Below are positions 1 to 64,000 of a DNA stretch of 64,000 nt, one piece after another. Source of the stretch: Chondrosia reniformis (taxonomy: Eukaryota > Porifera > Demospongiae > Chondrillida > Chondrillidae); contig OX359198.1 of the NCBI GenBank assembly GCA_947172415.1, positions 5,425,401 through 5,489,400 of the forward strand. The letters run 5' to 3'. The first letter of the stretch is position 1; every line of letters starts with the position of its first letter. The notes under the pieces were generated by a model. That model was not told the DNA's origin, made no database searches, and was given only the letters and a program-made list of their open reading frames with translations. Position numbers and translations under genes: made by a program.

Positions 1-191
1 ACTGACATTCGACAGTCGTAACTGCAAATTTCAGAAAATTCATCTACCGAAAATTCAGTAACGAGGAGCAAAAAGCGGAATATTGTGTAGGCATCGTTTT
101 AAAAATGATTTATATTTTTACACTTTTAACTTGCTGTCTACCTGTTCATAAAACCTAAATCATGCTATACTTTAATATTTTTTTCCTTCAG

Positions 192-3100
192 CTGACGAAT
201 GCCAATCGTGTCCACCTGGGCATTACAGCAACACAAGTGAGATATCTTCAAATGCTCTTTCTATGCTCTAGTACTCTACTCTGTGGTTACTATGTATCTT
301 TTACATAATGGGTATGTACAATAAAGCACTGGAGTTGAGAAGATTAGCAGGGCTGGATAGAGGGGGGCAGAAATGCCCTCCCCAGGATTGATTCCCCCCT
401 ACCCCCTAAACTGCTTCAACACCCTCATACCATTGCCTTCCTACCTTTTGAATATTTTCATTTTTGCTCTACTACTGACTCTAACGATTCTCTTTTTTCT
501 CTCATAGCTGTGTGTTCTAACTGTAGTGACGGTCAGTGTGACCCAGTATCACTATGTCATCTTTGTGACGAAGGTACATATCAGCCGGCTGAGGGGAAGA
601 TAGCCTGTATAGACTGTCCAGTAGGGATGTACTGCAAGTAAGATAATACACAGGAATTTTATAACACACCATTTTTCAGCTACATCTACTTTAGAGTAAA
701 AGGCCTATATGGAACTAAACCTAGTGATAACTTTGGATAAGAATACAAGAGTTTTCTCCTTCTACTTCTCTTCTTTGCCACTGGGCCAGACAGCCTTTTG
801 CGGGAATTCCCCCTTCGTTCTTTATCAATTTTTGTCTTCTTGTTGATCTTTTCTGATTCCTTGGCTCTCTGTGCTAGCATTGGAAATGTGTCCGTAGTCA
901 CTATGTTCTTCAATACAATGCTACATGGGAATGTAACAGTGTAGTGTGGACTGAGTGGTGACTTGAAAGTGAATGGAAGAACCCATACCCTACAACTACT
1001 TTGCCACTCTGTACCAGTAGCCTTTTAGTCATTTTCAATCCTTGTGATCAGACTTGCTATTAGCTTGTCCTGATAAAGATAAATCAAGATTACTTACTTC
1101 CTTGTAGTGGAGAAACATGAAGGGAGCATTGCTGTGGCAATTGTAACTCAGTGGTAGAGTACTGGTGGTCATAACCAGCTTCCTTACTATGGGCCTAACT
1201 AATGCTCCTTTCGTGTTTTTTTCCTCTTCATGCTGATTATAATTTCTTGACGTTGTGGTTTGATTATCACTTGGATTATTCATGTGTCATATGATGAGAA
1301 CTAAATTATAGTACAATGCATTCTCTCTCCTGCAGTAAAAAGGGTTGCAGTGAGTGCTTGCCATGTCAAGCTGGTACCTACCAGAGTGAGACTGGCTCTA
1401 TTGATTGTCTACCCTGCCCTGTTGGTCACTATAGCAACGGGAATGCTTCCGAATGCTCATCCTGTCCTCCAGGTATGCTGCTTTGTGTATATTATTAATG
1501 GTGGACAAAGACATACGTATAGTATGGTTCATCTTGAACCATCTCAAAGATAAGTTCGGCACAGTTAGAAGAAATCCCTATCATCTAATATATGTACGTG
1601 TGATATGGAAATTTTGTATTTTTAATGGAAAACTGAGTATGTACGTATACAAGACTGTTATAATGGTATTATTACAGAAAGTATTATAGTATATTAGTGA
1701 TTAATATATGCAGATTTGTGTCATACAGTATAGTGCAGTAAATAGGTGTAACTGTTTGTATATCATATAAATTCATATACAGTATATACATAGGTGTTTC
1801 CTTGTAATATAATGTGATGGGTAATAGGTGTATCTAATTTATTGTTACTGAGCTCACTTGAGATATTGTTACTATACTTATGAATGTTCTATCAGGCGAG
1901 TATCAGCCAATGGAAGGTCAGGCCATCTGCCTCAACTGTTCAGCCGGTAGCTATTCTGAAAATCCTGGAGCACCCAACTGCAGCCTCTGTGATAAGGGAC
2001 ACTATCAGAATGAGACTGGTAGTTCTTCATGTGCTGCTTGCTCTGAGGGAACATACTGCAAGTACGTTAGCATGCCTCAGTTAGAGACAAAGGAGGGAGA
2101 CTTTACAATAGTACCCCTGGTTTCTCCACTGAGACTTTATTTGTTTAGAAATTAAATTGAATTAAATTGTTTTTGTCCATATACGTAGGTATGGACAGAG
2201 TTGCACAAATAGTATAACAATGCAACCATACACACAGAGTTCTGATAAACTAGTGTTAACAATACTAAGAATTTAAATAATTAAACATGAAGGAATGATA
2301 ATTATGCAAGACTGGGTGGTAGAAATTAACCAACCATCAGTTGTAACTGGAGCCACAATTTGTGAATACAATGTATATATAAAGTTTCATGACTTCATTT
2401 GACCCATACCTGATTTGACCCATACCTGATTTGACCCATACCTGATTTGACCCATACCTGATTTGTCCCATACCTAATTTGACCCATACCTGATTTGTCC
2501 CATACCTGATTTGACCCATACCTGATTTGACCCATACCTGATTTGTCCCATACCTGATTTGACCCATGCCTAATTTGTCCCATACCTGGTTTGTCCCATA
2601 CCTAATTTGTCCCATACCTGATTTGTTTCACTCTGAGAGAAATAAAGACACAACTGGCTAAACCAGAGAAAGCTATCTCAACTGCATCATGTATGTACGT
2701 AGTGTATTTGAGTCTCTTCTCTCACATTTCAGTGAAGTTGGTTGCAAGATGTGTACCCTGTGTGAAAGGGGAAGCTATCAAAATGAGACTGGAAAGAGCA
2801 GCTGTGACAGCTGTGCACCTGGATCATTTGCCAATGTGACGGGTAAGTCAAGAACTTGTTTTAATGGCTTTTTATTTAATTTACATCATAAATCGTATCT
2901 CAATATGAAATCAACAGTTTAAGATAAATTTTAAACACAAAACAGAGTAATTGCTCTCAATTTTTAGATAGATTATACTTATGTACATACTGCATATGTA
3001 TTTACCTATACATATGCATATAAAACATACTATATACTATATATTACTATGCATATAATATACTGTACTATAAAATCTAGGTTATTAACCACAGGAGTTG

Positions 3101-6100
3101 AGAGAGCTAAATGAACAGCCAGAGACACTATTTTTATCATACATTTTAAATACTGGCTAAGACATATATACATTTTAATACTGTTTGTGGTCTGCAGCTA
3201 CTGTACATATATACGTATGTACATATTATATGTGTGAAATGCCTTGTGCTGTGTACAATAATTAGGTATGAAGAGCTGTACCCTTTGTCCCCCTGGAAAT
3301 AATTCGACTAAGCCCGGAAGTGAGACTTGTCGTTCCTGTCCCAGAGGGAGCTATTGCAGGTAAGCAAAGTTACAAGTTCTTGAGCACCATGTCCGTTCTC
3401 CTCCTCTTTAGTTTCATCCAGTCTGTCCTGTTTCCTTCCAGTGTTCCTGGTTGTGTGACTTGTAAGGTGTGTGGAATGGGAGAGGTGGCAAACAACCTCA
3501 CAGGCGCTACCAACTGTACTTCCTGCCAGCCAGGTGTGTGTATTCTTATTTACTTTACTAATCTTATATATACGTACTGGGTGACCCAACAGCCAAAGAA
3601 GGCTGTATTTTATGGGGCCAAGTTAATATACAGAAACTAAATTAATAGCAAAATCTGTGGTTAGAAATCAAAATGTAGTTAATACAAAATATACGTATTT
3701 ACTGTTGATTAAACTCTTCATTCTTTGGTGCTAACCACATACTGCCACCATTTTTTCCTTTTCCTCCCTATCCCTACCAAATAGGTAATTACACAGAAGA
3801 TCACATAAAGTGTCATAAATGTCCAGATGGTCATTTTTGCAAGTGAGGCTTGAATCAGGAGTTACCTGTCACTATCATCATATGATTAATCTCCCTCTAC
3901 TGTAGTCACACAGCTTGCAGCCAGTGTAAACCTGTCACTATCATCATATGATTAATCTCCCTCTACTGTAGTCACACAGCTTGCAGCCAGTGTAAACCAT
4001 GTGACCCAGGTTATGCTACGACTAATTCAATGAATTGTAGCTCATGTTCTCCAGGTACAGTATGGAACTTCACTTCACTTATCTTTTTCATATTGTGTGA
4101 CCCATTAGCCAAGAAGGCTACTTTTCATGGGGCCCAGTTAATATGTATACAGAAATTGCAGTAAACATACACAATGTCATACAGTTAATCGGTTAATAAT
4201 CAGTCAGTAATTAGTCACTAAAGAATGATTATAGAGCACTGTCTCTTTCCTATATATACAGTAGACCCTATTCAAATAGCCTCCCCTGTTGGGCGGTCCC
4301 TTGCTATAAGCAATCAAGTTTTAATACACTTTAAACCTTGATAATCCAGTTACCTGTTATATAAGGTCACAAGGATGACTGGACTAGGCAGGCTACACTG
4401 TACTTGCTTGTGTATACCAATTAAATGATGACTTTTTGACAGCTTTGTGTTAATACTGTATGTACGTTCATTTATTTATATCTTTATAAAGGTATGTACC
4501 AAGATCAGCCAGGACAAGCCAGATGTAAGAATTGTCCATTGGGAACATTTTGCAGGTAAGACATCTGACAGCATGCGAGTTACATATCTTAAGTACCTAG
4601 ATTTAGCACAGAGAGTTGAGGACTTAGAGAAGAAGATAAGGAATGCCTCTGATGAAAGGTAGAATTGTCAGGAACACAGTTGTCAACCCGGAAGAAATAA
4701 GAAAGATAATGAAAATGATACTGTATCCTCGTCCAAAGCTCTATAGATTTTCCCTAAATTCTAATTTATTCTATTATGTGTCTCTTATTCTATTAATGTC
4801 AACCATATCTACAGTCCTAGATTATTCATGTATTTTGAGTTATAACCAGTGGTTTAGACTTCATAATTTGCATTTCATTGATAGCAATACCAAAATGTAT
4901 TGTATATATGATATGTGAAGCTATGCATTACCTACCAAGGAGTTACCTGTATCTTCAACTTGATACAAGACACACATAGTAATCAAGTTCAAATACCCTT
5001 ACCTCATAAGTGTTCCTAAGATACATACAGTATGTACCATAAGTATATCAGGAATCAAATGTGAGGGTTATAGATCCTGATTTATCCAAATTACAGGTAC
5101 ATAAGTAAAACATTGTGGTTAAAAGAATGTGAGATAAAGCTTTTAAGGTGTACAGACCACACATTCAATTCCCAATATATGATATTACAAGCCAAAATAG
5201 TTATAGGTTGTAGAAATGTATACCAGTTACTGGAATACAAACACACAAGGTTATCCTTCCCCAATGCAGTCATGTAAACTGTACATCATGTCTACCCTGT
5301 GGAAATGGACAGGAATCCTCGCAAGGAGAAGTCAATTGTCAACTGTGCACTGCAGGTTGGTGTTCAAACTCTTCTTTAAAAATTAAATTTGAGAACATAG
5401 CTTTTTATGCAATTTGTGCATACTTGTTTATTTTAAGATTGAAAATGATTTATTTTTATAAACATATAAAGAGAACAGCCCTATGACTGTGAGTATTTCA
5501 GTATTATAACAACTACCTATGTTGGGGCCACTTTATTGCCTCATTTTAATAGTCTGCTAGCATTGACTTAATTTGTGGATTTTTATAGAAGTTCGGCCTG
5601 GTTGTAGGTAGTTTTTTTCTGCCATGATGGTGAGACACGTTTTAATTGATGAAATATAGGTGTTTAAATGACCATATCTTTCTCATTTACATGCAACTTT
5701 ATTCTGTGTATGATGTGTCTAGTGAGTCTAAGAAATAGATTTAATCACTCTATGACATGTCAACTATTTTTCTAACAAGCTAGTTTAGAATGCTTTTGAC
5801 ATACAGTGGTTCTGGTAGAATAAAAAATTATCAGCTGAATGTATAGACAATATGTTACTGTAGGTACACACAGGATTTTATTATAATATGTAGATACCTA
5901 CTTGTTTTATTATGTGTAGGCACCCACAGGAATGTTGATCAGGAAGACAAGTGTGTACATTGCAAAGCTGGTTATTACCAAGATAAATTAGGCCAAACTA
6001 GCTGTAAAGAATGTCCAGCTGGATATTACTGCAAGGTGAGGATTGCCTAGCAACCATTGGCAGTATAAAAGTTAGGAGATAGAGTTTATACTTATGTATA

Positions 6101-8130
6101 TCTGGATATGCATGCATATACATATTTAGAGTAAGATTTTATTGCATCTGCAAGGGACAGTCTTACAGATTGTATAGTAAGTGTTTCTTTCAACTGTAAC
6201 GAACTTATCTTTTAAATGGGTCAACCTTCAACCTTTTGAGTAAGTGTGTACGTATCTAGTAAAGTCCTACTACAAAAGACTTACAAAACTGCATTTGTAC
6301 ACGTCAAATAATGGCTCATCTGAAAGTTCTACAAATGTTCTGTTCATAAACTAATCATAGCATCTGATCAAAAGGATTAAACACTCTGGTAGAGCTTTGA
6401 ATAAGAGTTTAATTTAGTGGTAAGCTACGTAATTGGAGAAAGTTTTCTCTAAGACTGTGGTAATTTGATTAGGTTTGTCTGCTGTAAATATGTATATACA
6501 GTGGACCCTCACTTATCCAGACCCAACAGGACTGGACTATGTCCAGATAACTGAAACGACTGGATATGTGAAGCAATTAATTATTGTACTATACATACGG
6601 TACACACCAAAAGAAAAGTCGCCTTGATCGAGATTTTCAAGTGAGGAATGAGTAGTATTTCGGTTGATTTTGTCGAGTGGTTAGTTCAGATAAGCTAGTT
6701 TGGTCTTTAAAGTATCACAACTACGCTTCCTTTTCAAGGAGACATCGCTACAGCTAGCCATTGTCGTAAACTCGTACACGCTATTAAACAATGGACGTTA
6801 ATTATAAAACATAATCGAAGGCCGGATACTCATGGTCCAGCTAAGTGAGGGTCCACTGTACATGTACTTTTGATGATTTGAATGAATGCATTGCATCACA
6901 ATAATACATATAATTATTATACCTATGTTTTAGTATAAAAGTCAACCTCCAACAAAATGTCCAACTGATGGACAAGCCTATTGTCCTGCTGGTAGTACGA
7001 ACCCTAAATATTGTGATTCTTTGTTCCAGGTCAACTCTTTAAGAAATGTAAGCCAAATGACATGTGACAAAATGGTGTTGTAATAATACATCTTTAACCT
7101 CCTTGTAGAGCTGCAGTCCAAGTTATCAGTTTTATATAGTAGTATGTGTGGCAATAGCATGTAAGTGTACTGTATTAGGATAACATGCTCTGTCAAATTA
7201 GAGAACAGTGGCCAGCGACCCATTGGTTAAGATGGCCCCTCCCATTGGAATGGGAGGAGCCACTGATTATCAGCTTGTTCTGATAAACTGAAATCACTAC
7301 TTATTAGTGTGAATGCCAATACTTACTGTTTAATTAGCATAAGAGGAGAAACATAAATGGGAGCATTGGTGTGCCAGCTATATATACGTATATAGTTCTT
7401 TGGCAGAGGACTGCTGGTCATAACCTGCTGTCCTAGGTTTGATTCCCAGAAATTGCTTCTTTCATGTTTTTACCTCTTCATAATGTTTGAGAATGATTAC
7501 TTGTGGTTTGATTATCACTTTGACTATTTATGCAGTGGTAGTGGTAGTGACATCTATAGTAGTCGTGGTGATAACATACAAATTGTGGTGAGTTGACTCT
7601 TAATTGTGCTTTACCTACATATCTTTACATTTGCTGTTTATCTGTCTTCACGTACCATATTATAATTAATTGAATGCATGTGTCTAAAGAATGCAAGATT
7701 GTGATTTTTACCTGCATCTGCAATCTTTTAACATGCATTAATTTTGATACCTCAGTAATTCCATATATTAATCCATACGTTTTAAGCTTCATCTCGTATT
7801 CTTTTAACCACAATGTTTTAATTACAATCTATCACCCTCACATTCAATTCCAAATATACAGTATCTATATACATGTCTCATCATTTGACTCTTGAATGAT
7901 GAGACGTCACAGTTTAAAGATTAGCTTCAGATCTTAAAGTCCCCTTTTTAATATCTATGTACAAATATACGTACCAATCACCATAGCAACCTTCTCTTAT
8001 TTTCATTATTTTACAGTAGTTATGCCCTGCTTTTATCTATTTGTATAGGAAAAGTCACAGAAGTAGACTTGTAGAAACCACTCCCCTTTTATCCCAAAGA
8101 AAACATCATAATGTGTACAGAGGCTTGTAG
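192..8130 (+). CDS. Cysteine-rich (GCC2/GCC3, ephrin-receptor-like) type I membrane protein, 5'-partial
   Basis: Sixteen exons join in phase: 192-236, 508-637, 1336-1472, 1896-2061, 2733-2842, 3266-3359, 3442-3533, 3785-3842, 3972-4054, 4492-4555, 5270-5355, 5920-6035, 6934-7029, 7109-7160, 7536-7587, 8049-8130 (stop TAG 8128). The protein repeats a pattern of C-x2-C-x-P/A-G-x-Y, six to ten residues, then C-x2-C-P-x-G-x-Y-C-K, typical of the GCC2/GCC3 family found in extracellular regions of animal receptors. Exons 14 and 15 encode one strongly hydrophobic segment rich in Val and Ile, followed by a short basic tail with an acidic dileucine-type motif (ETTPLL). The topology is thus a long Cys-rich ectodomain, one membrane pass and about 27 cytoplasmic residues. 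The start lies left of the window, so signal peptide and other domains are unknown. The donor after 7029 (gtcaac) is weak. The ligand cannot be inferred. Confidence 0.85.
660..880 (+). repeat. Copy of a roughly 200-bp dispersed repeat
   Basis: Shares, in order, an ACTTTAGAGTAAA-like start, a GGAACTAAACCTAGTGA block, a CTTCTTCT tract, CACTGGGCCAGACAG, GGAATTCCACCC-like and TTGATCTTTTGTGAATCCTTG-like blocks with copies at 16625, 18484, 32862 and 35515. It lies in an intron of the Cys-rich receptor gene. No coding capacity is seen. Confidence 0.8.
1033..1286 (+). mobile_element. tRNA-derived SINE, copy 1
   Basis: The core near 1137-1206 has a tRNA-like D-arm and box A (AACTCAGTGGTAGAG) and an anticodon-like stem CTGGT/ACCAG. 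Its left and right flanks (a TTGTCCTGATAA-like block; a GATTATCACTT...ATTATTCATG end) are shared with copies at 7255 and 44311. The T-arm of this copy is decayed. It lies in the intron between exons 2 and 3 of the Cys-rich receptor gene. Confidence 0.75.
2395..2628. repeat. Minisatellite, 16-bp unit
   Basis: About fourteen copies of GACCCATACCTGATTT, with T/A and C variants, in an intron of the Cys-rich receptor gene. The open frames through it are by-products of the repeat. Confidence 0.95.
3864..3998 (+). repeat. 66-bp tandem duplication spanning an intron/exon boundary
   Basis: Two near-identical 66-bp copies (3865-3930 and 3931-3996) each hold the last part of an intron, its AG acceptor and the first bases of the following exon. 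Acceptors therefore sit at 3905 and 3971. Reading from the first acceptor meets an in-frame TGA within about 50 bases, in the duplicated intron part; only the second acceptor continues the Cys-rich repeat. Confidence 0.9.
4258..4410. mobile_element. Small TIR element (MITE-like)
   Basis: The ends ACAGTAGACCC and GGCTACACTGT form an imperfect inverted repeat next to TA dinucleotides. The middle has no coding sequence. The terminal CAGT is typical of Tc1/mariner/pogo-type MITEs, but the inverted repeat is short, so the call is tentative. Confidence 0.5.
6499..6858. mobile_element. MITE with pogo/Tigger-like inverted ends
   Basis: A 360-bp element begins CAGTGGACCCTCACTTATCC and ends with the inverted copy AAGTGAGGGTCCACTG. 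It is flanked on both sides by TA, the target-site duplication of Tc1/mariner/pogo elements. No transposase is encoded, so it would be non-autonomous. It lies in the intron before exon 13 of the Cys-rich receptor gene. Confidence 0.85.
7255..7540 (+). mobile_element. tRNA-derived SINE, copy 2, abutting a coding exon
   Basis: Left flank, tRNA-like core (7393-7460, with box B-like GGTTTGATTCC) and right end match the copies at 1033 and 44311. The shared right end, GATTATCACTTTGACTATTT then ATGCAG, contains the AG acceptor (7534-7535) of the next coding exon, so the splice site appears to come from the element. Confidence 0.8.
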
Positions 8131-8182
8131 CCATGGTAACTGAAGTTTACATCACATTTTGTGCTCTATTAGAAATCTGTCT

Positions 8183-8259
8183 TTTATTTGTATAGTTTGA
8201 TTTTTCTTTTTCTCTTATTTAAATTACAGATTCAATGCACTGTACATAGACTAAATAAA
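8183..8259. promoter_or_regulatory. Convergent polyadenylation signals
   Basis: AATAAA at 8254-8259 (plus) follows the Cys-rich receptor stop by about 125 bp. TTTATT at 8183-8188 is the same hexamer on the minus strand, about 180 bp past the stop of the beta-helix gene. If both are used, the two 3' UTRs overlap by some 70 bp. This is inferred from the hexamers only. Confidence 0.4.
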
Positions 8260-8364
8260 GTATATCAAGTGTTTACTGTAGAGTGTACATAAATGAATTA
8301 ATGTGTATGTGCGTATATATACCAACATACAACATGCAAAATTATTTTAAGTGTAGTTCGATTG

Positions 8365-11300
8365 TCATTGACTAACATTGTGATTTTGAAGCAGTGGAGT
8401 AGTAAGTCTTTCTTCTGTTTCTCCCACCCTCTGAGAACATTTAATTTCCGTATCTGACTCAGATTCCTCGCTGGAATCGCATTGACCATCCAAAGGGTTA
8501 AGAACTAAATTAATGACTGGTAAATCTTCGTGGTTTGGTAAATATTGAAGCTCTCTGTTGTCGCCATGCTGTTTTTTATTAAGCCTCAGCTGTTGATATT
8601 TATGATTGAGCCAAATAAATAAACGAATTAATGGTATTCTTAGTGGAGAATATTCGAAGATGTGATAGGTTATTATCAGCATGAATAATCCAATAGAGAC
8701 CGTATTGCACATTATTACCATCCACTCAGTCTGGAATGTTTCATAGAGTAGTATTGTGAATACAATTGCAATGTTGATCATGAAGATGTTGTCAATCATG
8801 TTTGCTATGAATTTACTGAACTCTTCAGAAAAGTATTTCTTCTTCAATCTCCTTGGCAAGCACCTCTCAAATCGGAGATGTCTGAAGGGTCGAAACACTG
8901 TTTGGAAGATGATAATGAAAAAGGCAATGCAAATAGTAAGGAGAAAAGTTTGCCTAAAGGGTAAATAAATCTTTGCAATAATTAGGATATTACGAAAGAG
9001 GAGACGAATACCAATCCAGAAACCAAATCGAAACTTGAATGAACAGTAGAATGTGTCAATGAAATTCCAGTACCACTGCTTTCTGATGCACATCCTTAAT
9101 AAATCACCAAATATGGCAGTTAAAGTGATGGGAATCAGAAAAAACATCAATAGCAATAGAGCTATTAGGGCTAGAACCCAATGTTTTGGACTAGCGAAAT
9201 ATTCCATGCTAGCATCATAGCGCCACACATTGGTGCATGTTTTAGTAGTACAGTTGCATAAGTTTGTGTAAGCCAGGCTGTTAATTACAAATTCAGACAT
9301 TTGGATATAGGCAAACCCAATCATAGTGACCAATACGGGTGTGATCCTCGGACCGACAGTCATGTGAACCTTGTGAATATTGATGCATCTCATTTTTGGT
9401 AGGAAAAATGCACTCCCCACTATTCCAAGCAGATAGAGTGGAAATACCAAAGAAAAAAGTTCTTGAGTAAAGTTGTCCGCCACTGGGTGTATGCAGGCCA
9501 CAGAGCTGGGGATCTTAAAAGTGAACAAGTGTACTAGAGACTGGGTTGGATCGCTGTCTACTCTAGGTATGATATCGTAGTTAATGCTGAGTATGCTGAA
9601 GTAAAACAAGGCTCCATTGATTGAGCGAGTGGAAATAGTTAAATTGAGGCAGCATGTTATGAACACAATAAAGGGACCAGCAAGAAGAAGAAGAAGGAGT
9701 AACCACAGTCCAGTAAAAGTGCACAGGCTGCATACTCGCTTACTGCCAGTTCCTACTCCATAGCCGTTTGGGCACTGAGTACATAACATACCTACATAAC
9801 CATTACTACATTGCAAATTTTGGTTCTCTAAATTAACATACTTATATTTAGTCAATTCTCTTTGTCTGGAACAGAAGATGCGTGGACAATCAGTGCTGAA
9901 GAGGAGATTTCCAAAAGAATCATTTCCCAGCCAAAAGGAATCTTCCATGGCAAAAGTCAAGTCTTTAAGGGAACAGTTTATATTATGCATTTCTAAGAAT
10001 TTAAGGCACACACATACTTGTTTTCCATTAATCAGATATCCAATTGGACACTCCTTTTCAATGTGAAGCTTTATATATTCGTAATAGTATACCTTATAGT
10101 CTTCCAAAGGTGTATTCTGGTAAAGAGGTACCATCAGCTGTAGGTACAAGGTCTGTCCTTGTAGGTTGCTAAGGAAAGATGAAGACTTAATGACAACACT
10201 GTTACATCCCTCTATAAGAAATTGTATGTGGCTAAACTGAAAGACTGGTAATAATGTATCATTTATGTATTTTTCTCTCTCAGTCAGTGCATAAAGCGTT
10301 GTTTGAAGAGTTACATTCATGTCTGCATATACTACTAACTGCAATACCAGATTTTGACCTGGAAACAAACTGACTCTTTTATTTTTAAGACTCCTATATT
10401 CCACTCTACCATTCTGATCATATGAGCATTCAGAAATCCTTTGTGGGTAAGAATGAAGTGATTTGTTTTTGTTTTTCATGGAAATTTGATGCGAAAAGAC
10501 ATGCTGGAAAACATTTGATGTAGGTACACCTGAAAAATTAGCAAAAAGGCTACAGGAATTGATTCTAGATGCAAAGATAGAACTTCCTGACCGAAAGCAC
10601 TTATTGTCTCTCATGGTTACCTTTGTGTTTATGTCCTCCAAATAGGCATCTGTTAGTTTTGTACCATTGTCATTCACAAACTGATAAAAACAAGGACAAG
10701 TTTCAGAAGAATCAAGGGAACAGTTATCCTGGCTAAATATACCTCCTCCACCAGTCTGTGCTGAGTTATAATTGATTATCAGATTTGTACTGTTCCCTAA
10801 CATCAACTTAGAATGTCCCGTCATATATATACCACCTCCATAGGTATAAGCACTGTTATTGGATATAACATTCCCCCTTGCAATTGATGGCCTGCTTTTT
10901 ACTTGAAGGTCTTCTGAAATTACAGGTTTAATAAAATAAATTTCGGTGTTTTTCAAACTTAAACCAGTTCCATCATTTGAGGAAATATTGTTCTGCCAGA
11001 ATGTTACTTGTGTGCCTTTCAAGAAACCACTCAGATGAACCGTCCCTTTAGCTGAAACTGCAGCTGTATTGCGAGCTAGACAGTATTGCCCTTTTCCAGT
11101 GTGAGGATATTTTTCAATGATGTAAGGAGACATTCGACTCATACCCCAGCATCTTTCTTTAGCAGAAGCGCTGTTCTCACAAAAAGAACTATTAATTATT
11201 GAAAATTTGTAAACTGACACATTGGGCCAGCTGCAGCTCTCTGAACATTTATATTCGGCATGCAAAACACTACCAAAGTTGATCCCATAATTCATCTTAA

Positions 11301-12522
11301 ATTCTGAATCTTTAATGATTACATCTGCCTTTGGTGGTAATTGATTTTTATCACATGTTACTATATTGAGAAATCCAGCTCCTAATTTACTGGTATAATT
11401 TGAAACTTTAACTTTCAGTAATACCACTCTCAACTCTTTTTCTCTGAATGAAGTAGAAATTTTTTTACAAAATTTGGAATCCTCTATATGCAGTCTTATT
11501 GCCGAACCAACAAATGATGCAGGAAACGCTGATGTTAAATTTCTAGTAAATCCACCAGTGCCAGTAATATTTTGTAGAACTAAGTTCAGTCTATTGATCT
11601 TATTAACAGATGTAAGTTGCAAAATAGGAATGTTATAGAATACCATATCTTCTATTACAATATCGGCTTCCCATGACTGCACACATTCAACATGCCTGAC
11701 TATGATATGAATTGCAGTACCAATCAGCTTGATATTTTGCTTTTTTATGACTGCATAATTGTGCATACCCTGAAATATGCCATTGCTTAATTGAAAGTGA
11801 AGTGCTCTTGGTGCTTCGGAGAGGAAAATAACTATATGATGATTAGTTTCTTCTTGATTGAATAAATTACTAGCTGGTCCCATATCTGTGAAGACTACAT
11901 TATCTATGTAGTAGCGGCCAATAGGCTTGATAATTGCCCAGTGTGTGTTGTATCCTCTGAGAGTGACATTCTGAATAACCAGACCAGATACAGATACAAA
12001 ACTCAAAAATCGTTTTTTTAAGCAGTGTGTGTAGTCAAAGAATTTGCTAGCTGAAAATTCCTTACTGAAACATAGTTCATCAATATTTTTTTTTTCTGAT
12101 GATGTTGAGACATTTATAGAGAAATTTACTACAGGTAGAAATTCCTTTGGGAAATGAAAATTAATATTTTTAATAAGAATATTGTCTGATTCCAAAAAAA
12201 GAAGATGACAAAGCCTTGGTGTTACAGTAGGACAATAAATGGTAGTACCGTTACCTTCTCCTCTAATAGTGACATTTTCAACCTTGTTAAATATGAGATC
12301 TTCTGTCAAGTAATGTACACCAACTGCAAATATCCATTCCACATTTGATCTTGAGAAGTAAGTCTGATTTTGTTGGTAGTGTTTCAAGGTATTGCAGGTC
12401 ACATCAGACCTCTTGCCACAGACTGCTACATCCTCAACAACAGTGTAGCTGTAGGACGCTACTGACACTGTTACAAGAATCAAGATTAAGGCATGTAATA
12501 CCTTCTTTTCTGTTATCATCAT
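8365..12522 (-). CDS. Large intronless beta-helix polytopic membrane protein
   Basis: A single uninterrupted 1385-codon frame. Residues about 8-25 form a signal peptide. Residues up to about 850 show alternating hydrophobic/polar strands, many N-glycosylation sites and Gly-rich motifs (YGGGIYM, TGGGGIF), as in right-handed parallel beta-helix (pectin-lyase-like, Pmp-like) folds. A Cys-rich EGF/GCC-like stretch (CSNGYVGMLCTQCPNGYG) precedes roughly nine hydrophobic segments, the first being a run of leucines. The tail is cytoplasmic by inference, acidic (SSEESESDTE), and ends in TTPLLQNHNVSQ. The start is the first of two Met codons directly before the signal peptide. I recall such architectures as expanded families in sponges, but cannot name a function; a receptor or channel-like role is a guess. 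Being intronless is odd beside intron-rich neighbours. Confidence 0.85.
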   Translation of the reverse strand: MMITEKKVLHALILILVTVSVASYSYTVVEDVAVCGKRSDVTCNTLKHYQQNQTYFSRSNVEWIFAVGVHYLTEDLIFNKVENVTIRGEGNGTTIYCPTVTPRLCHLLFLESDNILIKNINFHFPKEFLPVVNFSINVSTSSEKKNIDELCFSKEFSASKFFDYTHCLKKRFLSFVSVSGLVIQNVTLRGYNTHWAIIKPIGRYYIDNVVFTDMGPASNLFNQEETNHHIVIFLSEAPRALHFQLSNGIFQGMHNYAVIKKQNIKLIGTAIHIIVRHVECVQSWEADIVIEDMVFYNIPILQLTSVNKINRLNLVLQNITGTGGFTRNLTSAFPASFVGSAIRLHIEDSKFCKKISTSFREKELRVVLLKVKVSNYTSKLGAGFLNIVTCDKNQLPPKADVIIKDSEFKMNYGINFGSVLHAEYKCSESCSWPNVSVYKFSIINSSFCENSASAKERCWGMSRMSPYIIEKYPHTGKGQYCLARNTAAVSAKGTVHLSGFLKGTQVTFWQNNISSNDGTGLSLKNTEIYFIKPVISEDLQVKSRPSIARGNVISNNSAYTYGGGIYMTGHSKLMLGNSTNLIINYNSAQTGGGGIFSQDNCSLDSSETCPCFYQFVNDNGTKLTDAYLEDINTKVTMRDNKCFRSGSSIFASRINSCSLFANFSGVPTSNVFQHVFSHQISMKNKNKSLHSYPQRISECSYDQNGRVEYRSLKNKRVSLFPGQNLVLQLVVYADMNVTLQTTLYALTEREKYINDTLLPVFQFSHIQFLIEGCNSVVIKSSSFLSNLQGQTLYLQLMVPLYQNTPLEDYKVYYYEYIKLHIEKECPIGYLINGKQVCVCLKFLEMHNINCSLKDLTFAMEDSFWLGNDSFGNLLFSTDCPRIFCSRQRELTKYKYVNLENQNLQCSNGYVGMLCTQCPNGYGVGTGSKRVCSLCTFTGLWLLLLLLLAGPFIVFITCCLNLTISTRSINGALFYFSILSINYDIIPRVDSDPTQSLVHLFTFKIPSSVACIHPVADNFTQELFSLVFPLYLLGIVGSAFFLPKMRCINIHKVHMTVGPRITPVLVTMIGFAYIQMSEFVINSLAYTNLCNCTTKTCTNVWRYDASMEYFASPKHWVLALIALLLLMFFLIPITLTAIFGDLLRMCIRKQWYWNFIDTFYCSFKFRFGFWIGIRLLFRNILIIAKIYLPFRQTFLLTICIAFFIIIFQTVFRPFRHLRFERCLPRRLKKKYFSEEFSKFIANMIDNIFMINIAIVFTILLYETFQTEWMVIMCNTVSIGLFMLIITYHIFEYSPLRIPLIRLFIWLNHKYQQLRLNKKQHGDNRELQYLPNHEDLPVINLVLNPLDGQCDSSEESESDTEIKCSQRVGETEERLTTPLLQNHNVSQ

Positions 12523-13240
12523 CCTTTGAACCTTTGAACCTTTAAATTCAACAAACGTATATTTCTTTATAATCTGGATACTTTTAACTCAAATATATTT
12601 AAACCTAGGCCTACCAATATGTATTTTATATATATATAATTCTATATTCATAACAAATATAAGGTAAACAATATATATTTAGAATATTTTCCATCTTAAT
12701 TCAGTTGCTTGGATGATTGTGACTTCTTATTATGATTCTGAATATATATAATACAAGTATTGTTCCATACAATGAAGTGAATTCATCAGAATGAAGGTGA
12801 ATCTGTACATCTATATAATATGGAAACAGTACCTACGTATATACGTACATTCTATATATATTCAGGCATAAAGCAATAAACAATTATATAATAGGGGGGT
12901 ATTTGGTGCGTTCATAATGAAAAGGTAGGTATATATTTGAACATCAGCAACACTTATAATAGAGAAACAGACATTTGAACGTTTTGACCTATAGGTCTTC
13001 TTCAGCAATGAATGATATGGAGAAGGTACATACAACCAATATAAATAGAATAAAGGTGACATCAATAGAGTTGCGATGTAATGTCTTTTTGTGCACTGAA
13101 TAATAAATTAAGATAAAAATTAAATTCATATGAATAGAAGTACTAGTGTTAACGGATGATGTCATTCCAAATGCCATCTACATACAAATCTAGTACACCA
13201 TTTTCCTACATGCTATGCCCACTCTGTAAAAACAGACATA
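12523..13240. other. Intergenic AT-rich stretch
   Basis: This is the upstream region of the minus-strand beta-helix gene. It has AT-rich low-complexity sequence, one copy of the recurring hairpin motif (12979-13007) and a 5' fragment of the roughly 200-bp dispersed repeat (about 13189-13225). No gene is seen. Confidence 0.6.
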
Positions 13241-13259
13241 CATGTATATGAAACATTTC

Positions 13260-13860
13260 CATTGAGTTTTCAAAATTTTTATAAATCTTTACGTTTGCCC
13301 TATCTCCCACCATACATTAACTTTGTATACCAGAATTAATGTAATGTACATTTCGTGTTGTAACTCTGTCAACTGAAGAGATATGAATCTTAAACTCTAT
13401 GTCAGTATTCACAGCCATGTATGAAAGGATTTTAGCAAATTTTGATATCTACCCAAATTAGCCTATCTCTCATCATACATTACGTAACTTCGTATAGCAG
13501 ATATTTAATGTTCATTTTGAGTGCTGTAACTCTGTCAACTGAAGAGATATGAATCTTAAACTCTATGTCAGTATTCACAGTTATGTATGAAAGGTTTCCA
13601 ATGAGTTTTCCAAATTTTAATGTCTACCAAATTTGCCCTATCTCTCTCCATACATTAACTTCGTATAGTAGTAATTAAATGTACATTTAGTGCTGTAACT
13701 CTATCAAACACAAACATACGTATATATGAAGCTAATACTTGATGTCAGCACTCACAGGCATGTATATATGAACATTTCCAAAGAGTTTTTGAAATCTCAA
13801 TTTATGTTCATATATACATATATTTGCCCTATCTCTCACCATACATTAACTTAATGCTTA
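13260..13860. repeat. Satellite-like tandem repeat, about 160-185-bp unit
   Basis: Three and a half diverged units share GCCCTATCTCTC, CATACATTAACTT, CTGTAACTCTGTCAACTG and GTCAGTATTCACAG blocks in constant order, with block starts near 13295, 13456, 13637 and 13822. A single further unit lies at about 47790-47960. Confidence 0.85.
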
Positions 13861-13900
13861 ATGTCAGTCGAGGCTTTTCGACTTCATACGGTGAAAGTCA

Positions 13901-14394
13901 GTGTCCACTGAGGCTGCATGCTAATTTGCAACTATTACAGATGAGATGCCTGATCATGTGATAGTCATGTGATCTAATTATGTGTGTTCAGGTACACTGC
14001 TCTGATGGAGGCAGCCAGAGAGGGTCATGCAGAAGTTGTTAAGTTGCTGGTTGCCAATGGTCAGGTTTTTTTAATTTGTAGCAGTGTATTAAGTGAAACA
14101 TTTGTGGTTTTCTTATCTCCAAAGGAGCCAATGTGAACTCTACTACAGAGGAAACCCAAGAGACTGCATTGACCCTCTCCTGCTGTGGAGGTTTCTTGCC
14201 TGTTGTCCAGTACCTGGTGGGAAAAGGTGCTGATATCGAGCAAGGTGGATCCACTCCACTGATGGAGGCCGCCCAGGAGGGACATCTGGACGTGGTCAGC
14301 TACCTCATCACTCAAGGGGCCAACATTCATGCCTGTTCTGCTGCCCTGGATACTGCCCTAACATGTGCCTGTGGAAATGGCCACACAAAAGTAA
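13901..14394 (+). pseudogene. Orphan duplicate of two ankyrin exons of the MASK gene
   Basis: Nearly identical to 28887-29378, including introns. It carries copies of two MASK exons (13992-14059 and 14125-14390) with intact acceptors, donors and open frame. Flanking MASK exons are absent: satellite repeats lie to the left, a minisatellite and a minus-strand gene to the right. A few base changes are present, one making Glu to Ala in the first exon. Because it sits about 15 kb upstream of its source, on the same strand and outside the gene, it is most simply a recent segmental copy without promoter or partner exons. An assembly artefact is possible. Confidence 0.85.
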
Positions 14395-14760
14395 CATTTT
14401 ATCTCATACTGTATATATAACTTTTGATTTTATCATCTATACAAGTTTGATTCACCATGGCCACAATTGATTTGAATGAAATAAGCATAGCGCACATGAT
14501 TTATATAAATGAACCATTTATTCATAATGTGTATATATTTCCATTTATTGGTCTACACAAGGCTAAATACTGTAAATGCTATAATGGGAAATGTTAATGC
14601 TTTAATGGGAAATGTATTTCTTAGTATTTTATAGTACTAGTGTTTTCTTCTTTCCAAAAAGATATTGTTTATCATCTTCTTTGTCAGTAAGGGTAAGGGG
14701 TTTGATGTGGACTATGTAGGGTGATGTGCGGAGGAGTGCACATGCATGGCTACAGTTGTT
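14395..14760. other. Spacer with no recognised feature
   Basis: AT-rich sequence between the orphan ankyrin duplicate and the 27-bp minisatellite. A short repeat (AATGGGAAATGT) occurs twice near 14583-14615. No gene is seen. Confidence 0.5.
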
Positions 14761-14761
14761 A

Positions 14762-15608
14762 GTGGACTTGGTGGTTGACAGAGCTCTGGTGTACCTGGTG
14801 GTTGGCAGAGCTCTGGTGTACCTGGTGGTTGGCAGAGCTCTGGTGTACCTGGTGGTTGGCAGAGCTCTGGTGTACCTGGTGGTTGGCAGAGCTCTGGTGT
14901 ACCTGGTGGTTGGCAGAGCTCTGGTGTACCTGGTGGTTGGCAGAGCTCTGGTGTACCTGGTGGTTGGCAGAGCTCTGGTGTACCTGGTGGTTGGCAGAGC
15001 TCTGGTGTACCTGGTGGTTGGCAGAGCTCTGGTGTACCTGGTGGTTGGCAGAGCTCTGGTGTACCTGGTGGTTGGCAGAGCTCTGGTGTACCTGGTGGTT
15101 GGCAGAGCTCTGGTGTACCTGGTGGTTGGCAGAGCTCTGGTGTACCTGGTGGTTGACAGAGCTCTGGTGTACCTGGTGGTTGACAGAGCTCTGGTGTACC
15201 TGGTGGTTGACAGAGCTCTGGTGTACCTGGTGGTTGACAGAGCTCTGGTGTACCTGGTGGTTGACAGAGCTCTGGTGTACCTGGTGGTTGACAGAGCTCT
15301 GGTGTACCTGGTGGTTGACAGAGGTCTGGTGTACCTGGTGGTTGACAGAGCTCTGGTGTACCTGGTGTTGACAGAGCTCTGGTGTACCTGGTGGTTGACA
15401 GAGCTCTGGTGTACCTGGTGGTTGACAGAGCTCTGGTGTACCTGGTGTTGACAGAGCTCTGGTGTACCTGGTGGTTGACAGAGCTCTGGTGTACCTGGTG
15501 GTTGACAGAGCTCTGGTGTACCTGGTGTTGACAGAGCTCTGGTGTACCTGGTGGTTGACAGAGCTCTGGTGTACCTGGTGGTTGACAGAGCTCTGGTGTA
15601 CCTGGTGG
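14762..15608. repeat. Minisatellite, 27-bp unit, open in several frames
   Basis: About 31 copies of a 27-bp unit containing GAGCTCTGGTGTACC and TGGTGGTTGRCA. Copies on the left carry GGCA and those on the right GACA; four 24-bp variants lack one triplet. Since the unit is a multiple of three and lacks stops, long open frames arise on both strands (a QPPGTPELC repeat on minus, LVYLVVGRA on plus). No splice or initiation context supports a protein. Confidence 0.95.
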
Positions 15609-15738
15609 CTGATTATGCTTATATACGTACGTACGTATACCTACACTATTCATTTCTAGTATGTCACATTTTAAATGTACAAAGGAAATATAAACAGTAA
15701 AAGGTTCCCAATTTAAATGAGGTACAATGTCAATGTTG

Positions 15739-18700
15739 CTAAATGGCTGCATTTTCAGCTGTCAAGGTTGCATAACACCTGTCGCATACTCTTACTGGCT
15801 CACTAAGACCAATATGGAGCAGTGGAAAACGCTTGGTGGTACAACTGCCACAGAACACTCCACCACACTTGCGACAGTGATGCTGCAGTAAGACATAAAG
15901 TACACGCAATAAAGACTACATATTAAAAATATACCTATATAGACGTATAAACTATAACACATACAAAGATACTATAAAAGTAGCTGTTTAATATGACACC
16001 AGCTACAGCTATAAAGCTAAGGAACTAAAGTAGAACACAAGCCTCCAGGGTTACTGATAAAGGGTGGAATTCCCAGAAAAAGCTGTCTGGCCCAGTGGAA
16101 AAAAAAACAAAGCATTGATAAGAAACTGTCCAAAGCTCTTTAGATATTCCTTAGCTAATTAATAAGTCTAGGAAATGGTATACTTATATATATTGATGTC
16201 AACCATCTGTAGGAAAGTAATGTTTTAAATTATTCATGCAACACAAGACCCATACCCTTCTTCGGACTGGAGTGAAGTTCTTCCTACAAGCCATACAGGC
16301 AGGGGCCTCCTCATCGGGAACCCACTTATGGAGAACAGAACAACTCATGTGCTGACCACCACAGACTATGCTCTTCAACTCCTTATCACCAAAATCCAAT
16401 TTAGCGGGGATGGCCCTGTAATTAGCATTCATTTAAAGAAAAACTGAATGCATAAGGATTCCTAGTGATAAGAGACAGTGAATATATATGTACCTTAACT
16501 TAAAGTCTCCTAATCCAAGTTGTCCTTTGGCATTACATCCCCAAGTAAATACCACGGAAGGGTTCTCCTTATCTGCAGAGAACAAACAATGTTACATGTA
16601 TGAATAATCTAACACACAATTTTTCTTACATGCTACATCTACTTTAGAGTAAATGCCTACCTATAGGGAACTAAACCTAATGATGAGGATACAAGAGTTT
16701 TCTTCTTCTCCACTGGGCCAGTCAGGTGTTTCTTAGAGTTCCACCCTTCATCAGTGATCCTGGGAATATTTGTATTTTTCTTGATCTTTTGTGAATCCTT
16801 GGCCCATATCCACAATATAGGGCCCCACTGAATTCCTACCCAAAGATCTAAGGGTAAAGTAATTAAAAATGTCTGCTTACTTTTAGTCAAGACTGCGGTG
16901 AAGTTACTACCGCAGGCCACCTGTTGGATCTGATGACCACTTGGTGTTGTCACGGCAGTGGGTATAGAAAAATACTTGTTCTTATCTTTATTTAATCCCA
17001 ACTGCTGAAATTCATTATCACCCCAACAGTACACAATATATGTTGCTATGGAAACAGATTAAAAAAACACGCTCAACAATTAAATGCAGGACACACAGAA
17101 GACGATAATGTTCTCACAAGTTAGTGCAGCAGTGTGTAGGTCTCCACAGGATACATCACTTATCAGAAAGTTTCTACAGACAGAAAGGAAGCATCAGTTC
17201 ATGGTCAATAAATAGACTGTACTCCAGGGGGATTAGGAATTCTGAAATGAAGTCTCCACTGATCCATATACGTAATAATTATATTCATTGATTTTCATTT
17301 GTAATTGAAAATGCCTTTATCAAATAGCAACTAGGTGGAAGAAACTTATCTACCTATTAAATAAAATATCTGTAGCCTTAGGCTTGACAAAATGCATTGC
17401 TTACTCAAAGGTAACTTCTGTGGGAAGGTTCTTATCAATGTTATCACTTGATCCCAATTGGCCTCTGTCATTTCCACCCCAAATAAACAAACGACCATCA
17501 CCTGTGCAGCAGAAAGGAAGATGAGTGGATAGGAGACAAGAGAACAGCCAGATAAAATGAAATGGTCAAGTGACTTACAGGTCAGAATGGCAGTGTGGTA
17601 CTTGCCACAAACAGGTTTCAGAGCTAATATACTCTCCCCAAATTCCATTCGTTGTGGCTGCCAAGTAGTTTTATTGTTTCCTGTGCCAAGCTGACCTCGA
17701 CCATTTTCACCAAATACAAAAACTTCTTTGAAAATACTCGTTACTAAGCAACACAAGAGACAACTTGTTACTAAGCAACACAATAGAGACAACTTGTTAC
17801 TAAGCAACACAAGAGACAACTTGTTACTAAGCAACACAATAGAGACAACTTGTTACTAAGCAACACAATAGAGACAACTGAACTGTAACATACAAGTAAG
17901 AGGAAAGGTATATACGTACGTAGCACACCATTTGTAACAAAAGTCAGGACCTTATTATGAAGTCAAAATACATAGTTATTTCATCACCACGTAAGCTCTC
18001 ATATGGATACCAAATAAGGAAAACCTATTCTGTGTCCATATAATGTCTTATTTATAATCCTAACCCCATATGGACCATATAAGAGACTACTGGTGATGAA
18101 ATAACTATTTTGACTTATAATAAGATATTAGTAACAATGAGAATAATAAGTACAGTTAAATAACTGAAACCAATATGATAAAAGGACCCATGAAGAGCAT
18201 TCCTTGCTACTAACCGACTGTATGCCCCATTCCACAGGCTACACTTTCTATCTTTACACCAGCCAGAGCTTGCACCAGGGTAGGCTTTGGTTGCTTAGTA
18301 ACCTCCAGTTCATAACCCAAATGGGGTCCAGCCCTACCCCAAGTATACAGCTCACCAGTGTCTGAGAGAGTGTGTGAGAGAGTGTGTGAGAGAGTGTGTG
18401 AGAGTGTGTGAGAGAGAGAGTGTGTGAGAGAGGGGGGAAGGGGGAAAAGATTTAAGTCTATTAAAATTGTTTTCATGAATAAACCAATACATCATTTTCC
18501 TACATGCTATGCCTACTCTGTAATAAATTAAAAAAGCCTATAGTAAACCCAGAGAGAGCTTTGTTTGGATGAAGATACAGGAGTCTTCTCTTTCTTCTTC
18601 TGTTCCACTGGGCCATTTAATGCATTCATTTAGCCATAGGTCAAGGAAAACTGGTGTATATATTCACATATTATTATTTTTTTATTATTATTATTATTAA

Positions 18701-21700
18701 AGTGACTATCAGTAAACAAGCTGACCAGCCAGGTTTGGTTTATTAGTCACAAAAAAGATTGGTGAGGGTGTTTACAATAAATTATGATGGGAATAAAAGG
18801 GATTGTCTAAGATTATACATTCTATAAATAAAGTTAATGACTTTTGTATTGTCTGAGGTTAAAAGATATTGTAATTTAGTGGAGGGAGACATACATGTAA
18901 AGTTGGGATTAAGATAGGTACAGTAGGTAAATAAATCTTTTCTTATAATATTAAGTATATGCATATAAGAGGTACCATTCAAAGAGTGTATCTTTCTAAC
19001 CGGTGATGGCAGCAGAATGAAACTCGTTACAGGCTACTTTAGTCACAAAGTGTCCTCTGAGGGGTGGTCCGACTAACAGAGGAGCAAACCTGTCCCTGAT
19101 GTGACCTTGTCCCAGGCGACCATAGAGCCCAGAACCCCAGGAGAAGACTTCTCCTTTGTCTAGGGGACAGAGAAGAAGATAAAGTTACCCAGACACCTCT
19201 AACAGGAGGATCAAGCATGGGAATTATATTACAGCATAGCCTTGTCCACACATTACAGACAGATACATCTGTTTCTAAATGTTCACACTTGAATGTGATT
19301 ATTCATTGTTTTCACACTTAATGGACACATTTAAATTTATCTTCATCTTCAACAAAGAGTAAAAATACTTTTCTTTGTCTATCACAATGCAGGTACACTA
19401 AGGACGGCAGACTCACCACTGACTGCCATCATATGCTTCTGGCCCATAGCAAAATGCACAATATTTCGTCCCAGAAGAGATTCCACAACCTTGGGAGCAC
19501 TCTCATTATCATTTTCACCATGGCCCAGAACACCACAATCACCCGACCCCCAGGTGTACAAATCACAGTCCTCTATCAAGTAAATACAAACAACAACAGT
19601 TACAGACTGGTTAACGTTACATTTGTCAGGACACTAGATCAGAGGATGCGTGTAGTGTGCTATCTACTGTACATACCATCTTTGACTTTAACTTTGGCTT
19701 TGATGGTTCCAACTTTGACTTCTACTTTGCTCGGCCTCAAAGTCTTTCTTCCTCGACTATTGTGGGCAGTGATGGCATCTATGTCCCTAAATCCTCCCAT
19801 CAGTGCCTAAGTCATTAAACACATTCAGCACAGGTGTACCTGATTTATGTCTGAAAATGGTCATTTTGGATTGAATTTTGAAATGACATCATACTAGTGC
19901 AATGATGAAGAACAAGCAAGAAGGTGACCCCCCCCTACCTGGAGCTGGTAGTGCCTTTATACCCAACCACATTATATTAGCAGATATGGCAAATTACTTG
20001 AACCAGCAAAAAAGAAAAAAATGTATTTTTACAAATTTACTAAATACACATTACTACCTTATAGGATGAACTAAATATACATTACTACCTTATAGAATGA
20101 ACTAAATATACATTACTACCTTATAGGATGAACTAAATATACATTACTACCTTATAGAATGAACTAAATATACATTACTACCTTATAGGATGAACTACGT
20201 AAATATACATTACTACCTTATAGAATGAACTAAATATACATTACTACCTTATAGGACGAACTAAATACACATTACTACCTTATAGAATGAATTAAATATA
20301 CATTACTACCTTATAGAATGAACTAAATACACATTACTACCTTATAGGATGCAAATTACTACCTTATAGAATGAATTAAATACAAATTACTACCTTATAG
20401 AATGAATTAAATACACATTAATACTTTATACGTAGAATGAAATGTGAAAGTCTTAAATTCATTGTGTGAGTGTAGCAGCATATTGAAACTGTACTACTGA
20501 GTATTCTGTTTTGATACATACGCCATGTGTACACAGAATATGACTCTCAACCAGAAGTGCAGTTCCTTACTTATGAAATAGTAAGGGGCATATGTACTTA
20601 TCGTAGAGGTTCATTTTGCTAGGTTGATTCACAAATTAATAGAATGTTTCGGTCCGTGGACCTTCATCAGCTATAAGTAAAAACACGAAATCATTCACAA
20701 CTATTCACAACTTTTCAAATCATGTCACCCCCACTTCTTAAAAAAGGTGACTTTGTATTATTTACTTATAGCTGATGAAGGTCCACGGACCGAAATGTTC
20801 TATTAATTTGTGAAATTTTGCTAAGGATAAGCTCAAAAAAGTTCGGTATTAGTATGTACTTGTTGCATTCTATGTACGTACATGGGAGGTATATAACGTT
20901 TCTACTAACAAATCTTCTTCAGCAATGAATTAGATGGTTATAACCAGTTTTTAAAGGGCGCAGCATGAAAAGGAGTAAAGACTCATGGGATAGGTGGGTG
21001 TGTCTGGTGGGTGTGTCTGGTGGGTGTATCTGGTGGGTGTGTCACTGGATACCTTTATAGCAGTTGTCCATGTTATAAACTGCTCCTTGCTACTGCATAT
21101 CAGATCAAGAGATTTATTAGAGTATAACAGAGAGAAGGAGAGTGCCTAAAAGTGAAGAAAATAAATGGAAGTGTACTGTAGCGTATATGGTTTGGATATT
21201 CTGTTACAACGAGAAAGAGATAGAGTATATATATACGTATATATACACGTATATAATACATATTGTTGCGGTAAAAGTTAATAAACATGTCTAGAATCCA
21301 CATTTATATCTCTATATTTAGCAAACCTGTAAGTTACACCTGTCTGGCAGTGTTCATAGTATTGGTAAAACTGTGTTTCTAAAATCTTCCAAACTCTCTT
21401 TTGCATCATATTATCTATCAAACCTTTCACACTCTTGATCAGAAACCCCTTTAACTATCATTCACATTATAATTTGTATTACTGTATTGATGCTGGCTGG
21501 GTAGTGTGGTCTGGTAGCACTAGCACTAGTGAAGGCCTGCTCCCAGTCAGCTAGGCTATGCACCTGATGGACAGCCTGGTAGCACTAGCACTAGTGAAGG
21601 CCTGCTCCCAGTCAGCTAGGCTGTGCACCTGATGGACAGCCTGGTAGCACTAGCACTAGTGAAGGCCTGCTCCCAGTCAGCTAGGCTGTGCACCTGAAGG

Positions 21701-22769
21701 ACAGCCTGGTAGCACTAGCACTAGTGAAGGCCTGCTCCCAGTCAGCTAGGCTGTGCACCTGATGGACAGCCTGGTAGCACTAGCACTAGTGAAGGCCTGC
21801 TCCCAGTCAGCTAGGCTGTGCACCTGAAGGACAGCCTGGTAGCACTAGCACTAGTGAAGGCCTGCTCCCAGTCAGCTAGGCTGTGCACCTGATGGACAGC
21901 CTGGTAGCACTAGCACTAGTGAAGGCCTGCTCCCAGTCAGCTAGGCTGTGCACCTGAAGGACAGCCTGGTAGCACTAGCACTAGTGAAGGCCTGCTCCCA
22001 GTCAGCTAGGCTGTGCACCTAAAGGACAGCCTGGTAGCATTAGCACTAGTGAAGGCCTGCTCCCAGTCAGCTAGGCTGTGCACCTGAAGGACAGCCTGGT
22101 AGCACTAGCACTAGTGAAGGCCTGCTCCCAGTCAGCACTAGCTTACTAGAGGCCCTGTGCCCCATAACCATAGCTAGTTTGCATCTTTTACTTGCTTTTT
22201 GTATGCCATGGGTATATTAATAATAATGACAATAATAATATAAATATATCAAGCAACAAGTATAATTGTGGAGGTACTAGATGCGCTACCTCGTATTCGG
22301 GCACCGGATTCTTCTTGAATACGGGTGTTGTCTGTCCAAACACTATGTCAGATATTTCAGATATGAGTACGCCAGGACATTCTTTGCGCGGAGAGTCCCA
22401 AAACAGTCGATTCAAATCTTTGGATAATTGAAACTGTCTAAAATGTTTTCCCTGTCGGAGAAGCAAATTTATATAAATCTCAACATATTCCAATGCCAAC
22501 TATAAGACAGAAAGCGCCTAACAGCTAACCCTATGTCACGAGTACTTGGTTTTATGGCTGAATATAGTGCACACTGAATAAAACTTTAAAATTCTGCCAT
22601 AGTATCTCTACAGATACGAATTATGCCTTAATACCTTTTTAGTTGCCTTTAGCAGAGAAGCGCCAGCGGTTAGTTCGCTCACAGCAGCAATAACTTCAGG
22701 TTTTTCTGATTCCTTCTGCGAATCGCTTTCAAAAAGTGACGATGCTGGGCTATCTTCGGAGGAGGACAT
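15739..22769 (-). CDS. PH-RCC1-FYVE protein (plant PRAF-like architecture)
   Basis: Fourteen exons, written here in minus-strand order by plus coordinates: 22635-22769, 22290-22499, 21053-21145, 19677-19806, 19417-19572, 19001-19159, 18215-18361, 17579-17725, 17405-17501, 17118-17173, 16881-17045, 16494-16572, 16256-16415, 15739-15882. The total is 1878 nt, 625 aa, all phases matching. Residues 46-150 form a PH domain (strand motifs FGQTTPVFKK, LSFSLLY, SLDLICSSKEQF). Residues 190-555 hold seven RCC1 repeats (TWGSGDCGVLG, SWGSGLYGRLG, IWGGNDRGQLG and others), a full seven-blade propeller. Residues 556-615 form a FYVE finger with WVPD, RRRHHCRKCGG and RVCDRC and all eight zinc Cys (565, 568, 581, 584, 589, 592, 611, 614). 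FYVE domains of this type bind PI3P on endosomes; RCC1 blades suggest a GTPase partner. The plant BRX domain is absent. Confidence 0.92.
16625..16810 (+). repeat. Copy of the roughly 200-bp dispersed repeat
   Basis: Shows the same ordered blocks as the copy at 660, within an intron of the PH-RCC1-FYVE gene. An inverted partial copy lies at about 16044-16150 in the next intron, and a truncated copy at about 18484-18625. Confidence 0.8.
17738..17880. repeat. Minisatellite, 29-31-bp unit
   Basis: About five copies containing CAACTTGTTACTAAGCAACA, directly upstream (minus strand) of the RCC1 exon that begins at 17725. Confidence 0.85.
17950..18130. mobile_element. Foldback element
   Basis: The left arm (TTATGAAGTCAAAATA, AGTTATTTCATCACCA, CTCTCATATGG) is repeated in inverse at the right, giving arms of about 60 bp. 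Intronic, no coding sequence. Confidence 0.75.
18358..18436. repeat. GTGTGAGAGA microsatellite at a splice acceptor
   Basis: The minus-strand reading is a CTCACACTCT tract that directly forms the polypyrimidine tract of the exon starting at 18361. Confidence 0.85.
20036..20440. repeat. Minisatellite, 31-bp unit
   Basis: About twelve copies containing ACATTACTACCTTATAG and ATGAACTAAATAT, in an intron of the PH-RCC1-FYVE gene. Confidence 0.95.
20615..20830. mobile_element. Foldback element with hairpin-motif arms
   Basis: Two arms of about 60 bp in inverted orientation, each with TTCGGTCCGTGGACCTTCAT (or its complement) and AATTAATAGAA. The middle holds no gene. Both arms carry the CTGATGA...GAAA motif discussed under findings. 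Confidence 0.85.
21511..22135. repeat. Minisatellite, 65-bp unit
   Basis: Nearly ten copies of a 65-bp unit containing GGTAGCACTAGCACTAGTG and CCTGCTCCCAGTCAG. Variants alternate between GATGGACAGC and GAAGGACAGC, hinting at a 130-bp higher-order unit. It lies in the intron between PH-domain exons 2 and 3 of the PH-RCC1-FYVE gene. Confidence 0.95.
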
Positions 22770-23153
22770 GATTCAAATTAACAATTAACTGGTATACGCG
22801 TTAGGCAGTCATCCATCTTGTCAATTAGGTGTAGCTACTATTATAGAGCTCAGCATTTCTATGTTAAATTCTTATGTGCGTATACTATATAATTTCATGT
22901 ATGTATAATGAGCTAAACAGCAGCATTTGCATAAAATTTCAACGTTTTCGACTATATTTTCCATAGTCCCAGGTTAATATCGTACAACTGAATGCAACGA
23001 AGTCTAAGTAGGCAGAGTTCGGCATGACGTTTTGATGATGCTTCATGAAGTCAGCATCACATGGTTTAGACTTAAAAATGGCCGCCAGCTGGTAGCCATA
23101 GGCCATAGATACCCGTTGGGTTCGGCTGGTTATTAACAAAAAGAAAAACAGAA
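22770..23153. promoter_or_regulatory. Divergent intergenic region between PH-RCC1-FYVE and MASK genes
   Basis: Only 384 bp separate the two start codons, which point away from each other. The stretch must carry both 5' UTRs and both core promoters. No TATA box stands out. Confidence 0.6.
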
Positions 23154-26100
23154 ATGACCAGTGAAAAATCAGAAGAGGAAGTGTGTCCCCCCTCGCCTCT
23201 CCAGCTCCCAAACTATCTTCTAGGTGAGACCCGATTACGCGTCTTCGTAAGTCTATAACAGAGTATCCAGAACGCCAGGTGTATAGACTGAAGGTTGAAT
23301 GTATGTACTCATTGGCTATTCAATACGTGTAAGTGTGTGTCGACGGCTTCCCTATTTACTGAAGAGCGCGTTCCCTTCATATAGTTGTCACGGGGTAAGA
23401 CCGTCATAATTTAACAGCCTGTGGCTTAGGAAATGTATAGTAACGAGCATTACGAAAAAGAAGGAATCACCTTTTCAACTGTAAAAGCCACATTTGTAGT
23501 AGCACTTACGTACAAGATGCCAATAGGAAAGAACTGTATATAATCTAATGTAATTTAAGTTGTCATATATGTATTCAATCATTGACTTCAATATGTACTG
23601 GCCAGTCAAGGCTGGTAGTGTGAAACTAATAATCTATAAAGGTAGAGGTCTGTCTTTACTGCACTTGTCTCCCTTATTTAAAGGCACACCCTCTGTTGAA
23701 AGTCCTCTAAACACAAGGGAACTCAGCCTAGTCGAAGAAGAGACACAAAAGAGGATTAAGCTTCTTCTTGAGGGCATGTTTCACATACTGAGCAAGCTTG
23801 TGTGATTCCACTTTTACTAACTTTTAGAGTTTGTTAGCCTTATACACTCTCATTCAAGGGTGTACCCCCCTCCCCCCAGTGTAAAAGGTTCAATAGAATA
23901 GTTTTAGAATGTATGAAAATGAAGTGTAGCTATGTGACTTAACCTTTAACTCTTAGTTGTGCATAATTCTCACTCAAAGAACATACTCAACGAGAAACCT
24001 ACTGATATGTACCTCCATAACACTTGGAGTGGTAATGTTCAAATCTCCAACCTCTTAATTCTTGTCTTTTAAGTGAGCACTGTTTCAATGTAACGTTTGT
24101 GTATTTCTCTGGGTTGTTGGTCGGGTCTCTGGGTTGTTGGTCGGGTCTCTGGGTTGTTGGTCGGGTCTCTGGGTTGTTGGTCGGGTCTCTGGGTTGTTGG
24201 TCGGGTCTCTGGGTTGTTGGTCGGGTCTCTGGGTTGTTGGTCGGGTCTCTGGGTTGTTGGTCGGGTCTCTGGGTTGTTGGTCGGGTCTCTGGGTTGTTGG
24301 TCGGGTCTCTGGGTTGTTGGTCGGGTCTCTGGGTTGTTGGTCGGGTCTCTGGGTTGTTGGTCGGGTCTCTGGGTTGTTGGTCGGGTCTCTGGGTTGTTGG
24401 TTGGATCTCTGGGTTGTTGGTTGGGTCGCTGGGTTGTTGGTTGGATCTCTGGGTTGTTGGTTGGGTCACTGGGTTGTTGGTCGGGTCTCTGGGTTGTTGG
24501 TCGGGTCTCTGGGTTGTTGGTCGGGTCACTGGGTTGTTTTACAGTTGACTGACTAAACATTGTTATGATTTCAAAGGCAGCCATTTTGCCTTTAGTCATT
24601 GAAACCTTGTTACACACTTAGGTACTAGTGAACTCTCAAAATTGGATCCACAAACCTTTTCTGACCCGGAGATTCTTCGAAGGTTGACATCTTCGGTATC
24701 TACTGCTTTAGATGAAGCAGCTAATGCTCTCTCAAAGATGAGAAATGATTCCAATAGAAATGGACCATCAGCCACGCCTCTTAGCACACAGAATACACCC
24801 ACACACAGTGTGTGAGTTAACGTCAGCTCTATATATGTAATAGTATGTTTCATTTGACCGCTCTCTCTCCCTCCATCTCTTTCACTCACACTCTCTCTCT
24901 CCCTCCATCTCTTTCACTCACTCACTCTCTCCCCTTCCTCTCTTTCTCTTCATCTCTCCACTCCCACTCTCTCCGTCTCTCTCCCTACCCCCTGCCCTCT
25001 CTCACTCCACCTCGTCCGCTTTTCTCATTCATGTTAACTTTCATCTCTCTTCACTCTACTCACATTTTGTTTGATTAGATTGTCTCTGGAGGAAAGCTCT
25101 CGGATGTTAGCGGAGGCCTGTAGTCAAGGAGATTGGCTGGCTGTTCAGAGGTTGCTATCTCAGAGCCGTAACATTCATGAACCGGGAGAAGATGGCGAGA
25201 GCTTGCTATCACTAGCTTGCTCTGCAGGCTACTATGAACTAGTTGAAGTGCTGCTGAGAATGAGAGCTGGCGTTGATGACAGAGGACTCAAAGGTAGGTC
25301 TTATTCAATTAGTGAGATTCCTTTTAGAAATTATCACAAGGAAGGGTAAGTATTTATATACTAAAGATTATAGGGGCAACCTAGTTTAGTATATTTGGGT
25401 ACCCCCAATATTGGCCAATTAGTACCCTGGGATAGAGGTCTTACTCTTTACCAGAGCTCCTCCCATTTTGAAAAATGGCTGACCAGGTGACTTTATGTCC
25501 AGAGTTTTGTGATAATCCCAGTATAAGCATACACTTGTGAAATTGTTTACTCTCTAAGGACATATTTACTTTTCTACTTGTGTGTGGGTTTATTCGAAAT
25601 AAATCTAAAATACAAAACATTAAAGTCATAGTGTGTGTGTATGTGCACATTACAAGTACATAACAACCATACCATCTGTACTACATGAAGGGTACACAAA
25701 CAATTAACAGGTAGTGTTGGATTGAACTTGTTTGTGTGGAGGAATCAGTATTATACGTTATATAGTTATTGAAAAAGATTATCATTTAGGTAGATTACAT
25801 ATCAGGCTTTGTATGCTACCTCAGGGATAATGGTGTTTTAGAATACTTGTGTATTTCCCATTTTAAAGGCTGAAGAAGATGTCACTGATTTTGTCTAATA
25901 CAGGCTCATACATACTTATATATACATATTTTACTTCCTACTGTTGACAAGTGTATTTATGTCATTTTCTTACGTACATCCATTTATGATTCTCTGTCTG
26001 GTTGCTAGGTGACAGTACTCCATTGATGGAAGCTGCCAGTGGAGGTTATGCTGATATTGTAAAGCTTCTCTTGGAGCATGGTGCAGATGTCAATGCCAAG

Positions 26101-29100
26101 TCAGCTGCAGGTAACTACTTTTGCTGTAAAGTATTTAAAGTACATACGTACATTAAGAGAGTTTCTTTTTAAAAATATCACAAGGTAGGATCAAATACAA
26201 TATGCATAGTAACACTTTGAGATGGAAACCTACTTCAATATCTTTGTTTGCTATGAAAAAATTAGCAATTTGACTTTCTTGAAGGAGTGGGAGGCACCCT
26301 CCCCCCGCCCCCTTAAAAGAGACCCTGGTATATATGTAGTGAACATATCAGCAAGTACGTAGTATATGCAAGTGGTAACTATTAGCAGGTTAACGTTACC
26401 TTTTTATGATCAGTACTAGTAAACACATTAGCAAGTACGTATCTAGTATATATGTGTATTGTCGTATTGTTGCTACGTACGTACGTATGTATATGTACGT
26501 ATGCAGGACTGTATATACGTACATAAAGTGTATCAGTAACAAGCATAATAGAGATCATATGTACATACCCACTCGCCCCCTTAAAAGAGACCCTGGTACA
26601 TACGTACGTATGTAGTGAACATATCAGCAAGTACGTAGTATATGCAAGTGGTAACCATTAGCAGATTAACGTTACCTTTTTATGATCAGTACTGTATGTA
26701 GTGAACATACAAGTGTGTAGTATTTTATATACATTAAGTGTATCAGTAACAAACACAATAGAGATTTACATACCTACCCTATGTGTCCTATTTCATTGTA
26801 GGCAATACTGCTCTGACATATGCTTGCTGTGGAGGTTTTGAAGACGTGGTAGTGTTGCTGCTGGATGCAGGAGCTGATGTTGAAGAACCAAATGAGAATG
26901 GTCACACTCCCCTAATGGAGGCTGCGTCAGGAGGCCATATTGGTTAGCGGAATGGTGTTGGTGAATGTGTGTATATTTGTGTTGGTGACAGGACACACTG
27001 ACAGTGTGGAGTGACTAACACCTTAGACAGATTCTTGTAGGTAGAGCTAGATTTAGCACCCAATGTATACATTATAGAATTGTAGATACATTTGATCTTG
27101 AAAATGGAGGAACAGGTAGAGGAACTCTGGTAGAGAATGTTTTTAACTAACTAAGCATTTTATAAACAAATTGTAATTATTCCACACCTTTTGACATCAC
27201 CAGATGTCACACCCTTTCCCCATTTAAACTACACAGCTTGTTTTCCCATTCCTCATATATTGCTGATGAAGACCTCCGGGTTGAAACATCCTAAATCCAT
27301 GTTGCTGATGCTCAATAAGGCTTTATTCTCAAACAAATTATGAATACAGTTAATCTGTAATTTTTGGTGCAAAACTTAAGAAACACATCTGTTCAGTGTT
27401 CCTTTAAGTAGCCATTTTCTTGTGGTTTTTCTCACATGTAGCTAGGCAATTTTTGTAAAATGAAGTTATGAAGTCAGTAAAGTTTCAAAGCTCTGTGAAT
27501 CCTGATACCCAGTTGCCATGCCAACCAAACATGCCAAAGTGTACCTGATATTAATGTAATACCAATTAATGGCAGTCTTTAAGGCATGTTACACTGCCTA
27601 ATGTACTTTATTGATAGTCTTAAGTGCTCCTAGGCCTAGTGCTCTCTTTGTGGAAGCATTATCAGCTGATATTGCTAATGTAAGATCCTAATGGACTGTT
27701 ATGTGGTTGGATGATTGCACTGTTTGTGAATGCAGTGCAGATACAAGTGATTGGATATAAGCATTAAGTAAACACCACAATTACAATTTAAAACATATAA
27801 TATTGTTTATCTGGTAGTGTGTGTGTTCACAAGCCTAATTGTAGCTTTACCACTGCTAAAATGGTTGTGGTTTTGGGATATCAGGTGTGATATGTTTCTA
27901 TCACTTTAGGTGTGGCTGGCTTGCTGTTGAACTACAAAGCTAACATTAACAAACACTCCTCAGAGTTCAAGGAGTCTGCGCTCACACTAGCCTGCTACAA
28001 GGGTCATCTTGGAATGGTCAGGTTCTTGTTAGAGAAAGGAGCAGATCAGGAACACAAGACAGACGAGATGCACACTGCACTCATGGAGGCTTCGATGGTC
28101 AGTTACTATGGCAATGTCATGTGATTTTTACTCTGTATATTGTTCAACATTCCTATCATTAATTATTGTATAGTTGTGTCTTTTTGACTAAAATATGCAT
28201 CAAATTACATTTAGATGATATGGATTTTTTCTAACTGTGCCAAACTTATCTTTGAGATAGTTCATCTTTAGTCTTCTGAGCGTCTAGAGATGTAGTTTGT
28301 TTTCTGGAGAGTCGGATGTTTTAACCCCTGGGGGTCTTCTTCAGTAACTGATAGTGACTGCTGGAGGTTGCCTCTTTTATAGAACCATCCGACTCTGTAG
28401 AAAACAGACTGTGTCTCTACACGTTCAAAAGACCAAAGATAAGTCATCTCAAATTGCATTTAACATGTGAAGATCTAAAATTGGTTTCTTTGACCAGTTT
28501 TCTTTCTGTGAATTATTATTCCAATGTTAATTAAGCATCTAGTATTGTTTACCATTATTCTTGCAACTCTGTTGCCATGGTTACTTGACCTTCTCTTCCC
28601 TCAGGATGGTCATGTTGATGTTGCCCGTCTGCTACTGGATCACGGAGCCCATGTGAACATGCCAAAGGACAGTTTTGAATCACCTTTGACCTTAGCGTCC
28701 TGTGGAGGGCACTACGACCTTGCTGCCCTGCTGATATCCCGAGGTGCTCAGCTCGAGGAAACTAACGATGAAGGGTAGGTCCACTGACGTCACACACGTG
28801 TGATAGCAGTGATATAGCAGCCCGTGATGGTACTGACAAGCATATGTCTGACCACGCCCCTAGGGGGCGGTGAAGAGTGCTAACTGGTGTCCACTGAGGC
28901 TACATGCTAGTTTGCCACCATTACAGATGAGATGCCTGATCATGTGATAGTCATGTGATCTAATTATGTGTGTTCAGGTACACTGCTCTGATGGAGGCAG
29001 CCAGAGAGGGTCACGAAGAAGTTGTCAAGTTGCTAGTTGCCAATGGTCAGTTTTTTTGATTTGTAGCAGTGTATTAGATGAAACAGTTGTGGTTTCCTTA

Positions 29101-32100
29101 TCTCCAAAGGAGCCAATGTGAACTCTACTACGGAGGAAACCCAAGAGACTGCATTGACCCTCTCCTGCTGTGGAGGTTTCTTGCCTGTTGTCCAGTACCT
29201 GGTGGGAAAAGGTGCTGATATCGAGCAAGGTGGATCCACTCCACTGATGGAGGCCGCCCAGGAGGGACATCTGGACGTGGTCAGCTACCTCATCACTCAA
29301 GGGGCCAACATTCATGCCTGTTCTGCTGCCCTGGATACTGCCCTAACATGTGCCTGCGGAAATGGCCACACAAAAGTAAAATGGGACACTGAAAATTTTC
29401 TCTGTCCTTTGTTGTGAAGACATTTAACTTCACCCTTTTTCTCTGTTTACACCCACATTAGCCACACCCCTTTTCTTCCTGGTATTGCCTACATTTAGCC
29501 ACACCCTTTTCTCCCTGGTTCCACCCATATTTAGCTCTACTACCTTAACATATTAACTCCACCCCTTTATGTCTGTTGACTTTAGAGGGCCTTCATAATT
29601 ATGTGTGAATATGCATGTAGGTTGCCATGCTGTTAGTGGATCACAATGCTGAGATTGAACACGAGAGTGAAGGTGGAAGGACACCTTTGATGAAGGCAGC
29701 TCGACAAGGACACCTTGAAACTGTGAAGTTTCTCATCGACAGAGGTACGTAGGCATATAGTAAACCTCTTGTTGAATATATTACTGTATAGCCAGAAATA
29801 TTGGCAGTGAATTTATTTTGGCAAATTGGCGATTTTCGCACAAATCGCCAAATGATGATCCACCCAAATTATGTATTATGGCATCATAGTGACATAATCT
29901 ACTGTGATGTACTGTGTAGTAACCACCAAAATTACAAATGCCAATATTTTAATCGGTCCAAAATTGCCAAATATTCTTCCCGCCAATAATTCCGGCTCTA
30001 TGGTATATGTTGGTTATAATTACTGTGATTGTATGACAGGTGCGGATGCCAATAGGTGCACTGCCAATCAGGACCATACTGTGCTATCTCTGGCCTGTGC
30101 TGGCGGACATCTTGGTGTTGTGCAATACCTCCTTTCCAAAGGGGCTGACCCAACTTCCTTACTGAAGGTACTTATTTACTTACTTGAATCATGAATATTA
30201 TTCCATGATTTAAAGTTCATTTGCCTCTTATTCTAATGTGACCTTCTCTTCTGTCTCGCAAAGGATAACTCGACCATGCTGATAGAGGCAGCCAGAGGAG
30301 GGCACACAGCTGTGGCTTGTCTGCTCTTGAAGCAAGCCATTGGCGTCCCTCCCCCCCAGGGTGAGATCTCCACCGCTGGTGTTCCATCCTTGCAACAGCA
30401 GGCTCTACTTCAGGCCTCACAAGCCGGCCTCCTTGGGGGAGTGTCCTCTATGATGCACAGTCTGGCACCGCCCATTGAAAATCAAAATTGGGATCAAGCT
30501 AAATTGGAAATGAGAAGTGAGGCTACATCGGGACCAATGGTAAGTCTCACTCTGCCATATACCATATATGTACTGTACTGTGCTGTGATGTGGTGTGTTT
30601 GGTTGTTGTTAGGTATGATGTGGTGTGATGTTGTGTGATGTGGTCTATCCCCTGTAGCAAGTACCTGGTATATCACTTACTGGGTCGTTCAACATGAGGT
30701 ATCCACCAGTCGGGGCTGGAGCCACGCCCATATCTGCTCGTCTGCCCAAGTCATCCCGAAAACGAGCACCACCCCAGATAGTGACATCTGATGAGAGCTC
30801 GTTGGAAGACCACCTAGTGCCACACCCAATGACACACCCTCTGCCTGAGCTGATGTCCAGTCAGCAGCGGCAGCCTCCCATTGGCCAGTGCTCACCTGAT
30901 GTGCCATCTGTTGCCATAGAAACACAGGCAGCCATGCTTCCGATGAAACTGCACTCCAACAGTTACCTAGGAGATTTTGATAACCTGCGCATTCCTCCCG
31001 AGTTTCTACCATCCAGGAACAGAGGTCTTTTGAAATCACTGAAAGGGTAAGTCTGTGCAGCAAGCAATATTCCTCCTGATCGCACAGCAGTGCAAGATTC
31101 ACATTTATCTCCATTGTCTCCATATTCAGTCTTGGGTATAGTAGTACCTGTTTTGTACAGTGTGTTAAATAGAGGTATAAGTCTTCAATTGAGCAATCAG
31201 CAACAAAATTCAATTAGTAGAACGTTTCGACCCGTATGTCTTCATCAGCTAAATGATGATGTGTGTACAGAATATGTATTAAATATATAGCCTACTTTCT
31301 GATTTGTAACTGTAAAACTCGTGTGAACAGGTTTGCTCATTTGTACCTGAAGGAGTGCAATGTTGCATCTCAGTGATATGGTTATGTATTCTGTGTCTGG
31401 GTTATGATCGCTTTACGTGTATTTTAGGGGAGGAATGAGAAGAGCATTCTCAATGGAGACCTTGCCACGAGAGATGATCTACGGGGGAGGGTTGGAAGGA
31501 GGAGTCAATCCCATCTACATTCCTGCTTATCCATCGATAGCCAATCAGATTGAAGAGTCAGCATTGAAGAACATGGCCATGCCAACCAAACAGGAGATAC
31601 AGCAGTTTCAGGAGGTGAGACCTGTTTCCATGGTTACTTGTGTGCTGTTTCCATAGTTACGTGTGCATCTTTCTATTGGTCAGTGATGATATAAAATGAC
31701 AAGCATATGTCATAAACTATATTCATTGATGAATACACAATAACTGAGACCAATTAAAAAAATTGCAACATTAAAGTTATTGCTTCATGTAGAGATTATT
31801 TGTTATGTTTCCATGACAACAGATGTTGATTCGAAGAGTGAGGGAAGCCCAAGAACAGATCCTACCAGGACAAGACTATCGTTACTATGGTTACGAGACT
31901 TACGATGATGAAGAGGAAGATTTTGATGATGATAGAAGTGATGTGATGGAAGGTTCAGATGATGGGAGTGATGGCAGTGATGGAGGTGATGGTGACGATG
32001 AAGATGAGGGAGATGAGGATTTGGATCTACCAGGTAAGAGGCAATGTAGAGTAAAGTGTAACTCCTATAATGCTGTCACCTCCTCCTGATCCAACAGAGC

Positions 32101-35100
32101 TGGACCTGCCTCCTGGCACCACTCTACAGCCAGCCATACCCATTGACACTCAAACAGATAGTAACCACGACACGGCTCTCACATTAGCTGCTCACGGAGG
32201 GCATGATGAACTAACAAAGCTCCTAATCACTCATGGAGCTAGCATTGAGCACAAGGACAAGAAAGGTGAGCATTTACTAGAGAAATAACTATTCTGCTGG
32301 TTCTTGAAGACCTTTTGTAATTGGTTTAAAAGAGTTTGAATGTGACACATTAGTCTATATCTTAGTAACAGTGTCTTAGTAACAGTATCTTAGTAATGGT
32401 GTCTTAGTAACAGTGTCTTAGTAACAGTATCTTAGTAACGGTATCTTAGTAACAGTGTCTTAGTAACTATCAAGCAGGGTGAATGTCAACTAAGTAAGTA
32501 CCCTTGTCCTCTTGTAGGTTGCACTCCTCTGATTTTGGCTTCTGGTGGAGGCCATGCTATCACTGTTCAGATCCTGTTGGAACATGGAGCCAACGTGGAA
32601 GCCATAAGCGATCGCACCAAGGACACCGCACTCTCATTGGCTTGTTCTGGAGGGAGGCAGGAGGTGGGTGGACAGCGATGAGTGGAACCACTATTGTATA
32701 CTTGTAGCGCTAGCATGTTCACATTACTACGTACGTATATACATACTGTACGTAGTTAGAATTATCAGTAGAAATTAATTTAGCTGTTTGGAAGTACATG
32801 AGTTAAATGATAATTTATGAAGTATAAGTGATTGGTACGGTTAATAATGTACGAGTAATCAAATACATCACTTTCCTACATGCTATGCCTACTCTGTAAT
32901 AAATTAAAAGCCTATAGGGAACTAAATCTGATGAGAGCTTTGGATGAGGATACAGGAGTCTTCTCTTTCTTCTCTTCTGCTCTACTGGGCCAGACAGCTG
33001 TTTCTGGGAATTCCACCCTTCATCAGTGAACCTAGGAATCTTTGTCTTTTCTTGATCTTTGTGAACCCTTGGCTCTTGACTTGTACGTACACGTGTCATG
33101 TACTGAATGTTGACTTTAGGTTGTTGACATTTTGCTGGCGAAAGGTGCCAACTTTGAGCACAGAAATGTGTCAGACTACACTCCTCTATCTCTGGCCGCC
33201 TCAGGAGGATATGTACCCATCATGAAGGCACTGTTACGATCAGGAGCTGACGTCAACTCAAGGTATGTACATGAGATAGCCTCCTTTGATAAATGTACCA
33301 TTTGGATAGGTGGAAATATTGTAGTGATGAATTAGTTTTACTTTTTGTTAAAATAGACAAAGCCATAGAGGTAGTAAAAAGGATTAATGTGAAAAAGATT
33401 TACTCTCCTAATAAGTATCCTAATTTATTGAGACTTACTATTTAAAACAAAATTGAACGTTTCGACCCGGAGGTCTTCATCAGCATATGGACTCTCCTAA
33501 GTATCACTTTAACTAGTGCTGAGTCTAAATAATATTCTCCTTATCTTAAGCCTCGGTGGATGCTATCATTATGAATGCTGATTCCAGCTACCCTCAGGTC
33601 ATTAAGAGTATATACATGCTTATATTGTGTGGTAATTTCCCTTAGAACTGGTAGCAAGTTGGGTATTTCCCCCCTCATGTTGGCTGCTATGAATGGTCAC
33701 ACCCAAGCTGTCAAGCTGCTACTGGACCATGGGGCAGACATCAATGCTCAGGTACTTCCACTCTTCTCAATCCTCTGCTCCTCCCTGTCTCAACTACAAT
33801 ATGATGACCCCGCCTCCTTTAGATTGAGACCAATCGAAACACGGCCCTCACCCTGGCCTGTTTCCAAGGTCGCCATGAAGTGGTGAGCCTGCTGTGTGAG
33901 CATGGAGCTAACGTGGAGCACAGGGCAAAGACCGGTTTGACTCCTCTGATGGAGGCGGCTTCCGGTGGCTACTATGAGGTTGGGAAAGTGCTGATTCAGC
34001 AGGTAAGACACCTGCAGCTCTACCTCGCCCACCACAATGTACATTGTAAAGGTTTAATGTACTAATTCAGAATATTTTGAAGTACGTACATATATATTGT
34101 GGAAGATCTTCCTTGGAAGACCTTTATACTAGTCACATTACAGGTTTCCATACTTTGTTATGACCATACGTATGAAGTGTCAGCTACGTACGTATGATAG
34201 AATTAATATACTATGTCCTATTGCAAGGTTATTGGCACTTTTAGATTTTGTATACTAAATAACCTCAATTTGGGAATTCCTGCTGTAGAAAGTAGAATTA
34301 TGAATCAATAACTCATAAGATGGTAAACACCATTTTGCATACATTATAGGTTTGAGTATTAAATATGTATTACACAATCAGTGGGACCTCAGGTCCAGTA
34401 GGAAGAAATATCATAGTACTACAGTTCCTCTGTAATATTATATTGTCCCAAGCACATGAAGAGTATTAAGTATTGTTTCTGCCTGTTCAGTGAATTAGTA
34501 GGAATTACTACGTACTGTAGTTGCTAAATGTCAAGCCAGTGACTCTATACATTGTGTATACGTATCTATGAAATCATGCTTACATACGTACACTCTGGTT
34601 TCATAGGGAGCAGACGTCAATGCTCCTCCGGTGCCCTCCTCCAAGGACACGGCCCTAACCATAGCATCCGACAAGGGCCACGTCAAATTTGTTAGCCTGA
34701 GTGTCAAAAGTGGCGCCTACACTGATGCCAAGAACAAGAAGGGAAATACCCCTCTCTGGCTGGCTGCTAATGGCAAGTTAAAATTTACAATTGTTTGTAC
34801 ACCTGGTAACATGTGTTGCATGTATGCTATCAATTTAGGCGGCCATCTTGACGTTGTCAAGTGTCTCCTAATGGCACGTGCTGACCCTGACATTCAAGAC
34901 AACAGAAAGGTCTCATGCTTGATGGCTGCTTTCAGAAAAGTAAGGACCTAATGCAGCAGCACAACAGTTCTTTATTCACCCAATCACTTTGTCTCTTTAT
35001 TCACTCAATCACTTTGTCTCTTTACTCACCCTATCACTTTGTCTCTTGTACAGGGACACGTGAAGGTTGTCAAGTACTTGCTAGACTTTGTGTCTCAATT

Positions 35101-38100
35101 CCCTTCTGATACTGACTGCAAGAGATACATCTCCACAGTCTCAGATAAGGTTTGAATTGGAATAGGTTTTAGCTATAGTCTCAGACAAGGTTTGAATTGG
35201 AATAGGTTTTAGCTATAGTCTCAGATAAGGTTTGAATTTAGAATTTAAATATATACATAGTGTATGTATGTAAGTTATGATCATAGATGCAAACTTTCTT
35301 AATTTCACAGGACCAGCTGAAGAAGGTCAAACAGTGTATGGATATCATCAAGGCAGCCAAGGACAGACAGGCTGACGAAGCTAACAAGAATGCCTCCATT
35401 CTCCTGCAACAACTTGACATGGAAAAGGTATGGAAAGTGCTATAATGTACGTACGTACGTATGTCATTATTAGCTGCCAAGTTATGTATGATTCTACATG
35501 AATAATCAAACACACCATTTTATGCTGCATCTACCTTAGAGTAAAGACCTATAGGGAACTAAACCTAGTGAGAGCTATGGGTGAGGATACAGGAGTGTTC
35601 TCCTTCTCCTTCTCTTATTCTTCACTGGGCCAGACAGTTTCTAGGAATTCCACCCTTCATAGCGAGCCTGTGAATTTTGTCTTTTTCTTGATCTTTTGTG
35701 AATCCTTAGCTCTCCATGCTAAATCTAGGAGTTGTATATACCATTTTGGCACCAAATATTTGAAAGAGGTGTTAACCATTTTATGTCTTAATTTGATAGC
35801 AAAATGAGGAACAGAAAAAACTAGCGGCAGCTAAGAAAAGGGAGAAGAAAAAGAAGAAGAAAGAATTGAAGAAAGCAAAGTATGAAAAGCTTACATTTGT
35901 CTGAAACCTATTGCTCTCACAATTTTATCACATAAACACTTTCCTAAAATAACAGGAGCAATGCCTTACCCATATATTCATGTCTACATATGTATGTATA
36001 TCTATATATATATATATAGATTTCTATAGTCCTATGGCATCTTATATGCAGACTTTGTCCTCCATTTTCTACCAAACGGAGATCTAAATAAAAATCCCTT
36101 GATAATGAGTTTTATACCCTAAACTTTATGATACTATGTCCATTCTGTTGCTAGGTCCTTTCCTGGAGCCATATGAATTATTTATATTATTTATTTATTT
36201 TTATATTAGAGTATATTGTAACTTGTACTGTGTATATACGTATACGTATATGAAACTTTCAATCAATTTCCTCTAATAGTTATTATTAGTAGCTGTTATC
36301 TGAATCTTGTTAGCAACAGTTTGAATGTTATATTCCTCCTTCAGAGCTTCTGAAGACCAACCCTCACAGAGAGATGATGGCAGCGAAGGCTCTCATGATG
36401 AGAAATTGATCACCTCTACAGTAACCTCCATTTCGCCCTCTTCCAGCAACTTGAATACCTTGGTCACTGCATCTGCTGCTCTATCAACCACAGCCACCTC
36501 AACAGCTACCACTAAGGACGTAAGTAAATTGTAACATTATAATAGAATGTCTTATAACTGCGTTGAGCTTAGCTTTTTGATGGTTCATTATTTGACGACA
36601 TTGTGAGTGTCTAAAGATACAGACGGGTAAATCATTTGTTGCATGTTTCAACCCCAAGGGTCTTCTTCAGTGACTGATGTTGGTTAGAGGGTGTCCACCT
36701 TTCTTTTCCTTCCGGAAATGATGTAATTGAAGATGTCATCAAAAATGACAGGAACTGATTCCTATAATAGTGAACACCTTCTGGCTAACATCAGTCACTG
36801 AAGAGGATCCTTGGGATTGAAAAGTTGGACAAAATAATTACTGAACTGCCTCTTTAGAGTTGAAAGAATGAACCATCAAAGAGATAAGTTGTAACAGATG
36901 TCATGTCTTTAAGGATAGAATGATTGTTTCAAGACTACACTCATTATAACCTTTCTCAGGCTGACAGACCAGTAACCACTGCTGCCGTTGCTAGGGCTAC
37001 CACTGTTACCACCTCTAAGAAGGCCCCTGCAGGAAAGGTTTCTATGGCAACCAAAAAGTCCGCCAGAGCTACTACAGTAGTAACAACCACAGTGTCTCTT
37101 ACAGCAGTTGCTACAGCAACTCCAGTAGTCATGACAACAAGTCCACGAAAAGGGAAGAAGGAAGAAGGATGGAAGGAAGTTCCTAAAAAGTATTTTAACA
37201 AGTCAGTCTTTGTACTGTTCGTCCTTGTACTGCTCAGTGATTAGTGTACTCTGAGTACATGTACACGTATTTAAATACTAATATACATACATATACACAT
37301 GTACATATATATATTAGTATGTTCATTGCTTATTGCTGTAGGCCTGGAAAGGGAGGTATTTTACAAGGCCAGCCTGTTGTCCTGCCCTCCCATGCCACGC
37401 CCACCCAGCCCCTATTAGCTGACCTTGCAAGATCAAACTTAAACAATGGAAGTGACACTCCAGTTGTGGGGAATGTGACTCTAACCCGGCAACAGCTGAT
37501 GTACCCAGCTGTGACGAAACAGCAGCAGACCAACCCGACTGTCACAAAATCAGTTCGGCCCAAAGGTATTCTCTCCACTCCCAGCAAACCAGCAAGCTCT
37601 AATCGTCAAGATAAGTCAACCACAGCAAAAACGGTCACCAAGAAGACACAAAATGTCATCAGTAATCAATCTGGACAAAGCCAAGGTATTGTATGCAACC
37701 AAAATGGCTTTATGCAGTATATGTGATATATGTGAGGTGACAGATTATGTACAGTATTTGTCTTATAGAAGCTGGGCCTTGTTTAGAGACTGGGGGGTCA
37801 GCTAAGCTATTTGTAAATAGAACCCAGGTCTCGAAAAGAGACCAGGGTCTCTCTAATCAACACACTGGATTTAAGTGTGAACCGATTGTAACATCTAACC
37901 AGTTACGTTACCAAAGCAGTAGTCCTACAATGTCTACTTGGAGTAAGAGGGTTGTGAAGTGCACTGCGAAGCAAACTAAGCAAGCGGTTGCTAGGGAGAT
38001 GGGCAAAGCAAACTAAACAAGTGGTTGCTAGGGAGATGGGCGTGGGCGCCAATAGAATCATTTTATAGAGGCTAGGTCAAAAATGACCAGAATGAATTAG

Positions 38101-41100
38101 AAGCCCGGGCCTCTCTTCGGACAAATACAGTATACATGTACCTTCCTCTGCTTTGTGTTTAGTTTATATCATATCTATTTGAATGAAGTGTTGATGTAAT
38201 ATGTTTTGTTTTAAATAGGTCCATCGTTGGGTGCAAAGAAAAAGGGAACAACTGTTGCACGACCCAGCAATGCTGTCATAGTGACCACTACTGTTACCAT
38301 GACAACTACCCAGACTGTGTCTACTGTACATGTCTCAGCCATTCAGGATGGCAAGCATCGTGCAGCTAGCAGTGGTCATGGGGTAATTCCTCCTATCAGC
38401 AAGGGGAGTAGCCCAAGTAATAAGACCACTGTTTCCACAGCACTACCAACATCTTCAGTAGGGTCTACATCTGTGACCATGGCAACCAAGGGCCCCATTG
38501 CTAGCACTAGTGTGAACTCATCCAGCCATCCAAACAGGAAATCTGTAGCTTCCGGATCAGGTACAGTCAAGTCTAAATCAGAACCTAGGGCAGCTGGGAT
38601 AAGCTACTCAGCTGTTGTGGGCGGGACCAAAGCCAAAGAGGAAGTTCCAAAAACTTCAGCCTTTAGTGTGGTGAGTCCTTGTACAATGAGAATAGTCTTG
38701 TCTGTTTGCATGACATTACATGGGTATTTCCCCTTGCTGAGTCAAGTATGCCACCATCAGTAGTATTTAAGTACTTCTTTTGACACAATTTTAACATATT
38801 CAGTATCAATCCCCCTATATGTACGTTGTATGTATGTGTATATATGGTCCAGTGGAGAAAAGAATAAGTCAACTTAGCCCTAAGTCATAAGTGTAAGAAG
38901 TTTCTGTTAGTCTATTCATGTGTCTTTTTAAGTTTCAAGTGTAACATGCACTGATATTAGCATGATGGGCTCTGTACAAACTTTTTTCTATAAAACCTAA
39001 TTTCCCTATACTGTAAAAAGCCCATTACAGTCATTAGGGTCTGTACAAAGGTGTGAGAGTACATGTGAATACCATCTTCCTATATGCTACAGAGCTATCT
39101 CATTTTGTACATCCATGTAGCCTTTATTGTCATCGATTGCGACAGACCACGGAGATGGCACTTATCAACCTTTTGGGCCAGTTAAAGGAGCTGTCACCAC
39201 ATCAGTGAAGACGATATCACCTGACCTGGCAGAGAATAGCAGAGAAGAGGAATGTGCAAAAGAACCAATCACCTCTACATGGGTAAAGCCGAAATCCAAA
39301 TCACAGGAAACTGCCGTAGATGCTCTGCTAATTGAAGGGCGTGTCACACAAAGTAACACCTCCCCCAAGAGTGCTTCTAGTATTTCTCCTAAGGCAGATA
39401 TTGAAAAACTTCAAAAAGAAATAAACCTTAATGCTCTTGGTCCCATAGGTAAGTTATGAAAGCTTTGGTCTTACAGCCTTTTCCTTCTTCACAATCCCTC
39501 CATCACCATCCATCCATCACAATTCCTCCAGCTAAATCTCTACATTGCTGTCCCTCCTGCCATCCCCCAATCCTGTCAGCCTTTAGAATCTCCAAATATG
39601 GCATCATCTGTGTCTCCCAACTGTTACACAGTTTATTGAATCTGTATACTCTCCCTTAGCACTTTCCTTCTGATGACCTCCTAACTGTTAATAATACACT
39701 TACGTAGGTCCTCCATCAAAGTCAGAGCGCTCTCCTCAGTCATCCTATTCACCCACACACCAAGAGCAAGCCCTGTCCAATGACAGCACTCCCTTGGCCA
39801 CTCCTGATGCGAGCCCTGTTTCCAAGGAGACAAAGCCTAGCTCTCAGCCACTGCTTCCAACACCATTCCCACCCTCAAGAATGGAGTCACCCTTTGTCAA
39901 GACTCCCAGTACGATGACGGCTGGGGTGAACAGTCCATTTGCAAGTGTCCGCACAACACGCCCTCCTTTGCTCTCAACTCCGCCTATCTACCCATCAACC
40001 ATTCAAGCTCCACCAGGTGAGGATTTGAGTTTGACAAGCTAGTTCTTCCAGTTCACCAGAATTCTTCCAGGAAGGCAGCAGACACACTTTCCTCCTTGTC
40101 TGATTTAGTAGCTTCCCAAGTTACCTGAATTCTCACCCCTAGGCCAACTGTCTCTAGCACTCCCATCCTTCTACAGTGACCTTTTTTTTATTTTCTCTCT
40201 TAACTTGTAGCACTACATCAAGGAATAGCTTACTTTCAAATGCCTATTCTATCTGATCCACCCCCACAAATGTTTGTCGGTGAAGTGTCTCCACCTGTCG
40301 GCGATGTAGCAGGACAACGACCACTTGAAGGAGCCAACTATTCTAACAGTAGTTTCAATCCCAATGCTGCACCTTTCATTCCAACATTCTTGCATGCGTT
40401 TCCTGGGCAACCTGTTGCCATAACACCACCTCAACCAAATGTTATAGGTATCTTACCTGACCAGCCACTCCTACCTGCCACACCCATTTATCAAGGGTAT
40501 CCTGAGCAAGCTAGAGAAACCGAATGGGGAAAGTCTACTCAGCAAAGTAAGTTGACTCTCTCTCTAATAGTAGTCATTTATTAACTATTTTTACTGGTTC
40601 TGCCTCCTCTTTGTATTAGGGGGTTTACTCCCAGTCCCTCAGCCTGTATATCAAGCAGTGGCACCAGCATCTATAGTGATCTCAGGCTCTGCTCCACAGC
40701 CCACTACATCAGCAGACTACAACAGTCAGCCATTTATGGTTGCTAGGCAACAGCAATCCACTGTCACCAGTGATTCAAGTGAAGTACCTCCTCTAGCTTC
40801 CAGTTTTACATCATCAGGTTGGCATGATCAGGCTCCTTGCATTGTTCAATGCTTGACTCTTTCTCTCTTTCTCTCTCTTTGTCCATCCATGTTAGATCAT
40901 ACGTTACCGAAAGCTATAGGCACTGAAAGAGCACATAAGAGAAGTAGTTCCCATGGAAACGCTGCTAGCTTTGGGCAGACATCACGTAAGCACCAACTCT
41001 CCCATCCCCATACAAACTTTAACTTGGTCCAAAAATCATGATTTGTCATTATTTTTAATGGATTAATAATTGTATTGTATATCCATGTTATGAGTACTAC

Positions 41101-42027
41101 GTAGTACCAAGTTTTAGCTTCATACAGTACCAAATGTACTTCTAATTGAGCATCCATTTTTACTATCCTCTCCTGATTCTCTCCTTTTTGCAGTGCCTTC
41201 TGCATTAATGGGTGAACAGAACTTGTGGACTTTCTCTTCAACACATGCTGACACAGTTGGTTCCTTACCTTGGACATCTACGCCACCCCTTGCAGACGCA
41301 CCTCTCACTGACACACCCATCTCAAAAGCTGGTGAGGTATACTTGCTTGATGACAAGCCGAGCGATCTGGTGATAACACAGTCAGACAACATTAAAACTG
41401 TATTAACTCGTCTTTCTCTATCACAACACCTGAATCTTTTTGAGGTATGTGTATATTATATGTATACTATTGGCTGCATTGTGTATAAATTTTAGGATGT
41501 CAATGAGGATATTCATGACTTTAATATTTGGCATTATTGCAGCTGCTGCTCTTTCTCTTTTACTTATTGTTATCACTATCATTATTCTACTGACAATGCC
41601 CATTTATATTACATATTATATAATTATCATTATATAATATATTACAGTAGGCCACAAGAATAAGCTTGAATACTCTATATAAGTCATTTTTAATTATATT
41701 ATATTAGGAGAATGAAATAGACTTGAATGCTCTACTTCTAATGACAGACAAGGATTACAGAGAACTTGGTCTGGAAGAGGTAAGAATGTTTGCATGATTA
41801 ATTGAATACAAAAAAACACATTTGCATTCTTAGATACTCAATGTTTTTATTTAATGTATTTAAATCTGTGATCCGTCCATTCCTTTTCACTATTTAAGGG
41901 ACCAAGAACTAAGCTACTCAGCATAATAAGCAAGCAGAGGCAGTCCGCACAGAGTGGGGAAACCCCTTCAATTAGTGAGGGGGAGTGGTTGGAAGACAAA
42001 TCATTAAGAGATATTGAGTCATCCTAG
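23154..42027 (+). CDS. ANKHD1: MASK (ANKHD1/ANKRD17) orthologue, ankyrin protein with C-terminal SAM
   Basis: Thirty-seven exons, 6942 nt, 2313 aa: 23154-23223, 24622-24811, 25079-25293, 26009-26110, 26802-26942, 27910-28097, 28605-28774, 28978-29045, 29110-29375, 29621-29744, 30040-30167, 30264-30539, 30658-31046, 31428-31614, 31823-32033, 32098-32265, 32518-32663, 33120-33262, 33646-33751, 33823-34002, 34607-34772, 34839-34939, 35054-35149, 35311-35427, 35800-35879, 36345-36519, 36960-37189, 37342-37685, 38219-38670, 39121-39448, 39708-40016, 40211-40546, 40620-40817, 40896-40985, 41194-41444, 41708-41779, 41899-42027. Family marks: DPEILRRLTSSVSTALDEAA, ankyrin blocks at about 95-590 and 925-1265 split by an acidic linker, a Lys-rich coil, EEGWKEV and IGTERA. 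A SAM domain fills about 2225-2285. The KH domain of other animals is not seen. MASK proteins are scaffolds in Hippo/Yorkie and receptor signalling. The start has an in-frame stop 48 nt upstream. Confidence 0.93.
23684..23805 (+). CDS. Possible alternative terminal exon of the MASK gene
   Basis: After a pyrimidine-rich acceptor (AG at 23682-23683), 40 codons read in the phase set by MASK exon 1 and end at TGA 23803. They encode a Ser/Thr-rich start and an amphipathic helix (EEETQKRIKLLLEGMFHIL). Joined to exon 1 this would give a short protein of about 63 aa without ankyrin repeats. There is no clear AATAAA behind it, so it may be spurious. Confidence 0.35.
24108..24540. repeat. Minisatellite, 20-bp unit
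   Basis: About 21 copies of GGGTTGTTGGTCGGGTCTCT; the first dozen or so are identical, later ones vary. It ends about 80 bp before MASK exon 2, in the first intron. The G-rich strand could form quadruplexes (inference). Confidence 0.95.
24858..25050. repeat. CT-rich low-complexity tract
   Basis: Pyrimidine tract of CTCTCTC/CTTTCACTC repeats in the MASK intron just before exon 3 (25079). Confidence 0.85.
26440..26535. repeat. TACGTA-type microsatellite
   Basis: Runs of TACG and TATG as seen throughout the window (also near 15625, 35446, 51783, 53650, 59375, 63130). The neighbourhood 26310-26410 is partly duplicated at 26575-26695. Confidence 0.8.
28250..28454. mobile_element. Foldback element
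   Basis: Inverted arms of about 70 bp; the pair TTTGAGATAGTTCATCTTTA and its imperfect inverse bound it, with GAGTCGGATG in both arms. It carries one copy of the recurring hairpin motif (28315-28345). MASK intron. Confidence 0.8.
29784..30003. mobile_element. MITE with inverted ends, family A
   Basis: Starts near ATAGCCAGAAATATTGGC and ends with the inverse GCCAATAATTCCGGCTCTA. A related element lies at 43571-43822; both contain CCAAATATTCTTCC near the right end. MASK intron. Confidence 0.75.
32350..32470. repeat. Short tandem repeat, 14-16-bp unit
   Basis: Seven or eight copies of a unit like CTTAGTAACAGTGT in a MASK intron. Confidence 0.9.
32862..33080 (+). repeat. Copy of the roughly 200-bp dispersed repeat
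   Basis: Among the most complete copies, with all blocks from the CTACATGCTATGCCTACTC start to TTGATCTTTGTGAACCCTTG. MASK intron. Another good copy lies at 35515-35722, also in a MASK intron, and a truncated one at 54257-54335. Confidence 0.85.
34773..34838 (+). other. 66-nt GC-AG intron without stop codons
   Basis: The MASK exon ends ...GCTAATG before GCAAGT, a GC-type donor; the acceptor is AATTTAG at 34838. The intron is 22 codons long and open, so retaining it would insert 22 residues into an ankyrin repeat. Confidence 0.75.
35141..35240 (+). repeat. 40-bp repeat covering a splice donor
   Basis: Two and a half copies with starts at 35141, 35181 and 35221. Each contains CTCAGATAAGGTTTGAATT, that is, the 3' end of the MASK exon and its weak donor (AAG/gtttga). 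Confidence 0.85.
36572..36885. mobile_element. Foldback element with hairpin-motif arms
   Basis: The outer pair TTGATGGTTCATTATTT / GAATGAACCATCAA and the inner pair around TTCTTCAGTGACTGATGTTG and its inverse define a foldback of about 300 bp. MASK intron. Confidence 0.75.
37769..37942 (+). CDS. Candidate 58-codon cassette exon of the MASK gene
   Basis: The acceptor TTGTCTTATAG and donor GGA/gtaaga flank an open 174-nt segment. Its phase (1-1) fits exactly between the exons ending at 37685 and starting at 38219. Inclusion would give a 2371-aa MASK protein. The encoded segment is polar and Ser/Thr/Gln-rich, like its neighbours. Confidence 0.55.
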
Positions 42028-43141
42028 CAGTAATGGTGTTATTATCATCTTGTCAGTTAACTTCTTACATTAGTTAACTCTTTCAATGGTGCATATTTGA
42101 ATAATCATTTGAAATAACTCAGCTAATTGAGATCAAACAAGTGCAAGTTATTGCACCAATTCTCCATCCCTTGTTAAATGGATGGTTGCATCTGCATTCT
42201 GTTTAATAATTTCAGTAATTGGATTGCCTACGCTGCCACTCTAAAATCTCCAATTCAAGTGGAATATCTTTACAGTCTTTCAGTGCAGTAGCTGTATATA
42301 TAATGAGTAATATAGCCTGCTAAGTATATTAATGACAAAAGTATTTGCAGAGGTGAATCCAGGGTGCTAATGGGAGGAGGTTCACCCCTTTAGTAACAGT
42401 GTAGTGAACATTTAAGCGCCTGAATATAGAGTGTCTGGATGAAGTGAACCAACCCACAATACCAAGATCCTGAATCCACCCTACCCAGACTCCGCCCCTA
42501 CTCCAAAAATGGCGGATATGGGTCTGGGTACGAGACTACCCCTGATTAGGCGTCATGTTCTACGTATATATATATATACAGTAACTACTCTGTCTTCAAA
42601 GACAGTGAACAGGTGTTTCTACCTATATAAAGGTAACAATGAGGAAATTCAGAATTGGGGCTCTTGTGAATATAGTATATAGAGCAGTAAAACATGTTGC
42701 CACAGTTCAAAATAAGTGTATATAATGATTGTAAACAGTTAAATGTATCCAAATATCATTTGGCGGCCATGTTTTTTGGCATCCCTATCCCTGCAGGGCA
42801 TATAGGAGAAGTTGTCAAAGTATGATTAATCATTAATTCCATACGAATTCCTTTAAATTTCCTATGTTGATTTTACTTTCACATGTGGCTTCATATAGAA
42901 ACAGAAGCATTACACAATTGCATGGTCAATGGCTAATAAGGAACAGGCAGACGATTGATGTAATTGTTAAACATTCCATTGGACCCAACACTGATATTCA
43001 ACAAAGCATGATTTTATCATAACATTGTGTATATTTGAGTGTCTGTTATATATGGTATTTAGAAGGAAGTTTGATAATAATAATATATAGTGTTATTGTT
43101 TCACTATAATAGTGCTTATAATAGGATCATGATCAGTACCA
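42028..43141. other. Intergenic, no feature recognised
   Basis: The 3' flank of the MASK gene and 5' flank of the Ig/FN3 receptor gene. No perfect AATAAA is obvious soon after the MASK stop. Short AT repeats only. Confidence 0.5.
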
Positions 43142-46100
43142 ATGGCTAAAGTTCAAAGAAATCTCAGCCTTTTTATCTGTATTTTCTTATCTATTTTTTA
43201 CCAACTGACTAAATCAGAAGCTTTTGATGGTAAGTTAGATTGGCTATATAAACATATCTGATTGATCAATTTAGTCTTTATATAGCTATATATAGATCAA
43301 CGTACTGTACGTATATCTTTCAGGTTATATAGTTAGTTTACATATATACTGGAGAGAACAGAATTACAAAGTTGATTCTCAGTGTGGATATACTGTAAAT
43401 ATTTATATTTTAACAACGTAGGTATATGCAAATTATGGTATCAAAAGTGAAAATCCTTGATATCATTACCAAGTTAAATATTACCTAGCCATATTTTTAG
43501 TAACATATTATAGACCAGCTGCAGTCTATGGTATAAATTAAAGATAAGGGAATATTTGGCATGTACGTTGACTGTATGGCCAGAAATTTTGGTGTATTGG
43601 TGGTTTTGAGAGCAATCTGCCAATATTTCAACTGTCAAGCTACCCCAAATATACGTAGGAGAACTATCTTATTAGTAAGTAAATTATTATTATTACTTAA
43701 AAAGGTTGTGTTCTTTTATAATTAGATATATTTTATAGAAGAATCTTGTTAATAAAAGTAAAATTCACCAAATGAGCAATGCACCAAATATTCTTCCAGT
43801 GCCAAAGTTTCCGGCTATATTATATAGAATATAGAGCATAATGTCTAGACATGTATTATGTATATAACTCTCTTGCAGTTGATAGGAACCTACCATTGCC
43901 ACGTTTGTTACCTAATGGGCTGATATATGCAGAAGGATCCAATGCTAAAGTGAATTGTTCAGTGGACGAACTTAAAGTGGATTCAATTACTGTAATTCAG
44001 TTTCGCTTCAGTATTAATGGAAGTGAATATACAACTGACCCTCACCTGGTAACACCTGAAAATTCCATTGAGCTTATTCCACGATCACCTCTAAGCACTC
44101 ACTTTGCATTCATCATTAAAAATATTTCTGAACTTTTTGATGGTGTTTCCATATCATGTCATTACCTCTATGGGAGACCTGAATATGTAGATCAGGATCT
44201 TGTGCTTCATAATAGTGGAAAAGTTTCAGACACAGTAAAACTTGTTAGTAAGTTATAAATTATTAATTAAATAAGTTTGTTTCTTTTATGTATGTATATA
44301 TATGTTAATTGGGTGTGCACGATTGATTATCAGGTTGTTCTGATAAAAGAATCACCATTAATTAGTGAATAAAAATTAATTTGTAGTTAGTAGGAGGGAA
44401 ATATTAATGAAACATTGCTGTGGCAATTGTAGTTCAGTGGCAGAGCAATGGTGAATATAACCAGCTGTCCTGGGTTTGATTCCCAGCAATTGCTTTTTTT
44501 GCATTTTCCCCTCTTTACTTCTTAAAGTTTGAAAGTAATTATAATAACATCTACGTACTTGTTGTTCTTGATTATCACTTCAATTATTCATGCATATGCT
44601 AAGAGTGGGAGGAAGTTACCCCAATGTAACAATTATAAATATATATATTTGTACATAACAATAATATAATACGTACACGCATATGACTTTATATATTATT
44701 ATTATTATTATTATTAATATTATTTGAGTGCTTCATGTGTTGTGCACACTAGGTCTATTTAGACCATGTAGCACTATACAAAGATACATAATAGTCAAAA
44801 CTGATGAATGTCTACAGTTTTGCCTTTCCCATCTTCACATATATATATACAGTATATATATATATAGGTACATCACCTGAAACTCCACGACAGTGTGAAC
44901 TAGATATAATTGATGAAACTTTGGTCATTACATGGTACAGCACTGGGAAATATGTTGAGAAATATCATTACAGAGTCATTTTGGAAGAAGAAGATGTAAC
45001 TGGGGAGGTTTATAGTGATAGGTCAAAGAAAGGTTACACAGTTGATGTGCCAATAGACGTTGAGATAGAGGGGACTTACAACATCACAGTATATATTTTC
45101 ACTGTCAACATTATTGGATCAAGTTCTCCCTGCATTTCACACATTTTATGGGTTGGTGAAGATGAAGGTATGTTGACACTGTTGCACGCATGTCTATATA
45201 TATATCATCCTTACGTATATAGCCTCTTAGCATGTCAACCATATATAATACATATAGGCCAGGAGGCCACACATTCTGAAACTATGGGCTTGTATATACA
45301 TATATATAGTATGCATGTTAATCAGACACAAACATACATAAATTATAATAAGTTCGACAGCTTTTGAATTAGGTGAATGCTCGATCATCTTATATATACA
45401 TTTTTATATACAGAATGGATTTGCGTGATTTTTATCAAAATATATATACCATTTTACTGTATATTACTCTTTTATTGTATAGAGTTTGCTCTGGAAGGTG
45501 ATATAAGAGAATCCATTCTTGATCAACAGACTTCAGTAATAGTTGGAGTTTCAGTTGGAGCATTTGCTCTTCTCCTCCTAATCCTCCTGGTGGTGCTTAT
45601 TGCAATAATATGCTGTTGCTATAAAAGGTAAGATTCCTTTGAGTCCTTGAAGTTTCAGGTGGTATATCTATATAATACAGTCTGTCTTTCTATATATTAT
45701 ACATACATATATGCATTATAACAATTTATTCGCTTTTCAAAAATTTGTTCCTAGAACACTTCAAGCTAGTCTTATTTCCAATTGTGCAATTATACATATT
45801 ATATATATACATATGCCCAATGATTTCCTGCAAATGTGTCATTATATATATATGAAGATAGCTATAGATTTTTTCTTCTTCTATTATAGGAGTAAGAAGG
45901 AGTCACAAAGAGAGAAGGTCAAATATAAGACACATACATTCATAACGCATGTACATGTGTATATTTATGTAGCATATTTATGATTATATAATGGACTTGT
46001 ATCTTTTCTACTGTTTAATGGAAGTTGACTTTGAAAAGTCCATTTTCATTTTAATATATATAGTCTCATATATGCTAATATGTACTTTATAAGGATTTTA

Positions 46101-46476
46101 TTATTATAATAGTTCTATTATCCATTATTTACAGAATGATACAGCCTCTTTGGATAACACCTATGCTACCCTAGGTGCCACCACTACTGATGTGTATACC
46201 CACCTCTACAATAATACAAATATTGCTCAGAGACAAGGCGAAAATATAGGAAAACCTGAAGCAGAGTTTATTGAATATTCTGTAGTCAAGGACTGCTTAG
46301 TACCTGAACAACCATACATAGAACCTATTAGCTTGACTAACCCTCCTCCTCCCCCACTACCTCCTTCTCGTGATGTGAAGAAGAGGCTTCAGGTACAGGA
46401 CACAGAAGGCTATGCTTCAGTTAAAAATGAATCTCCAGTGGTCATTAAAGTGAGACGAGAAGCTACAGCTAATTAG
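43142..46476 (+). CDS. Ig-like/FN3 single-pass receptor with ITAM in the tail
   Basis: Six exons, 423 aa, phases consistent: 43142-43229, 43879-44247, 44868-45167, 45483-45627, 45890-45917, 46135-46476 (stop TAG 46474). Exon 1 is a signal peptide (LSLFICIFLSIFY). Exon 2 (about 30-152) looks like an Ig-type domain with Cys in NCSVDEL and ISCHYLYG. Exon 3 (about 153-252) is FN3-like (LVITWYSTGKYVEKYHYRV). Exon 4 has the membrane helix (VGAFALLLLILLVVLIAII) and a basic stop-transfer run. Exon 6 is the tail: YATLGATTTDVYTHL (Tyr320 and Tyr331, YxxL-x7-YxxL), IEYSVV (ITIM-like), YIEP, YASV, and PPPPPLPPSR (SH3 ligand, PxxPxR). The tail predicts phosphotyrosine signalling through SH2 kinases. Ligand unknown. 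The donor of exon 5 (gtcaaa) is weak, though phase supports it. Confidence 0.85.
43571..43822. mobile_element. MITE with inverted ends, family A
   Basis: Left end TATGGCCAGAAATTTTGG, right end CCAAAGTTTCCGGCTATA (inverse). Related to 29784-30003. Lies in intron 1 of the Ig/FN3 receptor gene. Confidence 0.7.
44311..44600 (+). mobile_element. tRNA-derived SINE, copy 3 (best tRNA cloverleaf)
   Basis: Positions 44423-44493 fold as a tRNA: acceptor GCAATTG/CAATTGC, D-arm GTTC...GAGC, T-arm CTGGG-TTTGATT-CCCAG with box B GGTTTGATTCC. The anticodon stem has one mismatch and the loop lacks the invariant T33, so it is a retroposed relic, not a tRNA gene. The left and right flanks match the copies at 1033 and 7255. 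A reverse-oriented 3' fragment lies at 54357-54450. Confidence 0.8.
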
Positions 46477-48535
46477 GGCACCATCATAGCTAAAGGTCTG
46501 TTATTATATGACTATATATGTATATAATTTATTTATAAGTCTCCTTGCAATGAAATGTATATAAATGTTTATTAAGTAAGTCTCTTTAAATTTATTACTG
46601 TTAAAAATTATTTTTAGGTTGCTTGTGTATTAGGTAATTAAATGCAATCTTTTATCTTTATAGATCATTAACGTGAAGATATGGCAATTGCAGGCATGTA
46701 CAGTATATATATACTCCATATATGTTAATTATATGTATGTATCTACAATGTCAAATACGTATATATACTATATATGTATACACCTTCATTTTAAAGACAC
46801 TACATTCATGTACATATCATTCATGTCTACAAAAACGTGTACATTTCACATCCATCTTAACCATTTTAAATGTTTTTATATACCCCTTAATGTATATATA
46901 TATACATATAATCATAACTATACAAGGCATACAGTGCATGTTACAATGGCTATATATACGTATATGACAGCCTATGTAGTCTAGATTGTATTAGCAGGAA
47001 GAACCTTCCCTTTAATTAAAGATTGCTGATACTAGCTCAAATGAAAGATGGTGCCATGTGTATATGTGCAGTTTGTAATGTGATTGAGGACCTGTTTCCT
47101 TTTCAGTTTGCATGCCCCGCATGCTCTGAGTGACAGAAGACAAAAGATCTTTATAAAGGGTAATTGCAAGATTCACTGACCCATGGCCATATTGATCCTA
47201 ATATTAACAGCCTACACAATGGCAGAGAGTGTGGTCCTATATACAGTACCCTGTTTGGACAGTGCATTGGCCATTTGGAGGTATTAATATATAGTAGGAT
47301 ATTAGGTTTAAGTTGGCATACAAGTATTATATCTGTAAAACCTTCCCCTGGCCATGCATTCTCCATAGTTAATGACCATGTGACAAGGTCCAGGAAGGAA
47401 GTCATCACCACCCAAAGCATTGGAGAATGTAGCTTTTCCCCTCTGACGACCAAAGCCTAATTAAATATAAGGACATTGATGATACTAAAGGGAAGGCGGT
47501 AGCCAAAAACAATGTGTGGAATCATGCAGGATTCATGTAGCAGACTCATGAGTCAAGGTGGGATTGCAGGCAGTCGCTATATGCCCAATGCAGCAATCAA
47601 TCAATCAATCCATCAACCAACCATCACGAGGCGTGTCTCCTATGCAGGAGGTCGCCAATAGGTACATCCTTAAAGGACAAAACTAGTATTAAAATATTAA
47701 CTATGGAGTCACAGTTTATGGTAATACATAAGGACTAAAATAGTTGCACAATACTCTAACTCTAAGGAGATTATAACTTGTATAACAGAATTTAATGTAC
47801 ATTGAGGGCTATAACTCTATCAAATGGAAAGACATGAAACTAATACTTTGTGTCAGCATTCACAGTCATCTATAGAGCATGTCCTATGAGTTTTTGAAAT
47901 TTTGATGGAACTTATAATTTGCCCTATCTCTCATATACATTAACTTTGTTAATATCGATTACAGACATTAATAAAGTAGTACATGTGATAAATATCGTAT
48001 CTCGCACTATTATCTAGCTTTCTGCATCATGAAAAGTCACTCTCCTCCCTCAATCAAGATAAATACAGGATTTTTTCCATTTTCCACAGTTTTGAGATGT
48101 ATTGGAAATACTGCGTATGTGTGTAAAATTTCTTGGAACAATTCACTGGTCTGGAATTAAAGTGGAATAAATTGACGATTTCTCAAAAATTTGCTGCAGG
48201 CCATTAAAGAAAGAAAATACGAACGAAAAACCTCGAGTAACACGGCGTGAGTATGCTAACTCGGCGTTGTTACTTATAATAAATACTTTTATTAAGTATA
48301 ACTGCTTAAATTTATACTATTATATAGTTGCAGTCTTTGTACTAAATGAGTACTATATTTGACGATGCTTAACCACTTTTATATTCAATACCTGTAAAAG
48401 GTGGTTAAGCACCGTTAGCATTAGTACAGGAAGTATAGCTGGTGCTTAAATTAATATATAAACTGTAACTCTATTATTGTATAAAATGTTAAGCACCGGC
48501 CATACTTAGGAACTGAATATAGTGCATATTTATAA
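46477..48535. other. Intergenic AT-rich and repeat-derived sequence
   Basis: Contains TATA-rich runs (46680-46980), a short match to the TRAF-like gene near 47240-47285, a CAATCAATCAATC run at 47599, one unit of the 13.3-kb satellite (47790-47960) and a strong hairpin at 48367-48412. No supported gene. Confidence 0.55.
48367..48412. other. Perfect 16-bp hairpin
   Basis: TGCTTAACCACTTTTA and its exact inverse TAAAAGGTGGTTAAGCA are separated by a 13-nt loop. Related GGTGCTTAA/TTAAGCACC pieces recur to 48500. Confidence 0.75.
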
Positions 48536-48539
48536 CTAG

Positions 48540-49165
48540 TATATTTCCACTTCCATCACCACCGCGCTGGTGGCAGAGTGATGCGAGAGAGAAGCGTATA
48601 GAATAAGAGGAAGCTTCTGGAATTTGATCAATTACAACGTTAGTCAGTTTTTTCCTTTTTTTCTTAATCATTTCACAACGTAATTGCATATAAATAGTCC
48701 ATTTTAACATGACCATTCAGGCCTGCCAGCTTGGAGCCTCGGGTAAGGGAGTAAGTCCTAACTCGTTGGCTTGGCAGTGTCTAGGTTCCGTAGCTGCCCT
48801 GTATCGGTTGGTGCCATGGGGATGTGCTCACCAATTATCGATTTATCGATACAACAGAAGGCCGGTTCTGTCACTCCGTGACTACCAAAGCCGAAACTGC
48901 ACCAGTTAGGCGTTACCAACGATCCTGGCCCCAGATTACCAGCGATGGAAGGACGGCTCGCATTGTGGATGGTAACGTGAACTCCCTGCGTCGAGCAAAA
49001 TCCAAGTCACACCTCCTCGTGGTGCTCGACGGTAACAGCAGTCTCTGCTGGCTAACGTGACTGGTTTTTTCTTTTTTCTTATCGTTAGTATATCGCGATA
49101 TTTGTTGTAACCCAATGAGAATGGACGTTTTTCTCTTTTTTCCTTATTGTTAGCATATCGTGATA
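48540..49165. other. GC-richer island of unknown nature
   Basis: 48540-49065 is clearly GC-richer than its surroundings and not low-complexity, but no frame resembles a known protein. It is followed by two diverged copies (about 88-bp period) of a block containing TTATCGTTAGTATATCGCGA. It could be a fragment of a retroelement. Confidence 0.4.
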
Positions 49166-49568
49166 TTTGTTGAAGGGTCTGGGAACCCATCAGTATCCAA
49201 ACATGCTTTGGTTGTTTTTTCTTCTTTTTCTCTTTGTGATATGTAAAATCAATATTGAAGAGAATTCAAAAAAGGATGTAGACTATAATTTTACTCTTAC
49301 TTTACTTTACAATTTACTTAGGAAAAACTCAAAACATTGGAATTTATAATAAATATCATACAAAGTTAAAGCGCCTGTATCCCTGTTAAAGTGCTGGTAA
49401 TGTTTCTGTGGTCCTATGAATATCATTATATCCCATGATAACTTGCTATATATATATATAAATTGATATTAATGTCACAATATGTACAGTATACATACGC
49501 ATATGATTGGTTACTGTGCATGGAGTCAAAATTTCAAAACCTATGTGTTATAATGTTACCTCTTAATT

Positions 49569-50862
49569 TTACTTGACAATATAAGAATTGATAATATAAA
49601 ATAAAATAATAGCAGCTGCAATCACAAAGAACGTACTAACAAAAGTCAAGTACAACTTCCTTTCCAACTGCTTATGTTTCTCTTCAAGTGAACTGCATTG
49701 TTTCTTTAGTTGCAATTGCTTTTCCATTAAACTTGACTGATGTTGTTTACAATTCCTCTCTAATTCTTTCTTTTCATTTTGAAGTTTTCTAACACTTTCC
49801 TCCAGCAGGAAATGTCCCTTAAGAAGCATAGACAGGTGCTTCGTATGCTTAATATGGTCATCGACATGCGGCACTTTTATCTTTTCTTTACAACCTAAAG
49901 CTGCAAAACTACAGTCAATCATCTTCTCAGGACACTCTGTGTCAGATCCCAAGTGGGTTCGAAGGCTTCCTCTGGTGAAGGTGAGTTGAGGATCACATCT
50001 GTTTGGACAGCGCATTGGCCACTTGGGACATGTTTTGTAGTGTTCATTAATTAAGGTAGAATATGCTAGTGGCTTGCTTGCATACTTTCTTCTACTTTTT
50101 ACTACAACTTCTTTGAGTTGACATAAAGGACAGCTCACAGGTCGTTCCATACAATTTTTCTTAATGTGCGTCTCCATATTTCTTCTCTGTATTCTTGCAT
50201 GCTTACACTGGTGACAAAAAACTTTCTCAAACTGGCAATCCCTGGCAGTATGTGTACATACATCCTTCAGAAATCCCTTCCATTGACATTCCATATTAGG
50301 ACAGTAAGTCATCAATGTCTGGATACGCTGCCTAGCTCTAAAATCTTCAGTCGACTTGCAACCCATCTGACGACAGTATGGGCATTTCTTGTTGAAATTT
50401 ATTAGACATTTTTGATGGCAGCTCCAACAGAGTGTCTTAGCGCAGCAGGCAGTTATCCTGGCTTCATTAGCCAACTCTTGACAAATGATGCACTGAAGCC
50501 AATCTTCTACTGTTTCCAGAAAGTAGTAATCGTTTCCTTTGAATGCAAAACAGTTGCAACTCTCTCTAGAGTCATAGTAATTATAAGTTTCTATAAAAGG
50601 AACCACATCTTCTTTTTCGATTAAGAAAGGTTGGAAAACATTTTCCTGGAAGCGTTTTACTTGGGTTTGACTGATTTGACTGAAGGTCCATTTCCTTTTC
50701 GATAAATTGGCCTAACAGCCATTTTCTTCCAGAAGTCCACTCGCTCAGCCTCACTTCCAGTAGGTCCCCCGGTCTTACGGTCAGTTCGTCGTCAAGTTTG
50801 GCATCGTAAGGATGCACCACTTGTACCACTTTGAGTTTCCTGTCTTCTTGTTCCGAACTCAT
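49569..50862 (-). CDS. SH3 / RING-like / TRAF zinc finger protein with tail anchor
   Basis: Two frames must be joined. The first, from ATG 50862, encodes an SH3 domain (VVHPYDAKLDDELTVRPGD, KWLLGQF). The second, to stop 49569, encodes a RING-like cluster (CIICQEL, ACCAKTLCWSC, CPYC; the usual His is not in place), TRAF-type zinc fingers (CPNMECQWKG, CTHTARDCQFEKVFCHQC), a Lys/Glu-rich coiled coil and a C-terminal membrane helix ending NSYIVK. Model A splices a 70-nt intron (50591-50660; GTAAAA...TTTTATAG), giving 407 aa in phase. Model B is a one-base frameshift near 50625, which would keep the SH3 end GKCFPTFL. No MATH domain is present. TRAF-like RING proteins are ubiquitin ligase adaptors; the anchor suggests an organelle membrane (inference). 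Confidence 0.8.
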
Positions 50863-51230
50863 CGATAGTTCTTGTAGTGAGCCCTAGCGAATATACCATT
50901 GACTATACTATATACATATGCTACGTAACCATGACATGACGTAAACTAATAATTTAATAATAATATATTAGATGTATGGGCCACCATTTTGAAGGTGATA
51001 CCCGGAGTATGAAAGATTATGATCAGGCGGAGGAACTGATCATGATGATCACGAATAGCAGACCAATGATCAATATTTCCGTTGATCGAATAAAACACTA
51101 GTCATATGATTTTTATGAATTAAGTACATAATGATGAAATATCATTAAGTATATAACAATGAGATTACACTATAATTGTGTATATACTATACGTAGTTCA
51201 TAAGGTTAAAGGTTAAAGAGCCTCTAAATT
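50863..51230. other. Intergenic spacer between tandem minus-strand genes
   Basis: About 370 bp between the monooxygenase stop and the TRAF-like start. TGATCATGATGATCA-like palindromes lie near 51020-51050. It should contain the TRAF-like promoter and the monooxygenase 3' UTR. Confidence 0.5.
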
Positions 51231-54200
51231 CTACAGCACAAGAAATAAGATAGTAATGCACGCTTCCATAAGGACAAAGAATTGGACGATTGTCAATCCC
51301 TTAGCACCACCAGTAGCACACTACAGAAATAACATACATATTGAAAAAATTGTATATGTATATTCACAATTTCTATATACAATATTATGATTATGCACAT
51401 ATACACGCATTGTAAAACAGATTGCCTTTAGCACCCAAATGTGGCTGGAATATTGCGTAATTAGATTATATACCTATATATCCTCTACAGTGATTGTACA
51501 GTACATGATGGCATTTATGCAAAGTTTTGAAATTTCTGCGTATGTTTCTATGAAATTGGTACATGTGCTATTACAATTCCAACTCACAGTTAATTCTTCA
51601 GGATGGCACCGCGGTTCATATGAGGTCCTGTATGTCTCCTCGAGTGCCTGCAGTGAATTGCTATCCCATCCGAACTCTCTGGCTATTATACTGAAATCAC
51701 CATTGTATGTGTTGTTGAGATTGCTAAACTCGAGCTGTTTGCTAGCACTGTATTTATGTACATATATAAGAACAAGACTAATATACGTACGTACATATAT
51801 CAGCAGGTACATACAGTATATACATACATATAATTATATAAAAATATTTTTTATATAAACACATACACACATAAGTACAAGCGCTTACATATGTATGTAT
51901 AGAGAGATGATTGTTGATTGATGTCGATTTTTAAGGTGATAACCCATAATACATTGAATAGAACAGCCATGTTTTTTGTGGCATCCTACTTAGGGAGTAC
52001 TGCCTCATTACACTTGGCCAGCCAAGTGGCCATGGTCGAAGTCTTATCTCAGCTGGGGGACTGTAATCCTATTAAAAAGGCTCCAGTCATCCAAGATGGA
52101 AAAAATTATCAAGTCATCAAAGAAGCACATGTAGATAGCCGTTTTTCCCTCCTTTGAGCTAATAAGTGTGGCAAACTTTGCTGATTTTCCAGTAATTATC
52201 CATTCCTCCATATACGTATATATTATGTGTACGTAACAATTATAAAAGTTCCCAATTGAATATTGCACATGCATATACGTACATACTTACCTGAGTGAAT
52301 CATTAAACATTCCCAAGAATACATCACTTGGTCTGCTTGTACACTTAATAATGGGAGTTCGAGGATAGTACATGAGAAAAGATAGGCACATTTCATCTGT
52401 TGTAGCCAAACCGCCCTATAAGTATATATATAAAATTAAAATAATATAACCTTTGAATGTATGTAGCAATTGTGTGTTAAACTATACATTAGCATATATA
52501 TACGTATTTTAAGACCTATATATATACCTATATCACAACCATTGGACATACGTATATGCCTATGATGACGTACAGGTTTAAAACAAAAAGACTCACCAAA
52601 AGTGTATCATTTCTGTCCATGGTCTCGTATACACACTCAAGAAGTAGTTTATCTCCCTAAGAATATGCAATAATAAAGAAATTGATAACAATGAGGCTTC
52701 ATTAGATTTCTTACATAAAAAGGCAAGTTCCCATCTATAGGGTATAATCATTTCCATATAATATGGAGTAACTACTATTAATAAATCAGCTGGAATTTGG
52801 ATGAAGACTTAAATGATTTAGTGGAAATTATTAGACATGCTGGTTTGTTGTTAAATTTGGGTTAGGGTTAGGGGTTAGCCCGAGAAGGGTGAAACGTTGT
52901 ATTGATTATTTGAAGTGAATTGTTCAAAGATGTGTGTTAAAAGTCCTAATAATCTGCCAAATTTAATAACTTTAATTAATTGCCCTTTTAGTTGACTAGT
53001 TATCCAGACCTGCCCTCCTCTATGAAGATGTACTTATTATTTGTATGCATAAAATCAAATTATACACACATACTCTAGTAGACATCTGCATTATAGTCTG
53101 TGTGTAAGTATGCATGTATATATTTACTTACAGGTTTCAGTGTGCCTGACACAAATCTAAAGTCCTGAAAATTAAAGTCATAGTTTGATTCCTCATCAAG
53201 CACAATAGTCTGACCATCTCTAACGATCTGCAACTTCAGCGCAATTCCTACAATATTTAGGAACTGATTATGATTTCATAAATATACGTAAAGTATATCT
53301 ATAAGTAATAGCCCGGAGGTGAGGATGGTAGCCAGAATATATATAATAGGAGGACAAGGCTGAGTAATTATATTCTGGCAGAAGTCAGAGAGTCCATGGG
53401 CTATAACTCATCTATAGTCCGTTGCCCATGGCAATGATTGATTTTCAATAAATGCAAGCTCATCTCCTATTAAATGACATGCCTACATACAATAAGCAAC
53501 AAAAATGTTTAGATTCCTAGTCATTCAATAAGCCATTTATAATTAAATCTTTGACTTTTCATTCCATGCTAAAACTGATTTCTATATACGTAGGTCGCTG
53601 GGAGTCATTAAAGAAGAGATCTCACAGTAGTGTACATGTAAAGTAAAACATACGTACGTATGTATAATAACACATGTATGTACCTGCTAAATGAGTGTGA
53701 AGTAAATTGGCAATTACTGTCAATTCCTGGCAAAATCCCTATTAAAACGACGAATAATAACCATCATCCCAACAGAGACCAAGTTATCATATCTGTTAAA
53801 AAGTTGTGTTGCAGATATACGTAGAGGCTCAAGGAATATATAGATTTACTCATTATGAACATAACATACAAACTATATTATTATATACTTACGTATATGT
53901 ATGTACATACATACCTACATACAATTCGTCGTGTGAAGGAAGCAAATTAAACAACAATTAATTACCTGTACACACAACCTACATATGAGAAGCTTACTGT
54001 ATTAGTACAGAAGGGATCACAGGTTCCAGTGATGGTAAATTCTGACAACCCAGGAGGAACAATCATATTGCTAGTAACAGAGTGCCCAACTTCAAGTATG
54101 GCAGCATCATATTTACGACCATTTTCCAAGTATGATATATTGAAACCAGACCTGTCAACAACACCTATATATGTAGGAATAATTAGTGGATAAGTGCATT

Positions 54201-57200
54201 GCATTCTGTAAAATACTAACCCTAATCTAATTGACACACACCATTTTTCAAAAAACATGGTACATCTACGTACTGTAGGGAACTAAGCCTAGTGAGCGCT
54301 TTGATGAGGATACAAGAGTCTTCTACTTCTACACTGGGTATTGCATGCATATTACACTATCGCATGTATGCATAAAATATAATAATCAAACCGCAAGAAA
54401 ATATAATCATCATGAAGAAGGAAAAACATGAAAGAAGCAATTGCTGGATACTTTTGTCAATACTTATGTAATATAGAATATGAGTGAGTTGTTATTAGAC
54501 GTACGTATGTATGTGTTTGGAAACTTGCCAAACTACAAATATATTTCTCACCATTCACAGAATTAGGATTGTCATAATGCATTTCTATCATCCAATGTGT
54601 TGAAGCACCAGGGCCACCAAATGAAAAGCTGACATCAGGTGGGAAGTTAAAGTCCTACATATACGTACGTACATACATGAATTTGTACGTATGTAATAAC
54701 ATAATAGTATGATGAAAACTTAAATTATATGTATGTACGTATGTATATAAGTGTACATTTACACTCTTAGACAGTGCCTTGAATTGACATTATTTTCCAT
54801 TATCAAAAATACAATCCACTATATATACGTATAGCAACCTGCAGCTGATCATGATGGTTCTTAATATATACTTTAGTTTATAAGCATAAGTGTACACATA
54901 ATCGTACGTATATATGTATGTGATTCATAAGTTATCTATCACCCTTATAACAGAGGTTTTGTACTTACACCTCCTCCTACAGCCCATCCAGCAACTAAGC
55001 GACCACCACCGCAATATAATAGGGGATCATCGCGTCCACAAGGTCCTCCACTGAGATCTTCTCTCTCTTCAAGAAATGGTAGAACATCCTCTGGGCACTC
55101 ATACATGATCATGTGATGAACATGTGCAGCAGCTTCTGGATGCACCTCTGCTGCAAACTATATAGAGTTAATTATATATACATATATATTAAGCATGGAA
55201 TATATTACACTGATTATATATATTCCTATCCAATGAGTATCACAGGGCTAAATCTCAGGTTTCTTACAGGAAGAAAAATATTTGAAACCTTTTGAATGAC
55301 CATCTTTAAATTTCAAAGAGTGTACCAAAGTGTTATAAGACAACTATGTAGGGCAGATGAAACCTTAGTCTGGCTGCTAGACCCTACTTCTCATTACCAC
55401 ATGGGGGCGGAAGAGAATAGGGTCTAGCAACTATTGTCAATTTCACACCTCAATGGAATCACTGCCAACTCAAATCACACTGGCAATTATCACCTTTAGC
55501 TGCTTTGTGGGCATGTTAATTGTACAGTCCATGTTGTGGAGAAGTCTCTGGGAGTCAATTCAAGCGACATCTGTCTTCTTTCCCTACATTGAGGCTGTTC
55601 CAGCACCAAACGATCACCCAAGGTGATGATTCACAAGGCGTGAAATTGACAATAGTTGCTAGACCTTATTCTCTTCCACCCCAAATGGTAATGAGAAGTA
55701 GGGTCTAGTGGCCAGAGTAATGAAATGAATCTTTTAAATAGTGGCAGTTCAAAAGATTTCAAACAGGTTTCATGTTACATATATGAAATCTGAGATCTGT
55801 TCTTTTGATATGTACAAAATGTGTCTAACTTACTTTGATCATATGTTTTTCAGTATTTAGAACATTGTCTGGCAATTTGAATCCAGCACACCAGTATGTA
55901 GTAGTTGCATTTGGAATAACAATCTAATTAATCAAACAACAGTACTACAAATCAAGTACGTACAAGTTAACTATTATCAGACTGATAATCTTAAGCTTCT
56001 GCATCATAATCGTAATTTGATTTAATTCATAATTAAACACATATGTACTTTAAAAATATTTATTTATATAATTATACACATATGTATGTACTTCAAAAAT
56101 ATTTATTTCTAAGACTTATAATTAAGATTTATCACCATGCAAACTTATAATATTTTGCATACGTATGTCCATATTGTATTCAGAAAAAGAAAGAGATATA
56201 GCTTAAAAATTAATATCTTCAAATGTGTTGTTTCCATGCATTTACTTACATCTCTCTGTAAAAAAGTGAAGCTCTTGGCGTTTTCCAAGTCATTTTGTAC
56301 TTCTTCAGTTTCAACAAGCACCAGTCCTTGTGTTCCCCTGGACATGTGTTGTATTAAAGAATTACTATCTGCCGGATCATTGTCATTCCAAGCGTACACT
56401 ACTGGGTTAACACCCTGTAAATATCATAATTACATTAATCTTACATTACAATTATAAATGCACAATTTATATGACAGTACTACACTGCCCACTCATAAGT
56501 TTGTATATATGTATGTCTATTAGTGATTGTTAAAGGGCCACTGAAATGCTTATTAAATTTGAATTACATGCAAAAACTCGTGGGGCTGCCGGCTCCCACG
56601 CTCAGATTACTTGGCCGCTTTGTAGGTCTTATATTAATTCTTACCGATTATAAATGCGTCAATACTTCGAGTTTCAGACTCTAACTTACACATTTTAAAG
56701 GAGACATGTATAGCTATACGTGGAGGAGATTTGGTGGACATTCCTCAATATTCCACTAGATTACAGTGCTTTGACCGAATATCGATCGGATCGGCCGAAA
56801 ATATCGATTATCGACCCTCTTCAATCGTCTCTAGCGCCAAGATGCATTGAGATAGAAATTCCTGATTGCGCACAGTATGTTCTCTCAGAAAGGCCTGTGT
56901 AATGATGTTTATTTAAAGTTGATAGCTTTCGTATATTTTGAGATATGAGTGGTCGAAAATCGATCCGGCCGATTATTGATTGGTCACTCTATATTACAAT
57001 TTGCTAATCTATAACACTTAAACTACTTACCTTTTCCACCACTATATCTTCCTCGCTATCACCCGTATTGAGGTATCTCCAAAACCTTAAAGTTGTCCAT
57101 CCATTCTCTTCAGTTCCTTCTATGAGAAACCAGTTTTGTTCATCATCTATCTTTGGAATAGTCCTGACATTTGGAACCTTCCTATCCTATATATACACAG

Positions 57201-57604
57201 GCATATTAAACAAATATATTCACATGCATACCTGAAGTTGAATCAATTTTAGAGTAGCTATAAAAGTATAGCTACTCTAAAATATAAAAATATAGTGTAT
57301 TCGCGAATGATTATTACTTATTCTTTACCTGAAAAAATGCCTCTCCTCCGCTAGTTACCCAACCGGTGACTACGTCGGAGTTGGGCATGCCACCATTGGG
57401 AGATATTCCAAAGCCAATCCATCCTGTAGTCTGCACTCTTACGGCAATGGAGAGATTCTGCGTAGCAGCTTCGAAATTCCAATACAATTCGTACGTCGGG
57501 CTAACCAACGGCTTAAAGTTGCTATATTCTGCGGCTAAAGTCGAGTCTAGTCCTTCAGCTTGGAAGGTATAGTACAGAAGAAGAAGAACGCAATGCACGA
57601 GCAT
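51231..57604 (-). CDS. MOXD1: DBH/MOXD1-type copper monooxygenase with DOMON domain
   Basis: Thirteen exons in minus order: 57329-57604, 57031-57186, 56250-56414, 55834-55923, 54969-55157, 54552-54654, 53998-54164, 53684-53738, 53132-53247, 52597-52656, 52291-52415, 51588-51747, 51231-51320; 1752 nt, 583 aa, phases consistent. A signal peptide is followed by a DOMON domain (TTGWIGFGISPNGGMPNSDV), then the two copper domains: HVHHMIMYEC and EMHYDNP (CuH ligands), LLHTHLAG (two CuM His) and DEMCLSFLMYYP (CuM Met), plus YDFNFQ and paired Cys. Family members hydroxylate small aromatic or peptide-like substrates with ascorbate and oxygen in the secretory pathway. The protein ends in a hydrophobic stretch (FFVLMEACITILFLVL), suggesting a membrane or GPI anchor. 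The substrate cannot be read from sequence. Confidence 0.92.
52856..52880. repeat. Short interstitial TTAGGG tract
   Basis: GGGTTAGGGTTAGGGGTTAG in an intron of the monooxygenase gene, directly followed by a GAAACGTT-containing piece of the recurring hairpin motif. Confidence 0.7.
54357..54450 (-). mobile_element. tRNA-derived SINE, 3' fragment
   Basis: The reverse complement matches the right part of the SINE copies (CAGCAATTGCTTCTTTCATG to the TTTGATTAT end). A truncated dispersed repeat (54257-54335) lies next to it. Monooxygenase intron. Confidence 0.7.
55369..55718. mobile_element. 350-bp TIR element with about 83-bp inverted ends
   Basis: The left arm (GCTAGACCCTACTTCTCATT, AATAGGGTCTAGCAACTATT, GTCAATTTCAC) is repeated inverted at the right with few differences. 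Each arm also contains its own smaller palindrome. No coding sequence; monooxygenase intron. Confidence 0.9.
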
Positions 57605-58020
57605 CTTACCTCCGCAGATTGCTACACCTAAAGGTTGTGATGCCAGTGATAATATATATAAGACAATATGCTGTTACAAAGTGATATATTATAGGATGAT
57701 CATGATCAGCTACGCGCTACCATCAGCTACCATAGCAACGCATGATGTAAATTAGAAGCCACTATTGTTCTTCTTGTGTTTCATTGATAGTCTCGCGTAG
57801 CCCAGAGACGGCTCCAGACCTAGCTCACCGACCGTGTAACGTCATCATATAGCTGGGCTACGCGAGACTAGTTTCATTGGTTGCGCAATCACTGCGACAT
57901 ATCACGCAGTCGAAACAGTTTCTGAATACAAGAGAATATATGGTGACGTTTGCAGAAAAGGAATCACTTCAACATTAACTATGTCATCAGTTATGTAATT
58001 GAACATCTAGCTCTTGGGTT
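57605..58020. promoter_or_regulatory. Upstream region of the monooxygenase gene
   Basis: Should contain the promoter for the minus-strand gene starting at 57604. At 57788-57870 lies an 83-bp foldback with perfect 17-bp ends (TAGTCTCGCGTAGCCCA and inverse). No TATA motif is assigned. Confidence 0.5.
57788..57870. mobile_element. 83-bp foldback/MITE
   Basis: Perfect 17-bp terminal inverted repeats TAGTCTCGCGTAGCCCA. It includes CpG-rich arms unlike the AT-rich flanks. Confidence 0.8.
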
Positions 58021-58027
58021 TGTAATG

Positions 58028-58445
58028 TATATATCACATTGTTGGATATATCACATTGTTGGATATATCACATTGTTGGATACATCACATTGTTGGATAT
58101 ATCACATTGTTGGATACATCACATTGTTGGATACATCACATTGTTGGATACATCACATTGTTGGATATATCACATTGTTGGATACATCACATTGTTGGAT
58201 ACATCACATTGTTGGATATATCACATTGTTGGATATATCACATTGTTGGATACATCACATTGTTGGATATATCACATTGTTGGATACATCACATTGTTGG
58301 ATACATCACATTGTTGGATACATCACATTGTTGGATATATCACATTGTTGGATACATCACATTGTTGGATACATCACATTGTTGGATATATCACATTGTT
58401 GGATATATCACATTGTTGGATATATCACATTGTTGGATAAATCAC
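58028..58445. repeat. Minisatellite, 17-bp unit
   Basis: About 24 copies of GGATATATCACATTGTT with a T/C alternation (GGATACATC). Unit length is not a multiple of three, yet all three plus frames stay open for over 130 codons; these are not genes. Confidence 0.95.
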
Positions 58446-58958
58446 ATTTATGAAAATATCACATTTTGGATGTGTAATTTATATATCACTTTAAAGATGG
58501 GCATCTTTAGGGATATATCCTCTTTTTACAGAAATATATTTAGTTATATCAGATTTTTTGCTATAACACTTTTTTCTGAATATTTTTACAAACAGCACCC
58601 CATAAGAGAAACCTAAAAGATCAAAGCCAGTCTAGTCCTTTTAATGCATGTGGTCAGTCATGTATCAATGATGTAACACATATACACACACGGCTTCTAT
58701 ACTTAGCGTGAAAAAGTAATTTAGGCTTAAAGTGTATCTTAAATCATCAGATATGGTATATAATTTGTCCTAGCTCTACTGATCATGTCAATTAGATTAT
58801 TTATATTGTAACTTGCACTGTATTACTGTGATACATTTACAAACAACTGTAACTATCTCAACACAATTTATATTTTAAATATGTACCAAATAAAAAATGT
58901 ACTTAATTAAGGATTTCTAAACTACATGTACAAATACACACAATTAATAGAAAGAGTT

Positions 58959-61900
58959 TTAAACAGATTGCTGTAGTTGTAGGGGAGCAATATCTTCCAA
59001 TTTTTGGAGTCTCTTTTTAACTTGTTTGTATTCTTGATAGTCAGAAAGGATAAAATTTCTATCTTCACGTTGGACAGCTCTAAATTTTAGAGTCAAAAGG
59101 ATGTGGCACAATTGTCAAATAAAATGTCATTCTACTTACCGTCCGTGTTTTATCTGAAACTTTTTCTCAAATTCTTGAATCCGCTTTCGCAAGGTTTTCT
59201 TTCTTTCCAGCAACTCAGTTCTCTCTTCAAGAAGCTCTCCTCTGGTATAGCAGCAAATTTAATAATGTATATATTATGTACATATATGCATGAAATGATA
59301 GGGGTTATTGTTGTGTACATTGAGAAAAGTTTTAGTTTAAATGAGCCTCAGCAATACAATGTTTGAGAAATTGAATGTACGTACGTACGTATGTGTACAC
59401 TGAAAACGGTTTAAATAAATCTCAGCAATACAATGTTTGAGAAATTGAACCTAGTTTACTAGTTGAACCTACGTAGTTTCAACCTAGAGAGAGACCTACG
59501 TACGTACATCAGTATTAAATAAGTATACGTACGTACATACGTATGTGTGAAGGAAGATAACTTGTTAAATAGTCAGTGATAACTTACAAAGTCCTAAATG
59601 CTGGATCACTTGAAGAGTAAGCATTGTCCCAACCAGTGGGGGGAGCATCCTTTGTTGATAACATTGTATCAGTAACTACACTCGACTTGTATTCAGAGGT
59701 GGATCCAACTGGTAAAGATTGCGCAAGGGTTATGTTACCAAGGCTACCATCTAACACATCAGTGGACTGGATCTTAGCCGGTGGAGACAGTGTTCTTAGC
59801 ATATTGGATTCATGTGCCTATGTACATGTATAAAATATATATTCAAGTTTGCCATGGAAACATTACCTCAGTACTCACAGCCTTTCCATCAGACAACTTC
59901 TTCTTTATGTCTCTATATCTTTCATACAGTGGTCGCATAATGTCCTTTCCCTCACGTGTTTTCTATTCAAAGAAATGCATATTCATTATGTACTGTGTTC
60001 ATTCAAACTATTGTGTGTACATATGGAATTAGATATTACAACAAACAAGATGTTATGATTCAAGAAGTTTAATGATGTCAATATTCAAAAAATAGAAAAT
60101 AATAAATGTTTAAAATCACATCCTACTCTGTATATCATATTCAGGTATATTTAAATTTAATCAGCTGTAATCTGACCTGATCCAGGTTGCGATTTATTGA
60201 GATATTGTTAAAGTACACATATGTAGATATGTTGGTATGTATTGTATTATGTATGTATGATGTAAGCTATTCAAAACAGAAATGCTCATAGAGCACAACC
60301 TCGCGCAACAAGAAGTGTAAGTATAGATGAGCAACATAGCCATCCTTGCCCTGTGCACACTACCTTCAGTATATAAAATGCATGAAAACAAAAACAAAAT
60401 GGCAGACCACAAAAGGCATCTCTTAGGCAGACATAGCTGCAAATACGTACCAATCCTGTTGGTCTCAGCCTACGTAACAACTACGTATTTAAACAACATT
60501 TACCCTTTGACAATTTTTCTGATGACAGACAGACAGACAGAGTCTCATGACCCATTGTGCAATCATGTGGGGTAATTAATGTATGGATGGATGGATGGAA
60601 GTTGCCAGAAAGTGCATACTACAGTTATATGTAGATGTAACTGTATACTGTAAGTAGGGACTAATCAGCTATGTACAGGTGCGTATGTACTTACATAGGT
60701 ATGTATGTAGGTATGTAGGTATGAAGGTATGCATGCAGGGTATGGTGATAGACTAACTGGCCGACTATGCTGCTTCTCAAACTGCAGTATTGCTAACTGT
60801 ACACACTTCTTTTCATCTTGCAAATCTTCCCAACTCATGAGCTACAAGCAGACAGTAAATACAACATTACATTAGTACCTAGCTACAAGCAGACAATATA
60901 AATACAAACATTACATTAGTATACATACGTATGTACGCACATACGTATGTCAGGCAATCAAGTCTTACGTACATCCAAGTTGGCAGGTCTTTGTGACTTT
61001 TTACGTTTCTCTTGTAAAACTTTTAAGATTCTTTCTATAATCTTCTCTAATTCTTTAACAGGATCACCATTTACCTTCCCTGCAGCTCTTCTGTCCAAGG
61101 CAGTAGTAGATATGTCGGCTTGCTGTGGTTGACTGTTGGCTGCCTCACTCTCCTTCAACACAGACTCTTGTGGGACAGTGGCAATGGATCCTGCAATCCC
61201 TCCATTGCCCACTTTCTTAGATAGTCTATATTTAGCAAGGACATACACAGGGAGATAGATATATACTGTAAATCCCTTTATTTAAGCAGAACCAAAAGTT
61301 AGCGAAACTGGATTTTATCCCTACATAGCGGAATTTAATATTAGCGACTTACAAAAATGCATGGACGTTTTATTAGTTAATTACAGTAATATATAATTAC
61401 AATAGTACTCTATTTAGTAATAATACTATATTTAGCGAACTCTAATTTTAGCGGTAAATGTCAAATCGCTAATATAGCTAAATTTAAAAGCACGCTAATA
61501 ATAAGGGATTTACAGTAAGTACTTGCATACCTTAAGTACTGTGTATATATAAAAGGACATACAATGAAGAGAACTATTTTTATACTGTGTAAACGACATA
61601 CCTCAGGTGACACCTTGCAGGCTTTACACGATGCTTAGTAAGCTAAGTCAACCGAGAATAGAATGCGAATGGTATGTTACAGTATGCAGACTACATTGTA
61701 CAATATCCTACATATAGTAATTCATCCTTAAGTGACAGTAAAATCAAAGGACTGATACAGATATATCCTAGTGATCACGCTATATACTGTATCCATACCA
61801 ACACCAATATACTGTGAGGTCACTGGTCTATTCTAGGTAGCTTACTGATTTTAATTTGGCTGTGTGTATAGTAATTTCATCAAATATGTCGTCATGGCCA

Positions 61901-63793
61901 TTCTCTAAAGATCTGTCAGGTGATAATGGTCCATCTATCTCCTCATAAATTGCTTGAGAAGATGAATTAGCCACTGTTGACAAAGCTGTATTCCCGCTTA
62001 GCGAATCAGCAAGCTGCAAGCATGATTGTGAAATATCAAAATTCATAATTGAAGAGAAAACTCTTGAAATGCAGCTACACATTGAGTGCATGGATACCTT
62101 AACTGAAATGCTGTCTTTTTCAAAAGACTGAACTTCTTTCTTCTTTGGTGACTTTATGGAATCCTTTCCATCGATCTCCTCCTTTGATCTTACTTCTAAA
62201 GATCTTTTAGAAGCAAGATCACTTTCCTCATCAAAGTCAACATCTTCTTGTACTTCCAATACATTAAGATTCTCTCCAAAGTATGCTCCACTCCTCCGGT
62301 TAGCCGACTTCACTGAGTCTCTATTGTAAGATCTTTTGGCAGCAGATGACGAATGAGCAGTTTGGTCACTTTTTAGATTCACTGCTGGTAAGGAAGGAAC
62401 GGGTAGAGCAACTTTGTGGCTCTCATTTCTATGCTTCTCATCACAAGTTATTGACTCCTGCCTAGGCTCTACAGGAGTAGCAGGGCTTTCCACAGAAGTG
62501 CCATACTTCAAGGGATCAAAGAGCAGTTCTGATACAGTTTCTTTGATCAAGTCATTCAAGACCCTGTAGGTAAAAAACAATAAAATGTTGCCTTCAGAAA
62601 TCTTAATCACTGTCATAAAAATACCAAATGCATGTAAAACAATCACGTAGGTATGTAAACTATGCAGATGCATATAGACAGGCAAGTGTTATTCAAAAGC
62701 CTTACTGTGCAGTTCTTGGTGTAAGTTTAGGAGATTCTGTAGGGCTGGGAGTGCTCCTCTGTGACCATGGTGACGGAGTACGTGGCTGCTCTTCCGGCAT
62801 CAGGACACGGGTGGGGCTAAAAATGACACACCCATGTATACTTTGGAATGTGCATACATACATGTGATAATATAGTATATATTATCAGTATGAATGAACA
62901 TACGTGCATACGTACATATGTACATACCTCAAGGCGACAACCTTGTCAATGTTAACTTCTTGATACTCACTGCACCCATCTAAACTATGAGGAAGAGATT
63001 TCACTTTGGGCTTATTTACTAGAGCATACAATTGCCCATTCTGTTCTAAATGTTCCACATTAACTGGAGCTGTAGGAAGAAGATAGTGATACTTCAGTTA
63101 CTTGTAGCATGACATGACATACTGATACCAATTACATATACGTACCTACGTACGTATTTGTAATCACAAATAGAGAACTACTGTAGTTTCTTGGATTTGA
63201 CACAATGCACTTGACTACTAGTAACCAAGACAACCATGACCACACATCTACGTACATACGTACCTCATGTACTACAGTACTTTTTGGGTCGGTTGTCCAA
63301 ACCAGAGGTTGCAATCGGTAATTTGTAAAAGGTTATCGCTGCATAGTGATGTCATTCTAGTGGGAAAGTTCGTTCAAATGGTAGTCGCAAGTGCTAACTG
63401 ATTACCAATTGCAATGTCCAGTCTGGACAACCGACCCTAATAGTACTGTATACAGTAGAAACTACACAAGTACATATATACGTACATACGTACATATGTA
63501 CACATATGCATATATGTACATATAATATTTGCACTTTTAGATATAACCAACCACCAAAAACTTCTTCTTCTTCTTCTTTGGCCGCTGTAGGATAGTCGTG
63601 GCAAACACTAAAGGTAACAGGCTCATAAATGTTCTTCTCAGCCATGTATTCCTTATAAGGAATAGGATAGGCTGGTCGTCCCTCCAGATTTCCCTTGTGT
63701 ACCTCGCTGAAGATTTCTTTATATTTAGAAATCAAAACACACAAAAACTCCAATGTGTACTTCTGCCAGTAAAGGTACTCCATCCCCTCTAAA
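58959..63793 (-). CDS. FAM13: FAM13 family protein, 5'-partial
   Basis: Twelve exons in minus order: 63552-63793, 62928-63069, 62706-62816, 62098-62563, 61846-62013, 61602-61642, 60973-61225, 60758-60841, 59879-59962, 59588-59817, 59140-59241, 58959-59079; 2044 nt with matching phases, stop TAA at 58959. FAM13 signatures appear in order: LEKIIERILKVLQEKRKK; LQDEKKCVQLAILQFEKQHS; MRPLYERYRDIKKKL; and at the end IQEFEKKFQIKHGR then AVQREDRNFILSDYQEYK. These match the conserved C-terminal helical blocks of FAM13A/B. The first visible exon (EFLCVLISKYKEIF) could be the end of the RhoGAP domain known in FAM13A; the rest lies beyond 64000. The middle is Ser/Glu-rich and charged. FAM13 proteins act in Rho-linked and Wnt-linked signalling in the cytoplasm. 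The 41-nt exon 61602-61642 is supported mainly by splice sites and phase. Confidence 0.88.
61266..61515. mobile_element. 250-bp MITE with TA target duplication
   Basis: Begins CTGTAAATCCCTTTATTT and ends with the inverse AATAAGGGATTTACAG, flanked by TA on both sides. The interior has further TAGCG/CGCTA pairs (TTAGCGAA, TTTAGCGG). FAM13 intron. Confidence 0.8.
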
Positions 63794-64000
63794 CTACAAA
63801 AACAAATTGTGAGAATTAGGGTAACTGTATAGAATTTAAATTCATAGACAAGTTTCCTCAAATTAATAGAGAGAATTAGGGTAACTGCATAGAATACAAA
63901 TTTATAGACAGGTTTCCTCAAATTCATAGACAGGAATCCTAGTATACACTTGTACAAAAAGGTGGTTAATTTTGGTGATTGCTGATTGCATTATATGCTG

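What the first reader, a model, noticed from the sequence alone, without database searches (positions are those of the whole stretch)
43142..46476. Sponge Ig/FN3 receptor with a textbook ITAM
The cytoplasmic tail reads YATLGATTTDVYTHL: two YxxL boxes separated by seven residues with Asp before each, exactly the ITAM spacing used by antigen and Fc receptors. It is followed by an IxYxxV (ITIM-like) site, a YxxP site and a PxxPxR SH3 ligand. ITAM receptors are best known in vertebrates, where Syk/ZAP-70 read them. Syk-type kinases are reported in sponges, so a pre-vertebrate ITAM pathway is plausible. The extracellular Ig-like and FN3 domains, signal peptide and single membrane helix make this a complete candidate immune or allorecognition receptor.
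Basis: partly seen in the sequence, partly recalled or inferred. Interest (0 to 1): 0.87.

Follow-up and report, generated by a model that had tools for sequence, protein, structure and literature searches.

The report
Sponge receptor with ITAM-like tail
A kidney-sponge gene appears to encode a cell-surface receptor whose inner tail carries a pair of tyrosine motifs spaced like those of vertebrate immune receptors, in a genome that also has the matching Syk-type enzyme, but its three relatives found so far share a different tyrosine module, so immune-type signalling remains a testable idea and not a result.

Summary
The tail motif is real: a six-exon GT-AG model gives 423 aa with a signal-peptide-like start, one membrane helix and YATL-x7-YTHL. 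The window fits chromosome 10 of the kidney sponge Chondrosia reniformis. Three related loci were found, all on chromosome 1; FN3 is supported through them (best E=5.9e-5), Ig only weakly. In all four genes the tail ends with one module: [E/G]YxxV[K/R]D, a proline-containing stretch, then DTxGYxx[V/L]. The ITAM pair was seen only in the window gene. The fully modelled relative has no YxxL/I/V pair 5-12 residues apart; in the other two the tail exons before the last were not resolved. Shuffling gives ITAM spacing in 0.66% of tails of this make-up. Syk-type and SHP-type genes are encoded in the same genome. Best reading: a small sponge family of phosphotyrosine-docking receptors, in one of which a cis-ITAM able to engage Syk has arisen or survived. 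ITAM/ITIM IgSF receptors are already reported in a cnidarian, an oyster and a tunicate; my library searches found none in sponges.

The parts
43142..43229 (+). exon 1: signal-peptide-like MAKVQRNLSLFICIFLSIFYQLTKSEAFD
   Evidence: by eye, no predictor; GT donor, ends in phase 1 as in the modelled paralogue
43879..44247 (+). exon 2: Ig-like ectodomain exon (Cys56...Cys123, D-G-V-S-I-S-C)
   Evidence: no Pfam hit itself; one relative Ig_3 E=0.06, another none
44868..45167 (+). exon 3: fibronectin type III-like exon
   Evidence: no Pfam hit itself; relatives fn3 E=4.6e-4 and 5.9e-5
45483..45627 (+). exon 4: stalk and transmembrane helix (about residues 271-297, no charged residue inside), followed by CCC-YKR
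45890..45917 (+). exon 5: short juxtamembrane basic exon (SKKESQREK), phase 2 to 0, counterpart modelled in one paralogue
46135..46476 (+). exon 6: cytoplasmic tail and stop
46162..46206 (+). ITAM-like pair YATL-GATTTDV-YTHL (Tyr320, Tyr331)
   Evidence: no such pair in the modelled paralogue
46276..46287 (+). ITIM-like Tyr358 (I-E-Y-S-V-V), start of the shared module
46354..46371 (+). PLPPSR, PxxPxR-type SH3 ligand inside the proline run of the module
   Evidence: shorter proline stretches at this place in relatives
46411..46422 (+). Tyr403 (VQDTEGYASV), second tyrosine of the shared module
   Evidence: one-to-one blastp of query 395-417 with the paralogue: 52% identity, E=0.001; also in L066 and L067

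Best explanation
A sponge type I single-pass receptor of a small family (four members found): Ig-like exon, FN3-like exon, membrane helix and a tail of tyrosine docking sites. Inferred working: ligand or neighbour-cell binding clusters the receptor; Src-family kinases phosphorylate the YxxL/V sites; the shared Tyr358 - proline - Tyr403 module recruits SH2/SH3 proteins such as an SHP-type phosphatase or adaptors; and in this member the extra Tyr320/Tyr331 pair has ITAM geometry and may bind Syk's tandem SH2 domains in cis, as recalled for FcgammaRIIA or CEACAM3. Shown: open gene model, family relation, motif positions, presence of Syk-, SHP- and Src-type genes. Inferred: expression, phosphorylation, binding partners, direction of signal, ligand.
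For: Open model and same modelled intron phases as one paralogue. One-to-one alignment of ectodomains E=1e-11 and tail ends E=0.001 (these are pairwise values, the genome-wide ones are 0.015 and 0.3, but both matches lie in order on one strand). Two more members found through the paralogue's tail: L066 (tail match to the paralogue E=1e-8 in 3 kb) and L067 (genome-wide E=8e-8 with the L066 tail; ectodomain match to the query E=1.4e-5 in 3 kb). Shared module in 4 of 4: EYSVVKDC...VQDTEGYASV; EYATVRD...VQDTVGYSTV; EYATVKDC...VRDTVGYAIV; GYSLVKDC...AKDTEGYEML. YxxL/I/V sites are over-represented: 4 in the query (p=0.0098); in the paralogue 5 of 6 tail tyrosines (p=7.4e-4), or 6 of 7 if one at the membrane is counted (p=6e-5). 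Syk-type gene: hand-joined tandem SH2 matches SYK at 8.5e-47, kinase pieces ZAP-70 9e-77 and SYK 6e-76. SHP-type SH2 pieces match SHP-2 at 2e-30 with partial PTP matches downstream on the same strand. Src-type SH2-kinase open frames, named by eye.
Against: No expression, phosphorylation or binding data. Ig assignment is weak. Members outside chromosome 10 are diverged (about 22% identity for the modelled one), two of the three are only partly modelled, and no other sponge genome could be searched, so constraint on single tyrosines is hardly measured.
Confidence: 0.72

Rival explanations
1. True ITAM receptor: Tyr320/Tyr331 are doubly phosphorylated and their main role is to bind and activate Syk in cis.
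For: Exact ITAM grammar including acidic residues (shuffles 0.09% with D/E at -3); Syk-family gene whose two SH2 domains align with human SYK, including the FLLR/FLVR and the SRQEAE/NRAEAE arginines (their phosphotyrosine role is recalled).
Against: No YxxL/I/V pair at 5-12 in the modelled paralogue nor in the last tail exon of the other two members; per-tail chance 0.66% is not negligible across many receptor tails.
Confidence: 0.3
2. The ITAM spacing is a coincidence in a tyrosine-rich docking tail; each YxxL/V acts alone on single SH2 domains (SHP, Src, adaptors).
For: The family shares other sites; a single ETYATV occurs in the modelled paralogue.
Against: Acidic residues at both boxes and the 7-residue gap are more specific than a random pair.
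Confidence: 0.48
3. The YxxL/V boxes are clathrin-adaptor (YxxPhi) sorting signals for an endocytic or adhesion receptor.
For: YATL, YTHL, YSVV and YASV fit YxxPhi as a pattern; YxxPhi as an AP-2 ligand is recalled knowledge.
Against: Acidic flanks, a proline SH3-type run and an ITIM-like Tyr358 fit phosphotyrosine signalling better; the paralogue has five or six such sites, more than sorting should need (inference).
Confidence: 0.15

Closest known systems
Cis-ITAM IgSF receptors of vertebrates (FcgammaRIIA, CEACAM3; recalled)
   Same: Single-pass Ig-type receptor with its own ITAM in the tail
   Different: No significant match of any kind in the PDB sequence search (best E=0.52); adds an FN3-like exon, an ITIM-like site, a proline run and a GYxxV site
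Hydractinia Alr proteins (cnidarian allorecognition IgSF; passages of PMC12065747 and PMC11999971)
   Same: IgSF membrane proteins of an early-branching animal with ITAM/ITIM motifs
   Different: 41 genes in one complex (passage); here four genes found on two chromosomes, ITAM seen in one
Oyster CgIgIT2 (passage of PMC11999971)
   Same: Invertebrate IgSF membrane receptor with a classic ITAM
   Different: Five Ig domains, hemolymph expression and tested pathogen response; here one Ig-like and one FN3-like exon, function untested
Botryllus fuhc IgSF receptor family with ITIM and hemITAM (passages of PMC12065747)
   Same: Invertebrate IgSF with YxxL-type signalling motifs
   Different: hemITAM is a single box (recalled); here two boxes at ITAM spacing

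Membership tests
ITAM-bearing receptor | YxxL/I-x6-8-YxxL/I in a cytoplasmic tail | tested here: met
   YATL-x7-YTHL, Tyr320/331, C-terminal to the single membrane helix
ITAM-bearing receptor | Both boxes and spacing conserved among relatives | tested here: not met
   Among paralogues: none in the modelled paralogue; none in the last tail exon of L066 and L067, whose earlier tail exons were not resolved. Orthologues in other sponges were not available
ITAM-bearing receptor | Syk-family tandem-SH2 kinase in the same organism | tested here: met
   C6:6834501-6842400, minus strand
ITAM-bearing receptor | Doubly phosphorylated motif binds tandem SH2 | not testable with these tools
   needs peptide binding
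Immunoglobulin superfamily | Ig fold | tested here: inconclusive
FN3 proteins | fibronectin type III domain | tested here: inconclusive
   relatives fn3 4.6e-4 (20.8 bits) and 5.9e-5 (23.6 bits), both under the curated 25; query alone no hit
Allorecognition receptor | polymorphism or genetic linkage to fusion/rejection | not tested
   one haplotype only

The most novel reading that the evidence does not exclude
Sponges possess a working cis-ITAM receptor read by their own Syk, opposed by ITIM-type sites read by SHP phosphatases, so the activating/inhibitory tyrosine logic of immune receptors predates the split of sponges from other animals, with the receptors themselves free to turn over.
Probability: 0.26. 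Interest if true: 0.8.

Novelty: new variant of a known kind. Interest (0 to 1): 0.52.

Why it matters
Syk is already reported in sponges (passages of PMC2820527 and PMC9601881); in what I read no upstream sponge receptor was named. A receptor with a correct ITAM, in a genome with Syk- and SHP-type genes, gives a concrete pair to test by peptide binding. If it held, it would place ITAM signalling in sponges as well as cnidarians. The module shared by all four members, YxxV[K/R]D - proline - DTxGYxx[V/L], is a second and possibly better lead on what sponge receptors dock.

Tried and rejected
Pfam on the query and its exons: only membrane-helix noise, nothing for the tail. PDB by sequence: nothing significant. 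Paralogue search: one search gave 28 matches, 5 of them the gene itself; the 14 stretches cut out cover 17 of the other 23 and were searched again; only the chromosome 1 locus L021 matched Ig exon, FN3 exon and tail in order, the others matching mainly the membrane helix with some tail. Six of the 23 (C1:8631597, C1:8707367, C1:8498328, C10:1872853, C4:7692688, C8:7750178) were seen only as short loci, read on one strand, and not modelled. One search (its tail as query) gave 3 matches and a fourth member (L067). Both had been missed, so the family may be larger still. In L066 one strict YxxL/I pair occurs in an open frame between the membrane and last exons; I see no sign that it is exonic, but I did not resolve those exons; L067 has no strict pair in any of its three forward frames. 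An extra exon in intron 5 of the query, like the paralogue's VLYSEV exon, was looked for by eye and not seen. A genome-wide count of ITAMs was not tried: the message bars patterns over 35 places with sets of letters, and an ITAM codon pattern has 45. Literature: listings (34 papers, 25 listed); passages read (six papers); the other listed papers were not opened. None of the passages read reports a sponge ITAM receptor; the original Hydractinia Alr papers did not come up. One paper (PMC8662651, passage) lists Syk as emerging in vertebrates, which disagrees with the sponge Syk here and in PMC9601881.

Full report
What the window is. It is G000:C10:5425401-5489400 of a 117,379,552-base, 15-contig assembly. 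The Chondrosia reniformis assembly odChoReni1.1 spans 117.37 Mb in 14 chromosomes plus a mitochondrial genome (passages of PMC12181767). Of its 15 lengths I could compare 8: C1 10.41, C6 8.73, C8 8.13, C9 7.70, C10 7.66, C11 7.63 and C14 6.75 Mb agree; C4 is 8.954 Mb against 8.96 printed.

The gene. Six exons with GT-AG introns give 423 residues without a stop. A signal-peptide-like start (by eye), one membrane stretch, four N-glycosylation sequons in the ectodomain (residues 55, 76, 111, 224) and a CCC-YKR end suggest a type I single-pass receptor. The helix has no charged residue, so a partner chain with a charge pair, as recalled for the T-cell receptor, is not suggested; any ITAM would act in cis (inference).

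The tail. YATL-GATTTDV-YTHL is present with correct ITAM spacing and Asp at -3 and -2. Shuffling the tail 200,000 times gives the strict pattern in 0.66% and the version with D/E at -3 in 0.09%. These are per-tail figures. I did not count receptor tails in the genome; with many such tails a few chance ITAMs would be expected.

The relatives. The best modelled one is at C1:6808863-6810991, minus strand: seven exons, 488 residues, same phases 1,1,1,2,0 plus one extra tail exon. One-to-one blastp gives 22% identity and E=1e-11 for the ectodomains and 52% over 23 residues, E=0.001, for the tail end; the same matches have genome-wide E-values of only 0.015 and 0.3, and the case rests on their order on one strand. 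Both hold, in order, an Ig-like exon, an FN3-like exon, a membrane exon and a last tail exon; their ectodomains are nearly alike by eye; signal peptides and middle tail exons were not worked out. fn3 reaches 4.6e-4 in the first and 5.9e-5 in L066, under the curated cut-off in both; Ig_3 is 0.06 in the first and absent in L066.

What is shared. All four tails end with the same module: EYSVVKDC...VQDTEGYASV (window), EYATVRD...VQDTVGYSTV (L021), EYATVKDC...VRDTVGYAIV (L066), GYSLVKDC...AKDTEGYEML (L067), with prolines between. L021 carries a second, weaker copy (segments chosen by me). The L021 tail has 5 of 6 tyrosines in YxxL/I/V (p=7.4e-4; 6 of 7 and p=6e-5 if one at the membrane is counted) and no such pair 5-12 residues apart. 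By eye its LETYATV resembles the query's LDNTYATL, so the first box may survive there as YATV; the automatic alignment instead sets ETYATV against EYSVV. Under either reading the shared element is the module, not the ITAM. In L066 and L067 the last exon has no ITAM pair; their earlier tail exons are open.

The readers. Of 82 SH2 matches in the genome (30 loci looked at), one locus on C6 encodes an N-SH2, an inter-SH2 segment, a C-SH2 and a kinase in order. Hand-joined pieces match human SYK across the tandem SH2 at 8.5e-47, with the two arginines of each SH2 that are recalled to hold phosphotyrosine aligned, and the kinase pieces match ZAP-70 (9e-77) and SYK (6e-76); a chain with two EGFR copies scored higher by summing two matches of 172.5 bits. 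A 98-99% identical copy of the N-SH2 part lies 12.6 kb away. Two SH2-SH2-PTP orders lie on C3, minus strand: SH2 at 9116351 and 9113984 with a PTP piece at 9112923, and SH2 at 9110350 and 9108757 with a PTP piece at 9106746; the PTP matches cover only profile positions 41-82 and 39-85, and that search listed part of its matches. SH2 pieces of the first match SHP-2 at 2e-30. Src-type SH2-kinase open frames are several, named by eye. That any of these reads this tail is inference.

Known and new. Sponge Syk is known (passages of PMC2820527 and PMC9601881). ITAM/ITIM-type motifs are reported in IgSF receptors of Hydractinia, Botryllus and oyster (passages of PMC12065747 and PMC11999971). My searches and the passages read showed no sponge ITAM receptor. 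So this is a sponge candidate of a known kind with an unusual shared module, and not proof of an ITAM pathway in sponges.

Verdict. Sequence observation mainly right; interpretation partly supported. Multi-phosphotyrosine docking receptor 0.72; functional Syk-binding ITAM about 0.3.

Noticed in passing
window 48990-49062 (+): Rfam HDV-F-prausnitzii ribozyme match over the gathering score (47 against 44 bits, E=1.5e-5, model 1-74 of 74): an HDV-like self-cleaving ribozyme candidate in a sponge, possibly of a retroelement.
   Followed up: no
L021 (C1:6805001-6815000), reverse-complement 3-659: Next to the paralogue, on the same strand, a membrane-helix frame and a frame with EEYAQV, IEYADL and VEYALV: YxxV/L sites, two of them ITIM-like, another candidate sponge inhibitory-type receptor.
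   Followed up: no
L023 and L024 (C8:6246001-6266000): Repeated receptor-like stretches on the minus strand whose tails share QYATVGGPEYDEI and further tyrosines.
   Followed up: no
C9:1355380-1356363 and C9:1359696-1360658 (L042, L047, L050, L058): Two neighbouring open frames each with three SH2 matches in a row, an arrangement I do not recall from known families.
   Followed up: no
C5:7564293-7564526 (L044): SH2 followed by what looks by eye like ankyrin repeats, as recalled for Shark/HTK16-type kinases.
   Followed up: no
window 44422-44495 (+), intron 2: tRNA-like sequence, anticodon ATA, inside the intron; a 75% similar repeat at 1082-1180, so probably a tRNA-derived repeat.
   Followed up: partly
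window 14065-14364 and 29050-29349: 98% identical segments about 15 kb apart; the second encodes ankyrin repeats: a partial duplication.
   Followed up: no
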